Shown here piece by piece: positions 1 to 64,000 of a DNA stretch of 64,000 nucleotides (its first letter is position 1; each line of letters starts with the position of its first letter). A program made the translations under genes and the position numbers. This DNA is from Alphaproteobacteria bacterium. Lineage in GTDB: Bacteria > Pseudomonadota > Alphaproteobacteria > Rhizobiales > Beijerinckiaceae. Location of the stretch: NCBI GenBank assembly GCA_021325385.1, contig JAJPHH010000076.1:1-64000 (forward strand). The letters are read 5' to 3'. The notes beneath the pieces were generated by a model. It made no database searches, was not told where the DNA came from, and worked only from the letters and a program-made list of their open reading frames with translations.

Positions 1-68
1 CCGCGATCATCGTCGCCACGACGCTGATGCGGAGCGACGCAGAAGGGCTCTCCTTCTCCCGCCCTTAG
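1..68 (+). CDS. C-terminal end of an unidentified protein (partial)
   Basis: A plus-strand reading frame is open from the window edge to a TAG stop at 66-68. The visible tail is 21 residues, with a hydrophobic Ala-Ile-Ile-Val-Ala stretch followed by a polar end (Arg-Ser-Asp-Ala-Glu-Gly-Leu-Ser-Phe-Ser-Arg-Pro). It is convergent with the next gene, whose stop codon begins one base after this one. The hydrophobic stretch would fit the last membrane segment of a membrane protein, but the fragment is too short for a family call and could be chance. Confidence 0.4.
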   Translation, partial: AIIVATTLMRSDAEGLSFSRP

Positions 69-512
69 TTAGGCGCGCGACCGGACGGCTGGCGTCATGA
101 GGCCTGGGCGAAGATCGTCGATCGTCGCAGCGCGCTCCGCGCGCGAGCCGGCTAGAAGATGGACATGATGCTCGACCCGCATGTCCGGCGAAGTTGCGAT
201 TTCCCTTGCGCGAGCAACCGCGAGTTCGGGCAAGGCGCCCGTGTCGATGATCGAGAGGATGCGCCGTTCGCCGCTTTCCGCCACGGCGGCCACGATCAGC
301 ACCACATCTTCATAGGCTGGGCAGGAGGCCGGATTGTAGACCGAGAACAGATAACGTCGGCCTGAGGCACCGCGCCAATAGCGGAAGCGGCGGGCAAGCG
401 CGTTACCCTCCAAAGCCGCAAGCTCGAGGTTGTCGACCGAGCGGCGCGTCTCGCGCCCTCGCTTGGCGAAGCCGACGCCGTCGCCTCCAAGCTCGTCCCA
501 CAAGGCTTGCAT
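69..512 (-). CDS. small conserved-looking hypothetical protein
   Basis: A 147-codon frame. It has no signal peptide, membrane segment or motif that I recognise. The N-terminal part is Arg-rich (near FAKRGRETRRS). A short beta-like core follows (YLFSVYNP, then EDVVLIVAAV), and the C-terminal part is helix-like and charged. The pattern suggests a small cytosolic alpha/beta protein, but I do not assign a function. The ATG at 512 is chosen because a strong promoter overlaps the upstream TTG alternative. It is expressed as a single gene, separated by 120 bases from plsC, which lies upstream on the same strand. Confidence 0.6.
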   Translation of the reverse strand: MQALWDELGGDGVGFAKRGRETRRSVDNLELAALEGNALARRFRYWRGASGRRYLFSVYNPASCPAYEDVVLIVAAVAESGERRILSIIDTGALPELAVARAREIATSPDMRVEHHVHLLAGSRAERAATIDDLRPGLMTPAVRSRA

Positions 513-541
513 AGCGAAATTCCGATTGCGAGAAAGGAACA

Positions 542-570
542 AATATAGAACACGCGCAGGAGCGCGTCAA
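542..570 (-). promoter_or_regulatory. sigma-70-type promoter for the small hypothetical gene
   Basis: Read on the minus strand, a TTGACG -35 box (570 to 565) is followed by a 17-base spacer and a TATATT -10 box (547 to 542). Transcription would begin near 535, about 20 bases before an ATG at 512. The in-frame TTG at 542 lies inside the -10 box and so cannot be the start codon. This is one of the best housekeeping promoter matches seen in the window. Confidence 0.65.
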
Positions 571-632
571 CGAAAATCGCAAATCGGCGACGCCGGAAGG
601 AATCGGCCCTCGGCTAAGAGTCAGGAATCGCG

Positions 633-1391
633 TCAGGTTTGAGCGGGCGCCAGCCGCAGGGCGAGCGAGGAATCCTGCGCCACCGCCTCGGCGTTGAGTC
701 GGGCGCAGGCGGTTTCGACCGTCTCCTGCAGCTTGGCGAGAAAGCGGTCGCGGTCGAGGCCAGGCGCGATCGGCGGCAGATATTCGATCACCGCGACGCC
801 CGGCCGCCGCGTGAAGCCGCGCCGGCCCCAATAGAGGCCCGTGTTGAGCGCCACCGGCAGGCAGGGAACCCCCGTCGTCTCGTAGAGATAGGCGACCCCG
901 TATTTGTATTGCGGCGGCGCGCCGGGCGGCCGGCGCGTGCCTTCCGGAAAGATGAAAATCTGCCGGCCGGCGCGCAACACGGCGGCGGCGCGTTCGCCCA
1001 GGACTTGAAGCGCGCTCTTGCCGCGGTCGCGGTCGATGCCGATTTGCTCGGCGCCCCATAAATACCAACCGAACATCGGAATATACATCAGCTCGTGCTT
1101 GAGGACATAGGCGAAATCGGGCGCGTGCTGGATCAGCGAGAACGTCTCAAGAAAGGACTGGTGCTTCGAAGCGATGATGTAACCGCCCTTGGGGATGTTC
1201 TCGAGGCCGCGAAACTCGACCGTCAGACCGCAAATATGCTCGAGCAGCCAAAGCGAGCAGGCGCCCCAGAGGCGCCCCATAAAGAAAACCGCATGGCGTC
1301 CCATCAGGACCGACGGCAAGCCGACGATCATCAGCACGACAAGCGTGAGGTAGAAGCAGATATTGTAGACGAAGGAGCGTAGGCCGATCAT
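633..1391 (-). CDS. plsC: 1-acyl-sn-glycerol-3-phosphate acyltransferase (PlsC family)
   Basis: Membrane acyltransferase that adds a fatty acyl chain to lysophosphatidic acid, giving phosphatidic acid for phospholipid synthesis. The 252-residue protein has a hydrophobic N-terminal segment (about residues 8-30). The acyltransferase signature SKHQSFLE carries catalytic His77, in the HX4(D/E) pattern with Glu82 in place of the usual Asp. The glycerol-phosphate-binding FPEGTRR motif is at 148-154. The ATG at 1391 starts just before the first membrane segment. The frame stays open to 1478, but that extension looks untranslated. The upstream neighbour on the same strand is ftsX, 241 bases away. Some members of this family acylate other lyso-lipids such as lyso-ornithine lipid, so the substrate is inferred. 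Confidence 0.88.
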   Translation of the reverse strand: MIGLRSFVYNICFYLTLVVLMIVGLPSVLMGRHAVFFMGRLWGACSLWLLEHICGLTVEFRGLENIPKGGYIIASKHQSFLETFSLIQHAPDFAYVLKHELMYIPMFGWYLWGAEQIGIDRDRGKSALQVLGERAAAVLRAGRQIFIFPEGTRRPPGAPPQYKYGVAYLYETTGVPCLPVALNTGLYWGRRGFTRRPGVAVIEYLPPIAPGLDRDRFLAKLQETVETACARLNAEAVAQDSSLALRLAPAQT

Positions 1392-1632
1392 GGGCGGACC
1401 ATTGCGCAAAGCGACGACAGAAGAAAGAGGGCGCGACGCGAGGGTCAGGAGCTCGCTTCCGCACGCGCGCAATTGCAATGATTTGCGAGTTCGACCATTG
1501 GGAGCGCGCCACCCCGATTCGACGTAAAGGCTCGCGATGCGCCGCCATCGTCATATCGGCTCTGATCGCTCTAGCGTAGCAAGAGCTTGCCGGGGAAATC
1601 GGCTCGCTGTCGCCCCGAGGAAGCAAGCCCGC

Positions 1633-2607
1633 TCAGAGCAACCGCCGCAGGTGCCGGAACACGATGAAGCGCGACATGATCGCGGTCAGAAAGCCGATCG
1701 CGATCGACAGGCCGAAAATGGCGATATAGCCCTTGAGGCCCAGCGCGAAGGCGCCGAACAGCGCGACAATTTCTTCGCCGCCGGGCGAATTGGCCGACCA
1801 GGCCGAGAGCCCGGTCGCGCCAAGAAAGAACAAGGCCGCCGCGGCGCCGCCAATCAGGCCGCCGCGCAAGCCGAGCCGTAAGAAATGGCCCTGAAATTGG
1901 CGCGAGATATAGCTGTCGGCGGCGCCGACGAAATGCAGCACTTCGATGATTTCGCGGTTTCCCGCCATGGCGCCGCGGGTGGCGAAGCCGATCGCCAACA
2001 TCATCGCGACGATCATCAACGCGAATATCGCCAGGGCGAAGACGACCACCGCCGAGGCCATGGTGTCGAGCCGCGACAGCCACAGGCGGTGATCGTCGAG
2101 ATTGGCGTCGGGCGCCTGCGCCGCGAGCGCGCTGCGCAAAGCAGCGAGGTTCGGGTCGGCGTCTTTCTGCATTTTGACGACGATCAGCCGCGGCACCGGC
2201 AACTCGCTCAAATCGAGGCCGGCGCCGAGCCAGGGTTCGAGCAGGCGCTCGGAATCCGATTTCGAAAAGACCTTGACCTCGTCGACGCCCGGCGCAGAGC
2301 GCGCCGCCGCGGCCGCTTTATCAAGTTCGGCCTCGACGTCGCGCCCGGCCGCAGGCTTGATTTGAATCGTCACCTCGCGGGAAATGTCCGAGCGCCATCC
2401 TTCCGAAGCGCTCGCGACCAGCATGGCTCCGCCGGCGGTCAGGCAGGAGAGGAACGTCATGATCGCGATGACCGAGACGAGGGCGCGGCCGGCGATCGAA
2501 CTGGCCGGCACGAGCGGCATATCGCGTCTGAGCCGCGATTCGGCGAGCTCGCTGTCCTCGGCGGAATGCGCGTCGGCGCGGTCCTGGGCGGCGCTCGCGT
2601 TCACCAC
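1633..2607 (-). CDS. ftsX: cell division protein FtsX
   Basis: Membrane partner of the FtsE ATPase. FtsEX controls peptidoglycan hydrolase activity at the division septum. The 324-residue protein has a cytoplasmic N-terminal tail of about 40 residues and a first membrane segment near 43-67. A periplasmic domain follows (about 70-195), then three further membrane segments in the C-terminal third. This is the standard FtsX topology. The start is GTG at 2607 and overlaps the ftsE stop (GTGGTGA), which implies translational coupling. A second GTG directly follows, so the true N-terminus may differ by one codon. Confidence 0.9.
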   Translation of the reverse strand: MVNASAAQDRADAHSAEDSELAESRLRRDMPLVPASSIAGRALVSVIAIMTFLSCLTAGGAMLVASASEGWRSDISREVTIQIKPAAGRDVEAELDKAAAAARSAPGVDEVKVFSKSDSERLLEPWLGAGLDLSELPVPRLIVVKMQKDADPNLAALRSALAAQAPDANLDDHRLWLSRLDTMASAVVVFALAIFALMIVAMMLAIGFATRGAMAGNREIIEVLHFVGAADSYISRQFQGHFLRLGLRGGLIGGAAAALFFLGATGLSAWSANSPGGEEIVALFGAFALGLKGYIAIFGLSIAIGFLTAIMSRFIVFRHLRRLL

Positions 2608-3287
2608 GAATCCCTATCGAAAATTTCCAGCCTTCCGCCGCTGATCACGAGCCGGCGGGCGTCGGCGAATTGATCCATCAGCGCGATGTCGTGCGTGGCG
2701 ATGACGACCGCGGTCCCGGATTTGTGCAATTCGATGAAAAGCCTCAGCAGGCGCCGCGCCAAAGCCGGATCGACATTGCCGGTCGGCTCGTCGGCAAGCA
2801 GCAGCTCCGGCCGCGCGATCAGGGCGCGAGCGATTGCGGCGCGCTGCTTCTCGCCGCCGGAAAGGACCGGAGGCAGCGCGTTCATCCGCTCGCCGAGCCC
2901 GACCCACTTTAAAAGCTCGACCACTTCGCCGCGATAACTCCCCTCGCTGCGGCCTTGCACGCGCAAAGGCAGCGCAACGTTTTCGTAGGTCGTCAAGTGG
3001 TCGAGCAATCGGAAATCCTGGAACACGACGCCGATCCGCCGCCTGAGCGAGGTGATCGCGTCCTTGTCCAAGCTGGCGGCGTCGCGGTCGAAAATTTTGA
3101 TGATGCCGCGGGTCGGCTTCAGCGACAGCAGCATCAGGCGCAGCAGCGTCGTCTTGCCCGCGCCCGAGGGGCCGCTGAGGAACTGGAAGCTCTGGGCCTC
3201 GATCGCGAAGGTGAGGTCGCGCACGACCTCCGGCCCCATTCCGTATCGTAAGCCCACATTTTCGAAATGGAGCAAGGCGCGACTCAA
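2601..3287 (-). CDS. ftsE: cell division ATP-binding protein FtsE
   Basis: Cytoplasmic ABC ATPase that drives FtsX at the divisome. The 228-residue protein has Walker A GPSGAGKT at 39-46, ABC signature LSGGEKQR at 141-148 and Walker B LLLADE at 161-166, followed by Pro-Thr. The opening FENVGLRYGMGPE is typical of FtsE. The start is uncertain. TTG at 3287 has a Shine-Dalgarno-like AGAGG only one base away, while TTG at 3275 gives the usual family start just before HFENV but has 13-base spacing. Its last bases overlap ftsX. Confidence 0.93.
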   Translation of the reverse strand: MSRALLHFENVGLRYGMGPEVVRDLTFAIEAQSFQFLSGPSGAGKTTLLRLMLLSLKPTRGIIKIFDRDAASLDKDAITSLRRRIGVVFQDFRLLDHLTTYENVALPLRVQGRSEGSYRGEVVELLKWVGLGERMNALPPVLSGGEKQRAAIARALIARPELLLADEPTGNVDPALARRLLRLFIELHKSGTAVVIATHDIALMDQFADARRLVISGGRLEIFDRDSW

Positions 3288-3405
3288 ACCTCTGAGCGGA
3301 TCAGCAAGAGCCGAACCTGCCGCTTACGTCAAATCTGAGGAAAACGGCCGCTGACGCGCGAAAAATCTGCGGAAAGCGACGACGCGGCTTAACCGCTCCT
3401 TAACC

Positions 3406-4008
3406 ATGAGCGCGCCCAATGGCGGCGAGGACGCCCCGCCGGGGTCGAACGGATCAGCCATGCTCGTGACTTGCCGGACCTGCGGCCGGCCTTTCGATGG
3501 GAGCGGCCCTGAAACCAGCTGCGAGCGCTGCGGCGGGCGATCCTCCGCAAGGAACCGTCTTCGCGCCGCGGGGCCTGTCGCGGCCGTCATTCTCGCGTTG
3601 GTCGGCGGGATGGCCGCCGTGGCGGCGCGCGACAAGATTGTCCGTCTCGCGCCGATAACGGCGCGCGCCTATGCCGCGATCGGCCTTCCCGTCAATTTCC
3701 GCGGCCTCGCGTTCGACGATCTGCGCACCAGCATCGTCGAGGCGGAGCGGGGGCAGGTGTTGACCATTGAAGGCGCGGTGGTCAACTTAACGGCGCGGAA
3801 GCTGGAGATTCCCGAGATGCGGATCGCCGTGCGCGACGCTAATTCCCGCGAAATCTATGTTTGGACGGCGCGGCCGCCGAGGCCGGATGTCGCTCCGCGC
3901 GGCGAAGCTTCGTTCCGGCTGCGCCTCGCCTCGCCGCCGGCCGGCGCGCATGAGGTGATGGTGCGGTTCGCCTCGGCCTCGGAGAAAAGCGCCGGGGATA
4001 AGTTGTGA
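3406..4008 (+). CDS. zinc-ribbon membrane protein (MJ0042-type finger / DUF3426-like)
   Basis: A 200-residue protein of unknown function. It is commonly found between ftsE and hpt in Hyphomicrobiales. A CxxC...CxxC zinc ribbon lies at about residues 22-43 (TCRTCGRPF and SCERCGGR). One membrane segment follows at about 54-72 (AAVILALVGGMAAVAA). The C-terminal half is a beta-rich extracytoplasmic domain resembling DUF3426 (GQVLTIEGAVVNLTARKLEIP). ATG 3406 is used. ATG 3460 (MLVTCRTCG) is a good alternative because family members usually begin just before the finger. The stop overlaps the hpt GTG start by four bases, so the two genes are probably co-translated. Confidence 0.75.
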   Translation: MSAPNGGEDAPPGSNGSAMLVTCRTCGRPFDGSGPETSCERCGGRSSARNRLRAAGPVAAVILALVGGMAAVAARDKIVRLAPITARAYAAIGLPVNFRGLAFDDLRTSIVEAERGQVLTIEGAVVNLTARKLEIPEMRIAVRDANSREIYVWTARPPRPDVAPRGEASFRLRLASPPAGAHEVMVRFASASEKSAGDKL

Positions 4009-4571
4009 GCGGCGAGCGCAAGGTCCAGATTCTCATCGACGAAAAAGCAATCGCGGAGAGGACGCAGGCGCTCGCCGACGAAATCGCCGCCGCCAAGCCG
4101 AAGGATCTGCTCGTCGTCGCGATCCTGAAGGGCTCGTTCATGTTCGCCGCCGACCTCCTGCGCGCCATGCACCGGGCCGGCCTCGATCCGCAGGTCGAGT
4201 TTTTTCACTTGTCGAGCTATTTGGAGGGGACTGTCTCGACCGGCTCGGTCAAGATTCTCAAGGACATCGAATCCTCGGTCAAAGACCGCGACGTCCTCCT
4301 CGTCGACGACATTCTCGAATCCGGCCGCACCCTCGCTTTCGCCAAAGACTTGCTGACCGCGCGCGGCGCGCGAAAGGTGATGATCTGCACGATGCTGGAG
4401 AAGCCGGGCAAGCGAGCGGTGCAAATCGCGGCGGATTTCGTCGGCTTCGTCTGCCCGGACGTCTTCGTCGTCGGCTATGGCATGGACGTCGCCCATTCCT
4501 ACCGTCAGTTGCCGTTCATCGGACGCGTCGTGACCGGCGAAAGCTCTCTTCCGACGATGGGAGAGGGTTAG
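4005..4571 (+). CDS. hpt: hypoxanthine phosphoribosyltransferase
   Basis: Purine salvage enzyme: hypoxanthine or guanine plus PRPP gives IMP or GMP. The 188-residue protein carries the type I phosphoribosyltransferase PRPP-binding loop VLLVDDILESGRTL at about 97-110, with the acidic pair Asp101-Asp102. The purine-binding hood is near the C-terminus (FVGFVCPDVFVVGYGMD). The GTG start at 4005 overlaps the previous stop (GTGA). Aminopeptidase P follows 15 bases later, so the three genes 3406-6401 look like one transcription unit. Confidence 0.92.
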   Translation: MSGERKVQILIDEKAIAERTQALADEIAAAKPKDLLVVAILKGSFMFAADLLRAMHRAGLDPQVEFFHLSSYLEGTVSTGSVKILKDIESSVKDRDVLLVDDILESGRTLAFAKDLLTARGARKVMICTMLEKPGKRAVQIAADFVGFVCPDVFVVGYGMDVAHSYRQLPFIGRVVTGESSLPTMGEG

Positions 4572-4586
4572 CGATCGGTTCTGCAA

Positions 4587-6401
4587 ATGTTCAAGTCGCT
4601 GTACCAATCGTTCGATGAAATCGCCGATCCCTCTCTCGGCGCGCCGCGCGCCGACGCCTTGCGGGAGGAGCTGGCGCGGCGCGGTCTCGCCGGTTTTATC
4701 GTACCGCGAGCCGACGCTCATCAGAATGAATACGTGCCGCCTTCAGAGGAGCGCTTGCGCTGGCTGACCGGCTTTTCCGGCTCCGCGGGCCTTGCGATCA
4801 TTCTCGAAGACCGCGCCGCGCTGTTCGTCGATGGGCGCTACACTTTACAGGCTGCCGAGCAAGTCGACCGGCGGATTTTCGAAATCCGCCATGCCGTCGA
4901 TGATCCGCCAGGCGCCTGGATCGAGACCCATCTCGATCGCGGCAAGCTCGGCTACGACCCTTGGCTGCACACGCCCGACGCAGTCGAGCGCTTTGCGCGC
5001 GCCGCCGCGGCGGCCGGCGGCGAGCTGATAGCGGTCGAGACCAATCCGATCGACGCGATTTGGACCGATCGGCCGGAGCCGCCGCTCGGCCAGGTTCAGA
5101 TGCGCAAGCTCAGCCTCGCCGGCGAGAGCGCACGCGCCAAGATCAAGCGCGTGCAGGCCAAGCTCAAAAGCGACGGCTTCGTCGTCTCGGACGCGCACGA
5201 CGTCGCCTGGCTGTTCAACATCCGAGGCGGCGACGTCGCCCATACGCCCCTGGCTCTGGCTTACGCTTTCGTCCCGCGCCAGGGGGAGCCGAAGCTCTAT
5301 ATCGACGCGCGCAAGCTCTCGAACCGGATCCGAACGGCGCTGTCGGCGCTAGCCGAGATCGGCGAAGAGCGCGAGCTCCTCGCCGATCTGAAGGCGCTCG
5401 GCGCAAAAGGCGCGAAGCTCTCCTTCGACGCTGGCACAGCCGCCGCGCGCCTGACGCAGGCTCTGAAAGAAGCGGGCGGCGCGCCGGAGGTCGGCGCCGA
5501 TCCGATCGCGCTGATGAAGGCGGCCAAGAACCCTGCCGAACTCGCCGGCGCCCGCGCCGCCAATTTGCGCGACGGGGCGGCGTTGACGCGCTTTCTCGCC
5601 TGGTTCGATCGCGAAGCGCCGAAGGGAAGTTTGACCGAGATCGCCGCGGCCGAAGCGTTAGAGTCCTTTCGGCGCGAAACCGGCCTACTCAAAGACGTCT
5701 CTTTTCCGTCGATCGCCGCCGCCGGCCCGAATTCGGCGATCCCGCACTATCGGGTGACGAAAGCCTCGAATCGCAAGATCGAGAAAGGAATCTTCCTCAT
5801 CGATAGCGGCGGGCAGTACGAGGATGGCACGACCGACATCACTCGGACCATCGCGGTCGGAGCGCCGAGCCGGGAAATGCGCGACCGGTTCACGCGCGTG
5901 CTCAAGGGCCATATCGCCATTGCGCGCGCCGTCTTTCCGAAAGGCGCGTCTGGCGCGCAGCTCGACGCTTTCGCACGCAAAGCTTTATGGGAGGCGGGGC
6001 TCGATTTCGATCACGGCGTCGGTCACGGGATCGGCGCTTACCTTTCGGTTCATGAAGGGCCGCAGCGCATCGCGAAGACGGGGACGACTGCGCTCGAGCC
6101 CGGCATGATCATCTCGAACGAGCCCGGCTACTACGCCGCCGGCCGCTACGGGATCAGGATCGAGAACCTCGTCGTCGTAGAGGAGCGTGAGATCGCCGGC
6201 GCCGAACGCAAGATGCTCGGCTTCGCCACGATCTCGCTCGCGCCGATCGACTTGCGGCTCGTCGAGCCGAAGCTGCTGACGAAAGAGGAGCGCGACTGGC
6301 TCGACATCTACCATGCGCGCGTCCGCAAAGAGCTGGCGCCGATCGTCGACGCCGAGACGGGCGCATGGCTCAAGCGAGCAACCCGGCGGCTCGCCGCATA
6401 G
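4587..6401 (+). CDS. pepP: Xaa-Pro aminopeptidase (aminopeptidase P, M24 family)
   Basis: Cytosolic metallopeptidase that removes the N-terminal residue when proline is second. At 604 residues it is the long, three-domain form (two creatinase-like N-terminal domains plus a pita-bread catalytic domain). The metal ligands are visible. Asp406 and Asp417 lie in IDSGGQYEDGTTDITRT. The His is in GVGHGIGAYLSVHE. One Glu is in SNEPGYYA and the last in GIRIENLVVVEE. The start ATG 4587 lies 15 bases after hpt. The gene runs convergently with anmK, with a 45-base gap and no obvious terminator hairpin. Confidence 0.92.
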   Translation: MFKSLYQSFDEIADPSLGAPRADALREELARRGLAGFIVPRADAHQNEYVPPSEERLRWLTGFSGSAGLAIILEDRAALFVDGRYTLQAAEQVDRRIFEIRHAVDDPPGAWIETHLDRGKLGYDPWLHTPDAVERFARAAAAAGGELIAVETNPIDAIWTDRPEPPLGQVQMRKLSLAGESARAKIKRVQAKLKSDGFVVSDAHDVAWLFNIRGGDVAHTPLALAYAFVPRQGEPKLYIDARKLSNRIRTALSALAEIGEERELLADLKALGAKGAKLSFDAGTAAARLTQALKEAGGAPEVGADPIALMKAAKNPAELAGARAANLRDGAALTRFLAWFDREAPKGSLTEIAAAEALESFRRETGLLKDVSFPSIAAAGPNSAIPHYRVTKASNRKIEKGIFLIDSGGQYEDGTTDITRTIAVGAPSREMRDRFTRVLKGHIAIARAVFPKGASGAQLDAFARKALWEAGLDFDHGVGHGIGAYLSVHEGPQRIAKTGTTALEPGMIISNEPGYYAAGRYGIRIENLVVVEEREIAGAERKMLGFATISLAPIDLRLVEPKLLTKEERDWLDIYHARVRKELAPIVDAETGAWLKRATRRLAA

Positions 6402-6446
6402 CGACAGTACGCCGGAGCGGCCGCTGGTCCTGACGCGAGGGGTCGG

Positions 6447-7600
6447 TCAGCGTCTTTCGCCGGCCATAGCGTCTCGATCCGGAGGCGCGGCCTTCGCCAG
6501 GGCGCGAGGCGCGGGCCAAAACGCGCCGCCTTTCATCGGCCGCGGCGCGCCTGTTGTCGTGGGCAGGGAGAGCGGCAGGCCGCGGCGCGAGCGGATGGCC
6601 AGATAGGCGAAACAATGCGCCTCCAGCGCGTCGCCGTCATAGCCGATCGCCTCGACCGGATCGACCGGGGCGGCGAGCCTTCTCGTAAGCGCGCTCATCA
6701 AGGCGCGGTTGCGCCGTCCGCCGCCGGCGACCAGCCAGCGCCGCGGCGGCTCCTCGAAGAAGCGCCCGGCCGCGGCCGTGGCTTCGACCGTGAAGGCGGC
6801 GAGCGTCGCCGCTCCGTCCTGGTCCGAAAGCGCGTCCACCGCCCGCGCCATCCTGTGAAAATGATTGCGGTCGAGCGACTTGGGCGGCGGGCGCTGAAAA
6901 TAAGGATCGCTCATCAGCGCCATCAAAATCGCTTGATCGACGCGGCCGCTGGCTGCGAGCGCGCCGTCTGCGTCATGCGAAACGCCGCGCCGGCGCAGCA
7001 GGAAATCGTCGAGGAGCGCGTTGGCCGGTCCAGTGTCGAACGCGACGATCCCGTCATCGGCGCCGAGATAGGTCACGTTGCCGACCCCGCCCCAGTTGAG
7101 GATCGCCAACGGCCGCGGCGCGTTGGCCGAGATCGCGGCGTGATAGAGCGGCGCGAGCGGCGCGCCCTCGCCCCCGGCTGCCACATCGGCGCTGCGGAAG
7201 TCGCACACGACATCGACGCCAAGCTGCTGCGCTGCGCGGGCGCCGTCCATGAGCTGGCGGGTGTAACGCTCGCGCGGCCGGTGCAGTATCGTCTGGCCAT
7301 GCAGGCCGACAAGCGCGACGCGCGACCGGTCGAGATCGTAATTCTTCAGGAACGTCTCGACAGACGCGACATGCGCGTCGGTGACGGCGCGTTCGAGTTC
7401 GACCAGCGGCTGTCGCGCCGCTTTCGCATCGCCGACGACCTGGCGTAACGCGGCGCGGGTTTCTTCAGGGTACGAGAAGGTCGCGCCGGGGCCCGGCTCG
7501 ACGAGCGCCTCGCCGTCGCTCGAAAGGATGGCGACGTCGATCCCGTCCATCGACGTGCCGCTCATGACGCCGATCGCCGTCACGAGTCGCGGAGGGCGGC

Positions 7601-7604
<4 letters not shown>
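6447..7604 (-). CDS. anmK: anhydro-N-acetylmuramic acid kinase
   Basis: Phosphorylates and opens 1,6-anhydro-N-acetylmuramic acid to MurNAc-6-phosphate in peptidoglycan recycling. The 385-residue protein starts with the nucleotide-binding signature GVMSGTSMDG (residues 12-21). It carries further family blocks VGLHGQTILHRP, NWGGVGNVTYLG and FDTGPANALLDD, and a late GGGRRN near the adenine pocket. Its ATG overlaps the TGA of the FAH-family gene upstream (ATGA), so the pair is translationally coupled. No recycling partner such as murQ is in the window. Confidence 0.93.
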
Positions 7605-8299
<695 letters not shown>

Positions 8300-8352
8300 G
8301 GTCCTGCTCGTTGTCCTTGTCCGACCCGGGAACGCCTATGCGGCGACGGCGC

Positions 8353-8964
8353 TCAATTTCCCTGGTTTGCGCCCGGCGCCCAAAGGACGTCGCCCTCGCC
8401 GCGCCGGTTGACGTAGCGCGCGGCGACGAAAAGATAGTCGGACAGGCGGTTGACATAGGCGAGCGCCGGGGCGCCGACTTCTTCGCCCTCGATCCGGCTT
8501 AGCGCGACCATGTCGCGCTCGGCCCGCCGGCAGATGGCGCGCGCCAGGTGCAAAGCCGCCGCCGCCTGGCCGCCGCCGGGCAGAACGAACGAGCGCAGGG
8601 GCGAAAGATCGTCATTGAGCTCGTCGATCGCCTTCTCGAGCGCCGCGACTTGGCTCATCGAGACGCGCAGCGGCGGCCGCTTCGCCTTCGCGCTCCCGAT
8701 CTGTCTCTCGCCAGGCATGCAGAGATCGGCGCCGAGATCGAAGAGATCGTTCTGCACGCGCGCCAAGACGCGGTCGATGGCGACGAGATCGGGATCGCTC
8801 GAGCCGGCCGCCGCCGCTCGCGCCAGGCCGATGGCGCTGTTGGCTTCGTCGACCGCGCCATAGGCGGCGACGCGCGGATCGTCCTTGCCGCGGCGCTGAC
8901 CGTCGCCGAGGCCGGTCGACCCGGAATCGCCGGTGCGGGTATAAATCTTGTTGAGCCTAACCAT
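8353..8964 (-). CDS. corrinoid adenosyltransferase (PduO type)
   Basis: Transfers the adenosyl group of ATP to cob(I)alamin to make adenosylcobalamin. The 203-residue protein begins with the ATP-binding motif TRTGDSGSTGLGDGQR (about 8-23). It has the conserved ARAICRRAERD block in the C-terminal helix bundle and the NRLSDYLFVAAR tail typical of the family. The start is ATG 8964. A 63-codon membrane protein lies 27 bases upstream on the same strand, which suggests a two-gene unit. No cobalamin riboswitch is visible upstream. Confidence 0.93.
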   Translation of the reverse strand: MVRLNKIYTRTGDSGSTGLGDGQRRGKDDPRVAAYGAVDEANSAIGLARAAAAGSSDPDLVAIDRVLARVQNDLFDLGADLCMPGERQIGSAKAKRPPLRVSMSQVAALEKAIDELNDDLSPLRSFVLPGGGQAAAALHLARAICRRAERDMVALSRIEGEEVGAPALAYVNRLSDYLFVAARYVNRRGEGDVLWAPGANQGN

Positions 8965-8991
8965 CCCGTCGCTCGGCGTTCGGCCGAATCG

Positions 8992-9183
8992 TCAATGCAT
9001 CCGCGTCAAAAGCACGATCACGATGAGGACGATGGCGGCGAATTGCAAGCCGACGCGCCAGCGCATCAGCAATTGCGACGTATTCGAAGCGCCGCCGCGC
9101 AACATATTGGCGAGCCCGAGGAGGAGAACCAGCGCGACCGCGGCGAGCGCGGCGGCGACGCCGATATTCGAGAAAGAATGCAT
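8992..9183 (-). CDS. small twin-transmembrane protein, HIG1-like
   Basis: A 63-residue protein with two membrane segments (about 8-24 and 45-60). The connecting loop has the pattern NMLRGG...SQLLMRWRV. This resembles the HIG1/Rcf1-like domain seen in small alphaproteobacterial membrane proteins, which in mitochondria associates with respiratory complexes. The function in bacteria is not established, so the family link is an inference from the loop and topology. It starts at ATG 9183 and is followed after 27 bases by the adenosyltransferase gene. Confidence 0.7.
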   Translation of the reverse strand: MHSFSNIGVAAALAAVALVLLLGLANMLRGGASNTSQLLMRWRVGLQFAAIVLIVIVLLTRMH

Positions 9184-9248
9184 GGCCCTCGCGCTTCTTT
9201 GCTAAAAGCGATCTATAGCTTTTGCCGGGAGGGAGGGCGAGAGCCGCA

Positions 9249-11831
9249 TCACTGCGGCAGGTTGAGCAGCCGCTCGAGGTAATCGCGCTCGTCGCCCGGG
9301 CGGTTCGGGTCGGAAAGACGGCGGCGCAACTCCTCCATGACCCGGCGGGCGCGCTCGGCCGCGCCGATTGCGTCGCCGAGCGGCCCCATGGCGGCGCCCC
9401 GGCCCTCGGGGCCATATTGTCGACCCAAGGGATCGCGGCCGCGCTGTCCCTGTCCATGTCCGGGCATGATTTCCGACTCGGCCTCGCCCTGGCCATTGCC
9501 CGGCTGGCCCTGCATCTGCTGTTGCATGCCTTCGGCGCCGCGGCGCAGAGCCTCCAAGGCGCGGCCTTGATCGCCGATCGCCTTGCCGCGGCCGTTCTGA
9601 CCTTGTCGCAGGTCGCCGGTAGCGTCGCCCATGGCGCGGTCGGCGTCGTCGAACCCCTGTTCGCTCTTGAGGCCCATCCCCTTCATCCGGCGCTGCAGAT
9701 CGTTCAAGCGGTCCCGCAATTCTTGCTGACGCTGGTCGAGGGGGCTAGCGTCGCCGCCCTGCTGATCTTGTCCAGAATCGGCGCTTTGATCGCCCGGGTC
9801 GCCCTGTTGACCTTGCTGGCCTTCCGGCGAGCGGCGGTGGGCGCGCTGATCCTGACGGAACGTGTCGTCGCGCAGCTTCTGCTGGTCGCGCAACAGCTTG
9901 TCGACGTCGCCGAGCGCCTTCCGCGCCTGACGTTCGGCCTGGCTCATGCCGCGCCGCGCGCCGCGCAAATTTTCGAACATGTTCTGCAACTGGTCGAGCA
10001 TAGCTTGGGCCTGCGCCTTGTCGCCGCTCCGCGCCATATCCTCCATTTTGTCGAGCAGGTTTTGCAGGTCTTGCGCGTCGAGCGCCTGATCGGAATCCCG
10101 CTGCTGATCAGCGCCGTCCTGCCTTTGCGCGTTTTCGGCGAGCTCGCGGGCGAAATTCTCGGCGGCCTGGCGCAGCTCCTTCATCAATTGGCGAATTTCC
10201 TCGTCGCTCGCGCCGCGCTGGAGCGCATCGCGCAGGCGCTGCTCGGCGGCGCGCAAATCGCGCTCGGCTTGCGAGGCGTCGCCGTCCTCGATCTGCAGCG
10301 CCATCGCCCAGAGCAGGTCGCAGACGCCAATGAGATCGGCGTCGGTGCGCGCCTCCTTAAGCCGGGTGTCCGCCGCGTTGAGGCCGAGAAAAACGCTTGC
10401 GCCGATATTGAAGAAATCCGGCGCGATCAGCAGCGCGTCCAAGGTCTCGCCGACGCGCGGGCGATTGTGGTCGGGGTCCAGCGCCAGATCGCGGCGTTGC
10501 TCGACCAAGGCTTTGGCCAGCGGATCAGTGAACGTCCGCTGCGGCAGCGTCACCTCGACCGGATCGCTCTTGCCCTCCTCGCCGGCGACATTGTCCGCCC
10601 TCAGCGTCATCACGACTTTCGCCCCGGCCCAGAGATGGTCGGAGAGATCGCCAGTCGTCTGCGCTTCGCCGGTTCCGGCGGGCGTCGAAGGCAGCTCCAG
10701 GCCCATATGAGGCGGCTCAACCAGGGAGCGCGGCGCCGGCTTGCCGTCCGCCGCCGGCTTGGCGAAATCCGCCTCGGCGGCCGAGACGCCATATTGGTCG
10801 GCGAGGCGATAGCGCAGTGTGAGCGAGCCGCGCGCATTGGCGCGAGGCGGGGCGGTCAAGGCGATGACCGGCTTGCCGTTGGGCAGGCCGACAATGTCGA
10901 AAGCCGCCAGCGTCGAGCCGTTTCGGGCGATCGTGAGCCTGCCGGCGCCTTTGATGGTCCAGCGCTGCTCATGCGGGTCGCGGTTCGGCGCCGCGTTGGT
11001 CTGGACGGCCTTGGCCGATTCGACGGGGATCAACGCGCCTTCGACCGTGGCTGAGGCGGTTTGCGGATCGGCGCGGACCACGAGGACGGAGCCGGAAGGG
11101 GTTTCGATTTTGCGCTCGGCCTTGGCCTCCTTGCCGAGCACGTCGAGCATGATCGGCGGCCTGCCGGTGAAAGGCGGCGGGTCGATCCAGGCGTCGAGTC
11201 GGAACCCTTGCGGCGGGGCAAGGTCGAAGCGCCAGTCGAAGGCGGCGGCGATCCGAGCATATTTCTCGGGTCCGGCGATAAAGGCGGCGGCGACGGCCAG
11301 GACCAGCGCGCCCAGCCGCAGCGCCAGCCGATCCCTGTCGACCATGCGCGGCGAAGGCGGCGCCAGCGCGATTTTGGCGACGTTTTCCGCCAGCCGGCGC
11401 TGGTGCAGACGCCACAGGGCGCGGGTCGCGGCGTCGGCGGTCGGGTCGGCGAGTTGATCGACGCTCGACGAGGCTGGCCGATGCGGCGCGCCGCTGTCGC
11501 GGTCGAGTCGGGCGAGCGCGTCGGCTTCACGCTTTCGGGTGAAGAGCGTTCGCGCCAGGGGAGCAAGCGCGACGAGGAGAGCCGCCGCGAAGGCGACGAT
11601 TCCAGCCGCCCGGCCGAGCGGCGGCGCGTAGAACCACAGACCGGACCAGGAGAAGGCAAGGAAGAGGAGGATGACGGTAAGCGCCCAGGCGAGCGGCGGC
11701 CAAACGCGCTCCCAGGTCAGAACCCAATGCGCCTTAAGGGCGAGTCGCCGCAGGCGCTCGCGCGCCGCCGCGACGGCGTCGCCGATGGCGGGCTGTGGCT
11801 TGTTGCGGGGCGTTCGGGCGCCGTCGCTCAA
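9249..11831 (-). CDS. TIGR02302 / DUF4175 family membrane protein
   Basis: A large 860-residue protein of unknown function, known from alphaproteobacteria. The N-terminal part has two or three membrane segments (about 47-62, 70-90 and 160-180). A long extracytoplasmic middle region with beta-rich stretches follows. The C-terminal third is low-complexity, rich in Gln, Asp, Gly and Arg, and probably coiled-coil or disordered. The start is TTG at 11831, supported by a perfect Shine-Dalgarno AAGGAGG five bases upstream. It lies 37 bases downstream of lysA on the same strand, so lptM, lysA and this gene probably form one operon. Confidence 0.82.
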   Translation of the reverse strand: MSDGARTPRNKPQPAIGDAVAAARERLRRLALKAHWVLTWERVWPPLAWALTVILLFLAFSWSGLWFYAPPLGRAAGIVAFAAALLVALAPLARTLFTRKREADALARLDRDSGAPHRPASSSVDQLADPTADAATRALWRLHQRRLAENVAKIALAPPSPRMVDRDRLALRLGALVLAVAAAFIAGPEKYARIAAAFDWRFDLAPPQGFRLDAWIDPPPFTGRPPIMLDVLGKEAKAERKIETPSGSVLVVRADPQTASATVEGALIPVESAKAVQTNAAPNRDPHEQRWTIKGAGRLTIARNGSTLAAFDIVGLPNGKPVIALTAPPRANARGSLTLRYRLADQYGVSAAEADFAKPAADGKPAPRSLVEPPHMGLELPSTPAGTGEAQTTGDLSDHLWAGAKVVMTLRADNVAGEEGKSDPVEVTLPQRTFTDPLAKALVEQRRDLALDPDHNRPRVGETLDALLIAPDFFNIGASVFLGLNAADTRLKEARTDADLIGVCDLLWAMALQIEDGDASQAERDLRAAEQRLRDALQRGASDEEIRQLMKELRQAAENFARELAENAQRQDGADQQRDSDQALDAQDLQNLLDKMEDMARSGDKAQAQAMLDQLQNMFENLRGARRGMSQAERQARKALGDVDKLLRDQQKLRDDTFRQDQRAHRRSPEGQQGQQGDPGDQSADSGQDQQGGDASPLDQRQQELRDRLNDLQRRMKGMGLKSEQGFDDADRAMGDATGDLRQGQNGRGKAIGDQGRALEALRRGAEGMQQQMQGQPGNGQGEAESEIMPGHGQGQRGRDPLGRQYGPEGRGAAMGPLGDAIGAAERARRVMEELRRRLSDPNRPGDERDYLERLLNLPQ

Positions 11832-11868
11832 AAATTCCTCCTTCGCCGGGAGGCCGGCGGGCTCAGCC

Positions 11869-13140
11869 TCACGCCAACCAGGGCGGAAGTTTGTCGAGGC
11901 CGATCAAGTCGTCGTAACTCGGGCGCGGGCGAATGGTTGCAAACGCGGCGCCATGGACCAGCGTCTCCGGGACCAGCAGGCGGGAATTATAAGTCCCCGC
12001 CTGCACCGCGCCATAGGCGCCTGCGGTCAAAACCGCGAAAAGATCGCCTGGCGCCGGCTCGGGCAGGTCGCGGTCTAGGCCGAGATAGTCGCCGCTCTCG
12101 CAGACCGGCCCGACAATGTCGGCGAAAATGCGGGGCGCCTGCGGCCCCGGCTCGACGACGGGCACAATATCGTGATGGGCTTCGTAAAGCGTCGGCCGGA
12201 TCAGGTCGTTCATCGCCGCGTCGACAATGATGAAATTCCGCCCGGCCCCGCGCTTCACGTAAAGCACCTTGGTCGCCAAAATCCCGGCGTTGCCGACGAT
12301 CAGGCGACCCGGCTCCAGCGCCACCCAGCAATCGAGCCCGGCGGTGCGCTGTTTGACGATTTTGGCGTAAAGCTCCGGATGGGGCGGCGGATCGTTGTCG
12401 TGGCGATAGGGAATGCCTAGACCGCCGCCGAGGTCGACGTGATCGATGACGTGGCCGTCGGCGCGCAACTGGCGGACGAAATCGGCGAGCAAGGCGAAAG
12501 CGTCGTCGAAAGGCTGAAGATCGACGATCTGCGAGCCGATATGCATGTCGACCCCGGTGACGGCGATCCCCGGCAGGCTCTTGGCGCGAGCATAGACCTC
12601 GCGCGCGCGAGAAATTGGCACGCCAAATTTATTCTCCGACCTGCCGGTCGAAATCTTGGCGTGGGTGCGCGCGTCGATATCGGGATTGACGCGAATGGCG
12701 ATGCGCGCGGTCTGGCCGCGCGCCGCCGCGACTTCCGACAGCGCGTCGAGTTCGGGCTCGGATTCGACATTGAAGCAGAGAATGTTCTCGTCGAGGCCGA
12801 GGGCGAATTCCGATCGGGTCTTGCCGACGCCGGAAAAGACGATCTTGTCGCCGGCGACGCCGGCGGCGCGGGCGCGGCGCAATTCGCTCTCCGAGACCAC
12901 ATCCATGCCGGCGCCGAGCCGGGCTAAAATGCGCAGCACCGCCTGGTTGGAATTGGCCTTCACAGCGTAGCAGACGAGCGCCTTCACATCGGCGAAGGCG
13001 GCGGAGAAGACGTTGAAGTGGCGTTCGATCGTCGCGGTCGAATAGCAATAGAAAGGCGTGCCGACGGCGCGCGCGATGTCGCGCAGATCGACGTCCTCGG
13101 CATGAAGGACGCCGTCGCGACGATAACCGAAGTGATGCAT
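11869..13140 (-). CDS. lysA: diaminopimelate decarboxylase
   Basis: PLP-dependent enzyme for the last step of lysine synthesis, meso-diaminopimelate to L-lysine plus CO2. The 423-residue protein has the PLP lysine Lys61 in CYAVKANSN. The glycine-rich phosphate-binding loop is DLGGGLGIPY, the EPGR block binds PLP, and CESGDYLG supplies the active-site Cys at the dimer interface. The ATG at 13140 lies eight bases after the stop of the small lipoprotein gene lptM, matching the lipoprotein-lysA pairing known in proteobacteria. Confidence 0.95.
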   Translation of the reverse strand: MHHFGYRRDGVLHAEDVDLRDIARAVGTPFYCYSTATIERHFNVFSAAFADVKALVCYAVKANSNQAVLRILARLGAGMDVVSESELRRARAAGVAGDKIVFSGVGKTRSEFALGLDENILCFNVESEPELDALSEVAAARGQTARIAIRVNPDIDARTHAKISTGRSENKFGVPISRAREVYARAKSLPGIAVTGVDMHIGSQIVDLQPFDDAFALLADFVRQLRADGHVIDHVDLGGGLGIPYRHDNDPPPHPELYAKIVKQRTAGLDCWVALEPGRLIVGNAGILATKVLYVKRGAGRNFIIVDAAMNDLIRPTLYEAHHDIVPVVEPGPQAPRIFADIVGPVCESGDYLGLDRDLPEPAPGDLFAVLTAGAYGAVQAGTYNSRLLVPETLVHGAAFATIRPRPSYDDLIGLDKLPPWLA

Positions 13141-13148
13141 GGGGGGGC

Positions 13149-13376
13149 TTAAAGCAGCGGATCGAGGAAGAAGGACTGTTTCGGCGCCTGGATCGGCTTC
13201 GGTTTCGGACGCGCCTGCGGAACGCCGGAATTGGCCTCGGTTTCGCTCGCCTGCTTGGCGGCGGCTTCGGCGCTCGGCGGCGGCTCGAGCGGCCCCGCCC
13301 GCCCGCAGCCGCCGAGCCCGCCCGCGGCGGCAGCAAGCGCGAGCGCGGCGAAATTGATCTTCAACGCGCGATTCAC
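13149..13376 (-). CDS. lptM: small lipoprotein, LptM-like
   Basis: A 75-residue lipoprotein. The signal peptide runs to the lipobox LGGC with Cys at about residue 24. It is directly followed by GRAGPLEPP, the short conserved block of the LptM/YifL family (Cys-Gly-x-x-Gly-Pro-Leu). In enterobacteria LptM assists oxidative maturation of the LPS translocon LptD. The rest is Pro/Lys-rich and probably disordered. The start is GTG at 13376, with a GGGGAG Shine-Dalgarno seven bases upstream. lysA follows after eight bases. Confidence 0.75.
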   Translation of the reverse strand: MNRALKINFAALALAAAAGGLGGCGRAGPLEPPPSAEAAAKQASETEANSGVPQARPKPKPIQAPKQSFFLDPLL

Positions 13377-13480
13377 GAAAGGCTCCCCTTCTCTCTGCAG
13401 TATACAGGATCGTGGCGTCGGCGCGAGCCGATCAGGTTCTGCGCCTTGACGAGGCGCCCGGCCCCCGACATGGTTTGCTG

Positions 13481-13834
13481 ATGCCCGAGCCGGAAAATCT
13501 CGTCCTGCAGTTGCTGCGCGACATGCGCGGCGACCTCGACGCGAAATTCGGGAGGATGGACGCGAAGATCGACGCGCTCGGCGTCGAACTCCGATCGGAG
13601 ATGCGCGAACTGGCCGCCGAACTCAGGTCGGAGATGAAGTCGCTGCGCGCCGATGTGGCCGCCGATCTGCTCACCACCCGTAAGGAATTAAACGAGCAGA
13701 TCGTGGGGCTTCGCCGGGCGGTGGTCGAATACCACTCGGTCGTGGTCGGCCACGGCATCATCATCAGCGACCTAGAGGCGCGCGTCCGCCGCATCGAGCA
13801 GCGCCTCGAGTTGCCGCCGCTCGAGCAGCGCTGA
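13481..13834 (+). CDS. coiled-coil hypothetical protein
   Basis: A 117-residue protein beginning MPEPENLVLQLLRDMR. It continues as a long amphipathic helix with heptad-like repeats (LRSEMRELAAELRSEMKSL), then a region with a Val/Ile-rich face (VVVGHGIIISDLEARVRRIE). Similar small coiled-coil proteins starting with MPEPENLVL occur in many Hyphomicrobiales. Their role is unknown, and they are often in or near toxin-antitoxin-like small-gene contexts. The open frame reaches back to 13412, but the ATG at 13481 fits the usual start. It is convergent with the oxidoreductase gene, 32 bases apart. Confidence 0.65.
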   Translation: MPEPENLVLQLLRDMRGDLDAKFGRMDAKIDALGVELRSEMRELAAELRSEMKSLRADVAADLLTTRKELNEQIVGLRRAVVEYHSVVVGHGIIISDLEARVRRIEQRLELPPLEQR

Positions 13835-13866
13835 ACTGTCCTTCCGCTTTGCTGGAAAGATATGGC

Positions 13867-14808
13867 TCACCAATAGAACGCCTCCGCCATGCTTCGCTTG
13901 CCGACCAGGAACGCGTCTGCGACGAGTTGCAGCGGCGCGCCATCGACCGCGCTTTTCTTCTCGTCGAGCAGAACCGCGAAATGCTCGTAAATCCCTTCGT
14001 ACTCCGCCATCGGTTTCTCGAGGACGAGCGCGCCGTCGACGAACAGCTTCGAGCCGCCATGGGTCAAGCGCAGCGCCTCGCCGTCGGCGGTCGCGATGTC
14101 GATGTTCCAGCTCTGCTCGCCTTGCTGGCGCCAATCGAATTCGGCGGTGAATTTTGACGAAGGCCCTTCAGCCGCAAGACAGGAGAAAACCAGCGAGGCG
14201 GCGATCGGCGTGTCGCGATTGGCGGGGTAGGCGAGGGTCGCGCTTTTGACGAAGGTCGGCGCCGGCGCGATCTTGGTCAGGATCGAGAGCGCATTGATCC
14301 CCGGATCGAAGACGCCGAAATTGCCGGCGTCCCAGATCCATTCCTGGCCAGGATGCCAACGCTTCACGTCCTCTTTCCATTCGATATGGAGCGAGCGAAG
14401 CTTTTTACCCGCGAGTCGCCGCCGCGCCTCGTCGACGGCGGCGTTGTACTGGGAATGCCAAGTCGCGAAGATCACGCGGTTCCGGCGCGCCGCATGCGCG
14501 ACGAGATCGTCGAGCTCGGCCGTGGTCGGCGTCGGCGGCTTCTCGAGCAGGACATGCTTGCCCGCGTCGAGCGCTTCGCGGGCGATCGCGTGGCGCACGG
14601 CCGGCGGCGTGCAGATGGCGACCGTCTCGACCTCGGGCATGGCGGCGTAGAGCTCGGCCGGCATGCGAAAGGTCGGAACGCCCGATTGTTGCAAACCGCG
14701 CTGGCTCACCAAAGCGGCGAGCTTGAAATTCGGATTCTTGGCGATGACCGGCAGGTGTTGGTCCTGCGTGATCTTGCCGATGCCGATGATCGCGATCGAA
14801 TGCGCCAT
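13867..14808 (-). CDS. Gfo/Idh/MocA oxidoreductase, D-galactose 1-dehydrogenase-like
   Basis: NAD(P)-dependent sugar dehydrogenase of 313 residues. The Rossmann motif IIGIGKITQDQHLP is at the N-terminus. The catalytic lysine lies in VLLEKPP. The blocks ATWHSQYN, EWKEDVKRWHPGQ and FGVFDPGINALSI match the D-galactose 1-dehydrogenase group, which oxidises D-galactose (often also L-arabinose or D-fucose) to the lactone. The substrate is inferred from these blocks. ATG 14808 is preferred over the frame's earlier start at 14838. The repeat element at 14833-14918 lies just upstream and separates it from the sugar ABC transporter, which could supply the substrate. Confidence 0.8.
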   Translation of the reverse strand: MAHSIAIIGIGKITQDQHLPVIAKNPNFKLAALVSQRGLQQSGVPTFRMPAELYAAMPEVETVAICTPPAVRHAIAREALDAGKHVLLEKPPTPTTAELDDLVAHAARRNRVIFATWHSQYNAAVDEARRRLAGKKLRSLHIEWKEDVKRWHPGQEWIWDAGNFGVFDPGINALSILTKIAPAPTFVKSATLAYPANRDTPIAASLVFSCLAAEGPSSKFTAEFDWRQQGEQSWNIDIATADGEALRLTHGGSKLFVDGALVLEKPMAEYEGIYEHFAVLLDEKKSAVDGAPLQLVADAFLVGKRSMAEAFYW

Positions 14809-14832
14809 GGCGCCCCTCTGCTCATCCGTTAG

Positions 14833-14918
14833 TGTCATTCCCGCGTAAAGCGGGAATCCAGAGAACCTCTGCTCCGTAGAACTCGCTCAGTCTGGATTCC
14901 CGTTTTGCGCGTATGACA
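14833..14918. repeat. dispersed palindromic repeat, copy 1
   Basis: An 86-base imperfect inverted repeat. The left arm begins TGTCATTCCCGCG and the right arm ends with a near-complement (TTGCGCGTATGACA). Each arm also has its own internal short hairpin (CCCGCGTAAAGCGGG on the left). The same arm sequence reappears at 40224-40305. Size and structure are those of REP/MITE-like intergenic elements of alphaproteobacteria. The central part differs between the two copies. Confidence 0.7.
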
Positions 14919-14936
14919 GGCGAGTGGTTACGATGC

Positions 14937-14961
14937 AAAAAGGCGGGGCCGAGGCCCCGCC
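14937..14961 (-). terminator. Rho-independent terminator of the sugar ABC operon
   Basis: On the minus strand a perfect 9-base stem (GGCGGGGCC with GGCCCCGCC, loop TC) is followed by a run of five T. It lies 27 bases after the stop of the substrate-binding protein gene. Confidence 0.85.
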
Positions 14962-14987
14962 TTCCTTTGCCGCAAGCGCAGAGACTC

Positions 14988-16007
14988 TTACGAGCCGCCG
15001 CCGATGCAGGTGTCGGCGGTCTTCGGCGTGCAGACGTCGAGGCCGGTGTAGGTCGGGTCCTTCGGCGCCGGCTTCCCTTCCTTCATATCGAGAAGCGAGT
15101 ACATGACCTTGTAACCCATCTCGAACGGCCGCTGACCGACCTGGCCGGCCGACAGACCCTTCTTCATCAGGTCGATCTGCACGGGCAGCGTGTCGGCGAC
15201 CACCAGGGCGAGCTTGCCGGAGGCGATCTTGTCCTTCACCTTCTCCGCCGTCTTCGTGTAGGCGTCGGGCAGGAATTGCGGGAAGCCGCCGGTCGGCGTG
15301 AAGGCGTCGAGATCCGGATACTTGTTGAGGATGTCCTCCATCTGCTGATTGGCGACAGCGAAGTCGTCATTGGTATAGAGCGGGCAGCCGGCGACTTCGG
15401 TCCAGCCGTTCTGGCCGGTCAGGCGTTCGCCGGGCGCCTCCGCGCTCTTCTTGCCGGAGAGCGTGTCGCGGATGCCCTGCATGCGCTCATTGTGATTCGC
15501 CGCCGCCGCGCCGCCCGATTGGATGCAAATCGTGCCGCCCTTGGGCTTGATCTGCATGACCAGCTTGGCGATGTTGACGCCGATGTCATAATTGTGCGTG
15601 CCGATATAGGCGGCGCGCAGCGCCTTGTCCTTCTCGAGCAGGTCCGAGTCCCAGGTCAGAACCGGGATGTTGGCGGCCTTGGCGCCCTGCAAAGCCGCGG
15701 CCATCGCCGCCGCGTTGGCCGGCGAGACGCCGATTCCGTCCACCTTCTTGGTGATCAAGTCGGCGACGATCTGCGCCTCTTCGTCGCCGCCGCCATGTTC
15801 GCCGGGGCCGATATAGAGACATTCGATCTTGCCGGCGAGCTCCTTCTCGGCCTTCTTGCAGCCGGCCAAGGCCTGGTCGAAGAACGGGTTATTCGTGTTC
15901 TTCGGCACCAACGCGAAAGTGAACTTCTTGTCCGCCGCGGAGGCCCCGCTCGCCGCAGCGATCAGCGCGCCGGCCGCGATGGCCGTCGTCAATAGGTATT
16001 TCAACAT
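14988..16007 (-). CDS. sugar ABC transporter periplasmic substrate-binding protein
   Basis: A 339-residue periplasmic binding protein of the ribose/galactose type (Peripla_BP_4). The signal peptide ends near SGASA-ADKK (residues 1-24). The mature part begins with KFTFALVPKNTNNPFFDQALAGCKK, then IVADLITKKVDGIGVSPANAAAM and IPVLTWDSDL, all typical of pentose/hexose binding proteins. Several Cys residues (near 50, 211 and the C-terminus CTPKTADTC) could form periplasmic disulfides. A strong Shine-Dalgarno GGGAGGG precedes ATG 16007. It is the last gene of the ATPase-permease-binding protein operon and is followed by a terminator. The exact sugar cannot be read from sequence. Confidence 0.87.
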   Translation of the reverse strand: MLKYLLTTAIAAGALIAAASGASAADKKFTFALVPKNTNNPFFDQALAGCKKAEKELAGKIECLYIGPGEHGGGDEEAQIVADLITKKVDGIGVSPANAAAMAAALQGAKAANIPVLTWDSDLLEKDKALRAAYIGTHNYDIGVNIAKLVMQIKPKGGTICIQSGGAAAANHNERMQGIRDTLSGKKSAEAPGERLTGQNGWTEVAGCPLYTNDDFAVANQQMEDILNKYPDLDAFTPTGGFPQFLPDAYTKTAEKVKDKIASGKLALVVADTLPVQIDLMKKGLSAGQVGQRPFEMGYKVMYSLLDMKEGKPAPKDPTYTGLDVCTPKTADTCIGGGS

Positions 16008-16067
16008 TAGCTACCCTCCCACTCTTTGAGGTCTTCTCCCCAGGTCACGCGACGCCCGCAAGGCGGG

Positions 16068-17162
16068 TCATTCGCGTCTCTTGCCGCGCACTTTTTCGAG
16101 CACCACGGCGAGAACGATGAAGCAGCCGACAAACAGTCCCTGCCAATTGGAATCGACGCCCGCCATAAGCAGCGAGTTGCGGATCGTGAAGATCAGGGCC
16201 GAGCCGATGAAAGCGCCGTAAGCCGTGCCTTCGCCGCCCATCAAATTGGCGCCGCCAATGACCGCCGAAGCGATGGCGAGCAATTCGTAAGACTGGCCCA
16301 AACTGTTATTGGCCGAGCCGGACCAGCCGACGCTCAGGATCGCCGCCAGCGCCGCCGACATCGAGCACAGGACATAGGCCTGGATCTTGATGCGGCGGAC
16401 GGGGACGCCGGTGAGATTGGCCGCCTGCTCGTTGCCGCCGATCGCGAAAATATGCCGACCCCAGCCGCTCATTTTGAGCACGATCCCGAGCAGCAACGTC
16501 AGGATGACGAAGATCAAAAAAGGATTGGAGAGGCGAAACGGCAAGGGAAGGCCCAAATTGTCGCCGCCGCCGATGATTTTGAAGCTCGTCGCCTGATCCG
16601 GGCGGAAATTGTAGAGCATCCGATTTTCGGAGAGGACGACGGCGATCGACCGCGCCGCCGACAGCATGCCCAAGGTCACGACGAAGGGCGGCAGGCCGAT
16701 AAAGGCGATGAGCGCGCCGTTGACCCACCCGACCAAGGCGCCCGCCGCAAGTCCGAGGATCAACGCCATCCACCACGTATGGGTCCAGTCCGCCGCGTTC
16801 CACCAGTCCGGCATATAGTCGATCGGCTGCTTGAGCAGGACCAGGCCGCAGACGATCGCGACCAAGCCCATGGTCGAACCGACCGAAAGATCGATGCCGC
16901 CGATAATGATGACCGGCGTCATGCCAAGCGCCATGACGCCGATAAAGGCGAAGTTGCGAGTAATGTCGTAGAAATTGTCCGCGCTGAAGAAGACCGGCTC
17001 TTCGAGGCCGGTCACCACGCAAATCGCGAGCAGCGCGATGGTCACCCAGAACGGCTGATTGGCGAAAACTTTCTCGAGGAAGCTTTTCTCGCGCGTATCC
17101 AGTCCAGCGTCGGCGAGGGACGCGGCGTTCTTGCCGACCGAAGCCTGGGTTTCAAGCGACAT
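16068..17162 (-). CDS. sugar ABC transporter permease (RbsC/FrcC type)
   Basis: Inner-membrane permease of 364 residues with about ten hydrophobic segments. It contains the family block IIIGGIDLSVGSTMGL and the C-terminal LMGGEGTAYGAFIGSALI. A periplasmic insertion with several Trp residues (MPDWWNAADWTHTWW) lies in the middle. The start at 17162 overlaps the end of the ATPase gene by 11 bases. The size and insertion resemble the FrcC/rhizopine-type permeases of rhizobia more than the 320-residue RbsC. Confidence 0.88.
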   Translation of the reverse strand: MSLETQASVGKNAASLADAGLDTREKSFLEKVFANQPFWVTIALLAICVVTGLEEPVFFSADNFYDITRNFAFIGVMALGMTPVIIIGGIDLSVGSTMGLVAIVCGLVLLKQPIDYMPDWWNAADWTHTWWMALILGLAAGALVGWVNGALIAFIGLPPFVVTLGMLSAARSIAVVLSENRMLYNFRPDQATSFKIIGGGDNLGLPLPFRLSNPFLIFVILTLLLGIVLKMSGWGRHIFAIGGNEQAANLTGVPVRRIKIQAYVLCSMSAALAAILSVGWSGSANNSLGQSYELLAIASAVIGGANLMGGEGTAYGAFIGSALIFTIRNSLLMAGVDSNWQGLFVGCFIVLAVVLEKVRGKRRE

Positions 17163-17892
17163 GGATCGCCCCGGTGATCAGGCCCGTCACTTCCTCGGGC
17201 GATGAATCCTTGATTTTTTTATCGGCGACCTTGCGGCCGCGGCGCATGACCATGACGCGGTCGCAGACCGCGAAGACGTCGGGCATGCGGTGGCTGATCA
17301 GCACCACGCCGATGCCGTGGTCGCGAAGCCGCCGAATCAGATCCAGCACTTCGGCGACTTGGCGCACGCTGATCGCCGCGGTCGGCTCATCCATGAGGAC
17401 GATTTTCGGATTGGACAGGCGCGTTCGCGCGATCGCGACGGCTTGGCGCTGGCCGCCCGACATCTGACGAACAAGATGGCGCGGCCGCGTCTCCGATTTC
17501 AACTCGGCGAAGAGCTCGCCGGCTCTTCGCGCCATTGCAGAATGGTCGAGCCAACGGATCGGCCCAACGCCCCGCTTGAGTTCTCGGCCGAGGAACACGT
17601 TGGCCGCTGCGCTCAAATTATTGCACAAGGCGAGATCTTGATAGACGATTTCAACGCCCTTCTGACGCGCCTCGACCGGCTTGGAAAACGTGACCGGTTG
17701 GCCCTCGATACGGATTTCGCCGCCGGTCGGCGGGAAATTGCCGGCGATGATTTTGACCAGAGTCGACTTGCCGGCGCCGTTGTCTCCCATCAACCCCAAC
17801 GCTTCGCCGGGCTCCAGCGTCATGTCCACGCCTGTCAGCGCGTGGATCGCGCCAAAATGCTTCGAAATATTATGCAATTCGAGTACAGGCAA
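17152..17892 (-). CDS. sugar ABC transporter ATP-binding protein
   Basis: Cytoplasmic ATPase of the sugar importer, 246 residues, with a single nucleotide-binding domain as in FrcA, unlike the doubled RbsA. Walker A GDNGAGKST is at 36-44, followed by the signature MSGGQRQAVAIAR and Walker B IVLMDEPTAAI. The start is chosen as TTG at 17892 because GGGAGG lies exactly seven bases upstream. The upstream in-frame TTG at 17925 would place that Shine-Dalgarno inside the coding region. It is the first gene of the operon and is divergent from glnD. Confidence 0.88.
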   Translation of the reverse strand: MPVLELHNISKHFGAIHALTGVDMTLEPGEALGLMGDNGAGKSTLVKIIAGNFPPTGGEIRIEGQPVTFSKPVEARQKGVEIVYQDLALCNNLSAAANVFLGRELKRGVGPIRWLDHSAMARRAGELFAELKSETRPRHLVRQMSGGQRQAVAIARTRLSNPKIVLMDEPTAAISVRQVAEVLDLIRRLRDHGIGVVLISHRMPDVFAVCDRVMVMRRGRKVADKKIKDSSPEEVTGLITGAIHVA

Positions 17893-18057
17893 AGAATGTC
17901 CTCCCAACCCGGCTCTTACGCTCAAAGGCGTCGTCCTTTGCGCCTCTGGGGCCGTGTTAGAATGCTAGCTTCCAACGTTTGCGGGGCTTGAGCAAGAGCA
18001 AAAGGACGTCTTCACTCCACGCCGATCCATCGCTTCGCCTCGGAGGCGACGCCCGGC

Positions 18058-18076
18058 AAAAAAGTCTGACTTTTTT
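18058..18076. other. AT-rich inverted repeat between the sugar operon and glnD
   Basis: A perfect 8-base inverted repeat, AAAAAAGT-CTG-ACTTTTTT, in the 270-base divergent intergenic region. It stands out from the GC-rich background. On the minus strand a TTGACT (18106 to 18101) lies upstream of it, so it sits where an operator for the sugar operon could be. It could also act as a weak bidirectional terminator. Neither role is proven. Confidence 0.4.
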
Positions 18077-18163
18077 CTAGAAACGAAAATTCTCTCTGCA
18101 AGTCAAGTTGACGGCCTTCCTTGGCAAAGCGCGCGGGGCGGTTCCGTGCTAGAGGCTCCCGCG

Positions 18164-20965
18164 ATGGAAAGCCGAGTCGTCAGCTCCCGCGTGGCCCGAG
18201 CGCCCGCCTTCGGCAAGCGAGGCGTCGACCGCGCGCGGCTCATCGCCGACGTCTCTGCGCTGAACCGCCCGAAGGACGGCGATCAAGCGGCCTTCCGCCA
18301 GGCAGGCCTCGCCATGATTGGGGCGGCTCTGGAGGAGGGCCGCGCCGAGGCGCGCCAGCTCCTCGAAGCGGGCGGTAAAGGCATGGCCTGCGCCGAGCGG
18401 CTGAGCGATCTCCAGGACGACGTCATCGCCGCGATCCATGCGCTCGCCTTGCGCGCGGCGCGAGGCGACGGCGAGGCGGAGGGCGATCAGCCCATGGCGA
18501 TCGCCGCGGTCGGCGGTTATGGCCGCGGCGCGCTGGCGCCCGGCTCGGACATCGACCTTCTGTTCCTCCTGCCGACGAGGCCGACGCCGGCGAGCGAGAA
18601 GCTCGTCGAGACGATGCTCTACATGTTGTGGGACCTGCGCCAGAAGGTCGGCCACTCGACCCGCTCGATCGGCGAGTGCATGCGGCAAGCCAAAGCCGAC
18701 ATGACCATCCGCACGTCGCTGCTCGAGGCGCGGTTCATTCTCGGCGACCAAGCCTTGTTCGACGAGATGCGCAAAAGGTTCGATGAGGAGATCGTCGCCA
18801 AATCGGCGCATGATTTCGTCGCCGCCAAGCTCGCCGAGCGGGACGAGAGATTAAAGCGCGCCGGCGGCTCGCGCTACTTGGTCGAGCCCAATGTCAAGGA
18901 CGGCAAGGGCGGCATCCGCGACCTCAACACGCTCTTCTGGATCGGCAAATATGTGTACCGGGTGCGCGACCCGCGCGATCTCGTCGCAGCCGGACTGTTC
19001 GACGAGCGCGAATACGCTCTGTTTCGCCGCTGCGAGGAATTCCTGTGGGCGGTGCGCTGTCATCTGCACTTCCTGGCCGGTCGGGCGGAGGAGCGGCTGA
19101 GCTTCGAGTTTCAGCCTCAGATCGCGGAGCGGCTCGGCTACACCTCGCGCTTCGGCCTGACCGAGGTCGAGCGCTTCATGAAACATTATTTCCTCATCGC
19201 CAAGGATGTGGGCGACCTGACGGCCATCGTCTGCGCCGCGCTCGAAGAGCGCCAGGCCAAGCCGCGCGCCGCGCTCGACCGGTTCATCGGCCGCCTGCGC
19301 CGCAGGGCGCGAATTGTCGGCGAGGCCCGCGATTTCGTCGTCGATCATGACCGAATCAGCGTCATCAACGAGCGCGTCTTCGAACGCGATCCGGTCAACC
19401 TCATCCGCCTCTATTGGGCCGCCGACCGCTCCGGCCTCGCCATTCATCCCGACGCGAGCCGGCTCGTCACCAAATCGCTGAAACGCATCGACGCCAAGCT
19501 GCGCAACGACCCGGAAGCCAATCGTCTCTTTTTAGAAATCCTGACGTCGCGCCGCGCGCCGGAGACTGTGCTCAGGCGGATGAACGAGGCTGGCGTGCTC
19601 GGCCGCTTCATTCCCGATTTCGGCCGCATCGTCGGGATGATGCAGTTCTCGATGTACCATCACTACACCGTGGACGAGCATCTCATCCGCACGATTGGCG
19701 TCCTCGCGGGCCTGCAGGCCGGCGAACTGGTCGAGGATCATCCGCTGGCGAGCGAGTTCCTGCCCGACATCGGCAATCCCTCGTTGCTCTATGTCGCCGC
19801 TTTCCTGCACGACATCGCCAAGGGCCGGCCGGAGGATCATTCGGTCGCCGGCGCCGAGGTCGCGCGGCGCCTCTGTCCGCGGCTCGGTCTTTCGCCGGGC
19901 GAGACCGAGACGGTCGCCTGGCTCATCGAACAGCATCTGACCATGTCGATGACCGCGCAGAGCCGCGACCTTTCCGATCCGCGCACGGTCCAAGACTTCG
20001 CCGCGATCGTGCAGACGCTGGAGCGCCTGCGCATGCTGCTCGTCCTGACGATCTGCGACATCCGCGCGGTCGGTCCCGGCGTTTGGAACGGCTGGAAGGG
20101 CCAATTGCTGAGGACGCTGTTTTGGGAGACGGAAGTCGTGCTCGGCGGCGGTCATTCGCAAGCCGACCGCAAGTCGCGCGTCGCCGCAGCGCAAGAGGAG
20201 CTGCGCAAGGCGCTGCCCGGCTGGTCGGACCCTGAATTCGAGGCTTACGCCGCCCGGCTTTACCCGCCCTATTGGCTCAGAGTCGATCTGCCGCACCGCG
20301 TCGCGCATGCCCGGCTGCTGCACGCTGCGGCCAAGGAGATGCGATCGCTATCGACCGAATTCGCGACCGATTCATTCCGCGGCGTCACCGAATTGACGGT
20401 CGTGGCGCCCGACCATCCGCGGCTCCTCTCGATCATCGCCGGCGCCTGCGCCGCGTCAGGCGGGAACATCGTCGACGCGCAGATTTTCACGACGACCGAC
20501 GGGCTGGCGCTCGACACGATCTCGCTCACCCGCGCCTTCGACCGCGACGAGGACGAATTGCGCCGCGCCGGCCGGATCGCAAAAGGCGTCGAGGACGCGC
20601 TGCGCGGCAAGATCCGTCTGACCGAGGCGATCGCCGCCAAGCGCAAGCCCGACGCCAGAGTCGGGGCCTTCACCCTCGTCCCTGAGATCACGATCAGCAA
20701 CGCTTTGTCGAACCGCTTTACCGTGATCGAAATTTCCGGCCTCGACCGGCCGGGCCTGCTCTATGAGCTGACCAATGCCTTGTCGAACCTGAATCTGAAC
20801 ATCGCCTCTGCCCATATCGTTACTTTCGGCGAGAAGGCGGTCGACAGTTTTTACGTAACGGACCTGACCGGCTCGAAAATCGCCGCGCCCGCCCGCCAGG
20901 CGGCGATCAAGCGGCATATTCTCGCGATTTTCGACGCTGCTGAAGGGAAAAAGCAGCCCCGCTGA
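18164..20965 (+). CDS. glnD: bifunctional [protein-PII] uridylyltransferase / uridylyl-removing enzyme
   Basis: Nitrogen sensor that adds UMP to PII proteins under nitrogen limitation and removes it when glutamine is high. The 933-residue protein has a nucleotidyltransferase domain with GGYGRGALAPGSDIDLLF (about 117-134, catalytic Ser-Asp-x-Asp). A central HD domain (HHYTVDEH and FLHDIAKG, near 500-550) carries the uridylyl-removing activity. Two C-terminal ACT domains (about 735-815 and 850-925) bind glutamine. The ATG at 18164 is preferred over the GTG at 18146 because AGAGG lies at suitable distance before it. grpE follows in the same direction. Confidence 0.95.
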   Translation: MESRVVSSRVARAPAFGKRGVDRARLIADVSALNRPKDGDQAAFRQAGLAMIGAALEEGRAEARQLLEAGGKGMACAERLSDLQDDVIAAIHALALRAARGDGEAEGDQPMAIAAVGGYGRGALAPGSDIDLLFLLPTRPTPASEKLVETMLYMLWDLRQKVGHSTRSIGECMRQAKADMTIRTSLLEARFILGDQALFDEMRKRFDEEIVAKSAHDFVAAKLAERDERLKRAGGSRYLVEPNVKDGKGGIRDLNTLFWIGKYVYRVRDPRDLVAAGLFDEREYALFRRCEEFLWAVRCHLHFLAGRAEERLSFEFQPQIAERLGYTSRFGLTEVERFMKHYFLIAKDVGDLTAIVCAALEERQAKPRAALDRFIGRLRRRARIVGEARDFVVDHDRISVINERVFERDPVNLIRLYWAADRSGLAIHPDASRLVTKSLKRIDAKLRNDPEANRLFLEILTSRRAPETVLRRMNEAGVLGRFIPDFGRIVGMMQFSMYHHYTVDEHLIRTIGVLAGLQAGELVEDHPLASEFLPDIGNPSLLYVAAFLHDIAKGRPEDHSVAGAEVARRLCPRLGLSPGETETVAWLIEQHLTMSMTAQSRDLSDPRTVQDFAAIVQTLERLRMLLVLTICDIRAVGPGVWNGWKGQLLRTLFWETEVVLGGGHSQADRKSRVAAAQEELRKALPGWSDPEFEAYAARLYPPYWLRVDLPHRVAHARLLHAAAKEMRSLSTEFATDSFRGVTELTVVAPDHPRLLSIIAGACAASGGNIVDAQIFTTTDGLALDTISLTRAFDRDEDELRRAGRIAKGVEDALRGKIRLTEAIAAKRKPDARVGAFTLVPEITISNALSNRFTVIEISGLDRPGLLYELTNALSNLNLNIASAHIVTFGEKAVDSFYVTDLTGSKIAAPARQAAIKRHILAIFDAAEGKKQPR

Positions 20966-20969
20966 GGCG

Positions 20970-20998
20970 CTTGATTTTTGCACTGCAAGAACGATATC
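20970..20998 (+). promoter_or_regulatory. candidate promoter for grpE
   Basis: CTTGATT at 20970-20976 is followed after 16 bases by GATATC at 20993-20998, about 40 bases before the grpE ATG. The CTTG core would also suit a heat-shock sigma-32 -35 element, which would be expected for grpE, but the -10 is not diagnostic. Confidence 0.3.
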
Positions 20999-21039
20999 CC
21001 GCTCGTCTAAAGCCCCCTTAAATCCAAAAGAAGCGCGTC

Positions 21040-21660
21040 ATGAACGACCCCGTGAAGAACGAGCAAGACGAGGCTGCCTCGGCGCCGGTTTCCGGCGAAG
21101 CCGAAGCCGCCGCTGCGCCGGCTGGGCAGACCGCCGGCCCGGAAAACGGCCAGCCAGACCCCGTTCAAGTCATCCAAGCGCTGAACGCGGAGAACGCCTC
21201 CCTGAAGGACCGCCTGCTGCGCGCCATGGCGGAGGTGGAGAACATGCGCCGCCGGACCGAGCGTGAAGTCGCCGACGCCAAGCTTTACGGCGTCACCGCC
21301 TTCGCCCGCGACATGCTGACGGTCGCTGACAATCTCGGTAGGGCGCTGGACAGCATTCCCGAGGAGGCGCGCGCCAGCGCCGACGGCGCCTTGAAAAGCC
21401 TGATCGAAGGCGTTGAATTGACCATGCGCGATCTGACCGCCGCGCTCGGCCGGCACGGCGTCAAGAAGCTTGAGCCCCTCGGCGAGAAATTCGACCCGAA
21501 TTTCCACGAGGCGCTCTACGAAGCGCCGAACGAGGATCTGCCGGCCGGCTCGGTCGCGCAAGTCGTGCAGAGCGGCTGGCGAATCGGCGATCGGGTGCTG
21601 CGTCCGGCGCAGGTCGGCGTCTCCAAAGGCGGCCCCAAAGTCGTCGCGAAGGCGGAGTGA
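21040..21660 (+). CDS. grpE: nucleotide exchange factor GrpE
   Basis: Cochaperone that releases ADP from DnaK. The 206-residue protein has an acidic, Ala-rich disordered N-terminus (1-45). A long coiled-coil follows (about 50-110, [30 protein letters not shown]), then the C-terminal beta domain with the family signature ([44 protein letters not shown]). It stands alone here, without dnaK or hrcA, as is common in Hyphomicrobiales. Confidence 0.95.
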
Positions 21661-21738
21661 TAATGACTTCGCCTGTCACAATTGGCGGGTAAGAGTCGTC
21701 TTGCGCTGCGCGACGCGCGCGCGAGAAGGGAGGCGATC

Positions 21739-22113
21739 ATGCCGGCGCACGGAACTTTTGTTTGGTTCGAACTCCATACCGACGACGTAGCGAAGGCCAA
21801 GGATTTTTATGGCAAGGCCCTGGGCTGGACGTTCTCCGAGATGACGATGGGCGGCGGGCCGCCTTACACGCTCATTCATGCCGGCGACTCGATGATCGGC
21901 GGGATCGTCACCGGGATGGCCCCGCCCGGAACCCCGCCGCATTGGTTCGACTATATCGAAGTCGACAATGTCGATCAGCGGGCGAAGGCTTTCGAGACGG
22001 CCGGCGGAGCGGTCCTGCGTCCGCCTTTCGACATTCCCGAGGTCGGCCGGATCGCGATCGTCGCGGATTCGAGCGGGGCGCCGATGGGGATCATCACTTC
22101 GGCGCAGCGGTAG
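21739..22113 (+). CDS. VOC (glyoxalase/bleomycin-resistance) family protein
   Basis: A 124-residue single-copy betaalphabetabetabeta-type protein. It has two half-modules: FVWFELHTDDVAKAKDFYGKALGWTF, and DYIEVDNVDQRAKAFETAGGAVLRPPFDIPEVGRIAIVADSSGAPMGI. The family includes metal-dependent lyases, dioxygenases and drug-binding proteins. No substrate can be inferred. ATG 21739 is supported by GGGAGG five bases upstream. It is convergent with the methyltransferase gene. Confidence 0.85.
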   Translation: MPAHGTFVWFELHTDDVAKAKDFYGKALGWTFSEMTMGGGPPYTLIHAGDSMIGGIVTGMAPPGTPPHWFDYIEVDNVDQRAKAFETAGGAVLRPPFDIPEVGRIAIVADSSGAPMGIITSAQR

Positions 22114-22128
22114 CGGCCGAAAGAAAAG

Positions 22129-22161
22129 GCTGCGCTGGGCGGCCGCCTGGCGCAGCTTCTT
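22129..22161. terminator. probable bidirectional terminator
   Basis: A hairpin with outer stem GCTGCGC/GCGCAGC and a palindromic inner core GGCGGCCGCC. It is flanked by an A-rich stretch on the left and TTCTT on the right, and lies between the convergent VOC and methyltransferase genes. Confidence 0.45.
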
Positions 22162-22173
22162 CCAAGCTTTGAA

Positions 22174-22983
22174 TCACCGATGCTCACCGCGTCGGTCCTC
22201 GACGAGGGGAATCGTCGTCTCGCCGCGATGGAGGGCCTCCGCCTCTTTCGTGAACACACCTGACTTCTCATGCAGAACCAGGCCCGGCATGACGCGCAGC
22301 GGTCCGCGGGCGCCTTTGACGCCGGCGATCAGCACGCGGCGGGCGGGGGCGTCGGCATAGGGATAGATGGGCAGAACGGCGACCGCGCCGAGGCGCTTGC
22401 CGAAGCTCGCCAGAATCTCGGCGAGCGCCTCCGGCCGGTGGATCATGACGAACCGTCCGCCCGGCGCGAGCAGGGCGAGCGCGCCAACGATCCAAGCCGC
22501 CAAGGCTGAGCGCCCCTCGTCTTCACGCGCGAACACATGCGCGCGCGCCCGGCGCCCGTCAGGCGAGACGCGCACGTCGGGCGCCTCGAAATACGGCGGA
22601 TTGGTCACGACAAGGTCGGCCGCTCCCTCGGCCAGCCCGCCGGCGCGGCGCGAGCGCGCCGCGGCGACGTCGGCGACGACAACGCGTGCGCGGCCGGCGA
22701 ACCCGTTCGCCGCGACGTTCTCCGCGGCTAAAGCGGCGATGCTTGAATCGATCTCGACCAAGTCGGCCTTCGCGTCGGCCATGCGGGCGAGCAGAGCCAA
22801 GCCGACCGCGCCGATCCCGGCGCCGACATCGACGATGCGTTCGGCCCTGGGCGCGGCCGCGGCGAGCAAGGCGGCGTCGCTGCCGACACGGTGGCCTTTC
22901 GCCGGCTGGCGCAAAACCAATTTGCCGCCGAGCCAGGAATCCGACGTCGTCTCGATCCCGGCCTCGGGGTCCGGCCGACTCAT
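22174..22983 (-). CDS. class I SAM methyltransferase, TrmN6-like
   Basis: A 269-residue methyltransferase with SAM-binding motif DVGAGIGAVG (52-61) and the N6-adenine/glutamine-type catalytic motif NPPY at 128-131. The family relative in enterobacteria (TrmN6/YfiC) makes N6-methyladenosine at position 37 of tRNA-Val. The N-terminal LGGKLVLRQPAKGHRVGSDAALLAAA matches that group. The activity is inferred. The ATG overlaps the DUF2007 gene stop by four bases (ATGA), so both are translated together. Confidence 0.85.
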   Translation of the reverse strand: MSRPDPEAGIETTSDSWLGGKLVLRQPAKGHRVGSDAALLAAAAPRAERIVDVGAGIGAVGLALLARMADAKADLVEIDSSIAALAAENVAANGFAGRARVVVADVAAARSRRAGGLAEGAADLVVTNPPYFEAPDVRVSPDGRRARAHVFAREDEGRSALAAWIVGALALLAPGGRFVMIHRPEALAEILASFGKRLGAVAVLPIYPYADAPARRVLIAGVKGARGPLRVMPGLVLHEKSGVFTKEAEALHRGETTIPLVEDRRGEHR

Positions 22984-23201
22984 TCGCGCAATTCGGCCGC
23001 CAGGCCCGCGTCCTGCAGCAGCCGGCGCGCCCGCGCCGCCTCGTCGGCGTCGACCATGATCCGGCGCGGCAAGAAGCCGACCGAGCCCTCGGTGGCGCTC
23101 ATATGCTGGTCGGCGATGAAAAAGGCGATGCGCTGCTGCCGAAGTATGCCCTCGATGACCGAGATCATCACGAGGTCGTTGGTGCGCACCAGTTCGATCA
23201 C
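22980..23201 (-). CDS. DUF2007 domain protein (putative signal-transducing protein)
   Basis: A 73-residue protein. It begins MIELVRTNDLVMISVIEGILRQQRI and ends with an ADEAARARRLLQDAG helix, the small ferredoxin-like DUF2007 fold often fused or adjacent to other genes. The function is unknown. The start is GTG at 23201. A TAAAAT on the minus strand (23245 to 23240) could be its -10 box. It is translationally coupled to the downstream methyltransferase gene and divergent from the polyprenyl synthase gene. Confidence 0.82.
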   Translation of the reverse strand: MIELVRTNDLVMISVIEGILRQQRIAFFIADQHMSATEGSVGFLPRRIMVDADEAARARRLLQDAGLAAELRE

Positions 23202-23385
23202 GTCAGCCCATTCCTTCGAAAGCGGCGCGAGAGCGTCATATTTTACAGCGAATTATGCGGGCGCCAGCGCCGGCTCGCAATCCATTCGGCACGCGGCCGC
23301 GGAACCACAGGCCGGAGCTGCGACTTGCTCGGCGGGAAGGCGCTCTTTAAGGTCAAATCGATCAAAGTCGATAAGGGAACGACCC

Positions 23386-24399
23386 GTGGGCATCGTCATT
23401 CCGCTCGAGGAAAAGACGCCAGAGCGCATCATCGACCAGTTGACCGCTCTGGTCGCCAACGACATGGCCCAGGTCAATCGGACGATCCTGTTACGCACCG
23501 GGTCCGAAGTCGCGATGATCCCGGAAGTCGCCAATCACCTGATCTCGTCCGGCGGCAAGCGCCTAAGGCCGATGCTGACGCTCGCCGCGGCCGGCCTTTG
23601 CGGCTATTCCGGCGATGGCCATATCAAGCTCGCCGCTGCGATCGAATTCCTTCACACGGCGACGCTGCTCCATGACGACGTCGTCGACGAGAGCGACATG
23701 CGCCGCGGCAAGCTCGCCGCCCGGGTCGTCTGGGGCAACGAGGCGAGCGTACTGGTCGGCGATTTCCTGCTCGGCCAGGCGTTCAAGATGATGGTCGAAG
23801 TGGGCTCGCTGCCCTGCCTCGACGTGCTTTCCAGCGCCGCCGCGGTCATCGCCGAAGGCGAGGTCATGCAGCTCTCCGCCGCAAAGGACACCGCGACGAC
23901 CGAGGACGATTATCTCGCCGTCATCCGCGCCAAGACCGCGGCGCTTTTCGCTGCGGCTTGCGAAGTCGGGCCAATTCTCGCCGGCCGCTCCAAGGCCGAG
24001 GTCGCGGCGTGTCGGGGCTTCGGCGTCAATCTAGGCCTCGCCTTCCAACTCATCGACGACGCGCTCGATTATGGCGGCTCCTCCGCCAAGCTCGGCAAAA
24101 ATGTCGGCGACGATTTCCGCGAGGGCAAAATCACGCTGCCGGTCGTCCTGTCGTTCCGACGCGGCACGCCGACCGAGCGCGACTTTTGGCGGCGAGCTTT
24201 GGAGAAGGGCGACATCGCCGACGGCGACCTCGAGACCGCGCTCGCGATGTTGAAAAAGCACCGCGCCCTCGAAGACACGATCGAGCGCGCGCGACACTAT
24301 GGCGCGATGGCCCGCGACGCCCTGGAGCTGTTCCCCTCCTCGTCCTGGAAGCGCGCGCTGCTCGACGCGGTAGAATTCGCGATCGAGCGCGCCCATTGA
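23386..24399 (+). CDS. ispB: polyprenyl (octaprenyl-type) diphosphate synthase
   Basis: Trans-prenyltransferase that elongates farnesyl diphosphate with IPP, probably for the ubiquinone side chain. The 337-residue protein has SGGKRLRP at about 55-62. The first Asp-rich motif DDVVD is at 97-101 and the second (LIDDALD) near 225. The start is GTG at 23386, with AAGGG eight bases upstream. The frame is open much further upstream, but that region is antisense to the divergent DUF2007 and methyltransferase genes. Chain length (octa- or decaprenyl) cannot be read reliably from the sequence. Confidence 0.92.
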   Translation: MGIVIPLEEKTPERIIDQLTALVANDMAQVNRTILLRTGSEVAMIPEVANHLISSGGKRLRPMLTLAAAGLCGYSGDGHIKLAAAIEFLHTATLLHDDVVDESDMRRGKLAARVVWGNEASVLVGDFLLGQAFKMMVEVGSLPCLDVLSSAAAVIAEGEVMQLSAAKDTATTEDDYLAVIRAKTAALFAAACEVGPILAGRSKAEVAACRGFGVNLGLAFQLIDDALDYGGSSAKLGKNVGDDFREGKITLPVVLSFRRGTPTERDFWRRALEKGDIADGDLETALAMLKKHRALEDTIERARHYGAMARDALELFPSSSWKRALLDAVEFAIERAH

Positions 24400-24418
24400 G
24401 GCGTGGGTCCTCTCTTAT

Positions 24419-25321
24419 TCAGCGCAACGCCGTCGCCTTGATCCACCAGCCGGGCTGTTTCTCAGCGAGCGCGCGGGCGGCGGCGGCGCTTGTTGCACGG
24501 TCCCTGTAGAGCCCGAAACAAGTCGCGCCCGACCCGGACATGCGCGCGAGCTGAGCCCCGCTTGCCTCCAGCGCCGCAAGGGCTTCGCCGACGACCGGCG
24601 CGATGGCGATTGCGGCCGCCTCCATGTCGTTGCGGCCAAGCCGCAGCGTTCCGATGATCTGGGTCAGGGTCGCGCCTTCGGGCAAAACGGGCGCCGGCCC
24701 GGCTTTCGTCCGCTCGCCTTTTGCAAGGCCCAGCCGCGCGAAGACGGCCGGCGTCGCGACCGCGACGCGCGGATTGACAAGCACGGCAGGCAGCGGCGGC
24801 ATGTCGGGCGCCCCGCCGAGGCGATCGCCGATTCCCGCCATCATGCGGGCGCGGGGTTCGAGGCAGACCAGCACGTCGGCGCCGCAGGCGCGAGCCGCCT
24901 CTCCGAGGCGCGGATCGTCGAGCGAAAGCCCATTTTCACGCGCCAATGCTCGCAAAGCGGCCGCCGCGTCGGACGAGCCGCCGCCAAGCCCTGCAGCGAC
25001 GGGCAGGATCTTGCGCAAATGAAAATGACCGACGCGGAGGCCCCGAACCCGGTCCTGCAAAAGCCGGGCGGCTTTGATGACGAGATTGTCCTCGGCCGGC
25101 CCGGCCGCCGGCGCCGTCGCGCCGTCGAGGCTCAATGTCAGGCTTGGGCCGGGCTCGAAGGCAAGGAGATCGCCGCAATCGGCGAAGGCGACCAGGCTGT
25201 CGAGATCGTGGAGCCCGTCCTCGCGCCGGCCGAGAATGTGCAAGGTCAGATTGACCTTGGCCGGCGCGCGCCAGACCTGGCGCGCGCCCTCGCGAAGCCG
25301 GGGAAATGGACCGCCAGGCAA
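24419..25321 (-). CDS. ispE: 4-(cytidine 5'-diphospho)-2-C-methyl-D-erythritol kinase
   Basis: GHMP kinase of the non-mevalonate isoprenoid pathway. The N-terminal block RAPAKVNLTLHILGRREDG and the ATP-binding PVAAGLGGGSSDAAAA are diagnostic. The C-terminal MSGSGATCFGLY is the third GHMP motif. The frame is open to 25435, but residues before the RAPAKVN block look untranslated. No ATG or GTG lies near the block, so TTG at 25321 (300 residues) is my best guess, with low certainty for the exact start. The TPR gene ends 130 bases upstream on the same strand. Confidence 0.88.
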   Translation of the reverse strand: MPGGPFPRLREGARQVWRAPAKVNLTLHILGRREDGLHDLDSLVAFADCGDLLAFEPGPSLTLSLDGATAPAAGPAEDNLVIKAARLLQDRVRGLRVGHFHLRKILPVAAGLGGGSSDAAAALRALARENGLSLDDPRLGEAARACGADVLVCLEPRARMMAGIGDRLGGAPDMPPLPAVLVNPRVAVATPAVFARLGLAKGERTKAGPAPVLPEGATLTQIIGTLRLGRNDMEAAAIAIAPVVGEALAALEASGAQLARMSGSGATCFGLYRDRATSAAAARALAEKQPGWWIKATALR

Positions 25322-25450
25322 GCGGCGCAGAAGGCCGCCGCGCAGCGATTTATCGTCCGACTTCGCGTCCTCTCCGCCACGCTTCGCATGGCCCTCCGTC
25401 CCCGCTGCGCCGGGGAGGATTTGTTCGGCAGGCAAGGACGTCAGCCGGGC

Positions 25451-27205
25451 TCAGCCGCCGTCCTTCTTCGGCTCGGCCTCGGCGGAGGCGGGCTGCTCCG
25501 GCTGGTCGGGCAGACCCGACTGAATCTTTTTCAGGATTCTCGGCAGATCGTCCGGCTCGGGACCCATGTCGCGCGAATGATTCCATTGGAAATGCGCGTC
25601 GAGCTTGCGCCCGACCTTCCAATAGGCGTCGCCGAGATGATCGTTGACGACCGGATCGGCCGGCTTCAGCTCGACCGCCTTTTCAAGCAGCGTCACCGCC
25701 TGATCGTAATGGCCGAGCTTGTAATAGGCCCAGCCCAAACTGTCGACGATGTAGCCGTCGGACGGCCTTAAGTCGACGGCGCGCTGTAACATCTTGAAAG
25801 CTTCGTCTAGATTGATGCCCTGATCGACCCAAGAATAGCCGAGATAATTGAGCACGAGCGGCTGATCCGGATACAGCTCCAGCGCCTTTTTGAAATCCGC
25901 TTCGGCTTTCGGCCACTGCTTCGAGCGCTCGTAGCAGATGCCGCGGAAATAGAACAAAGTCCAATTCGCGCGCTCGGGCGGGTTAAGCCGCGCGATCGCC
26001 TTTGAGTAGGTCTCGGCGGCGACATCGAATTGCTTGGCCGAGCGTTGCAGGCTGCCCAGCGCGCTCAGCGCTTCGACATCGTCCGGATGCGCGGTGACCA
26101 GCTCTTGCAATTGCTTGATCGCGTCGTTCGTCCGTCCCATGCCGTCAAGCGCGAGACCGGCCTGGATGTCGGCGCCGACCCGCATCGGCGAATTGTTCGG
26201 CACCTTTTCGTAGGCGTCGATCGCCGCCTGGTTCTGTTTGAGCTGCAGATAGAGATCGGCGATCGTCACCGTGGCGAGGGCGTGATCGGGCTTGAGCAGC
26301 AAGGCGAGGCGCAGGTAGATCAACGCGGCGAGTTCGTCCCCCTGCCGGCTGCCCGCCGCGCCGAGACCATAGAGCACCTCGGCGGCGCCGTCCTTGGCGT
26401 CGCGCACGATCGGGTCGAGCGTCTTCCCGGCGGCGAGATCGGAAAGCGCGGCGTCGACCAGCGGGTGATGCGGCAGGATGCGCTCGAAGTCTTCGTAGAT
26501 TTGTTTCGCGGTCTTGGCGTCGCCATGCCGATCGAGATCGCGAGCATAGGCGTCGGCGAGGCGCAACGTGTTCTTTTCGCCGTCATACGCGGCTTTGAGG
26601 CGCTTGGCCGCTTCCGGCGCGTTGCCCAAAAGCTCGGCGACCAAGCCGGCGTGATAATCGCGAAAGACGGCGACGGACGGATCGGTGACGCGATCGAGCG
26701 CGTCGAGCGCGCGCCGCAGGTCGCCGCCGCCGGCATAGGTCCAGGCGGTCAAAAGCGTGGTGGTCAGGTCATGCGCTTTGCCGGCGCCGCCGCCGGCCAA
26801 TTGGGCGCGCGCGACGGCATATTGCCCGTCGGCGAAAGCGCGGCATGCCGCGGTGAGGCGCGCCAGCGAGTTGGTCGGATCGCGAATCAAAAGCCGGTCC
26901 GCCAGCTCGAACGCGTCCGACATATTGCCGTTCGCCAAAGCTGCGGCGAAGGCGCGTTCGATCAGGTCGGGATTGTGCGGATCGGCGCGCAGGGCCTCGC
27001 GGAAGTACGTCGCCGCGGCGCCCGTGTCGCGATCGTCGCCGGCGATCAGGGCGGCGAGATAATTGCCGGACTGGGTGTCGCCGATCTCATAAGGCGCCGG
27101 GCTGCCGACATTGTCGCGAGCCAAGGCCGGAGACGCCAAGGCGAAGAACAGCGCGCCAAGAGAGACGCCGAGCTTGGCGCGAGCGGCGATGGTTGCGCGG
27201 GTCAT
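25451..27205 (-). CDS. tetratricopeptide repeat protein (periplasmic)
   Basis: A 584-residue protein. The N-terminal signal peptide ends near ALASPALA-RDN. Many tetratricopeptide repeats follow, for example AIDAYEKVPNN, AAETYSKAIARLNP, AEADFKKALELYPDQPLVLNYLGY and AVTLLEKAVELKPADPVVNDHLGDAYW. TPR arrays bind partner proteins or peptides. The C-terminus is low-complexity (Gln/Pro/Ala/Glu/Lys). Homologues sit beside ispE in other Hyphomicrobiales, but their partner is not known. ATG 27205 is chosen over GTG 27214. Confidence 0.85.
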   Translation of the reverse strand: MTRATIAARAKLGVSLGALFFALASPALARDNVGSPAPYEIGDTQSGNYLAALIAGDDRDTGAAATYFREALRADPHNPDLIERAFAAALANGNMSDAFELADRLLIRDPTNSLARLTAACRAFADGQYAVARAQLAGGGAGKAHDLTTTLLTAWTYAGGGDLRRALDALDRVTDPSVAVFRDYHAGLVAELLGNAPEAAKRLKAAYDGEKNTLRLADAYARDLDRHGDAKTAKQIYEDFERILPHHPLVDAALSDLAAGKTLDPIVRDAKDGAAEVLYGLGAAGSRQGDELAALIYLRLALLLKPDHALATVTIADLYLQLKQNQAAIDAYEKVPNNSPMRVGADIQAGLALDGMGRTNDAIKQLQELVTAHPDDVEALSALGSLQRSAKQFDVAAETYSKAIARLNPPERANWTLFYFRGICYERSKQWPKAEADFKKALELYPDQPLVLNYLGYSWVDQGINLDEAFKMLQRAVDLRPSDGYIVDSLGWAYYKLGHYDQAVTLLEKAVELKPADPVVNDHLGDAYWKVGRKLDAHFQWNHSRDMGPEPDDLPRILKKIQSGLPDQPEQPASAEAEPKKDGG

Positions 27206-27373
27206 GAAAGGCACGTGCGTCGATTTCCTTTTCCGCAGTTGCGCATGAAGAGGCGCGCTGTCAGCGCGGCGATCTTTCGAATCCTCTTATAGGCCAATCC
27301 GTCGCCGCGAAAAATGGCGGTTTTAGGCAGACGCGCGTTTCTTGAGCATCGGCGATGGCGGCCCTTTTACGCA

Positions 27374-29047
27374 TCACATGTTCGGATAATTCGGCCCGCC
27401 GCCTCCTTCCGGAACGGTCCAATCAATGTTCTGCGCGGGGTCTTTGATGTCGCAGGTTTTGCAATGAACGCAATTTTGCGCGTTGATGACGAAACGCGGG
27501 TCCGAACGCGTCTTCTCATCGCCATAGACCACTTCATAGACGCCCGCCGGGCAATAAAGCCTCGCCGGCTCGCCATATTCAGGCAAATTGCGGGCGATTG
27601 GCGTCCTCGGGTCTTTCAACCGGAGGTGAACAGGCTGATCTTCCTCGTGATTCGTGTTTGATAGGAACACCGAGGAGAGCTTGTCGAACGAGACGCGCCC
27701 ATCCGGCTTGGGATAGGCGATCGGCGTCGCCTCGGCAAGCGGCTTCAGCGTCGCGTAATCGGGCTTGCCATGTTTCAACGTGCCGAACAGCGAGAAGCCG
27801 AAAAGCTCGTTCATCCACATGTCGAAGCCGCCGAGGGCGACGCCGAACAATCCAAGTTTCGACCATAACGGCTTGACATTGCGGACATTGTAGAGATCGC
27901 GGCCGATTTCGCCGGCGCGCCAGCTCTCTTCGTAGGCGATCAATTCGTCATGGGCGCGGCCGGCGGCCAAAGCTTCATGCGTCTTCTCGGCGGCGAGCAT
28001 GCCGGAAAGCATGGCGTTGTGGGTGCCTTTGATCCGCGCGAAGTTGACGAAACCGGCCGAGCAGCCGATCAGCGCGCCGCCCGGAAAGACGAGCTTCGGC
28101 GCGGATTGCCAGCCCCCCGAGCTGATCGCCCTGGCGCCATAGGCGATGCGCTTGCCGTCGATGAAAGTGTCCGCGATCAGCGGATGGGTCTTGAAGCGCT
28201 GGAATTCGTCGAACGGCGACAGGGTCGGGTTGACGTAATTGAGGTGGACGACGAAGCCGACCGAGACGAGATTGTCGTCGTAATGATAGAGGAACGAGCC
28301 GCCGCTGGCGCCGCGGCCGAGCGGCCAGCCCATCGTGTGCTGGACCAGCCCGCGCTGAAACTTGGCCGGGTGAACAGACCAGATTTCCTTAAGTCCGATG
28401 CCGAATTTCTGCGGATCGCGCCCGTCCTCCAAGCGGTAGCGGGCGATGATCCCCTTGGCGAGCGAGCCGCGCGCGCCTTCGGCGATGAGGGTGTATTTGC
28501 CGCGCAGCTCCATGCCGCGGGTGAAGCCAGCCTTCGGCTTGCCATCGCGGCCGATCCCCATATCGCCGGTGGCGACGCCGAGAACTTCGCCCTTGTCGCC
28601 GTAAAGGACCTCGGCGGCCGCGAAGCCGGGATAGATTTCGACGCCCAGCGCCTCCGCTTTGGCCGCCAGCCATTTCGTCGTCGCGCCGAGCGAGCCGATG
28701 TAATTGCCGTGATTGCTCATCAGCCGCGGCATCGGCCAATTGGGCAGGGCGACGCCGCCCGACGGCCCGAGGATCAAGAAACGATCCTTGGTCACCTCGG
28801 TCTTGAGCGGCTGGTCCGGGTCCTGCCGCCAGTCGGGCAGAAGGCGATCGAGACCGATCGGATCGATGGCCGCGGCCGAAAGGATATGCGCGCCGACTTC
28901 GGAGCCCTTTTCGACCACGACGACCGAAAGGTTGGCGTCGAGTTGCTTGAGCCGGATCGCCGCAGCGAGCCCGGCCGGCCCGGCCCCGACGATGACGACG
29001 TCGTAATCCATTGATTCGCGCGGCGGCAAAGCGGGGTCTTCGGCCAT
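27374..29047 (-). CDS. etfD: electron transfer flavoprotein-ubiquinone oxidoreductase
   Basis: Membrane-associated flavo-iron-sulfur enzyme that passes electrons from ETF (beta-oxidation, amino acid oxidation) to ubiquinone. The 557-residue protein has the FAD motif VIVGAGPAGLAAAIRL near residue 17. A central quinone-binding region follows, then a C-terminal [4Fe-4S] domain with the Cys cluster CPAGVYEVVY and NCVHCKTCDIKDP. The overall length equals that of the mitochondrial enzyme. ATG 29047 is supported by AGGAG five bases upstream. The frame's longer extension to 29182 is not needed. Confidence 0.95.
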   Translation of the reverse strand: MAEDPALPPRESMDYDVVIVGAGPAGLAAAIRLKQLDANLSVVVVEKGSEVGAHILSAAAIDPIGLDRLLPDWRQDPDQPLKTEVTKDRFLILGPSGGVALPNWPMPRLMSNHGNYIGSLGATTKWLAAKAEALGVEIYPGFAAAEVLYGDKGEVLGVATGDMGIGRDGKPKAGFTRGMELRGKYTLIAEGARGSLAKGIIARYRLEDGRDPQKFGIGLKEIWSVHPAKFQRGLVQHTMGWPLGRGASGGSFLYHYDDNLVSVGFVVHLNYVNPTLSPFDEFQRFKTHPLIADTFIDGKRIAYGARAISSGGWQSAPKLVFPGGALIGCSAGFVNFARIKGTHNAMLSGMLAAEKTHEALAAGRAHDELIAYEESWRAGEIGRDLYNVRNVKPLWSKLGLFGVALGGFDMWMNELFGFSLFGTLKHGKPDYATLKPLAEATPIAYPKPDGRVSFDKLSSVFLSNTNHEEDQPVHLRLKDPRTPIARNLPEYGEPARLYCPAGVYEVVYGDEKTRSDPRFVINAQNCVHCKTCDIKDPAQNIDWTVPEGGGGPNYPNM

Positions 29048-29272
29048 CCAATCTCCTAGATGATCGCCGGCGACACAGGGTTGCGTCGCCGACCGATCAA
29101 TGCCGTTCTTTGTTTTGGACCGCCTTTTCAGAAAAGTCGACTGCCTGTTCGAGTCGTCGGCCGGCATGCCGACGCTCAACAATAAGGTTCACGCGAGACA
29201 TGTGGGCCTGGCCTGCCCGATCGATCGAGACTACGTTGTGCAGTTCCGACTTCTCAATGCGGATCGGCGGGA

Positions 29273-29518
29273 ATGTGCAATTCGGTTCACAGCAAGGGAC
29301 GCATCTACTCGACGCCCCGTGAGCTTGCCGAGCTCGTCGGCGGGGCGCGCAATCTAGTGTGGCAAAAGAAAAATCCGTTCGTCCCGTGGCCCGAGGAGAA
29401 GGATTGGCGCCAAATGGATTTGTGTCTCTGTCCGGTCAATCTGGAGGCGACGCTAAGCGGCGCCGGACTCCGATGGCGACGAGGCGACGATCCCATGGAG
29501 TTCTTCGTAGAGGAATGA
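29273..29518 (+). CDS. possible small orphan protein
   Basis: An 81-codon frame starting MCNSVHSKGRIYSTPREL and ending DDPMEFFVEE. It lies in the 499-base divergent gap between ETF-quinone oxidoreductase and uracil-DNA glycosylase. Composition looks protein-like (several Trp, acidic patches, few Arg runs). It has four Cys (positions 2, 51, 53 and others nearby), but I recognise no family. The Shine-Dalgarno is weak. The rest of this gap (29048-29272 and 29519-29546) shows no gene. Confidence 0.4.
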   Translation: MCNSVHSKGRIYSTPRELAELVGGARNLVWQKKNPFVPWPEEKDWRQMDLCLCPVNLEATLSGAGLRWRRGDDPMEFFVEE

Positions 29519-29546
29519 CATCTGACCCGTTGCGGGCCTATGTGGG

Positions 29547-30386
29547 ATGACAAAGTCAACCGGCCAAGCGATAAACCCGAAGTATATCCTGCGCTGGTGG
29601 GCGGAGGCCGGCGTCGATGTTGCGATCGACGACGAGCCGCATGACCGCTTCGCCGAGCCTCCGCCAGCCGCTTCGGCGCCGCCGGCCCGACTTCCCACTG
29701 CTTCAGCGCCAGCCGCTGCGGCGCAGACCCGGGCGGCGCCGCGTATTGAGCAGGCCGCTTCCTCCTCGCCGGACGAAGCGGTGCGCTCGGCGCGCGAGCT
29801 TACGGCGCGCGCGGCCTCTCTTGACGAATTGCGAGACGCTCTCGAGAAATTCGAAGGCTGCGGCTTGAAGGCGACGGCGACGCAGCTCGTCTTCTCTGAC
29901 GGCGCGCCGGACGCGCGAGTGATGCTGGTCGGCGAAGCGCCGGGCGGCGACGAAGACCGGATCGGCAAGCCGTTTGTCGGCCGCGCCGGGCAATTGCTCG
30001 ACCGTATGCTTGCCGCGATCGGGCTCGACCGAAGCAAAGTCTATATCGCCAATGTCGTGCCCTGGCGCCCGCCGGGCAATCGTACGCCGACCCTGCAGGA
30101 GACGGCGATCTGCCTGCCTTTCATCCAGCGCCAGATCGAACTTGTCGATCCCGACCTGCTCGTCTGCCTCGGCGCCTCGTCCGCGCAAACGCTGCTCGGC
30201 GTCAAGGACGGCATCACCCGCGCCCGGGGGAAGTGGTTCGAGTACAAAAGCGGCGAGCGGACGATCCAGGCGCTGGCGATGCTGCATCCCGCCTATCTGT
30301 TGCGCCAGCCCGCGCAAAAACGGCTGGCCTGGCGCGATTTGCGGGCGCTGGCGAGCGCGCTGGCGGAGCGACCGCCACGCTCATAA
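29547..30386 (+). CDS. uracil-DNA glycosylase, family 4-like
   Basis: Base-excision repair enzyme that removes uracil from DNA. The 279-residue protein has a Pro/Ala-rich N-terminal extension (about 35-85), then the glycosylase core. Motif A is [21 protein letters not shown] (128-148), and motif B HPAYLLR starts at His247. Of the four Cys that hold the [4Fe-4S] cluster in family 4 enzymes, only two are in place. Cys105 and Cys189 remain, while the first position is Phe102 (KFEGC) and the third is Trp173 (NVVPWRPP). Cluster binding is therefore doubtful. Confidence 0.88.
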
Positions 30387-30594
30387 GCGGCGCGACTGTC
30401 GATGCTGGCAAAACTTCGAATCCATCCGACGTCGACGACTATGCTCGCCGTGTTTTCGCGATGCTGAGCCAAGGCGCGACTATCGAGGCGATCGGCAAAC
30501 ACTTGGATTGGGCGGGGTCAGAGAACATTGAGGCCTTTGACAAGCGCGCGATCAACCGCCTAACTCCGTGATTATCAAACCAGCGGAGGATTCG

Positions 30595-32544
30595 ATGACG
30601 CCGCCGATGAGCCGACGCGCCGCGATGCAAGCCGCCGGCGCCGCGCTCATGGCGGGCCAGTCCAGCGCCAAGGCCGCGCCGGCGCGGCTCGAACTGCGCC
30701 TGATCGGCACCAGCGACCTTCACGCGAACATTTTCGCCTATGATTACTATCGCGATCGGCCTGACGACTCGGTTGGCCTCGCCAAGACGGCGGCGTTGGT
30801 CCGCGCCGCGCGCGCCGAGAAGGCGAACGTCCTCCTCTTCGACAATGGCGACATCATCCAGGGAACGCCGCTCGGCGATTATGTCGCGCTGTCGAAAGGG
30901 CTGAAGGACGGCGAAATTCATCCGATGATCGCCGCGATGAACACGCTCGGCTATGCCGCCTGCACGGTTGGCAATCATGAATTCAATTACGGCCTCGATT
31001 TTCTCGACAAGGCTTTGGCCGGCGCGAATTTCCCCGTCGTCTGCTGCAACGTGTTCAAGACGGACGGATCCGCCTATTTCAAACCGTGGCTTGTGATCGA
31101 GCCCACGTTGCGCGACGAAGCCGGCGCCGAGCGCAAACTTCGGATTGGGATCATCGGCTTCACGCCGCCGCAAATCGCGCAATGGGACATGGCGCATCTC
31201 GCCGGCCGCGTGACGGCGACCGGAATCGCAGAGACGGCGCGGATCGAAGTTCCGAAGCTTCGCGCCGAAGGCGTCGATCTCGTCGTCGCGCTGTGCCATT
31301 CCGGCATTGCGCGCAAAGGGCCAACGCAGCCAGGCGAAGAGAACGCCGGTCTCGCGCTGGCCCAAGTTCCGGAAATCGACGCGATCGTACTCGGCCACCA
31401 GCACCTGCTCCTGCCTGGGGCGGATTTCGCGGGCATTGACGGCGTTGACGTCGCGGCGGGCGCGCTTCGCGCCGTTCCGGCGTTTATGCCCGGCTTTTGG
31501 GGCAGCCATCTCGGCGTCATCGACCTGACGCTGGAGCCGACGGGCTCGGGGTGGCGCGTCGCCGGCGCTCATGTCGAAGCGCGGCCGATCGCGGCGAGAG
31601 GCGGCCATGGCGTCGAGCCGCTGGTCGTCGCCGAACCCGACGTGCTCGCCGCCGCGCAACAGGCGCATGACGAGACCCTGGCTTACGTGCGCGCGCCGGT
31701 CGGGGACATCGCTTCGCCGATCAATTCCTATTTCGCGCTGGTCGCCGACGATCCTTCGGTGCAACTCGTCAATGCGGCGCAGCTTTGGTACGCAGCAAAG
31801 CTGATCGCCGGGACGCCCTCTTTGCGCGGCCTGCCGATCCTGTCGGCGGCCGCGCCGTTCAAGGCGGGCGGGCGGGGCGGGCCGGATTATTACACCGACG
31901 TCAAAGCCGGGCCGATCGCGATCAAGAATCTTGCCGACATCTATCTCTATCCGAACATGCTGCGCGCAGTGAAGATCGACGGCGCGACGGTGCGCGAATG
32001 GCTGGAGCGCTCGGCTGGAATTTTTCGCCGCATCGATCCGGGCAGCACGGTCGAACAGCCGCTTCTCGACGACGCTTTCGCTTCCTACAATTTCGACGTG
32101 ATCGACGGCGTGACCTACCTGATCGATCCGACTCAGCCTTCGCGCTACGACGAGGATGGCAAGCTGATTGATTCGAAGGCGCGGCGCATTCTCGATCTCA
32201 AATTCGCCGGGACGCCGATCGACGAGAAGCAGCTATTCATCCTGGTCACCAACAATTACCGCGCTTCCGGCGGCGGCGGATTTCCCGGCTGCGACGGCTC
32301 GACCGTCGTGCTTGAAGCGCCCGATCTCAACCGTGACGCGCTGGTGCGCTACATCGTCGAGACGAAGCATGTCGAGCCTCGAGCGGACGGCAATTGGCGT
32401 TTCAAGCCGTGGCCTTCGGCCGTGATCGCGACTTTCCTGACTTCGCCATCGGCGGCCACGGTCGAGCCGCCATCGACCGTGAAAGCCACGCTCATCAAGC
32501 CGGCGCCTGGCGGTTTCCTTAAATATCGCATCGAGCCGATCTGA
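30595..32544 (+). CDS. cpdB: 2',3'-cyclic-nucleotide 2'-phosphodiesterase / 3'-nucleotidase-like
   Basis: Exported metallophosphoesterase of the 5'-nucleotidase family, 649 residues. An N-terminal signal with an Arg-Arg pair (SRRAAMQAAGAALMAG) could be Tat- or Sec-dependent. The metal-site motifs are IGTSDLHANIF, FDNGDIIQGTPLGD, VGNHEFNYGLDFL, ALCHSGIA and LGHQHLLLPG. The C-terminal nucleotide-binding domain contains FILVTNNYRASGGGGFPG. The length matches bifunctional CpdB, which scavenges nucleotides in the periplasm. ATG 30595 follows a strong GGAGG Shine-Dalgarno. Confidence 0.9.
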   Translation: MTPPMSRRAAMQAAGAALMAGQSSAKAAPARLELRLIGTSDLHANIFAYDYYRDRPDDSVGLAKTAALVRAARAEKANVLLFDNGDIIQGTPLGDYVALSKGLKDGEIHPMIAAMNTLGYAACTVGNHEFNYGLDFLDKALAGANFPVVCCNVFKTDGSAYFKPWLVIEPTLRDEAGAERKLRIGIIGFTPPQIAQWDMAHLAGRVTATGIAETARIEVPKLRAEGVDLVVALCHSGIARKGPTQPGEENAGLALAQVPEIDAIVLGHQHLLLPGADFAGIDGVDVAAGALRAVPAFMPGFWGSHLGVIDLTLEPTGSGWRVAGAHVEARPIAARGGHGVEPLVVAEPDVLAAAQQAHDETLAYVRAPVGDIASPINSYFALVADDPSVQLVNAAQLWYAAKLIAGTPSLRGLPILSAAAPFKAGGRGGPDYYTDVKAGPIAIKNLADIYLYPNMLRAVKIDGATVREWLERSAGIFRRIDPGSTVEQPLLDDAFASYNFDVIDGVTYLIDPTQPSRYDEDGKLIDSKARRILDLKFAGTPIDEKQLFILVTNNYRASGGGGFPGCDGSTVVLEAPDLNRDALVRYIVETKHVEPRADGNWRFKPWPSAVIATFLTSPSAATVEPPSTVKATLIKPAPGGFLKYRIEPI

Positions 32545-32668
32545 GGCCTTCGGAGACGAGGGCGAGCCATATTGCGGCGCACAAAACGCGGCTCCCTTGG
32601 GAGCTGCGCAGCAGGGCGTCGCGCGGGAGCGATAGAGTTAGTGCCATATTACCATTTCGTGATCAGAA

Positions 32669-32693
32669 GGAACTAGAGGTTGGCTGCGACGTT
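32669..32693 (+). promoter_or_regulatory. EcfG-type (general stress response) promoter
   Basis: GGAAC at 32669-32673, a 16-base spacer, and CGTT at 32690-32693. This is an exact match to the consensus of alphaproteobacterial EcfG sigma factors (GGAAC-N16/17-CGTT). It lies 41 bases before the ATG of the LuxR-type gene that heads the kai cluster. An eight-codon open frame (ATG 32712, TGA 32736-32738) overlaps the regulator's start codon in the leader. Confidence 0.7.
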
Positions 32694-32734
32694 AAAAGCG
32701 CGAGCTTCCCCATGGACGAAAAGGGGCGACAGCC

Positions 32735-33385
32735 ATGAATGACACGTCAGAGACCGCGTCCGTCCTCCGGCCAATCACGTCCGCGCTGGCGAACGGCCTC
32801 GTCGTGGTCGACGCCGCCGGTCAAATCGTTTGGATGGACGAGGGCGCTCGCCGGCATGTCAACGGAGGACTCTCCGGTCTTTCCTCGGCTTTAAGGACGC
32901 CCGCCGCCGACGGAGTCCCTTGTCTCGTTTCGACCATCGAAATGGACGTCGAGGGCGAACGCCGCCCGTTATGCGTCCTCCAAGAAGGAGAAGGCGCCAA
33001 AACGGGGCCCGACCTCATCGCCGGCCTCGAGGCCATACTCGCCGACAGTTCATGGTTTACGAGAACGATTATCGACAAGCTTAAGGCGTGGCGGCAAGCC
33101 AAGCGGCCGGCGACCGCCCGAGCGTCCGATCTCGACCTGCTCAGCGAGCGGGAGCGCGAGATCTTGGCGCTGATCTGCGAAGGCCGAAGCGACTCCGAGA
33201 TGAGCAAGTTGCTCAACCTCTCTCAGAACACCGTGCGCAACCACGTGGCTTCCCTGTACCGCAAAATCGGGGTCAATCGGCGAAGCGCCGCGATCATCTG
33301 GGCTCGCGAGCGAGCCATCACCAACGACGAGTTCATAGCCGCAAGGAGCGCTCGGCCTAAGCGGAATCGCCCGTCGGCCAGATGA
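32735..33385 (+). CDS. LuxR-family transcriptional regulator with PAS-like sensor
   Basis: A 216-residue regulator. The N-terminal half (about 10-85) looks like a small PAS domain (ALANGLVVVDAAGQIVWMDEGARRHV). The C-terminal LuxR helix-turn-helix is at about 135-195, with the canonical LSEREREILALICEGRSDSEMSKLL and NTVRNHVASLYRKIGVNRRSAAI. ATG 32735 has AAGGGG eight bases upstream. It is preceded by an EcfG-type promoter and followed after 181 bases by kaiB-kaiC-kinase. It is therefore a plausible input or output regulator of that system. Its target genes are unknown. Confidence 0.85.
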   Translation: MNDTSETASVLRPITSALANGLVVVDAAGQIVWMDEGARRHVNGGLSGLSSALRTPAADGVPCLVSTIEMDVEGERRPLCVLQEGEGAKTGPDLIAGLEAILADSSWFTRTIIDKLKAWRQAKRPATARASDLDLLSEREREILALICEGRSDSEMSKLLNLSQNTVRNHVASLYRKIGVNRRSAAIIWARERAITNDEFIAARSARPKRNRPSAR

Positions 33386-33566
33386 TTCCATACTAGCGGG
33401 CTGGTAGCGTCCGCCTAACTAGTAGTTCTGGTATCCGCCTCTCTCTTGCGCCGGAATTCGCCCTGTTGTTTCTTCGCGCCGTGCGCGAACGGGATTGTTG
33501 CTGGTCCCAATTTAGCGGGACGGCGCCGACGACGTTCCCTTCCCTGGCCGCGAAGCGAGGCCACGA

Positions 33567-33884
33567 GTGTCGAATCCAGAGGGCGATTCGCCGGCGAGCG
33601 AAATCCTGCTGCGGCTTTATATAGCGGGAAGCTCCGCCACATCGCGACGAGCCGAGTCGAGTCTGCTCGACCTGCAACGCGCGGTCGGCCCGAAGTGCCG
33701 GGTGGAAATCGTCGACGTGCTCGCCAGTCCCGAACTCGCGGAGCGGGCAGGCGTCTTGGCGACGCCCACGCTCTCTTACGACAATCCGGATCGTCCTCGC
33801 CGCGTCATTGGCGACCTCAGCGACGCGAAGCGGGTTCTGGAATTTCTCGGGATCGAGGCGAAGGAGAAACCGCATGATCTCTGA
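33567..33884 (+). CDS. kaiB: circadian clock protein KaiB
   Basis: A 105-residue KaiB homologue. In cyanobacteria KaiB switches fold and binds the KaiC CI ring to promote dephosphorylation. The conserved blocks are clear: LRLYIAGSS (15-23), a helix, VEIVDVLASPELAE (46-59), LATPTLSY with the cis-Pro region (64-71), and RRVIGDLSD (78-86). There is no long acidic C-terminal tail. The start is GTG at 33567. Its end overlaps kaiC by 11 bases, which implies coupled translation. The order kaiB then kaiC, directly followed by a histidine kinase, differs from the kaiC-kaiB order described for Rhodopseudomonas. Confidence 0.93.
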   Translation: MSNPEGDSPASEILLRLYIAGSSATSRRAESSLLDLQRAVGPKCRVEIVDVLASPELAERAGVLATPTLSYDNPDRPRRVIGDLSDAKRVLEFLGIEAKEKPHDL

Positions 33885-35370
33885 CGAGCAGGATCCGGAT
33901 ATTCCCGACGTGCTTGAGCGGGTGAGGACAGGCGTTCACGCTTTCGACGAATTGGTGAATGGAGGGCTACCGCGAGCTCGCACGACGGTCGTCGGAGGTA
34001 CGCCGGGAAGCGGAAAAACGATCTTCGCCGTCCAGTTTCTCGCCCATGGAATCACGACGCATGGCGAGAACGGGGTGCTTGTCACCTTCGAGGAGCCGCC
34101 GGCCGACATCGAGTCGAACATGCGCGGTTTCGGCTGGGACTTGGCGCAATGGCGCATGGAGGGGCGCCTCGCCGTGGTCGACGCGAGCCCGCCGGCGAAA
34201 GAAGAATTGGTCATCGGCGACTTCGACCTCTTCGGCCTGCTGTCGAGAATCCAACATGCGGTCAAATCGGTAAACGCGAAACGTGTCGTCCTCGATTCGC
34301 TGACCCAGCTGTTCGATCACTTCATCGGCGATCCCAAAGTCCTACGGCGCGAACTGTTTCGCATCACCGACACCCTGAAGAAAGCGCGCCTCACTGTATT
34401 GATGACTGCAGAGCGGACGAGCGAATACGGGGAAATCACACGCCATCGGCTGGAGGAGTTCATCGCGGACAACGTCGTCATCCTGCGCAACGTCCTGCAA
34501 CGCGAGAAGCGCCGTCGTACGATCGAGGTGCTGAAAATGCGGGGGAGCCACCATGCGGAAGGCGAGGCGCCGTTCACCATTATGGGCGGCGCCGGCCTGG
34601 TCGCGGCGCCGCTGTCGTCGCTTCGGCTGGAGCAGCAATCGAGCATGGTGCGAGTCACCAGCGGCAACCCGGCGATCGACGAGATGTGCGGCGGCGGCTT
34701 TTTCCGCGATAGCGTGACTCTGGTCAGCGGCGCGACGGGCACCGGCAAAACGCTGCTGGTCACGAATTTTCTGGCCGGCGGGGTGGCGGCGGGCGAGAAG
34801 GCGATCCTGTTCGGCTTCGAGGAGAGCCGCGGTCAGCTCTTTCGCAACGCCGGCGGCTGGGGCGTCGACTTTGCGGCGATGGAGGCGGATGGCAAGCTGA
34901 GAGTCTTCTGCCTTTATCCGGAGGCGCAAGGGCTCGCCGATCACCTCCTCGCCATTCAGAACTTGGTGGACGAGGTGCGGCCGAACCGGATCGCCATCGA
35001 CAGCATTTCCGCGCTCGAGAGAGTGGCGCCGGATTCGGGATTCCGCGAATTCCTCATCAGCCTCACCTCTTTCATCAAGAAGCGCGAAATCGCCGGCCTT
35101 TACACCGCCACAAGCAAATCATTGGTCGGCGGCGAAACCGCGAGCGAGCAGCATATCTCGACTTTGACCGACTCGATCATCCTGCTCCGCTACATGCAGG
35201 AGCAGGACACGATGCATCGCGGCTTGATGGTGTTGAAGATGCGGGGGAGCGAACACTCGAAGGAGATCCGGCGGTTTACGATCGACGGCGCCGGCATGCA
35301 CCTTGGCGAGCCTTTCAAAGGCGCGCCTAACGTGTTTTCCGGAGGGGATATCGACCGTTATAGCCGATGA
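33874..35370 (+). CDS. kaiC: circadian clock ATPase/kinase KaiC
   Basis: A 498-residue double RecA-type ATPase. Domain CI has Walker A GGTPGSGKT (41-49), catalytic Glu pair 73-74 and Walker B Asp141. Domain CII has Walker A SGATGTGKT (285-293), Glu316-Glu317 (FGFEESRGQLFRNAGGWG) and Asp376. The autophosphorylation pair is conserved as Ser429-Thr430 in HISTLTDS, matching Ser431-Thr432 of Synechococcus KaiC. The C-terminal tail that binds KaiA in cyanobacteria is short and diverged, and no kaiA is present. ATG 33874 overlaps kaiB, and the stop overlaps the kinase start (ATGA). Confidence 0.95.
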   Translation: MISDEQDPDIPDVLERVRTGVHAFDELVNGGLPRARTTVVGGTPGSGKTIFAVQFLAHGITTHGENGVLVTFEEPPADIESNMRGFGWDLAQWRMEGRLAVVDASPPAKEELVIGDFDLFGLLSRIQHAVKSVNAKRVVLDSLTQLFDHFIGDPKVLRRELFRITDTLKKARLTVLMTAERTSEYGEITRHRLEEFIADNVVILRNVLQREKRRRTIEVLKMRGSHHAEGEAPFTIMGGAGLVAAPLSSLRLEQQSSMVRVTSGNPAIDEMCGGGFFRDSVTLVSGATGTGKTLLVTNFLAGGVAAGEKAILFGFEESRGQLFRNAGGWGVDFAAMEADGKLRVFCLYPEAQGLADHLLAIQNLVDEVRPNRIAIDSISALERVAPDSGFREFLISLTSFIKKREIAGLYTATSKSLVGGETASEQHISTLTDSIILLRYMQEQDTMHRGLMVLKMRGSEHSKEIRRFTIDGAGMHLGEPFKGAPNVFSGGDIDRYSR

Positions 35371-37334
35371 ACAGCAACAGCGATCCCAGCTCCGCTGCGG
35401 CCGATGGCGCGCCTCCTCCTTTGGCCGGCGGCGGCGACCAGGCAGAGATCAGGTTTCTGGTCGAAAAGAACGCCGACGGAATCATCGTCGTGGACGAAGA
35501 CGGGATCGTCCTGCTCGCCAACCCGGCGACAGCGCAGATATTCGGCCGCCCGCCGGCTTCGCTGATCGGCTCCCCCGTCGGAATTCCTCTCGTCGCCGGA
35601 GAGACTACGGAAATCGTCATTCATCGGCCCGGCGGCGATCAGGTCAACGCGGAAATCCGGGTCGTTGACGCCAATTGGGGCGGTCGTCCCGCTCGGCTCG
35701 CGAGCTTGCGCGACATTTCCGCGCGAAAAGCCGTCGAAGAGCGCTTGCGGCACGCCGCCAAGATGGAGGCCGTAGGCCGGCTCACCGCCGGCATCGCTCA
35801 CGATTTCAACAATCTGCTGACCGTCGTGCTCGGCAATCTGGAGCATGCCCGGCGTCTCAACCAGGACGCGACGCTTCAGACCCTTCTCGGCAATGCGACG
35901 CGCGGCGCGGCGCGCGCCGCCGAACTGACCGAACGCCTGCTGTCGTTCGCCCGCCGGAAGCCGCTGGAGCCGAAAGCGCTCGATGTCAACGCGCTCGTCT
36001 CCACCATGTCCGATCTACTTCGGCGCACGCTCGGCGAGCGCGTGACGATCCGCGTCGGCCTTGGCGCGGATGTTTGGCAGGTCGAAGCCGATCCCGCGGA
36101 ATTGGAGGCCGCGATCGTCAATCTCGCCGTCAATGCGCGCGACGCGATGCCCGCCGGCGGCGAGGTGACGATCGAGACCGCCAATGTCGAATTGGACGCC
36201 GCTTACGCGAGCCGCGAGGCGGAGGTCCGTCCGGGTCCGTACGTCCTCATTTCGGTCGCCGATACCGGAATTGGAATGTCGCGGGAGGCGCTCGGCCAAG
36301 TCTTTGAGCCATTCTTCACCACGAAGGCGGACGGACGCGGCACCGGGCTGGGCTTGAGCCAGGTTTACGGCTTCGTCAAGCAGAGCGGCGGCCACGTGAA
36401 ATTGTACAGCGAGCCGGGGATTGGGACGACCGCGAAAATCTATCTTCCAAAAGCGGACGCGCAGGGCGCGGCCGCGCAGCAATCCGCGCCGCCGACAAGC
36501 GATAGCCAGATTCCCGTCAGTCGCTCCGGCGAAACGATCCTCGTCGTCGAGGACGACGAGGATGTTCGTAAATACGCCGCGAGTTGTCTCCGACAGCTCA
36601 ATTACGCCGTCCTCGAAGCCGCCGACGTCCCGTCGGCGATCCGGATTCTCGAGAGCAATTCCGAGATTCGGTTGCTGTTCTCCGACTTCGGCCTGCCGGG
36701 CGGAATGGATGGGCGGGACCTCGCCAATCGCGCGCGCCAGATTCGGGATGGCGTCAAGGTGCTGATCACGACAGCTTATCCCGGCGGCGCCCTGGTCCGC
36801 GAAGGACGGCTTGACCGAGGCGTCGAACTGCTCGCCAAGCCGTTTACCTTCGCTTCGCTCGCCCGCCGCGTCCGGGACCTCCTGGACCGCCAAGAGCCGT
36901 CGTCGCCGCGCGTCCTCGTCGTCGACGACGAGGCGCTGCTGCGCATGGTCCTGATCGATAGTCTCGTCGAAGAAGGATTTGTCGCTGAGGAGGCCGCCAA
37001 TTTCGAAGAGGCCGCGTGCAAGACGCGCGGTTTCGGCGACCGATTGGCGGCGGCAATTATCGATATCGGACTGCCGGACCGCCCGGGCGACGAACTCGTA
37101 TCGGAAATCAGAGCGCTGCGGCCGGATTTGCCGATCATTCTGGCGACCGGCTATGCGGATGAGGACCTCCGGCGCCGCTTTGCCGCAGATGCGCAAGTCG
37201 AAATCCTCGCCAAGCCCTTTGACCCGCGAAGCCTCGTCGCCAAGCTTCGCGCCTTGGGAGTCCGGAAGGCGGCGGGCTCGAGCGACCCGCCTCTTTCGAC
37301 GCCTCGCTCCGCCCGGCAGGAAGAGGGCGCTTGA
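35367..37334 (+). CDS. hybrid histidine kinase (PAS-HisKA-HATPase-REC-REC)
   Basis: A soluble 655-residue hybrid kinase. PAS domain at about 25-120 (FLVEKNADGIIVVDEDGIVLLANPA). HisKA with phospho-His145 in GIAHDFNNLL. HATPase domain to about 362 with N box VNLAVNARDA, DTGIGM (299-304) and GTGLGLSQV. First receiver domain has phospho-Asp440 (LLFSDFGLPGG) and the second has Asp566 (AIIDIGLPD). There is no membrane segment and no KaiB-like sensor domain as in cyanobacterial SasA. It is coupled to kaiC by a four-base overlap and is likely its signalling partner. No terminator directly follows. Confidence 0.92.
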   Translation: MNSNSDPSSAAADGAPPPLAGGGDQAEIRFLVEKNADGIIVVDEDGIVLLANPATAQIFGRPPASLIGSPVGIPLVAGETTEIVIHRPGGDQVNAEIRVVDANWGGRPARLASLRDISARKAVEERLRHAAKMEAVGRLTAGIAHDFNNLLTVVLGNLEHARRLNQDATLQTLLGNATRGAARAAELTERLLSFARRKPLEPKALDVNALVSTMSDLLRRTLGERVTIRVGLGADVWQVEADPAELEAAIVNLAVNARDAMPAGGEVTIETANVELDAAYASREAEVRPGPYVLISVADTGIGMSREALGQVFEPFFTTKADGRGTGLGLSQVYGFVKQSGGHVKLYSEPGIGTTAKIYLPKADAQGAAAQQSAPPTSDSQIPVSRSGETILVVEDDEDVRKYAASCLRQLNYAVLEAADVPSAIRILESNSEIRLLFSDFGLPGGMDGRDLANRARQIRDGVKVLITTAYPGGALVREGRLDRGVELLAKPFTFASLARRVRDLLDRQEPSSPRVLVVDDEALLRMVLIDSLVEEGFVAEEAANFEEAACKTRGFGDRLAAAIIDIGLPDRPGDELVSEIRALRPDLPIILATGYADEDLRRRFAADAQVEILAKPFDPRSLVAKLRALGVRKAAGSSDPPLSTPRSARQEEGA

Positions 37335-37592
37335 GCGCGATGTTATAATGCGCTCCTCGGTCTTGACGCTGAGGACCTCGCATCCGAGCGCCAGCGCGGC
37401 GAGCGCCGGCTTCAGGAAAAGCGGTTCGCCGAAATGGCCGATCCAAAGGAAGACCCGGCCGCTCGGCAGAACCGTTGTCAGGGTCTGGGTTCAGCGCCCG
37501 CGCTCGTGCGGCGAAGTTTCATCTCGGCCAGCGCCACGTCCGGCGGCTATCGCGAACCGATCCAGCAGTTCGACCAGCCATCGACAATTTCC
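37335..37592. other. non-coding stretch after the kai-kinase operon, possible gene remnant
   Basis: No intact gene is seen here. On the minus strand, about 37475 to 37345, one frame reads as a plausible protein fragment (GRVFLWIGHFGEPLFLKPAL, then a few residues later CEVLSVKTEE). It has no start codon and other frames would be needed upstream, so it could be the eroded end of a lost gene. A TATAAT at 37344-37349 has no matching -35 box on either strand. Confidence 0.25.
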
Positions 37593-37621
37593 TTGACGGT
37601 GTGGGCGCGCTTGACTACTTT
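37593..37621 (+). promoter_or_regulatory. candidate promoter of the ilvB leader
   Basis: TTGACG at 37593-37598, a 17-base spacer, and TACTTT at 37616-37621. The -35 is good and the -10 is moderate. Transcription would start near 37629, about 25 bases before the leader peptide ATG, giving a leader RNA of roughly 130 bases up to the attenuator. Confidence 0.45.
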
Positions 37622-37652
37622 CATGCTTCTTCACAGAGGCAGGACACGGCGA

Positions 37653-37703
37653 ATGGCCGCGAAGCTTATTGTAACCGCAGCGCTGGAGACGGGACAGGCT
37701 TAG
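37653..37703 (+). CDS. ilvB leader peptide (branched-chain amino acid attenuation)
   Basis: A 16-residue open frame, MAAKLIVTAALETGQA, with consecutive Leu, Ile and Val codons (CTT ATT GTA, 37665-37673) and a further Leu. It is preceded by GAGG/AGGA sequences. It lies directly upstream of a terminator hairpin and the acetolactate synthase gene, the classical layout of a branched-chain amino acid attenuator. A ribosome stalled at these codons would free 37697-37704 to pair with the left arm of the terminator. Confidence 0.5.
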   Translation: MAAKLIVTAALETGQA

Positions 37704-37733
37704 GACCTGCAATCCCGAAACTGGCGCTGACCC

Positions 37734-37756
37734 AAGGCCCCCTGAGGGCCTTTTTT
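37734..37756 (+). terminator. attenuator-type terminator upstream of ilvB
   Basis: Stem AAGGCCC / GGGCCTT with loop CCTGA, followed by a run of T to 37756. It lies between the leader peptide and ilvB (start 37814). The segment GGCTTAGG (37697-37704) can pair with CCAAGGCC (37732-37739), with one mismatch and one G-U pair, as an alternative antiterminator. Confidence 0.7.
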
Positions 37757-37813
37757 ATTGCCCAAATTCAGCCAGCAGATTCAAAGAGTTAATCGAGCGG
37801 AGCTCAGAGGGAC

Positions 37814-39586
37814 ATGTCGAAGCAGATGACCGGCGCGGAGATGATCGTGCAAGCCCTAAAGGACCAGGGCGTCGAGGTCGTTTTCGGCTATCCGGGCGGC
37901 GCGGTCCTGCCGATCTACGACGCGATTTTCCACCAGAACGAGCTTCGCCATGTTCTTGTTCGCCATGAGCAAGGCGCCGCGCACGCCGCCGAGGGCTACG
38001 CCCGCTCTTCAGGCAAGGTCGGCGTGTTGCTGGTCACGTCCGGCCCTGGCGCGACCAACGCCATCACCGGCCTCACGGACGCGCTGCTGGATTCGATCCC
38101 GCTTGTCTGCATCACCGGCCAGGTGCCAACCCATCTCATCGGCTCGGACGCGTTCCAGGAATGCGACACGACCGGCATCACCCGCAATTGCACCAAGCAC
38201 AATTATCTCGTCCGCCGGATCGAGGACCTGCCGCGCATCCTGCACGAGGCCTTCTACGTGGCCGCCAATGGCCGGCCGGGACCGGTCGTCATCGACATTC
38301 CGAAGGACGTCCAATTCGCGACGGGGACCTATACGCATTTCAAGAATATCCAGCACAAGACATACCAACCGCAACTCAAGGGCGACCTTTCCAAAATCAA
38401 ACAGGCCGTCGAGATGATGACCAAGGCGCGACGGCCGGTCTTCTATACGGGCGGCGGCGTCATCAATTCCGGTCCGGCGGCTTCGGCTCTGCTGCGCGAA
38501 TTGGTTCGGCTGACCGGCTTTCCGATCACCTCGACCTTGATGGGGCTCGGCGCGTACCCGGCCGACGATCGGCAATGGCTCAACATGCTCGGCATGCACG
38601 GCTCGTTCGAAGCCAATAACGCCATGCATGATTGCGATCTCATGATCTGCGTCGGCGCGCGGTTCGACGACCGCATCACCGGAAGGCTCGACGCCTTCTC
38701 GCCGCATTCGAAGAAAATCCATATCGACATCGATCCGTCTTCGATCAACAAGAACGTCAAGGTCGATCTCGGCATTGTCGGCGATTGCGCCCATGTGCTG
38801 GAGGACATGGTGCGGTTGTGGCGGACCAGCGGCGCCAGGGCGGACCAGGCCGCGCTCGCCAAATGGTGGAAGGACATCGACCATTGGCGGGCGAAGGATT
38901 CTTTCGCCTTCCGCATTTCGAGCAAGATCGTCAAGCCGCAGCACGCGATCCAGCGTCTCTACGAGCTGACCAAGGATCGCGACGTCTACATCACCACGGA
39001 AGTCGGACAGCATCAGATGTGGGCGGCGCAGCACTTCAAGTTCATGGAGCCGAACCGCTGGATGACATCGGGCGGGCTCGGCACGATGGGCTATGGTCTG
39101 CCGGCCGCCATTGGCGCGCAGATCGCCCATCCCAATTCGCTGGTCATCGATATAGCCGGCGAGGCCTCGATCCTGATGAACATGCAGGAAATGTCGACGG
39201 CTCTGCAGTATCGGCTGCCCGTGAAGATTTTCATCCTCAACAATCAGTATATGGGCATGGTCCGCCAATGGCAGGAGCTGCTGCATGGCGGGCGCTATTC
39301 GGAGAGCTACACCGCCTCGCTGCCGGACTTCGTCAAGCTCGCGGAAGCCTATGGCGCGCATGGAATCCGCTGCGCCGACCCGGCCGATCTCGACGAGGCG
39401 ATCACGGAGATGATCGAAACGCCGAAGGCCGTGATCTTCGATTGCGTGGTCGATCAAAAGGAGAATTGCTTCCCGATGATCCCCTCAGGCAAGGCGCATA
39501 ACGAAATGCTCATGGCCGATCTCTCCGACGACGCCGGCATCGAGATCGGCAACGTCATCGACGAGAAGGGCAAGATGCTGGTGTAA
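37814..39586 (+). CDS. ilvB: acetolactate synthase, large (catalytic) subunit
   Basis: TPP-dependent enzyme making 2-acetolactate from pyruvate (and 2-aceto-2-hydroxybutyrate), the first common step of Val/Ile/Leu synthesis. The 590-residue protein has the catalytic-Glu block VRHEQGAAHAAEGYARSSGK near residue 50. Its FAD/central domain is in the middle. The TPP motif is in the C-terminal third, as AGEASILMNMQE...FILNNQY with Glu in the place of the usual GDG Asp. The Shine-Dalgarno AGAGGG precedes ATG 37814. The small subunit gene follows after 60 bases containing a strong palindrome. Confidence 0.95.
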   Translation: MSKQMTGAEMIVQALKDQGVEVVFGYPGGAVLPIYDAIFHQNELRHVLVRHEQGAAHAAEGYARSSGKVGVLLVTSGPGATNAITGLTDALLDSIPLVCITGQVPTHLIGSDAFQECDTTGITRNCTKHNYLVRRIEDLPRILHEAFYVAANGRPGPVVIDIPKDVQFATGTYTHFKNIQHKTYQPQLKGDLSKIKQAVEMMTKARRPVFYTGGGVINSGPAASALLRELVRLTGFPITSTLMGLGAYPADDRQWLNMLGMHGSFEANNAMHDCDLMICVGARFDDRITGRLDAFSPHSKKIHIDIDPSSINKNVKVDLGIVGDCAHVLEDMVRLWRTSGARADQAALAKWWKDIDHWRAKDSFAFRISSKIVKPQHAIQRLYELTKDRDVYITTEVGQHQMWAAQHFKFMEPNRWMTSGGLGTMGYGLPAAIGAQIAHPNSLVIDIAGEASILMNMQEMSTALQYRLPVKIFILNNQYMGMVRQWQELLHGGRYSESYTASLPDFVKLAEAYGAHGIRCADPADLDEAITEMIETPKAVIFDCVVDQKENCFPMIPSGKAHNEMLMADLSDDAGIEIGNVIDEKGKMLV

Positions 39587-39615
39587 CCCTTCTCCCCGCT
39601 CCGCGGGGAGAAGGG
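39587..39615. repeat. perfect 13-bp palindrome between ilvB and ilvN
   Basis: CCCTTCTCCCCGC, loop TCC, GCGGGGAGAAGGG. It begins directly after the ilvB stop codon. It lacks a T run, so it is probably not an efficient terminator. It may stabilise the upstream mRNA, tune the ilvB:ilvN ratio, or simply be a member of a dispersed palindrome family. A shorter related core (CCCCGC-TTC-GCGGGG) is present at 45666-45680 before ligA. Confidence 0.75.
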
Positions 39616-39646
39616 GTTCTCGCGCCGATGCGCTACAGGAAAGCCC

Positions 39647-40207
39647 ATGAACGCCCAAGCCCCCCAATCCGCCCCTCCATCGCCCTATTCATCGGCGGTC
39701 GGCAAATCCAATACCGAGAGCCACACGCTCTCCGTCCTTGTCGACAACGAGCCGGGCGTGCTCGCTCGCGTCGTCGGGATGTTTTCCGGTCGCGGCTTCA
39801 ACATCGAGAGCCTGACCGTCGCCGAGGTCGCGCATGAGACGCATCTTTCGCGCATCACGATCGCGACGTCCGGCACGCCGGAAGTGATCGAGCAGGTGCG
39901 CCATCAATTGGAGCGCCTGGTGCCGATCCATTCGGTCACCGACATGACGCTGCTCGACCGCGCCATCGAACGCGAACTCGCAATGGTCAAAGTGCGCGGC
40001 AAAGGCGAGAACCGGGTCGAGGCCTTGCGCCTTGCCGACGCGTTCAAGGCGCGAGTGATCGACGCGACGATCGAAAGCTTCATTTTCGAGATCACCGGTG
40101 CGCCGCGCAAGATCGACGACTTTGTCGACCTCATGCGGCCGATCGGCCTGGTCGAAGTCTCGCGCACCGGCATCGCCGCGATCTCGCGCGGGCCGGCGCC
40201 GATCTGA
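39647..40207 (+). CDS. ilvN: acetolactate synthase, small (regulatory) subunit
   Basis: Regulatory subunit that activates IlvB and mediates valine feedback inhibition. The 186-residue protein has a disordered N-terminal tail of about 25 residues. An ACT domain follows (HTLSVLVDNEPGVLARVVGMFSGRGFNIESLTV, about 26-60), and then the C-terminal small-subunit domain (AFKARVIDATIESFIFEITGAPRKIDDFVDLM). It is cotranscribed with ilvB under the upstream attenuator, provided transcription passes the 39587-39615 palindrome. Confidence 0.94.
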   Translation: MNAQAPQSAPPSPYSSAVGKSNTESHTLSVLVDNEPGVLARVVGMFSGRGFNIESLTVAEVAHETHLSRITIATSGTPEVIEQVRHQLERLVPIHSVTDMTLLDRAIERELAMVKVRGKGENRVEALRLADAFKARVIDATIESFIFEITGAPRKIDDFVDLMRPIGLVEVSRTGIAAISRGPAPI

Positions 40208-40223
40208 GGCGTTCGCCCGCGCC

Positions 40224-40305
40224 TGTCATTCCCGCGAAAAGCGGGATCCAGCACGGCCGGTCCTTCCATGCCGAAGTTTCCGGATTCGCTTTTGCGGGAA
40301 TGACA
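40224..40305. repeat. dispersed palindromic repeat, copy 2
   Basis: An 82-base inverted repeat. The left arm starts TGTCATTCCCGCG and the right arm ends GCGGGAATGACA. It shares both arms with the element at 14833-14918, including the small internal hairpin CCCGCGAAAAGCGGG, but the centre differs. It lies between ilvN and the indolepyruvate oxidoreductase gene. Confidence 0.7.
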
Positions 40306-40428
40306 GATGGCGAAGGGCCGCGCCGCCCCTTGCTTTGGTCGCGCAAAGCGCACAGATTCCGTCAAAACGCGATTTGAAGAGCCTTGCAGCGCCCCTTCGG
40401 CCCGCGAGCGCTCCGCGGGAGGCGGATG

Positions 40429-43400
40429 ATGGACGAACCAACTTCCCGCGCCGGCGAGGTCGGCCTTGCCGACGTGACGCTCGCCGACCGCTTCGATCTG
40501 TCGAAATCGCCCGTCCTGCTCACCGGCGCTCAGGCGGTGGCGCGGCTGCTGCTGATGCAAAAGGCGCGCGACCGCCGCGCCTCTCTCAACACGGCCGGCT
40601 TCGTCACCGGCTATCGCGGCTCGCCGCTGGGCGGGCTCGATCTGCAATTCTCGAAGCTGAAGAAGGAGTTCGCCGCCAACGACATCCGCTTCGAGCCCGG
40701 TCTTAACGAGGAGCTCGCCGCCACGGCGCTCTGGGGGGCGCAACAGGCCGAGATGCGCGGCGAGGGCAAGTTCGACGGGGTCTTCGGCCTTTGGTACGGG
40801 AAGGGGCCGGGCGTCGATCGTTGCGGCGACGTGTTCCGTCACGCCAATCTCGCCGGCACGTCGCGATATGGCGGCGTGCTCGCCTTGATGGGCGACGATC
40901 ACACCGCCGAATCGTCGACCACCGCGCATCAATCGGAGTTCGCTTTCGTCGATGTGATGAGTCCGATCTTGTCGCCGGCCGGCGTGCAGGAAATTCTCGA
41001 TTACGGCGCGCTCGGCTGGGCGTTCAGCCGCTATGTCGGAACGTGGGTCGGCCTCAAATGCGTCAAGGACACAATCGAATCGACCGCCGTGGTCGACGGC
41101 TCGCTCGATCGAATCGCGCCGGTCGCTCCCGACTTTACCTTGCCGCCGGGCGGGCTCAACATCCGCACGCCTGACGGGATACTGGCGCAAGAGGAGCGGC
41201 TGCAGGAGCACAAAAGACCAGCCATGGTCGCCTGGCTCGCCGCCAACAGGCTCAACCGCATCGTCGCCTCAGGCGGGCGGGACGCCAAGATCGGCGTGAT
41301 CACGCTCGGCAAATCCTACCTCGATGTGCGCCAAGCCTTGGACGAGCTCGGCATTGACGAGACGCGCTGCAACGATCTTGGCCTGCGGCTTTACAAGCTC
41401 GGCTGCGCCTGGCCGATCGAGCCGGAGGGCCTGAAGGCTTTCGTCAAGGGACTGGCGCTCGTCATCGTCGTCGAGGAGAAGCGTTCGCTCATCGAAGTGC
41501 AATTGCGCGAAGAGCTCTATGGAGCGGCCGATCAGCCGGTCTGCGTCGGCAAGCGGGACGAGAAAGGCGATTGGCTCTTCCCGGTCAAGGGCGCGCTCGA
41601 TCCGAACGACATCGCCATCGCGATCGGCGAGCGCCTTCTAAGATTCCGGCCCGACGAGGCGCTCGCGGCGCGGCTCGAGCGCGTGCGTCGCAATCAAGGC
41701 GCGCTCGCCGAGATCAGAGAGGTCGCGCAGCGCAATCCGTATTTCTGCTCCGGCTGTCCGCATAACCGCTCGACCGTGATTCCTGAAGGCGCGCGCGCTT
41801 ACGCCGGCATCGGCTGCCATTTCATGGCCCAATATATGGACCGCGGCACCGACGGCTATACGCAAATGGGAGGCGAAGGCGCCAATTGGGTCGGCGAAGC
41901 GCCGTTTTCGACGAGAGAGCACGTCTTCCAGAATCTCGGCGACGGCACTTACAACCATTCTGGCGCGCTGGCGCTCCGCTGGGCGATCGATACGAAAACG
42001 AACATCACTTACAAGATTCTCTTCAACGATGCGGTGGCGATGACCGGCGGCCAAGCTCACGAGGGCGGGCTCAGCGTTCCGCAAATCGCGCGGCAAGTCG
42101 CGGCCGACGGCGCCGATCCGATCGTCGTCGTGACCGACGACGTGAAGAAATATCCGGCCGATATAGCTTGGCCGGAAGGCGTGACGATCAGGCCGCGCGA
42201 GGAGCTCATCGAAGTTGAAGAGGAGATCGCCAAGCATAAAGGCGTCAGCGTCATCATCTATGACCAGACCTGCGCCGCCGAAAAAAGACGGCGGCGCAAA
42301 CGCGGCGCTTATCCTGATCCTGACAAGCGCGTCATCATCAATGAACTCGTCTGCGAGGGTTGCGGCGATTGCGGCGTCAAATCCAATTGCGTCTCCGTGC
42401 AGCCTTTGGAGACGGAATTCGGCCGCAAGCGCCAGATCGATCAATCGGCCTGCAATAAGGACTTTTCCTGTCTCGACGGCTTCTGTCCGTCCTTCGTCAC
42501 GGTCCACGGCGCCCGACCCAGGAAGAGCGCGAGGAGCGCCGCCGCGCCGGCGACGCCTGATCCCCCGGCGCGCGAAATCGGCGACAAGCCCTATTCGATC
42601 ATCGTCACCGGCGTCGGCGGCACGGGCGTCGTGACGATCGCCGCGATCCTCGGCATGGCCGCGCATCTCGAGGGCAAAGCCTGCGGCATGATCGATATGG
42701 CCGGCCTCGCGCAAAAAGGCGGCGCGGTGTTTAGCCATGTGAAGCTGGCGCGGCGCCCGGAGGACATCCATGCGATTCGCGTGGCCGGCGACGCCGATTT
42801 GATCTTGGGGTGCGATCTCGTCGTTTCCGGCGCAAAGAAAGTGCTGGCCGCCTTGCGCGGCGCGGAAACCGGTTTCGTCGTCAACAGCGCAGAACTCTAT
42901 CCGGGCGACTTCACCCGCAATCCAGACTTCTCGCTACCGGCCGAGCGCATCAAGCGCTTGATCAAAACGGCGAGCGGCGAGGCCGCGCGCTTCGTCGACG
43001 CGACGCAGGCCGCGAAAGCGCTCATCGGCAATGCGATCGGCGCGAACATGTTCTTGCTCGGCTACGCCTACCAGGCCGGCTATGTTCCGCTGTCGGCGGC
43101 GGCGATCCGCCGCGCTATCGAGCTCAACGGCGAAGCCGCGGCGATGAATCTCGCCGCCTTCGATTGGGGCCGAGCCGCCTGCGCCGATCCGGATTCGATT
43201 TCGCCTTTTCTCGCGCCGCCGACGCAAGCCGCGCCCGCGGCTGCGACGCTCGAAGAAATCGTGGCGCGCCGCGCCAATTTTCTCGCCGCGTATCAGAATG
43301 CCGCGTATGCAGGCCGTTATCAGACTCTCGTCACGCGGGTCGCCGAGGCCGAGCGCAAGCGGGCGCCTGGCTCGGCCGGGTTGGCGCAGGCCGTCGGCCG

Positions 43401-43908
43401 CAATCTGTTCAAGCTGATGGCTTACAAGGATGAATACGAAGTCGCGCGGCTCTACACGGACGGCTCGTTCAAGAAGCAGGTCGAGGCGGCGTTCGAGGGC
43501 GATCTCAGCTTCGAATATCATCTCGCCCCGCCGCTGCTCGCGCGCAAAGACGAACGGACCGGCGAAGCGCGCAAAATGCGCTTCGGGTCCTGGATGATCT
43601 ATGGATTTCGCGCGCTGGCGGCTTTGCGTTTCTTGCGCGGCTCGGCGCTCGATCCGTTCGGCTACTTGCCGGAGCGGCGGGAGGAGCGGCGCCTGGTCGG
43701 CGAATACGAAGCCCTTTGCGAGGAGTTCATCGCGCGCCTTTCGCCGCAAAATCACGCGCTCGCCCTCAGCCTGGCCTCGCTGCCGGAGAAGATTCGCGGC
43801 TTCGGCCACGTCAAGGCGCGCTCGATCGCCGCAGCGGCGGCTGAGCGGGAAAAGCTCATCGCCCAATGGCGTTCGACCTCCCCGCCGCTTCAGGACGCGG
43901 CGGAATGA
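40429..43908 (+). CDS. indolepyruvate ferredoxin oxidoreductase (fused IorAB-type)
   Basis: TPP- and iron-sulfur-dependent 2-keto acid:ferredoxin oxidoreductase for arylpyruvates or branched 2-keto acids, acting in amino acid catabolism. The single 1159-residue chain joins an IorA-like part to an IorB-like part. The IorA part contains VTGYRGSPLGGLD, a GCPHNRST Cys block, and the TPP-binding GIGCHFMAQYMDRGTDGYTQMGGEGANW. The Cys-rich EGCGDCGVKSNC and DFSCLDGFCPSF lie near residues 643-690. The IorB-like gamma domain begins at IIVTGVGGTGVVTIAAILG. ATG 40429 has GGAGG six bases upstream. ATG 40426 is also possible. Confidence 0.92.
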   Translation: MDEPTSRAGEVGLADVTLADRFDLSKSPVLLTGAQAVARLLLMQKARDRRASLNTAGFVTGYRGSPLGGLDLQFSKLKKEFAANDIRFEPGLNEELAATALWGAQQAEMRGEGKFDGVFGLWYGKGPGVDRCGDVFRHANLAGTSRYGGVLALMGDDHTAESSTTAHQSEFAFVDVMSPILSPAGVQEILDYGALGWAFSRYVGTWVGLKCVKDTIESTAVVDGSLDRIAPVAPDFTLPPGGLNIRTPDGILAQEERLQEHKRPAMVAWLAANRLNRIVASGGRDAKIGVITLGKSYLDVRQALDELGIDETRCNDLGLRLYKLGCAWPIEPEGLKAFVKGLALVIVVEEKRSLIEVQLREELYGAADQPVCVGKRDEKGDWLFPVKGALDPNDIAIAIGERLLRFRPDEALAARLERVRRNQGALAEIREVAQRNPYFCSGCPHNRSTVIPEGARAYAGIGCHFMAQYMDRGTDGYTQMGGEGANWVGEAPFSTREHVFQNLGDGTYNHSGALALRWAIDTKTNITYKILFNDAVAMTGGQAHEGGLSVPQIARQVAADGADPIVVVTDDVKKYPADIAWPEGVTIRPREELIEVEEEIAKHKGVSVIIYDQTCAAEKRRRRKRGAYPDPDKRVIINELVCEGCGDCGVKSNCVSVQPLETEFGRKRQIDQSACNKDFSCLDGFCPSFVTVHGARPRKSARSAAAPATPDPPAREIGDKPYSIIVTGVGGTGVVTIAAILGMAAHLEGKACGMIDMAGLAQKGGAVFSHVKLARRPEDIHAIRVAGDADLILGCDLVVSGAKKVLAALRGAETGFVVNSAELYPGDFTRNPDFSLPAERIKRLIKTASGEAARFVDATQAAKALIGNAIGANMFLLGYAYQAGYVPLSAAAIRRAIELNGEAAAMNLAAFDWGRAACADPDSISPFLAPPTQAAPAAATLEEIVARRANFLAAYQNAAYAGRYQTLVTRVAEAERKRAPGSAGLAQAVGRNLFKLMAYKDEYEVARLYTDGSFKKQVEAAFEGDLSFEYHLAPPLLARKDERTGEARKMRFGSWMIYGFRALAALRFLRGSALDPFGYLPERREERRLVGEYEALCEEFIARLSPQNHALALSLASLPEKIRGFGHVKARSIAAAAAEREKLIAQWRSTSPPLQDAAE

Positions 43909-44087
43909 CGGGTTTAATTTCCGGAGAGCGCGGCCAGCGCGTATTGCCACCGACTCCGAATCGCCTGTAACCTGCGTCCGAATGGGCGCGCTTGCGTCGC
44001 AAGCGCCAGGAATGCCGCGCCGAAACGGGCGGGGTGGGCGAAGCTAAGACGGCGACGGATTTCAAGTCGCGTAGAGGGGCCATCGAT

Positions 44088-44681
44088 TTGCTGAAATGCG
44101 CAACTTTGGCTGGACTTTGCTTGATAGGGGCTCTGGCGGCGGCGCCGACCGCGATTGGCGCCGATCTTAGCCCCTACGGCAATCTCTCCGCGCCGGCAGC
44201 TCAGCCGACCTTTTTGGATTGGGAGGTGCGCGGCGGGCTCTACGCTCATGATCCGCTGAGTCCCGAAGCGGGCTCGGTCGATCTCAACGGCGAGATTCTC
44301 GCGCCTAAGCTCGGCCAGTCGTCCAATTGGCTATTGAACTATTTGATCCCTCATCCTGATGTCGGCACGACCATCAGCCTCGGCGGCAAAACCAGCAATC
44401 TATGGGGCGGCGTCGCTTGGAATTGGGACATAACGGACCGGATTTTCGTCAGTCCGACTTTTGGCGTCGGCGTGAACAACGGCAAGACCGGCTATCCCGT
44501 CCCGCCGGGCTGGAACGCGATCGGCTGCAACTGGTGGTTTCACGAATCGGCTTCGCTCGGCTATCGGCTCACCGCCAATTGGAGCGTCATGGCGACGATC
44601 GAGCATTCTTCGAACGCCGGCCTCTGCAGCCACAATCGCGGCTTGACCAATGCGGGATTGAGGCTGGGCTACAGATTCTAG
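44088..44681 (+). CDS. lipid A 3-O-deacylase-like outer membrane protein (PagL family)
   Basis: A 197-residue outer-membrane beta-barrel. The signal peptide is residues 1-25 (LLKCATLAGLCLIGALAAAPTAIGA). The C-terminal residue is Phe in GLRLGYRF, the usual beta-barrel sorting signal. The catalytic PagL motif is ATIEHSSNAGL, with His173, Ser175 and Asn176, followed by HNRGLTNAG. PagL removes the 3-O-acyl chain from lipid A. The start is taken as TTG 44088, with AGAGGGG eight bases upstream. The frame is open further upstream, but the extension lacks a signal peptide at its start. It is convergent with the LysR gene. Confidence 0.78.
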   Translation: MLKCATLAGLCLIGALAAAPTAIGADLSPYGNLSAPAAQPTFLDWEVRGGLYAHDPLSPEAGSVDLNGEILAPKLGQSSNWLLNYLIPHPDVGTTISLGGKTSNLWGGVAWNWDITDRIFVSPTFGVGVNNGKTGYPVPPGWNAIGCNWWFHESASLGYRLTANWSVMATIEHSSNAGLCSHNRGLTNAGLRLGYRF

Positions 44682-44700
44682 CCCATCGCTCGCGAAGCCG

Positions 44701-47810
<3,110 letters not shown>

Positions 47811-47836
47811 CCGGTCGGCCGCCTCAGACCGAGAAG

Positions 47837-48340
47837 CTATTCGCCGGCCATCCCGGCCGGATCGGCCAGCCGATGCAGCCGGTCCGCCGCGGCCTGCGCG
47901 AAACGCAACATCACCGCGCGCCGCGTCGCCGGCGCCAGCTTCTGCTCCGGCGCTTCGCGGACGATCGCCGCGCCGTAAGCGTCGGCGACGATCAGGCCAG
48001 CGTCGAGCGGCATGATCTCGGCAGGAATCGTGTCGCAAATGGCGAAATAGAGCTTGTCGCAATGGCTGAGATAATCGCGCCATTTGTTGTCGGCGCGGAA
48101 ATCGGCGACGGAGGATTTGATCTCGACGATGACCAGCGAACCGTCTCCGCGCAAGGCGACCACGTCGGCTCGTCGCCCGTCGAGCAGCGGCAGCTCGGTG
48201 ACGCTCGAGTAGCCGTGAGCCCGCAGCATGCGACGCAGGCCGCGCGCGATGAACAGAGCCGTCTCCGACTGGCGGCCGTCGACCAGGCCGGGCGGCTCGT
48301 AAGGCGAGCTCGGCGGTTCGGCGAAGCCTTCGACGCTCAT
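47837..48340 (-). CDS. mmcB: MmcB-family DNA repair protein
   Basis: A 167-residue protein of the MmcB family (DUF2796-like restriction-endonuclease fold), known from Caulobacter as a DNA-damage-related protein. A PD-(D/E)xK-type nuclease core is visible: Asp59 in GRRADVVAL, then Glu73 and Lys75 in VIVEIKSS. The start ATG 48340 overlaps the stop of the GMC oxidoreductase gene by four bases (ATGA). A DNA-repair gene is therefore translated as the last member of a transporter/oxidoreductase run. The frame is open far upstream of this start, antisense-like, and that extension is ignored. Confidence 0.85.
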   Translation of the reverse strand: MSVEGFAEPPSSPYEPPGLVDGRQSETALFIARGLRRMLRAHGYSSVTELPLLDGRRADVVALRGDGSLVIVEIKSSVADFRADNKWRDYLSHCDKLYFAICDTIPAEIMPLDAGLIVADAYGAAIVREAPEQKLAPATRRAVMLRFAQAAADRLHRLADPAGMAGE

Positions 48341-49950
48341 GCTTTCGCCTCTTCGAGGATAATCGCCGCCGCTTTCTCGGCGATCATCAAGACAGGGGAA
48401 TTGGTGTTGCCCGAAGTGATGCGCGGCATGATCGAAGCGTCGGCGACGCGAAGGCCCTCGAGGCCGCGCAGCTTGAGGCGGGCGTCGACGACGGCGAAGG
48501 GGTCGTCCGCCGTCCCCATCTTCGCCGTGCCGACCGGATGGAAGATTGTCGTACCGATGTCGCCGGCCGCCTTGACGAGATCCTCCTCGCTCGTTTTGGA
48601 GGCGCCAGGCAGCAGCTCCTCCGGTTTGTAGGGCGCCAGAGCCGGCGCGGCGGCAATGCGGCGGGTCAGCTTGATCGCGTCCGCGGCGACGCGGCGGTCC
48701 TCCTCCTCGGACAGATAGTTCGGCCGAATTTCCGGCGGCGCGACAGGATCGGCGCTGACCGCATGAACGCTGCCGCGGCTCGCCGGCCGCAAGTTGCAGG
48801 CGCTGAGCGTGATGGCGGGGAAAGTATGCAACGGCTCGCCGAAACGGTCGAGCGAGAGAGGCTGCACATGCCACTCCACATTGGCGGTCGCATAATCGGG
48901 CGAGGTCTTGGCGAATATGCCGAGCTGCGACGGGGCCATGGTCATCGGTCCGCGACGGCGGAAAGCATAGTCTAGCCCGATCAGGCTGCGGCGGAGGAGG
49001 GAGCGGTAATCCATATTCAGCGTGCGAGCGCCGGCGATCTTGAAAATGGTGCGGAGCTGCAGGTGATCCTGAAGGTTCTCGCCGACGCCGGGCAGCGCGT
49101 GAACGACGGCCGAGCCGATTCGCGCCAGAATGTCCGGCTTGCCGATTCCCGAAAGTTCGAGCAGATGCGGCGTGCCGATCGCGCCCGCGGCAAGGACGAT
49201 GTCGGCCTCGGCGCGCGCCTCGAAGGCGGCGCCGCCGCGCTTATACCGAACCGCGACCGCGCGCTTGTCCTCGACGACGATTCGCTCGACCTGCGCATGC
49301 GTGACGAGTTCGAGGTTCTTACGGCGCAGAACGGGCTTCAAGAAGCCCCGCGCTGCGCTCCAACGCACGCCGCGCCTTTGATTGACGTCGAAATAATCCG
49401 AGCCTTCATTATCGCCGCAGTTGAAATCATTGGTTTTGCGGATGCCGACTTGGGCCGCCGCTTCGCGGACCGCATCGAGAATCGGCCAGTGCAGACGCTG
49501 GCGTTCGATGCGCCATTCGCCGCCGACGCCGTGCATGTCGTCGGCGCGGCCGTGATAGTCCTCGTGCTTTTTGAAATAAGGCAGCACGTCCTCCCAGCCC
49601 CAGCCCGCCAGGCCGAGTTGGCGCCAGCCGTCATAATCCGCGGCCTGGCCGCGCATATAGATCATGCCGTTGATCGCCGAACAGCCGCCAATGACTTTGC
49701 CGCGGGGATAAGAGATGGCGCGGCCATTGAGGCCTGGCTCGGCGGCGGTCTTGAACAGCCAATCGGCCCGCTTGTCGCCGATCGCGTAGAGATAGCCGAC
49801 TGGGATGTGAAACCATATCCAATTGTCGCGGCCGCCGGCTTCGAGCAAAAGCACGCGATTGCGCGGATCGGCGGAGAGACGATTGGCGAGCAGGCATCCC
49901 GCCGTGCCGGCGCCGACGATGATATAATCATAGGTACGGATATCGCTCAT
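48337..49950 (-). CDS. GMC-family FAD oxidoreductase (alcohol/choline dehydrogenase-like)
   Basis: A 537-residue flavoprotein of the glucose-methanol-choline family. The FAD dinucleotide-binding motif is YIIVGAGTAGCLLANRLS (9-26). GMC signature 1 is GGCSAINGMIYMRGQ and signature 2 is GAIGTPHLLELSGIG. The C-terminal catalytic region has HPVGTAKMG, with SGNTNSPVLMIAEKAA after it. Such enzymes oxidise alcohols, choline or hydroxy compounds. The substrate cannot be told. Both ends overlap neighbours by four bases (dppF upstream, mmcB downstream), so it is tightly embedded in the peptide-transporter operon. Confidence 0.9.
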   Translation of the reverse strand: MSDIRTYDYIIVGAGTAGCLLANRLSADPRNRVLLLEAGGRDNWIWFHIPVGYLYAIGDKRADWLFKTAAEPGLNGRAISYPRGKVIGGCSAINGMIYMRGQAADYDGWRQLGLAGWGWEDVLPYFKKHEDYHGRADDMHGVGGEWRIERQRLHWPILDAVREAAAQVGIRKTNDFNCGDNEGSDYFDVNQRRGVRWSAARGFLKPVLRRKNLELVTHAQVERIVVEDKRAVAVRYKRGGAAFEARAEADIVLAAGAIGTPHLLELSGIGKPDILARIGSAVVHALPGVGENLQDHLQLRTIFKIAGARTLNMDYRSLLRRSLIGLDYAFRRRGPMTMAPSQLGIFAKTSPDYATANVEWHVQPLSLDRFGEPLHTFPAITLSACNLRPASRGSVHAVSADPVAPPEIRPNYLSEEEDRRVAADAIKLTRRIAAAPALAPYKPEELLPGASKTSEEDLVKAAGDIGTTIFHPVGTAKMGTADDPFAVVDARLKLRGLEGLRVADASIMPRITSGNTNSPVLMIAEKAAAIILEEAKA

Positions 49951-50918
49951 GACGCGGCCCAGCAGGCGACGTCACGGCCCCGCTTTTTTTCGAGCAGCGG
50001 CTCGTCGACGCGGCAGCGATCGAAAGCGAGCGGACAGCGCGGATGGAACGGACAGCCGGGCGGCGGATTGAACGGCGAGGGCAATTCGCCGGAGAGGATG
50101 ATCCGCTCGCGCTTGGCGCCGGGCTCGGCGATCGGGGTCGCCGAGAGCAGCGCGCGCGTGTAAGGGTGCTGCGGGTTCGAGAAGATCGCCTCGCGCGGGC
50201 CCTTTTCGACGACATGGCCGAGATAGACGACCATCACCTCGTCCGCGATATGGCGCACGACCGAAAGGTCGTGCGAGATGAAGACATAGGCGAGACGATA
50301 CTCCTCCTGCAACGCGGCGAGAAGATTGAGCACCTGGGCGCGGATCGAAACGTCGAGCGCCGACACCGGCTCATCGAGGACGAGGACTTTCGGCTTGAGC
50401 ATCAGCGCCCGAGCGATGGCGACGCGCTGGCGCTGCCCGCCCGAGAACATATGCGGGTAGCGACGGTAATATTCCGGCCTGAGGCCGACCTTCTCCATCA
50501 TCTCGCGCGCCGCCTTCTCGCGTTCGCGCGCCGAAATTTTCGTATTGACGAGCAGCGGCTCTTCGAGCGCCTTGCCGATGCGCTGACGCGGATTGAGCGA
50601 GCCGTAAGGATTCTGGAAGACGATCTGGACCGCCCGCCTGAGCCGCCGGCGCGCCGCGCCGCCGGCGCCGATCGCCTCTTGACCGTCGATCCTGAGCGTT
50701 CCCTCAGTCGGCTTGTCGATCAACGTAAGCAGGCGCGCCAGCGTAGACTTTCCCGAGCCGGATTCGCCGACTACGGCGAGCGTCTCGCCAGAGTAGAGAT
50801 CGAACGAGGCGCGGACGAGAGCCTTGACCGTCCCGCGCGGCGAAAAAAGGCCGGGGGAAAGCGCGTAGTCTCGGCTAAGGCCACACGCTTCGAGGACCGG
50901 ACTCGTCGAGGCGTTCAC
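49947..50918 (-). CDS. dppF: dipeptide/oligopeptide ABC transporter ATP-binding protein (DppF)
   Basis: Second ATPase of the peptide importer, 323 residues. Walker A is [14 protein letters not shown], followed by FQNPYGSLNPRQRIG, signature MFSGGQRQRVAIARALML and Walker B VLVLDEPVSALD. The oligopeptide-type C-terminal extension CPFHPRCPLAFDRC contains the Cys residues that may bind an iron-sulfur cluster in this family. The GTG start at 50918 overlaps the dppD stop (GTGA). The ATG/TGA overlap with the GMC gene follows. Confidence 0.92.
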   Translation of the reverse strand: MNASTSPVLEACGLSRDYALSPGLFSPRGTVKALVRASFDLYSGETLAVVGESGSGKSTLARLLTLIDKPTEGTLRIDGQEAIGAGGAARRRLRRAVQIVFQNPYGSLNPRQRIGKALEEPLLVNTKISAREREKAAREMMEKVGLRPEYYRRYPHMFSGGQRQRVAIARALMLKPKVLVLDEPVSALDVSIRAQVLNLLAALQEEYRLAYVFISHDLSVVRHIADEVMVVYLGHVVEKGPREAIFSNPQHPYTRALLSATPIAEPGAKRERIILSGELPSPFNPPPGCPFHPRCPLAFDRCRVDEPLLEKKRGRDVACWAAS

Positions 50919-51910
50919 AGCTCCGCCTCCGCCGCAACTTTGAGCGGCTCTCCCTTGACCAGCGGCGTGTGACACAATGCTCGCCCGAGCGAGGCGCTTG
51001 CCGGCGCGGGCGTTTCGCGACGGCAGCGCTCGAAGACGAAGCCGCAGCGAGGCGAAAAGACACAGCCTTTCGGCTTGTCGAATTGGCCGGGCACGACCCC
51101 TGGAATCGACGGCAGCCGCCGGGCTTTGGCCCGCTCGGGCAACGCGGCGAGCAAGGCGGCGGTGTAAGGGTGATGCGGGTCGGCGAAAAGCGCGCGGGTC
51201 GTATTCGTCTCAACCTGAAGGCCGGCATATTGGACGGCGACGCGATCCGCCGTCTCGGCGACGACCCCCATATCGTGCGTGATGAGAACGAGCCCCATGC
51301 CGTTCTGGCGGCGCAGTTTCAACAGCAGATCGAGAATCTGCGCTTGGATCGTCACGTCGAGCGCCGTGGTCGGCTCGTCGGCGATCAGCAGCTTCGGGCG
51401 GCAGGCGAGCGCCATGGCGATCATCACGCGTTGGCTCATGCCGCCGGAAAGCTGATGCGGGAAGGATTTGGCGCGGCGCGCCGGATCGGTAATCCCGACC
51501 TCTTCGAGCAATTCGAAGACGCGGCGCTTGCGCGCGGCGCGATCGAGGCCGAGATGCGTGCGCAACACTTCGCCAATCTGAAAGCCGGCGGTGAAGCACG
51601 GATTGAGCGAAGACATCGGCTCTTGGAAGATCATCGCGATATCTTTGCCGACAATCGCGCGGCGCTCTTTTGCGGTCAGGGCGCGCAAGTCGCGGCCGTC
51701 GAAGGCGAGGCTTTCGGCCGAAACCGTCGCGGTATGCGGCAGAAGGCCCATCACCGCGAGCATGGCGACCGACTTTCCGGAGCCGGATTCGCCGACAATG
51801 GCGACGACTTCATTGGGCTCGACGGAAATGTCGACGCCGTCGACGACTTTGAAGGGCCCGCGCCGAGTGTCGAACGTGACGCAGAGGTTGCGGATGTCGA
51901 GCAACGCCAT
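50915..51910 (-). CDS. dppD: dipeptide/oligopeptide ABC transporter ATP-binding protein (DppD)
   Basis: First ATPase of the peptide importer, 331 residues. Walker A is [13 protein letters not shown], then [15 protein letters not shown], signature [19 protein letters not shown] and Walker [13 protein letters not shown]. The C-terminal extension has [21 protein letters not shown] 51910 lies two bases after the dppC stop. The frame stays open upstream to 52069, but that part is antisense-like to dppC coding. All five transporter genes run dppA-B-C-D-F. Confidence 0.93.
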
Positions 51911-51912
51911 GC

Positions 51913-52839
51913 TCAGCTCCGTCGCATTTTCGGATCGAGCGCATCGCGCAGACCATCCCCTGTCAAGTTGATCGCGATGACCGTGACGACGATGGCGAGG
52001 CCCGGCAGGGTGACGATCCAAGGATCGGAGCGTATGAATTCGCGCGCATCGGCGAGCATCGCGCCCCATTCCGGCGTCGGCGGCTGCGCGCCGAGGCCGA
52101 GAAAGCCCAAGCCGGCGGCTTCGAGGATGGCGCTAGAGACGCCGATCGCCGCCTGGACGATGTAGGGCGCGAGGCAATTTGGCAGGACAGTCGAAAGCAT
52201 TAGACGCAACGGACCGACGCCGACGGCCCGCGCCGCGGTCACGTAGTCCTTCGACAGCTCGGCCATGGCCGAGGCGCGCATCAGGCGCACGAAGCTCGGC
52301 ATGTAGACGATGGTGATCGCGATGATCGTGTTGAAGAGGCTCGGTCCGATAATGGCGATGATCAGGATGGCGAGGACGAGGCTGGGCAAGGCCCAGATGA
52401 CGTCGGTTAGGCGCGAGATGGCGATATCGACGCCGCCGCCGAAATAGGCGGCGGAGAGGCCGAGCGCGACCCCGATCAGGGAGGAAAGGCCCATCACCGA
52501 GAGACCGATGAACAGGGAAATCCGCGCGCCGTAGATCAGCCGGGAGAGGATGTCGCGGCCGAGCCCATCGGTCCCAAAGACAAATTTCCACGCGCCGCCG
52601 GCCCAGACCGGAGGCGCGCGGATTGCGTCGCGGAATTGTTCGACGGGCGAATAGGGAGCGATGAAGCTGGCGAAAATGGCGCAGAGGACGACGAGGGAGA
52701 GGACGATCAGGCCGAAAACGGCGCCGCGATTCTCGCGGAAGATCGACCAGAAGGCGGCGAAGTCGGGGGGCTGGGCGAAGACGAGAGGTTCGGGCAAGGC
52801 GGTCGTCGAAGCAAGATCCGCGCCATCCTTACCGGGCAT
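51913..52839 (-). CDS. dppC: dipeptide/oligopeptide ABC transporter permease (DppC)
   Basis: Inner-membrane permease of 308 residues. It has a first membrane segment near 45-65 and four or five more. The EAA-loop block is SAMAELSKDYVTAARAVGVGPLRLM, and the C-terminus has PEWGAMLADAREFI and TLPGLAIVVTVIAINLTGDGLRDALDPKMRR, typical of DppC/OppC. Its start overlaps the end of dppB by 11 bases. Confidence 0.93.
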   Translation of the reverse strand: MPGKDGADLASTTALPEPLVFAQPPDFAAFWSIFRENRGAVFGLIVLSLVVLCAIFASFIAPYSPVEQFRDAIRAPPVWAGGAWKFVFGTDGLGRDILSRLIYGARISLFIGLSVMGLSSLIGVALGLSAAYFGGGVDIAISRLTDVIWALPSLVLAILIIAIIGPSLFNTIIAITIVYMPSFVRLMRASAMAELSKDYVTAARAVGVGPLRLMLSTVLPNCLAPYIVQAAIGVSSAILEAAGLGFLGLGAQPPTPEWGAMLADAREFIRSDPWIVTLPGLAIVVTVIAINLTGDGLRDALDPKMRRS

Positions 52840-53842
52840 GGCGGATCCTCGGATTGATCACGCTGTAAAGAATGTCGACCGCCAGGCTGACGAGGATGAC
52901 GACGCTCGAGATCAGCATGACCCCGCCTTGCAGCGCCGGATAGTCGCGGCGGAAAATCGACTCGATGAGCCATTTGCCGACGCCGGGCCAGGAGAAGATC
53001 GTCTCCGTCAACACCGCGCCGGAGAGCAGCGCGCCAACCGACAAGCCGATCACGGTAACGACGGGAATCATCGCGTTGCGCAAGGCGTGCAGGCCGACGA
53101 CGCGGAAGGGCGATAGGCCTTTGGCGCGGGCGGCGCGGATATAGTCTTCGTTCAGCACTTCGAGCATAGACGAGCGCGTCATTCTCGCGATCACCGCGAG
53201 CGGCAATGTGCCGAGCACGAAAGCCGGCAAAGCGAGATGATGAAGCGCGTCGAGGAGGGCGCCTTTCTGATCCGATAGAGCGGCGTCGATCAACATGAAG
53301 CCGGTCACCGGTTCGAAATAGTACTTGATGAGGTCGATGCGGCCGGAGACCGGCGTCAAGCCCCAACGCTCCGAGAAGAGCATGATCAATAATAGGCCCC
53401 ACCAGAAGATCGGCATCGAAAAGCCGGTCACCGAGGCGGCCATGAGAATGTGATCATAGGCGCTGCCGCGCTTCACGGCGGCGATCGCGCCCGCGGGCAC
53501 GCCAATGATCACGGCGATCAGCATGGCCGCGAAGCTCAGCTCCAACGTGGCCGGGAAGAGGGTGAGGAATTCCCTCAGCACCGGATTGCTGGTCGACAAC
53601 GAGGTTCCGAAATCGCCATGGAGAAGCCGCCAAACATAGTCGAGAAACTGCTTCCAAACGGGCTGATCGAGGCCGAGTTGGCGGCGGAACATGGCCAGTC
53701 GTTCAGGCGAGATGCCGTGTTCGCCGACGCGCACCTCCACCGGATCGCCCGGCACCAGGCGGATGGCGACGAAGGTGATGAACATCAAGGCGACGAAAGT
53801 CGGGACCGTCAGGACGATGCGGCGGAGAATGTAGCGGAACAC
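52829..53842 (-). CDS. dppB: dipeptide/oligopeptide ABC transporter permease (DppB)
   Basis: Inner-membrane permease of 337 residues. The N-terminal membrane segment and VRLVPGDPVEVRVGE-like block (MFRYILRRIVLTVPTFVALMF) are typical of DppB. The EAA loop MLEVLNEDYIRAARAKGLSPFRV and the C-terminal VLTETIFSWPGVGKWLIESIF complete the pattern. It forms the channel with DppC. dppA lies 208 bases upstream on the same strand. That gap shows no gene. Confidence 0.93.
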   Translation of the reverse strand: MFRYILRRIVLTVPTFVALMFITFVAIRLVPGDPVEVRVGEHGISPERLAMFRRQLGLDQPVWKQFLDYVWRLLHGDFGTSLSTSNPVLREFLTLFPATLELSFAAMLIAVIIGVPAGAIAAVKRGSAYDHILMAASVTGFSMPIFWWGLLLIMLFSERWGLTPVSGRIDLIKYYFEPVTGFMLIDAALSDQKGALLDALHHLALPAFVLGTLPLAVIARMTRSSMLEVLNEDYIRAARAKGLSPFRVVGLHALRNAMIPVVTVIGLSVGALLSGAVLTETIFSWPGVGKWLIESIFRRDYPALQGGVMLISSVVILVSLAVDILYSVINPRIRHAR

Positions 53843-54050
53843 GGATCAGACCTCGCGCCGCAGGGCAGGCGCTGGCGTTCCGCCGCACTTTAGGCGGCCC
53901 TCTCGCCGCAAACGCCATCTGCGCTGAGAGGTCCGACCGTTAGCCGCGGCCTCGAAACACCCTCGCCCGCGCGGAGCGCGGAGAACGGTACGTGAGGAGC
54001 CCCGCCGAGTCCGGCGATCGTCCCCGACGCGGCGCGCCACGAAGCGAAGC

Positions 54051-55643
54051 CTATTGCTTCAAATCCACGCCCTGGAATTCGTGCCGGCCGAGCGGGCTCT
54101 GCTTGAACCCGGAGACTTCCGCCCGCATCGTCTCGTAGACGATGGAGTGAGCGAGCTTCATGTCGGGCGCTTCTTCGTGCTCGATCTCCTGCATCTTCTG
54201 ATAGAGTTTGGCGCGCTCGTTCTGGTCGGAAAGCGTCCGCGCCTTCACCAGCATTTCGTCGTACTCTTTGTTACACCATTTGGGGATGTTCTGGCCGCCG
54301 ATGCGCGCCGCGGCGCATCCGCGCAGGAAGAAGAAATTGTCGGGGTCGCCGTTATCGCCGGTCCAACCCATCTGGGCGGTTATCGGCTCGCCGTCCTGCA
54401 GGCGCTTGCGGTATTCGCCCCATTCGTAGGTGACCAGCTTGGCGTTGACGCCGATCTTGGCGAGGTCGGCCTGCATCATTTCGGCGATGCGCTTGCCGTT
54501 CGGATTGTAGGGCCGCTGCACCGGCTGGTACCAAAGGTCGATGTCGAGCGGCGTCTTGACGCCCGCTTCCGCCAGCATCGCCTTCGCCTTTTCGGGATCA
54601 TAAGGATAGTCCGGCACCTTGTCGTTATACGACCACAGTGTCGGGGGGATGAGATTTTTCGCCTTCGTTCCGGCGCCCAGATAAACGTCGCGAATGATGG
54701 CGTCGCGGTCGATCGCCATGTTGAACGCCTGCCGCACTTCCTTCTTGTCGAAAGGCGGCTTGAGGTTGTTGAAAGCCCAGTAGGCGACATTGAGGCCCGG
54801 CTGCGAAATGACTTTCAGCGTCGGATCCTTCTGCATTTCGGGCAGATCGGCCGGACGCGGCGCGATCATGAAGTGACATTCGCCGGTCTTCAGCTTGGCG
54901 TAGCGCGCGGTCGGATCGGGCGTGATGGCGAAGACGAGATCGTCGACCAGCGGCTTCTCGCCCCAATAGTTCTTGTTGGCCCGGTAGCGAATCACGGCGT
55001 CCTTCTGGTAGGCGACGAAGGCGAAGGGGCCTGTGCCGACCGGAATCTGGTCGAATTGCTCAGGAGTTCCCTTTTTCATCAGATAGTCGGCGTATTCGGC
55101 GGATTGGATCGTCGCGAAATCCATCGCCAGATCGGCGAGGATCGTGATGTTCGGCTCCTTGAGCTTCATGACGATCGTGTAGTCGTCCTTCTTCTCGATC
55201 GAGTCGAGCAAATTCGGCATATCCATGTCGTTGAAGTAGTCATATTTCCCGCCCGATATCTTGTGGTAGGGATGGTCCGGCTTCCATTGCCGGTTGATCG
55301 AGAACAGAACGTCGTCAGCATTGAAGTCGCGGGTCGGAACGAAATCTTTCGTGGCGTTGAACTTGACGCCCTTGCGCAGGTGGAAGGCGATCGTTTTGCC
55401 GCCGTCGGTCACGTCCCACCTTTCGGCAAGGCCGGGCCCGACCTCGGTCGTGCCGCGCTTGAATTCGACGAGTTGGTCATAGGCCGGGCGGGCGGCGTCG
55501 AAACTCGTGCCGGTATCGTTGATCGCCGGAGTGAAATTTTCCGGGCTTCCCTCGGAGCAATAGACAAGGGTCTTGGCCGAGGCGGCGGTCGAGACGAGCA
55601 GGGCGGCCGTGAAGCCGCACATCGCGATTTTCGAAGATTTCAT
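54051..55643 (-). CDS. dppA: dipeptide-type ABC transporter periplasmic binding protein
   Basis: A 530-residue SBP_bac_5 protein. The signal peptide runs to about residue 23 (MKSSKIAMCGFTAALLVSTAASA). The mature protein begins KTLVYCSEGSPENFTPAINDTGTSFDAA, the DppA-type start. It continues with AERWDVTDGGKTIAFHLRKGVKF and the C-terminal KLVTYEWGEYRKRLQDGE. It is the first gene of the dpp run. Such proteins bind dipeptides, and some bind heme or 5-aminolevulinate. The specificity is not visible here. Confidence 0.93.
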   Translation of the reverse strand: MKSSKIAMCGFTAALLVSTAASAKTLVYCSEGSPENFTPAINDTGTSFDAARPAYDQLVEFKRGTTEVGPGLAERWDVTDGGKTIAFHLRKGVKFNATKDFVPTRDFNADDVLFSINRQWKPDHPYHKISGGKYDYFNDMDMPNLLDSIEKKDDYTIVMKLKEPNITILADLAMDFATIQSAEYADYLMKKGTPEQFDQIPVGTGPFAFVAYQKDAVIRYRANKNYWGEKPLVDDLVFAITPDPTARYAKLKTGECHFMIAPRPADLPEMQKDPTLKVISQPGLNVAYWAFNNLKPPFDKKEVRQAFNMAIDRDAIIRDVYLGAGTKAKNLIPPTLWSYNDKVPDYPYDPEKAKAMLAEAGVKTPLDIDLWYQPVQRPYNPNGKRIAEMMQADLAKIGVNAKLVTYEWGEYRKRLQDGEPITAQMGWTGDNGDPDNFFFLRGCAAARIGGQNIPKWCNKEYDEMLVKARTLSDQNERAKLYQKMQEIEHEEAPDMKLAHSIVYETMRAEVSGFKQSPLGRHEFQGVDLKQ

Positions 55644-55851
55644 GCCCTCTCCCCTAGGATGCGGCGGCCGAAGATGTGACGGCTCTCAGCCTGCGCTCTG
55701 TCGTTTCGCGCCTCGCAATCAGGGGCAAGCGATTCAACTGACAGTCATCCCGGCTTGGCGCCGCCCGCCGGGCCGCCCGGCGATCGACGCTATCGAAGCT
55801 CGTTTTCGCAGCGCTGGCAATGGCTTTGGGAGGCGTCGGGCGCGGCTCTCG

Positions 55852-57726
55852 TCACAAGAGGTCGATAAATCGCCGTTTCGCCAGCTCGTCGACCACCTGG
55901 TCGGCGAGGGCGTCGGCGCTGTCCTGCGCGGAACGTAACGTAATCTCTGGCGATTCGGGGCGCTCATAGGCCTGATCGACGCCGGTGAAATTCTTGATCT
56001 CGCCGGCAAGCGCGCGCTTGTAGAGACCTTTGGGGTCGCGGGCCATGACAACGTCGAGCGGCGCGTCGACAAATATTTCCAGGAACTCGTCCGCCGCGGC
56101 CAATTCGCGCGCCAATTGCCGCTCGGCTCGGAAGGGCGAGATGAACGAACACAAGACGATCAGGCCGGCGTCGGTCATCAATCGGGCGACCTCGGCGACG
56201 CGCCGGATATTTTCGACGCGATCGGCGGCGGTGAAGCCGAGGTCCCTGTTGAGGCCGTGGCGAACATTGTCGCCGTCGAGCATGGTCGTGTGGACGCCGC
56301 GGGCGTGGAGCTTGGCCTCGACCAGATTGGCGATGGTCGACTTCCCGGCGCCCGATAGGCCGGTAAACCATAGGATCGCGGCGCGCTGATGCTTGAGGCG
56401 AGCGCGCGCCTGCCGGGTCACGGCCAAATCCTGCAAATGCACGTTGGTCGCGCGGCGCAGGCCATGGGCGATCAGACCGGCCGCGGCGGTTTCGTTGGTG
56501 TAGCGGTCGATCAGGATAAAAGCGCCGGTCTGATGGTTCGCCGCGTAAGGGTCGAACGCGACCGGCATCGTCGTCGCGAGATTGCAAAAGCCGACTTCGT
56601 TAAGCGCGAGCGTCTTGCCGGCGAGCTTCTCCAGCGTGTTGACGTCGACGCGGTGACGCAGCTCGGTGACGGTCGCAGGCGTCAGCTTCGCGCCGATCTT
56701 CAGAAGATACGAGCGGCCGGGCAGGAGATTTTCGCCGCTCATCCAGATCAGGTGGGCGGCGAATTGGTCGGCGACTTCCGGCCGACTGTCGGGCGAGGAA
56801 AAGACGTCGCCGCGGGCGACGTCGATCTCGTCGGCCAGGGTCAAGGTGACGGCGTCGCCGGCCGAAGCCTCTTGGACATCCTCGCCGCCAAAGAGCACCC
56901 GCGCGACTTTCGAGCGGCGGCCCGACGCGGCGACGACAATGTCGTCGCCGCGTCGAACCGAGCCGCTGGCGATCGAACCGGCGAAGCCGCGGAAATCGAG
57001 ATGCGGGCGATTGACCCATTGAACGACCATGCGGAACGGCGCGGCGCGGCTTTCGTCCTCGACTTCGACTCTTTCGAGAAACTCAAGAAGATGCGGGCCC
57101 TCGTACCAGGGCGTGCGCTCGCTTTTCGAGGAGACGTTGTCGCCATAGCGCGCCGAGATCGGGATTGCTTTGATGACGTGGAAGCCGAGCGGCTTGGCGA
57201 ATTCGGCGAATCCGTCGGCGATTTCGCTGAAGACCTGCTGGCGAAAATCGACGAGATCGATCTTGTTCACCGCCAGGACGACATGACGAATGCCGAGCAG
57301 CGAGACGATGAAAGAGTGACGGAAGGTCTGGGTCAGCAGGCCCTTACGGGCGTCGACCAGAATAATCGCAAGGTCGGCGTTGGAGGCGCCGGTCGCCATA
57401 TTGCGCGTGTATTGCTCGTGGCCAGGCGTATCAGCGACGATGAAGGACCGGGCGGGAGTCGCAAAGTACCTGTACGCGACGTCGATGGTGATGCCCTGTT
57501 CGCGTTCGGCTTCGAGCCCGTCGACCAGCAGGGCGAAGTCTATTTCTTCTCCGGTCGTGCCGTGCTTTTTCGAATCGCGCTCCAGCGCGGACAATTGATC
57601 GTCGTAGATCAGCTTCTGCTCGAAAAGCAGCCGGCCGATCAGCGTCGATTTGCCGTCATCGACCGAGCCGCAGGTCAGAAGGCGCAGCGTCGGCAGAGGC
57701 GAGGCGCGAAAAGCGGGCGCGTTCAT
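55852..57726 (-). CDS. cysNC: bifunctional sulfate adenylyltransferase subunit 1 / APS kinase
   Basis: Sulfate activation: the CysN GTPase part drives adenylyl sulfate formation with CysD, and the CysC part phosphorylates APS to PAPS. The 624-residue protein has an N-terminal EF-Tu-like GTPase domain with [14 protein letters not shown] (about 16-29), [12 protein letters not shown] and VNKIDLVDF. Translation-factor-like beta barrels follow. The C-terminal APS kinase has P-loop [15 protein letters not shown] near residue 453 and the [15 protein letters not shown] block. The ATG at 57726 directly follows the cysD stop (TAA-ATG). Confidence 0.95.
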
Positions 57727-58674
57727 TTAGAAATAACCCTCGCGCTTCTTCTTCTCCATCGAGCCCTGCTCGTCGTAATCGATCAGACGGCCTTGCCGCT
57801 CGGATTTCGTCGACGAGCGCATTTCCGCAATGATGTCATCGATCGTCGCGGCGTCCGATTCGATCGCGCCGGTGAGCGGATAACAGCCGAGCGTGCGAAA
57901 GCGCACGCGGCGCATCTGGGGCTTTTCGCCCGGCTTCAGCGGCAGCCTGTCGTCGTCGACCATGACCAGCGCGCCGTCCCGCTCGACGATCGGTCTTTCC
58001 TTGGCGAAATAGAGGGGCACAACCGGGATCTGCTCGGCGCGGATATACTCCCAGACGTCGAGTTCGGTCCAATTGGACAGGGGGAAGACGCGCATCGATT
58101 CGCCGGGCTTGATACGCGTATTGAACAGCCGCCATAGTTCCGGCCGCTGATTGCGCGGGTCCCAGGCATGCGCGGCCGAACGGTGCGAAAAGATGCGCTC
58201 CTTGGCTCGGCTCTTTTCTTCGTCGCGCCGAGCGCCGCCGAAAGCGGCGTCGAATTTCCATTTGTCGAGGGCTTGGCGCAGGGCCTCGGTCTTCATGACC
58301 TGGGTATGGACGGCCGAGCCGGAAGCGACGGGCGATATCCCGCGCTTGAGGCCCTCCTCGTTGGTATGAACCAGAAGCCGTAAGTCGAGACGCTTGGCCG
58401 TCTCGTCGCGAAAGGCGATCATCTCGCGAAATTTCCAGGTCGTGTCGACATGGAGGAGCGGAAACGGAAGCGGCGCGGGATGGAAAGCCTTCAGCGCGAT
58501 ACGAAGCATCGCGCTCGAATCCTTGCCGATCGAATATAACATCACTGGATTGAGAAACTCGGAAACAACCTCTCTCATGATGTGAATTGCTTCCGATTCG
58601 AGGCGTTGAAGGTGAAGAGGCAGACTAGAGGTCACGGGAGGCCGCGCTTCGGCAAGGAAGGGAACGTCGCTCAT
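57727..58674 (-). CDS. cysD: sulfate adenylyltransferase subunit 2
   Basis: PP-loop ATP pyrophosphatase subunit of ATP sulfurylase, which makes APS from sulfate with CysN. The 315-residue protein has the P-loop [16 protein letters not shown] near residue 46 and [13 protein letters not shown]. The Arg-rich region contains [20 protein letters not shown], and the tail contains [16 protein letters not shown]. The ATG 58674 is chosen over an upstream in-frame start. cysNC follows with no gap. Divergent mnmE starts 131 bases away. A cysH gene is not in the window. Confidence 0.95.
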
Positions 58675-58805
58675 ATAGTCGATGATATAGGTAGGCAATA
58701 TGGCTGGACGCCAAAATGGCCGAATTGAACAGGCTGCCCGGATTCCCTCGGGCGTCATTTCTCTGCGAGCCGTATGTAGAGGCCAAGGCCCTCGCGGAAA
58801 CCGAA

Positions 58806-60248
58806 ATGTTCGCGCCGGTTAGCGACAGAAAGACCATTTTCGCGCCGGCCAGCGGCATCGGGCGGGCGGCGATCGGCATTGTCCGTATCAGCGGCCCGGA
58901 GAGCGCCGCGGCGCTTCGGGCGCTCACCGGTCGCCAGCCGCCGCCCCCCCGGCGCGCTTCGCTCAGAATGCTGCGCGATCCGGGCACGGGCGAAAACCTC
59001 GATCGGGGTCTCGTCCTATGGTTTCCGGCGCCGCACAGCTATACGGGGGAGGACGCGGCGGAGCTCCAAGTGACGGGCGGGCGCGCCGTCCTCGCCGGCG
59101 TGATGGGCGCGCTCGGCGGGCCGCCGGACATGCGGCCCGCGGAACCCGGCGAATTCGCTTGGCGCGCTTTCGAGAACCGGAAGCTTGATTTGTCGCAGAT
59201 CGAGGGCCTGGCCGATCTTGTCGACGCGCAGACTCAGGCGCAGCGCCGCCAGGCGCTGCGCATCGCCGGCGGCGCCTTGTCGCGCGAGGCGGACGAAGCG
59301 CGCGCGCTGATTCTGGACGCCATGGCGCAGGCCGAAGCGGCGATCGATTTCTCCGACCAGGAGGATGTCGGCGAGGCGACGCTGGCTGAGGCTCGCGCCG
59401 TCGCCGCTGCGGCGTCGGCGCGGCTGCGCGATCATCTCCGCCAGGCCGATCGCGGCGAGCGCCTACGCGAGGGCTTCAACATCGTCATCGCCGGGCCGCC
59501 TAATGTCGGCAAGTCGACCCTGCTCAACGCGCTTGCTCGCCGCGACGTCGCCATCGTCTCGGATATTCCAGGCACGACTCGGGACGCGTTGGAGGTCCAT
59601 CTTGAATTGCGTGGCTTGCCGGTGACGTTGATCGACACCGCCGGGTTGCGCGAGACTGCGGATCCGATCGAGCAGGCCGGCGTCGCCCGCGCGCGACGAC
59701 GCGCAGCGGATGCTGATTTGGTGCTCTGGTTAAGCGAAGGAGGACAGCGAGAACCAGCGAACGGGAAGCTCGCGGCCGCAAAGGCCGCGGGCGCAAGTCG
59801 GTCCTCGCGGGAGACTGGGGCGACCATAGAACTCGCTCGGCGCTCTGTCGACGAGAGCGGGGCGCCGCCGAGAAATGCGGCAGGAGGTCCACGAGTTCTT
59901 CATATCGCCACGAAAATCGACCAGGGAGGCGACCCGCCGTCTGACGCGATCCCGATCTCGGCGAAAACCGGGCAGGGAATCGAGCGGTTGCTTGACTCGA
60001 TCGCCGCTGCTGCGGAAGAAGGCTTGGCCGGCGGCGACCAGGCGCTTGTGGTCTCCGCCCGGCATCGCGCAGCTTTCGAGGAAGCCGTGGCGCATCTTGA
60101 GCGGGCGATGGAGAGCGAAGGCGCGGCCGCGGAATTTTTCGCAGAAGATTTGCGCCTGGCCGCGAGGGCGTTAGAGCGGATTGCCGGCCGAATCGATGTC
60201 GAGGACGTGCTTGGACAGATTTTCGCGCGTTTGTGCATTGGCAAGTGA
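58806..60248 (+). CDS. mnmE: tRNA uridine-5-carboxymethylaminomethyl modification GTPase
   Basis: With MnmG, modifies wobble U34 of several tRNAs. The 480-residue protein begins with the THF-binding domain ([24 protein letters not shown]). The G domain has G1 GPPNVGKST near 229, [12 protein letters not shown] and DTAGLRE. The G4 motif is TKID rather than NKxD. Its G3-G4 linker is about 25 residues longer than in E. coli and Ser/Gly/Ala-rich. The C-terminal CIGK (477-480) holds the catalytic Cys. ATG 58806 fits the family start. The frame is open to 58716. Confidence 0.95.
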
Positions 60249-60253
60249 AGATA

Positions 60254-60269
60254 TGTTTCACGTGAAACA
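60254..60269. other. parS centromere site (perfect)
   Basis: TGTTTCACGTGAAACA, a perfect 16-base palindrome identical to the universal ParB-binding parS consensus. It lies in the 33-base gap between mnmE and mnmG, about 2.6 kb from parA. Confidence 0.95.
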
Positions 60270-60281
60270 GGCGCCCGGACG

Positions 60282-62162
60282 ATGACGATGAGATTCGATG
60301 TCGCCGTAATCGGCGGCGGCCATGCCGGCTGCGAAGCAGCGGCGGCCGCGGCTCGGATGGGCGCGTCGACCGCGTTGGTGACGCAGCGCATCGACACGAT
60401 CGGCGCCATGTCTTGCAACCCGGCGATCGGCGGGCTGGGCAAGGGCCATCTCGTCCGCGAAATCGATGCGCTGGACGGCGTGATGGCCCGCGCCGCCGAT
60501 AGCGCGGGCATCCAGTTCCGCATTCTCAACCGCCGCAAAGGTCCCGCGGTTCAGGGGCCGCGCGCGCAGGCCGATCGCAAGCTCTATGCGCGGGCCATGC
60601 AGGAACTGATGCGGGAGGCGCCGAACCTTACGTTGATCCAAGCCGAGGCCGAGCGTTTTCAAATCGCGGACGGGCGCATTGCTTCCCTCGATCTGGCCGA
60701 CGGGCGCGTGATTTCTTGCGGCGCTCTCGTCATTACGACTGGGACGTTCCTGCGGGGAATCATCCATCGCGGCGAAGAACGGATACCGGCCGGGCGATAC
60801 GGCGATAGGCCGTCAGTCGCTCTGGCTGAATGCCTGGACGGGCTGGGCTTCTCTCTGGCGCGGCTCAAGACCGGCACGCCGCCTCGGCTCGACGGGGCCA
60901 CGGTCGATTGGGCGAGGCTGGAGGCGCAGCCAGGCGATGATCTGCCGGAGCCTTTCTCGGCCTTGACGGAAAAGATCACGACGCCGCAAGTGGTCTGCCA
61001 CATCACCCGCACCAATCCGATCGGCCATGCGATCGTGCGCGCCAACGCTCATCGCACGGCGGTTTATTCCGGCGCCATATCGGGGCGCGGCCCGCGCTAT
61101 TGTCCCTCGATCGAGGACAAGGTCGTCCGCTTCCCCGACCGCGACTCTCACCAGATTTTCCTGGAGCCGGAAGGGCTGGACGACCCGACGGTCTATCCGA
61201 ACGGAATTTCGACCTCGCTGCCGCCCGAGATTCAGGCCGACTTTCTCAAGACGATCGAAGGCCTGGAGAAGGCTCGCATCGTCAGGCCCGGCTACGCGAT
61301 CGAATACGACTACATCGATCCCCGCCAACTGGACCTGACTCTTGAGACGCAGCGAGTCAGGGGCCTTTTTCTCGCCGGCCAAATTAACGGCACGACCGGC
61401 TATGAGGAGGCCGCAGCGCAGGGCCTCGTCGCCGGGATCAACGCCGCGCGCCGGGCGGGCGGCGGCGACGGCGTCGTCTTCGATCGAGCCGAATCCTATC
61501 TCGGCGTCATGATCGACGATCTGACGACGCGCGGGGTGACCGAGCCCTACCGGATTTTCACCTCGCGGGCGGAATCCCGCCTGTCGCTGCGGGCTGACAA
61601 TGCGGACGAACGGTTGACCCCGAAAGGCTTGGCGTTGGGCTGCGTCGGCGGGCGCCGCGCCGCTGCGTTCACGGACCGAGCGGATCGCCTCGCCGCCGCG
61701 CGCCGCTTGCTGGAATCCTGCTGCGCGACGCCAGCCAAACTCGCTGGGTTTGGGCTCGCGATCAATCAGGACGGGGTCCGCCGCAACGCGTTCGATCTGG
61801 CCGCCTTTCCCGACATCGCGATCGCCGACCTCGCCCGAATTTGGCCCGAGCTCGCCGCCATCGCACCGCCGATCGCTCGCCGGCTCGAGGCCGACGCAAA
61901 ATATTCCGTCTATCTCAAGCGACAGGATGAGGACGCCGCCCGCTTCCGCCGCGGCGAGGCGATCGAGATTCCCGCGGATCTCGATTATGGTCAGATATCC
62001 GGTCTTTCAAACGAGTTGCGCGAGAAGTTCCGGCTGATCCGGCCAAGCAGCGTCGGGCAGGCGAGTCGAATCGAAGGCATGACCCCGGCCGCGCTGGCGC
62101 TGGTCATGGCGCATGCGCGACGAGCTTCGCTGCGAAAACAGGCGAGCGCTGTGGGCGTCTGA
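60282..62162 (+). CDS. mnmG: tRNA uridine-5-carboxymethylaminomethyl modification enzyme MnmG (GidA)
   Basis: FAD-containing partner of MnmE for 5-carboxymethylaminomethyluridine at tRNA position 34. The 626-residue protein has the FAD motif [21 protein letters not shown] (8-28). Family blocks [24 protein letters not shown] and [26 protein letters not shown] follow, with a helical C-terminal tRNA-binding domain ([16 protein letters not shown]). A parS site separates it from mnmE. ATG 60282 and 60288 are both possible starts. Confidence 0.96.
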
Positions 62163-62250
62163 GCGCCTCGTTCTCCTTGCGCGCGGGCGTAAAATTGGGT
62201 CGCGCGTCACGGCTTTCGTTGGAGGGACGCGGGAGAACTATCCTGTTGCC

Positions 62251-62916
62251 ATGAGTGTCGACGAAGATCGCACCGCCGCCTTGCGCCTCGTTCCTGTTTC
62301 ACGTGAAACGTTGGCGCGTCTCGACATCTATGTCGCGTTGCTGGCGAAATGGCGGAACACGATCAACCTGATCTCCGACGCCAGCTTCGCCCAAGTGTGG
62401 ACGCGACACATCGCGGATAGCGCGCAGTTGTTAGCCTTTGCGCCGGATGCAAGAATCTGGGTCGATCTCGGCTCCGGCGCCGGATTTCCAGGCATGGTGC
62501 TCGCGATCCAGCTCGCTGACACGCCTGGCGCGACCGTGCACCTTGTCGAGATCGACAAACGAAAATGCGCATTCTTGCGCGAAGCGGCGCGGGCGGCGGG
62601 AGCGCCGGCGGTCGTTCACAACGTCCGGATCGAAGAGGCGCCGGCGCGCATCGCCGACGCTGTGGACGCCGTGACCGCTCGCGCGCTTGCTCCCTTGCCG
62701 CGACTCATCGACTTCTGCAACATATGGCTCAACGTGGGGGCGGTAGGGATTTTTCCGAGGGGAAAAACTCTCGAGGCCATACACAGTTCTGATTATTCGA
62801 AATACGCGATCGAATTTTCCAGGAGTAGAACTGATCCCATGTCGGCGATCGCCGTTGTCAAGGCGCGGAGCCCGTTGATCGAAGCGCCGGCTCCGGTTTG
62901 CCGGCCGGAGCCGTAG
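62251..62916 (+). CDS. rsmG: 16S rRNA (guanine-527-N7) methyltransferase
   Basis: Methylates G527 (E. coli numbering) of 16S rRNA. The 221-residue protein has WRNTINLIS and WTRHIADSAQLL in the N-terminal part. The SAM-binding motif is DLGSGAGFPGMVLA (72-85), and VTARALAPLPRLIDF follows. Inside the gene, codons for Pro15-Thr20 contain a near-perfect parS site. The stop directly abuts the parA ATG. The frame is open upstream, but ATG 62251 is the standard start. Confidence 0.94.
   Translation: MSVDEDRTAALRLVPVSRETLARLDIYVALLAKWRNTINLISDASFAQVWTRHIADSAQLLAFAPDARIWVDLGSGAGFPGMVLAIQLADTPGATVHLVEIDKRKCAFLREAARAAGAPAVVHNVRIEEAPARIADAVDAVTARALAPLPRLIDFCNIWLNVGAVGIFPRGKTLEAIHSSDYSKYAIEFSRSRTDPMSAIAVVKARSPLIEAPAPVCRPEP
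62295..62310. other. parS centromere site (15 of 16, inside rsmG)
   Basis: TGTTTCACGTGAAACG differs from the perfect parS only in its last base. It is within the rsmG coding sequence, about 620 bases before parA and 2 kb from the first site. Confidence 0.88.
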
Positions 62917-63729
62917 ATGAACGCGCAAAACAACCCTCGAGTCCTGGTCGTCGCCAACCAGAAAGGCGGCGTCGGCAAGACCACCACGGCGATCAATCTC
63001 GGCACGGCGCTCGCGGCCATCGGGGAGCAGGTTCTGTTGATCGATCTCGATCCACAGGGCAACGCCTCGACCGGTCTCGGCATCGACCGCAAGGCGCGGG
63101 TCTCTTCGAGCTACGACGCCCTGGTCGGCGACAAGACCCTCGCCGAAGTGATCATGCCGACCGCGGTGCCCCGCTTGTTCATCGCGCCCTCGACCATGGA
63201 CCTGCTCGGCGTGGAGCTGGAGATAGCCGGCCACGCCGACCGCGCTCTCAAGCTCAAGCATGCTTTGAAGGAACTGTTCGAGACCGGCGCGCGCAACCCG
63301 CCGATCAGCTACATCCTCATTGATTGCCCGCCCTCGCTCAATCTCCTGACATTGAATGGCCTTGCCGCGGCAGACGCCGTCGTCGTGCCGATGCAATGCG
63401 AATTCTTTGCGCTCGAAGGCCTTTCGCAGCTCCTCGAGACGGTCGAGCAGGTGCGAAAATCGCTCAACCCCGATCTCGCGATTCACGGCGTCGTCCTCAC
63501 CATGTACGATCCGCGCAACAACCTAGCCACGCAAGTTATGGACGACGTGCGCGCTTTCATGGGCGAGAAAGTTTATCAGACCGTGATCCCCCGCAACGTC
63601 CGCGTCTCCGAAGCGCCGTCCTACGGCAAGCCGGTGTTGCTCTATGACCTGAAATGCGCCGGCAGTCAGGCGTACCTTAAGCTCGCCTCCGAAGTTATTC
63701 AACGCGAGGGACGATGGCGCGCAGCTTGA
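62917..63729 (+). CDS. parA: chromosome partitioning ATPase ParA
   Basis: Walker-type ATPase that segregates the origin region with ParB bound at parS. The 270-residue protein has the deviant Walker A KGGVGKTTT (16-24), LIDLDPQGNAST and IDCPPSLNLLTLN. The ATG directly follows the rsmG stop (TAGATG), so translation is coupled. It is followed after 145 bases by parB. Confidence 0.96.
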   Translation: MNAQNNPRVLVVANQKGGVGKTTTAINLGTALAAIGEQVLLIDLDPQGNASTGLGIDRKARVSSSYDALVGDKTLAEVIMPTAVPRLFIAPSTMDLLGVELEIAGHADRALKLKHALKELFETGARNPPISYILIDCPPSLNLLTLNGLAAADAVVVPMQCEFFALEGLSQLLETVEQVRKSLNPDLAIHGVVLTMYDPRNNLATQVMDDVRAFMGEKVYQTVIPRNVRVSEAPSYGKPVLLYDLKCAGSQAYLKLASEVIQREGRWRAA

Positions 63730-63874
63730 TCTTCAATGGATCGGCGCTTCCAGTCGCGTCGACGCCTCTGTACATACAATACGGCGTCGCCGCGGCGTCC
63801 CTTCCAGCAGCCTTGATCTCTCACCTGCCCTCCTCTCTCCGACAGAGACGACGTACCGTTGACAGGAGCCCGCA

Positions 63875-64000
63875 ATGGCCGAACACGCCCGCGCCCATGA
63901 CAGCAAGCGGCTTGGCCGCGGCTTAGCGGCGCTGCTTGGCTCCGCGCCGGAGCCGACCGCCGCCGCCGATCCGCCGCCGCGCAGCAGTCAGCGCAAGGCG
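63875..64000 (+). CDS. parB: chromosome partitioning protein ParB (N-terminal part, cut by window edge)
   Basis: The start ATG 63875 has AGGAG at 63864-63868. The visible 42 residues include KRLGRGLAALLGSAPEP, the conserved N-terminal ParA-interacting box (RLGRGLAALLG) of chromosomal ParB, followed by a Pro/Ala-rich linker. ParB binds parS and spreads as a CTPase clamp. The rest of the gene lies beyond the window. The 145-base gap after parA shows no gene. Confidence 0.9.
   Translation, partial: MAEHARAHDSKRLGRGLAALLGSAPEPTAAADPPPRSSQRKA

Follow-up and report, generated by a model that had tools for sequence, protein, structure and literature searches.

A portable kaiB-kaiC-kinase cassette that may be wired to the general stress response of Alphaproteobacteria

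Is the kaiB-kaiC-histidine kinase module carried on this 64,000-nucleotide stretch of alphaproteobacterial DNA (the window) governed by the general stress response, and if so, through which promoter and which regulator? Our analysis points to a portable KaiBC cassette under the alphaproteobacterial general stress response, in which EcfG would drive a LuxR-type regulator and the regulator, in turn, kaiB-kaiC-kinase; we give this reading of the sequence a probability of about 0.65. It suggests a clock-like switch wired to that response. The genes concerned are:

32735 to 33385, + strand: luxR, a 216-aa regulator (Pfam GerE, 55 bits; C-terminal helix-turn-helix)
33567 to 33884, + strand: kaiB, GTG start, 105 aa (Pfam KaiB PF07689, 57 bits)
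33874 to 35370, + strand: kaiC, 498 aa, with two KaiC (PF06745) domains
35367 to 37334, + strand: hybrid histidine kinase, 655 aa (Pfam PAS-HisKA-HATPase_c-REC-REC)

The first-pass annotation described kaiB, kaiC and a co-encoded PAS-HisKA-REC-REC kinase headed by a LuxR-type regulator, with overlaps of 11 nt (kaiB/kaiC) and 4 nt (kaiC/kinase) and a 181-nt gap between luxR and kaiB. The open reading frames and Pfam domains agree, Pfam GerE confirming the DNA-binding part of LuxR. The search that it had proposed for this gene order elsewhere returned 25 non-redundant alphaproteobacterial loci with the order luxR-kaiB-kaiC-kinase and an EcfG-type motif upstream, the window's locus counted; nine loci with identical KaiC DNA were dropped before the count, and the set includes some near-identical strains. 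The kaiB/kaiC overlap is kept in 24 of the 25; L131 has instead a 6-nt gap, and a KaiB-KaiC fusion was rejected there, a stop codon standing between the two genes. A candidate kinase ATG overlaps the kaiC stop by 4 nt in seven loci (the window, L118, L124, L125, L126, L130 and L131) and candidate starts lie 12-59 nt 3' of that stop in most of the others; this check found none in L127. In the KaiC tree, a branch supported at 100/100 has all the LuxR-bearing KaiCs (25 of 63 tree rows) on the same side, and LuxR is present in all 16 KaiC-positive genomes among 265 of the Bradyrhizobium-type genus. An ABC transporter, in L009 and L124-L126, is the single family common to the flanks of more than two loci. 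For comparison we used 13 kaiBC loci without luxR (L134-L146), from which the second KaiC copies of three genomes (L081-L083, short flanks only) were kept out.

The proposed entry point of stress is the promoter before luxR:

32669 to 32693, + strand: EcfG-type promoter GGAAC-N16-CGTT, an exact match that recurs at the matching place in orthologous cassettes

The annotation had reported an exact EcfG motif in the luxR leader, and it is found at these positions; by sequence it matches the EcfG consensus GAAC-N16,17-C/GGTT (excerpts of PMC4814048). The motif alone proves nothing, because the genome holds 126 matches with spacers of 16 or 17 against 129 for the reversed control, without enrichment, and a scan with spacers of 15-18 gave one match in the window against 2.15 expected in a shuffled window; judging it from its sequence alone was rejected for want of genome-wide enrichment. 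These counts are what one would expect if the match were accidental and the cassette were unconnected with the general stress response, an explanation that we consider highly improbable in view of the motif's position across loci. Exact or with one change, it stands at one place in 25/25 loci despite diverged spacers, against an expected background of 0.0026 per 250 nt of one strand, and an exact motif lies within 600 nt of kaiB in none of the 13 luxR-less loci. This constancy of position among orthologous cassettes makes the motif more than a chance match. The annotation had named its absence from orthologous loci as one refuting outcome, but it is present there, exact (GGAAC-N16-CGTT) in 22/25 and as GCAAC in the other three (L008, L130 and L131). 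An exact motif occurs in 14 of the 16 loci whose upstream regions are below 70% similarity, compared with 0.001 per sequence in simple shuffles; L008 is among the 14, its exact match lying 75 nt 5' of the matching place. Two other loci, L175 and L176, carry a loose motif (GAAC-N16-CGTT) on the other strand, some 210-240 nt before kaiB. The window's own genome encodes PhyR, NepR and an ECF sigma gene adjoining nepR, and this 7.7-kb phyR/nepR/ECF sigma stretch contains seven exact EcfG motifs.

How the signal would reach kaiB is suggested by elements on either side of luxR:

32639 to 32664, no strand: operator-like half-sites TAGTG (32639-32643) and TACCA (32650-32654), with a third, degenerate half (32660-32664), shortly before the EcfG -35
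33391 to 33406, no strand: palindrome TACTAGCGGGCTGGTA, first of the proposed regulator sites before kaiB and the sole strict TACYARN4YTRGTA in the genome
33417 to 33433, no strand: a further palindrome, AACTAGTAGTTCTGGTA, with a spacer of 7 and one mismatch
33443 to 33474, + strand: promoter-like block, CTCTTG (33443-33448) and, 19 nt further, GTTnnnT (33468-33474), defined by conservation over loci

The putative operator TACYA-N5-7-TRGTA, at the luxR promoter and again before kaiB, is a new observation. With at most one mismatch it lies just upstream of the luxR -35 in 23/25 loci; it is absent at that stringency from the window and L122, and the window's operator-like copy is the weakest of the 25. 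Conserved columns in the 25 loci fall around -31, -20 and -9 relative to GGAAC. Between luxR and kaiB, CTCTTG is found in 25/25 loci, its distance from the downstream half of the palindrome being constant; the palindrome 5' of the block, and GTT, occur in most. The block has no match to the sigma-70 pattern scanned. Genome-wide scans for the strict palindrome used spacer 6 only. Its one copy in the window's 5.35-Mb genome is inside the luxR-kaiB gap; 24 cassette genomes hold it at 25 places, of which 19 by coordinates fall within or next to the cassette and six elsewhere, with six of the 24 lacking it altogether, and 24 cassette-free genomes hold it at eight. The reversed-pattern control, at about five per genome in both sets, outnumbers the motif itself, and the comparison was therefore made between cassette and elsewhere; the rarity of CTAG is a possible cause. 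Within 600 nt of kaiB, CTCTCTTG was found in none of the 13 luxR-less loci L134-L146; in two luxR-less loci the 1500 nt before kaiB do contain a palindrome with one mismatch, which in L141 is 53 nt away. A broad LuxR regulon was not seen by strict spacer-6 palindromes across cassette genomes.

Because the palindromes are conserved and largely cassette-bound, LuxR is likely to be a local regulator dedicated to the cassette, and kaiB is probably transcribed from a promoter of its own, part of the stress effect passing via LuxR. The palindrome could also be read by another protein. The annotation had proposed one EcfG operon. Its EcfG-type promoter before luxR is upheld by the 25 loci and by phyR, nepR and the ECF sigma gene, but the kaiBC-kinase part is probably not simply the distal end of that operon, since CTCTTG is universal among the loci and mostly preceded by the palindrome. 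A single luxR-kaiB-kaiC-kinase transcript, with the gap palindrome and CTCTTG serving only as an autoregulatory or attenuation element, is in our view unlikely. The four co-directional genes with short gaps in the window would suit it, as would the position of the palindrome in most loci, starting a few nt past the luxR stop and with a pyrimidine-rich tract after it, and the fold of one of four stretches (L014), better than its shuffles at z -2.80. However, the other three gave z values of 0.19, 0.42 and -1.49, the palindrome arms do not consistently form the predicted stems, a similar palindrome lies upstream of the luxR promoter and so outside its transcript, and in L006 and L123 the block lies close to kaiB, at distances of 46 and 106 nt to the KaiB match, despite gaps of 666 and 529 nt. 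A terminator role for the gap palindrome was rejected, given the inconsistent folding and the absence of a terminator-like site from the window's luxR-kaiB gap.

LuxR might instead be a repressor, supplied mainly by EcfG, that keeps both the luxR and the kaiB promoter silent until a signal reaches its PAS-like domain. In line with this, the regulator adjoins its presumed targets and its strict sites are mostly within the cassette, but the sites lie upstream of the luxR -35 and of CTCTTG without overlapping them, which is the usual position for an activator, and we regard repression as improbable. The LuxR protein itself gave no Pfam PAS match and no receiver domain was found in it; it is 45% identical over 198 aa to a PAS-PAS-PAS-GerE protein in an alignment reaching into the last PAS, and homology thus suggests a PAS-like N-terminus. 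Its AF2 model is weak (pLDDT 63), and a fold search with that model gave no match at E ≤ 0.001.

The KaiC of the cassette scores above the cut-off of NF006799 (632 against 408 bits) and just below that of TIGR02655 (544.7 against 546.25 bits). Its phosphosite pair is Ser429-Thr430; the phosphosites and both Glu pairs (CI and CII) are invariant in 25/25 loci, and the phosphosites correspond to Ser431/Thr432 in Synechococcus numbering. The C-terminal tail of KaiC binds KaiA. The KaiA-binding tail is absent from the window protein, where the alignment stops at residue 491 of 498, opposite residue 493 in the 1u9i chain of 519 residues, with no long C-terminal extension, and the orthologs end likewise. 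KaiB misses the cyanobacterial clock equivalog TIGR02654 (51 bits against 145), and its AF2 model, built from six sequences, has a thioredoxin-like order of elements (pLDDT 72). The fold-switch residues K58, G89 and D91 (in part from excerpts of PMC5520375) are absent in 25/25 loci, the corresponding columns by our own mapping being A (24) or S (1), F (25) and G (25). The kinase has His145 and the receiver aspartates Asp440 and Asp566.

The EcfG-LuxR-kaiBC scheme would then run as follows. PhyR would free EcfG from NepR and EcfG-RNA polymerase would transcribe luxR from 32669-32693, a step strongly supported by conservation. LuxR, perhaps tuned by its PAS-like N-terminus, would bind TACYA-N5-7-TRGTA at its own promoter and in the luxR-kaiB gap, as the conserved and largely cassette-bound palindromes suggest, and most likely activates a second promoter, the CTCTTG block, for kaiB-kaiC-kinase; EcfG and LuxR autoregulation would together form a feed-forward loop. 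KaiC, judging from its anatomy and by analogy with R. sphaeroides, would autophosphorylate Ser429/Thr430 without KaiA, and KaiB, with its predicted thioredoxin-like binding fold, would let it be reset. The PAS hybrid kinase may read or set the state of KaiC and relay it via its pair of receiver domains. Because the strict LuxR sites are mostly local, KaiC/KaiB or the kinase is the most likely route for the output.

A more tentative possibility is a mobile stress timer, in which a KaiA-independent KaiBC, nearer to KaiC of the cyanobacterial type than to that of R. sphaeroides, was joined once to a PAS-LuxR gene with an EcfG promoter and moved between alphaproteobacterial orders as a unit; stress would start, and autoregulation latch, a phosphorylation hourglass timing the interval since stress, its own hybrid kinase reporting. 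The scheme offers a concrete, testable wiring for KaiB and KaiC outside cyanobacteria (a stress sigma factor, a regulator with predicted operators, and KaiBC with a kinase), and the carriers include named Bradyrhizobium strains, among them B. valentinum (L007) and B. cytisi (L009). If true, the alphaproteobacterial general stress response gains a possible timing or memory arm. A literature search combining kaiC, EcfG and regulon found no paper, and among the matches listed, with most subscription papers outside reach, no title or abstract start tied a kai locus to EcfG.

The closest described relatives are the proto-circadian or hourglass KaiBC systems of R. palustris and R. sphaeroides (kaiC-kaiB-PAS kinase; excerpts of PMC4794148 and PMC10076222), which likewise have no KaiA at the locus and a co-encoded PAS histidine kinase. 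The annotation's remark that the order differs from Rhodopseudomonas stands, R. palustris having kaiC-kaiB-kinase (excerpts of PMC4794148). R. sphaeroides also places kaiC before kaiB, whereas kaiB precedes kaiC in the cassette, but sequence comparison indicates that the cassette is not the same operon rearranged, since the R. sphaeroides KaiC is of another lineage (only 37% identical) and its kinase is HWE, against HisKA here. That KaiC has Ser-Ser sites and a coiled-coil tail (excerpts of PMC10076222), the cassette KaiC Ser-Thr, and the R. sphaeroides kai stretch examined holds neither the palindrome nor an exact EcfG motif. Nearer in sequence are the luxR-less kaiB-kaiC-kinase loci L134-L136 and L175 (a Sphingobium plasmid), with the same order, KaiCs 73-76% identical and, in L175, the same kinase domains, but with no LuxR match, palindrome or exact EcfG motif near kaiB. 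The kai operon of Legionella pneumophila, the subject of Loza-Correa 2014, is reportedly under RpoS control. Its KaiB (PDB 4kun), the sole sequence compared from that operon, matches the cassette KaiB at 46 bits; this kaiBC is likewise tied to stress, but it is not an EcfG system and is called a KaiC2 homolog (excerpts of PMC5520375). Finally, Methylobacterium extorquens differs in gene order and content (kaiC1-kaiB2-kaiB1-kaiR1 and kaiC2-kaiR2), and the excerpted description makes no EcfG link, but it offers the precedent of an alphaproteobacterial KaiC tied to heat and UV stress (PMC8069551).

The cassette comprises luxR, kaiB, kaiC and a histidine kinase gene, and the positions that the first-pass annotation had assigned to these four genes were borne out, as was its exact match to GGAAC-N16-CGTT (EcfG motif), the promoter type of the general stress response, before luxR. 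The features, with domains from Pfam, are:

32669-32693: exact EcfG motif
32735-33385, + strand: luxR, GerE domain
33391-33406: the single strict TACYARN4YTRGTA palindrome of the genome
33567-33884, + strand: kaiB, KaiB domain
33874-35370, + strand: kaiC, two KaiC domains
35367-37334, + strand: kinase gene, PAS-HisKA-HATPase_c-REC-REC
37734-37752: hairpin and T run, downstream of the kinase gene and ahead of a large ORF
37814: this ORF, which by eye we take to be acetolactate-synthase-like

The hairpin could be either the terminator of the cassette or an attenuator of the next gene.

Alone, the EcfG motif is no evidence, because the own genome contains 126 matches to the pattern and 129 to its reverse. 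A KaiC scan of genome contigs gave 33 loci, and in the 10 proteobacterial ones with KaiC more than 80% identical (L006-L015) the order was always luxR-kaiB-kaiC-kinase, with luxR preceded by an exact EcfG motif. Across overlapping genome sets, KaiC was found in 10/397 genomes of the order, 6/385 of the class and 3/149 of the family (E <= 1e-100, own genome counted in each), in 16/265 of a Bradyrhizobium-type genus (E <= 1e-200) and in 6/76 of the order of genome G462 (E <= 1e-150). The 36 stretches around these matches comprised 9 repeats of first-scan loci, 14 new loci with luxR and 13 without a LuxR match; the window, the 10 first-scan loci and the 14 new ones form the 25 cassette loci, some from near-identical strains.

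The motif, whose absence from orthologous loci had been named as a counter-argument by the first-pass annotation, is present there: it is exact at the matching place in 22 of the 25 and reads GCAAC in three (L008, L130, L131), L008 having an exact match 75 nt upstream of that place. In 23/25 loci the 260 nt preceding the LuxR match contain an exact motif, where the background rate is 0.0026 per 250 nt on a single strand (6 matches in 577,468 nt); among upstream regions less than 70% alike, 14 of 16 contain one, compared with 0.001 in simple shuffles. Over the 600 nt next to kaiB, the exact motif is absent from all 13 luxR-less loci, one of which (L144) has a single-mismatch copy. With genes for PhyR, NepR and, adjoining nepR, an ECF sigma factor, the own genome has the general stress response; seven exact EcfG motifs fall within the following stretch:

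G000:C193:18500-26229 (L147, 7.7 kb): phyR, divergent nepR, ECF sigma gene, DUF892 gene

Aligned on GGAAC, the 25 loci share half-sites near -31 (TAGT), -20 (TACYA) and -9 (TRGT). Upstream of luxR, every locus but L122 and the window (23/25) carries TACYA-N5/6-TRGTA with no more than one mismatch, the window copy being the weakest. An exact palindrome (spacer 6 or 7) lies inside the strict luxR-kaiB gap in 17/25 loci; as read from the alignment, it runs into the end of luxR in five others (L008, L011, L117, L120, L127), carries a single mismatch in L130 and is degenerate in both L123 and L131. Downstream of its place all 25 loci have the promoter-like block CTCTTG, most with GTT 19 nt past it. 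The remainder of the cassette loci (277,581 nt) holds two exact and four one-mismatch palindromes. By coordinates, 19 of the 25 strict sites in 24 cassette genomes fall within or next to the cassette and the other 6 elsewhere; six of these genomes lack the strict form, and 24 cassette-free genomes hold 8 sites. The simplest reading is that the palindrome would be a dedicated site of LuxR, the one DNA-binding protein that the cassette encodes. Any direction assigned to LuxR, the kinase output and any timing behaviour are putative, and we consider it improbable that LuxR acts on the cassette by repression. One and the same palindrome, TACTAACATACTAGTA, is shared by three G462-order genomes (G751:C1:1018340, G1049:C39:26818, G1075:C17:40688), away from any kai match seen.

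In a KaiC tree of 63 rows, rooted at its midpoint and including one outside row with a very long branch, the 25 LuxR-bearing rows fall on one side of a branch (support 100/100), the nearest rows outside being the luxR-less L134, L135, L136 and L175 (a Sphingobium plasmid). L127, from the G462 order, groups with L117 and L120 of the Bradyrhizobium-type genus (support 100/100), which is consistent with transfer between orders. A LuxR relative (E <= 1e-22) occurs in 25 of the 265 genomes of that genus, including all 16 with KaiC; the others are G987, G916 and seven with longer open frames, of which the scanned G911 and G986 encode PAS-GerE and GAF-PAS-GerE proteins. G987 (L167:6348-7828) has a cassette with kaiC split across two frames and the control block intact. 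In G916 (L168:5049-7601) the same luxR, the exact EcfG motif, the palindrome and CTCTCTTG are all present, but the KaiC encoded behind them belongs to another family (28% identity) and there is no KaiB match; this may be a natural exchange of the genes under an unchanged control region. In a Rhizobium sp. 11515TR plasmid (L176:5001-7910), the KaiC match is interrupted near its 3' end by about 1.46 kb, probably an insertion.

Ser429-Thr430 and both Glu pairs of KaiC are invariant in the 25 loci, and the protein (488-504 aa) ends short of the KaiA-binding tail. KaiB lacks the fold-switch residues in 25/25 loci, and its model, built from six sequences, has the thioredoxin-like order (pLDDT 72). 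The kinase His is kept in 24/25 loci, the remaining one having R, and the two receiver Asp residues are conserved in 23/25, with gaps in the other two loci. The LuxR N-terminus is predicted by homology to be PAS-like, direct tests being weak; its near relatives include PAS-PAS-PAS-GerE proteins of 500-506 aa (L169:2543-4042, L123:5584-7101). The one in L123 is encoded downstream of a cassette kinase gene that is truncated.

Among solved structures, 8zn5, whose deposited name is 'KaiC', is closest to the window KaiC (647 bits); next come 8zn6 (526 bits) and many entries at about 510-514 bits, presumably Synechococcus/Thermosynechococcus KaiC. R. sphaeroides KaiC (8dba) scores 300 bits; according to PMC10076222, it autophosphorylates without KaiA, as is suggested there for other KaiBC systems too, and the cassette KaiC may do likewise by analogy. 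In the literature searched, we found no earlier description of a kai cassette with EcfG wiring, a dedicated regulator or largely cassette-bound palindromes. KaiBC with a kinase and without KaiA is already known, and stress links of kai loci are described in Legionella (PMC5520375) and in Methylobacterium (PMC8069551).
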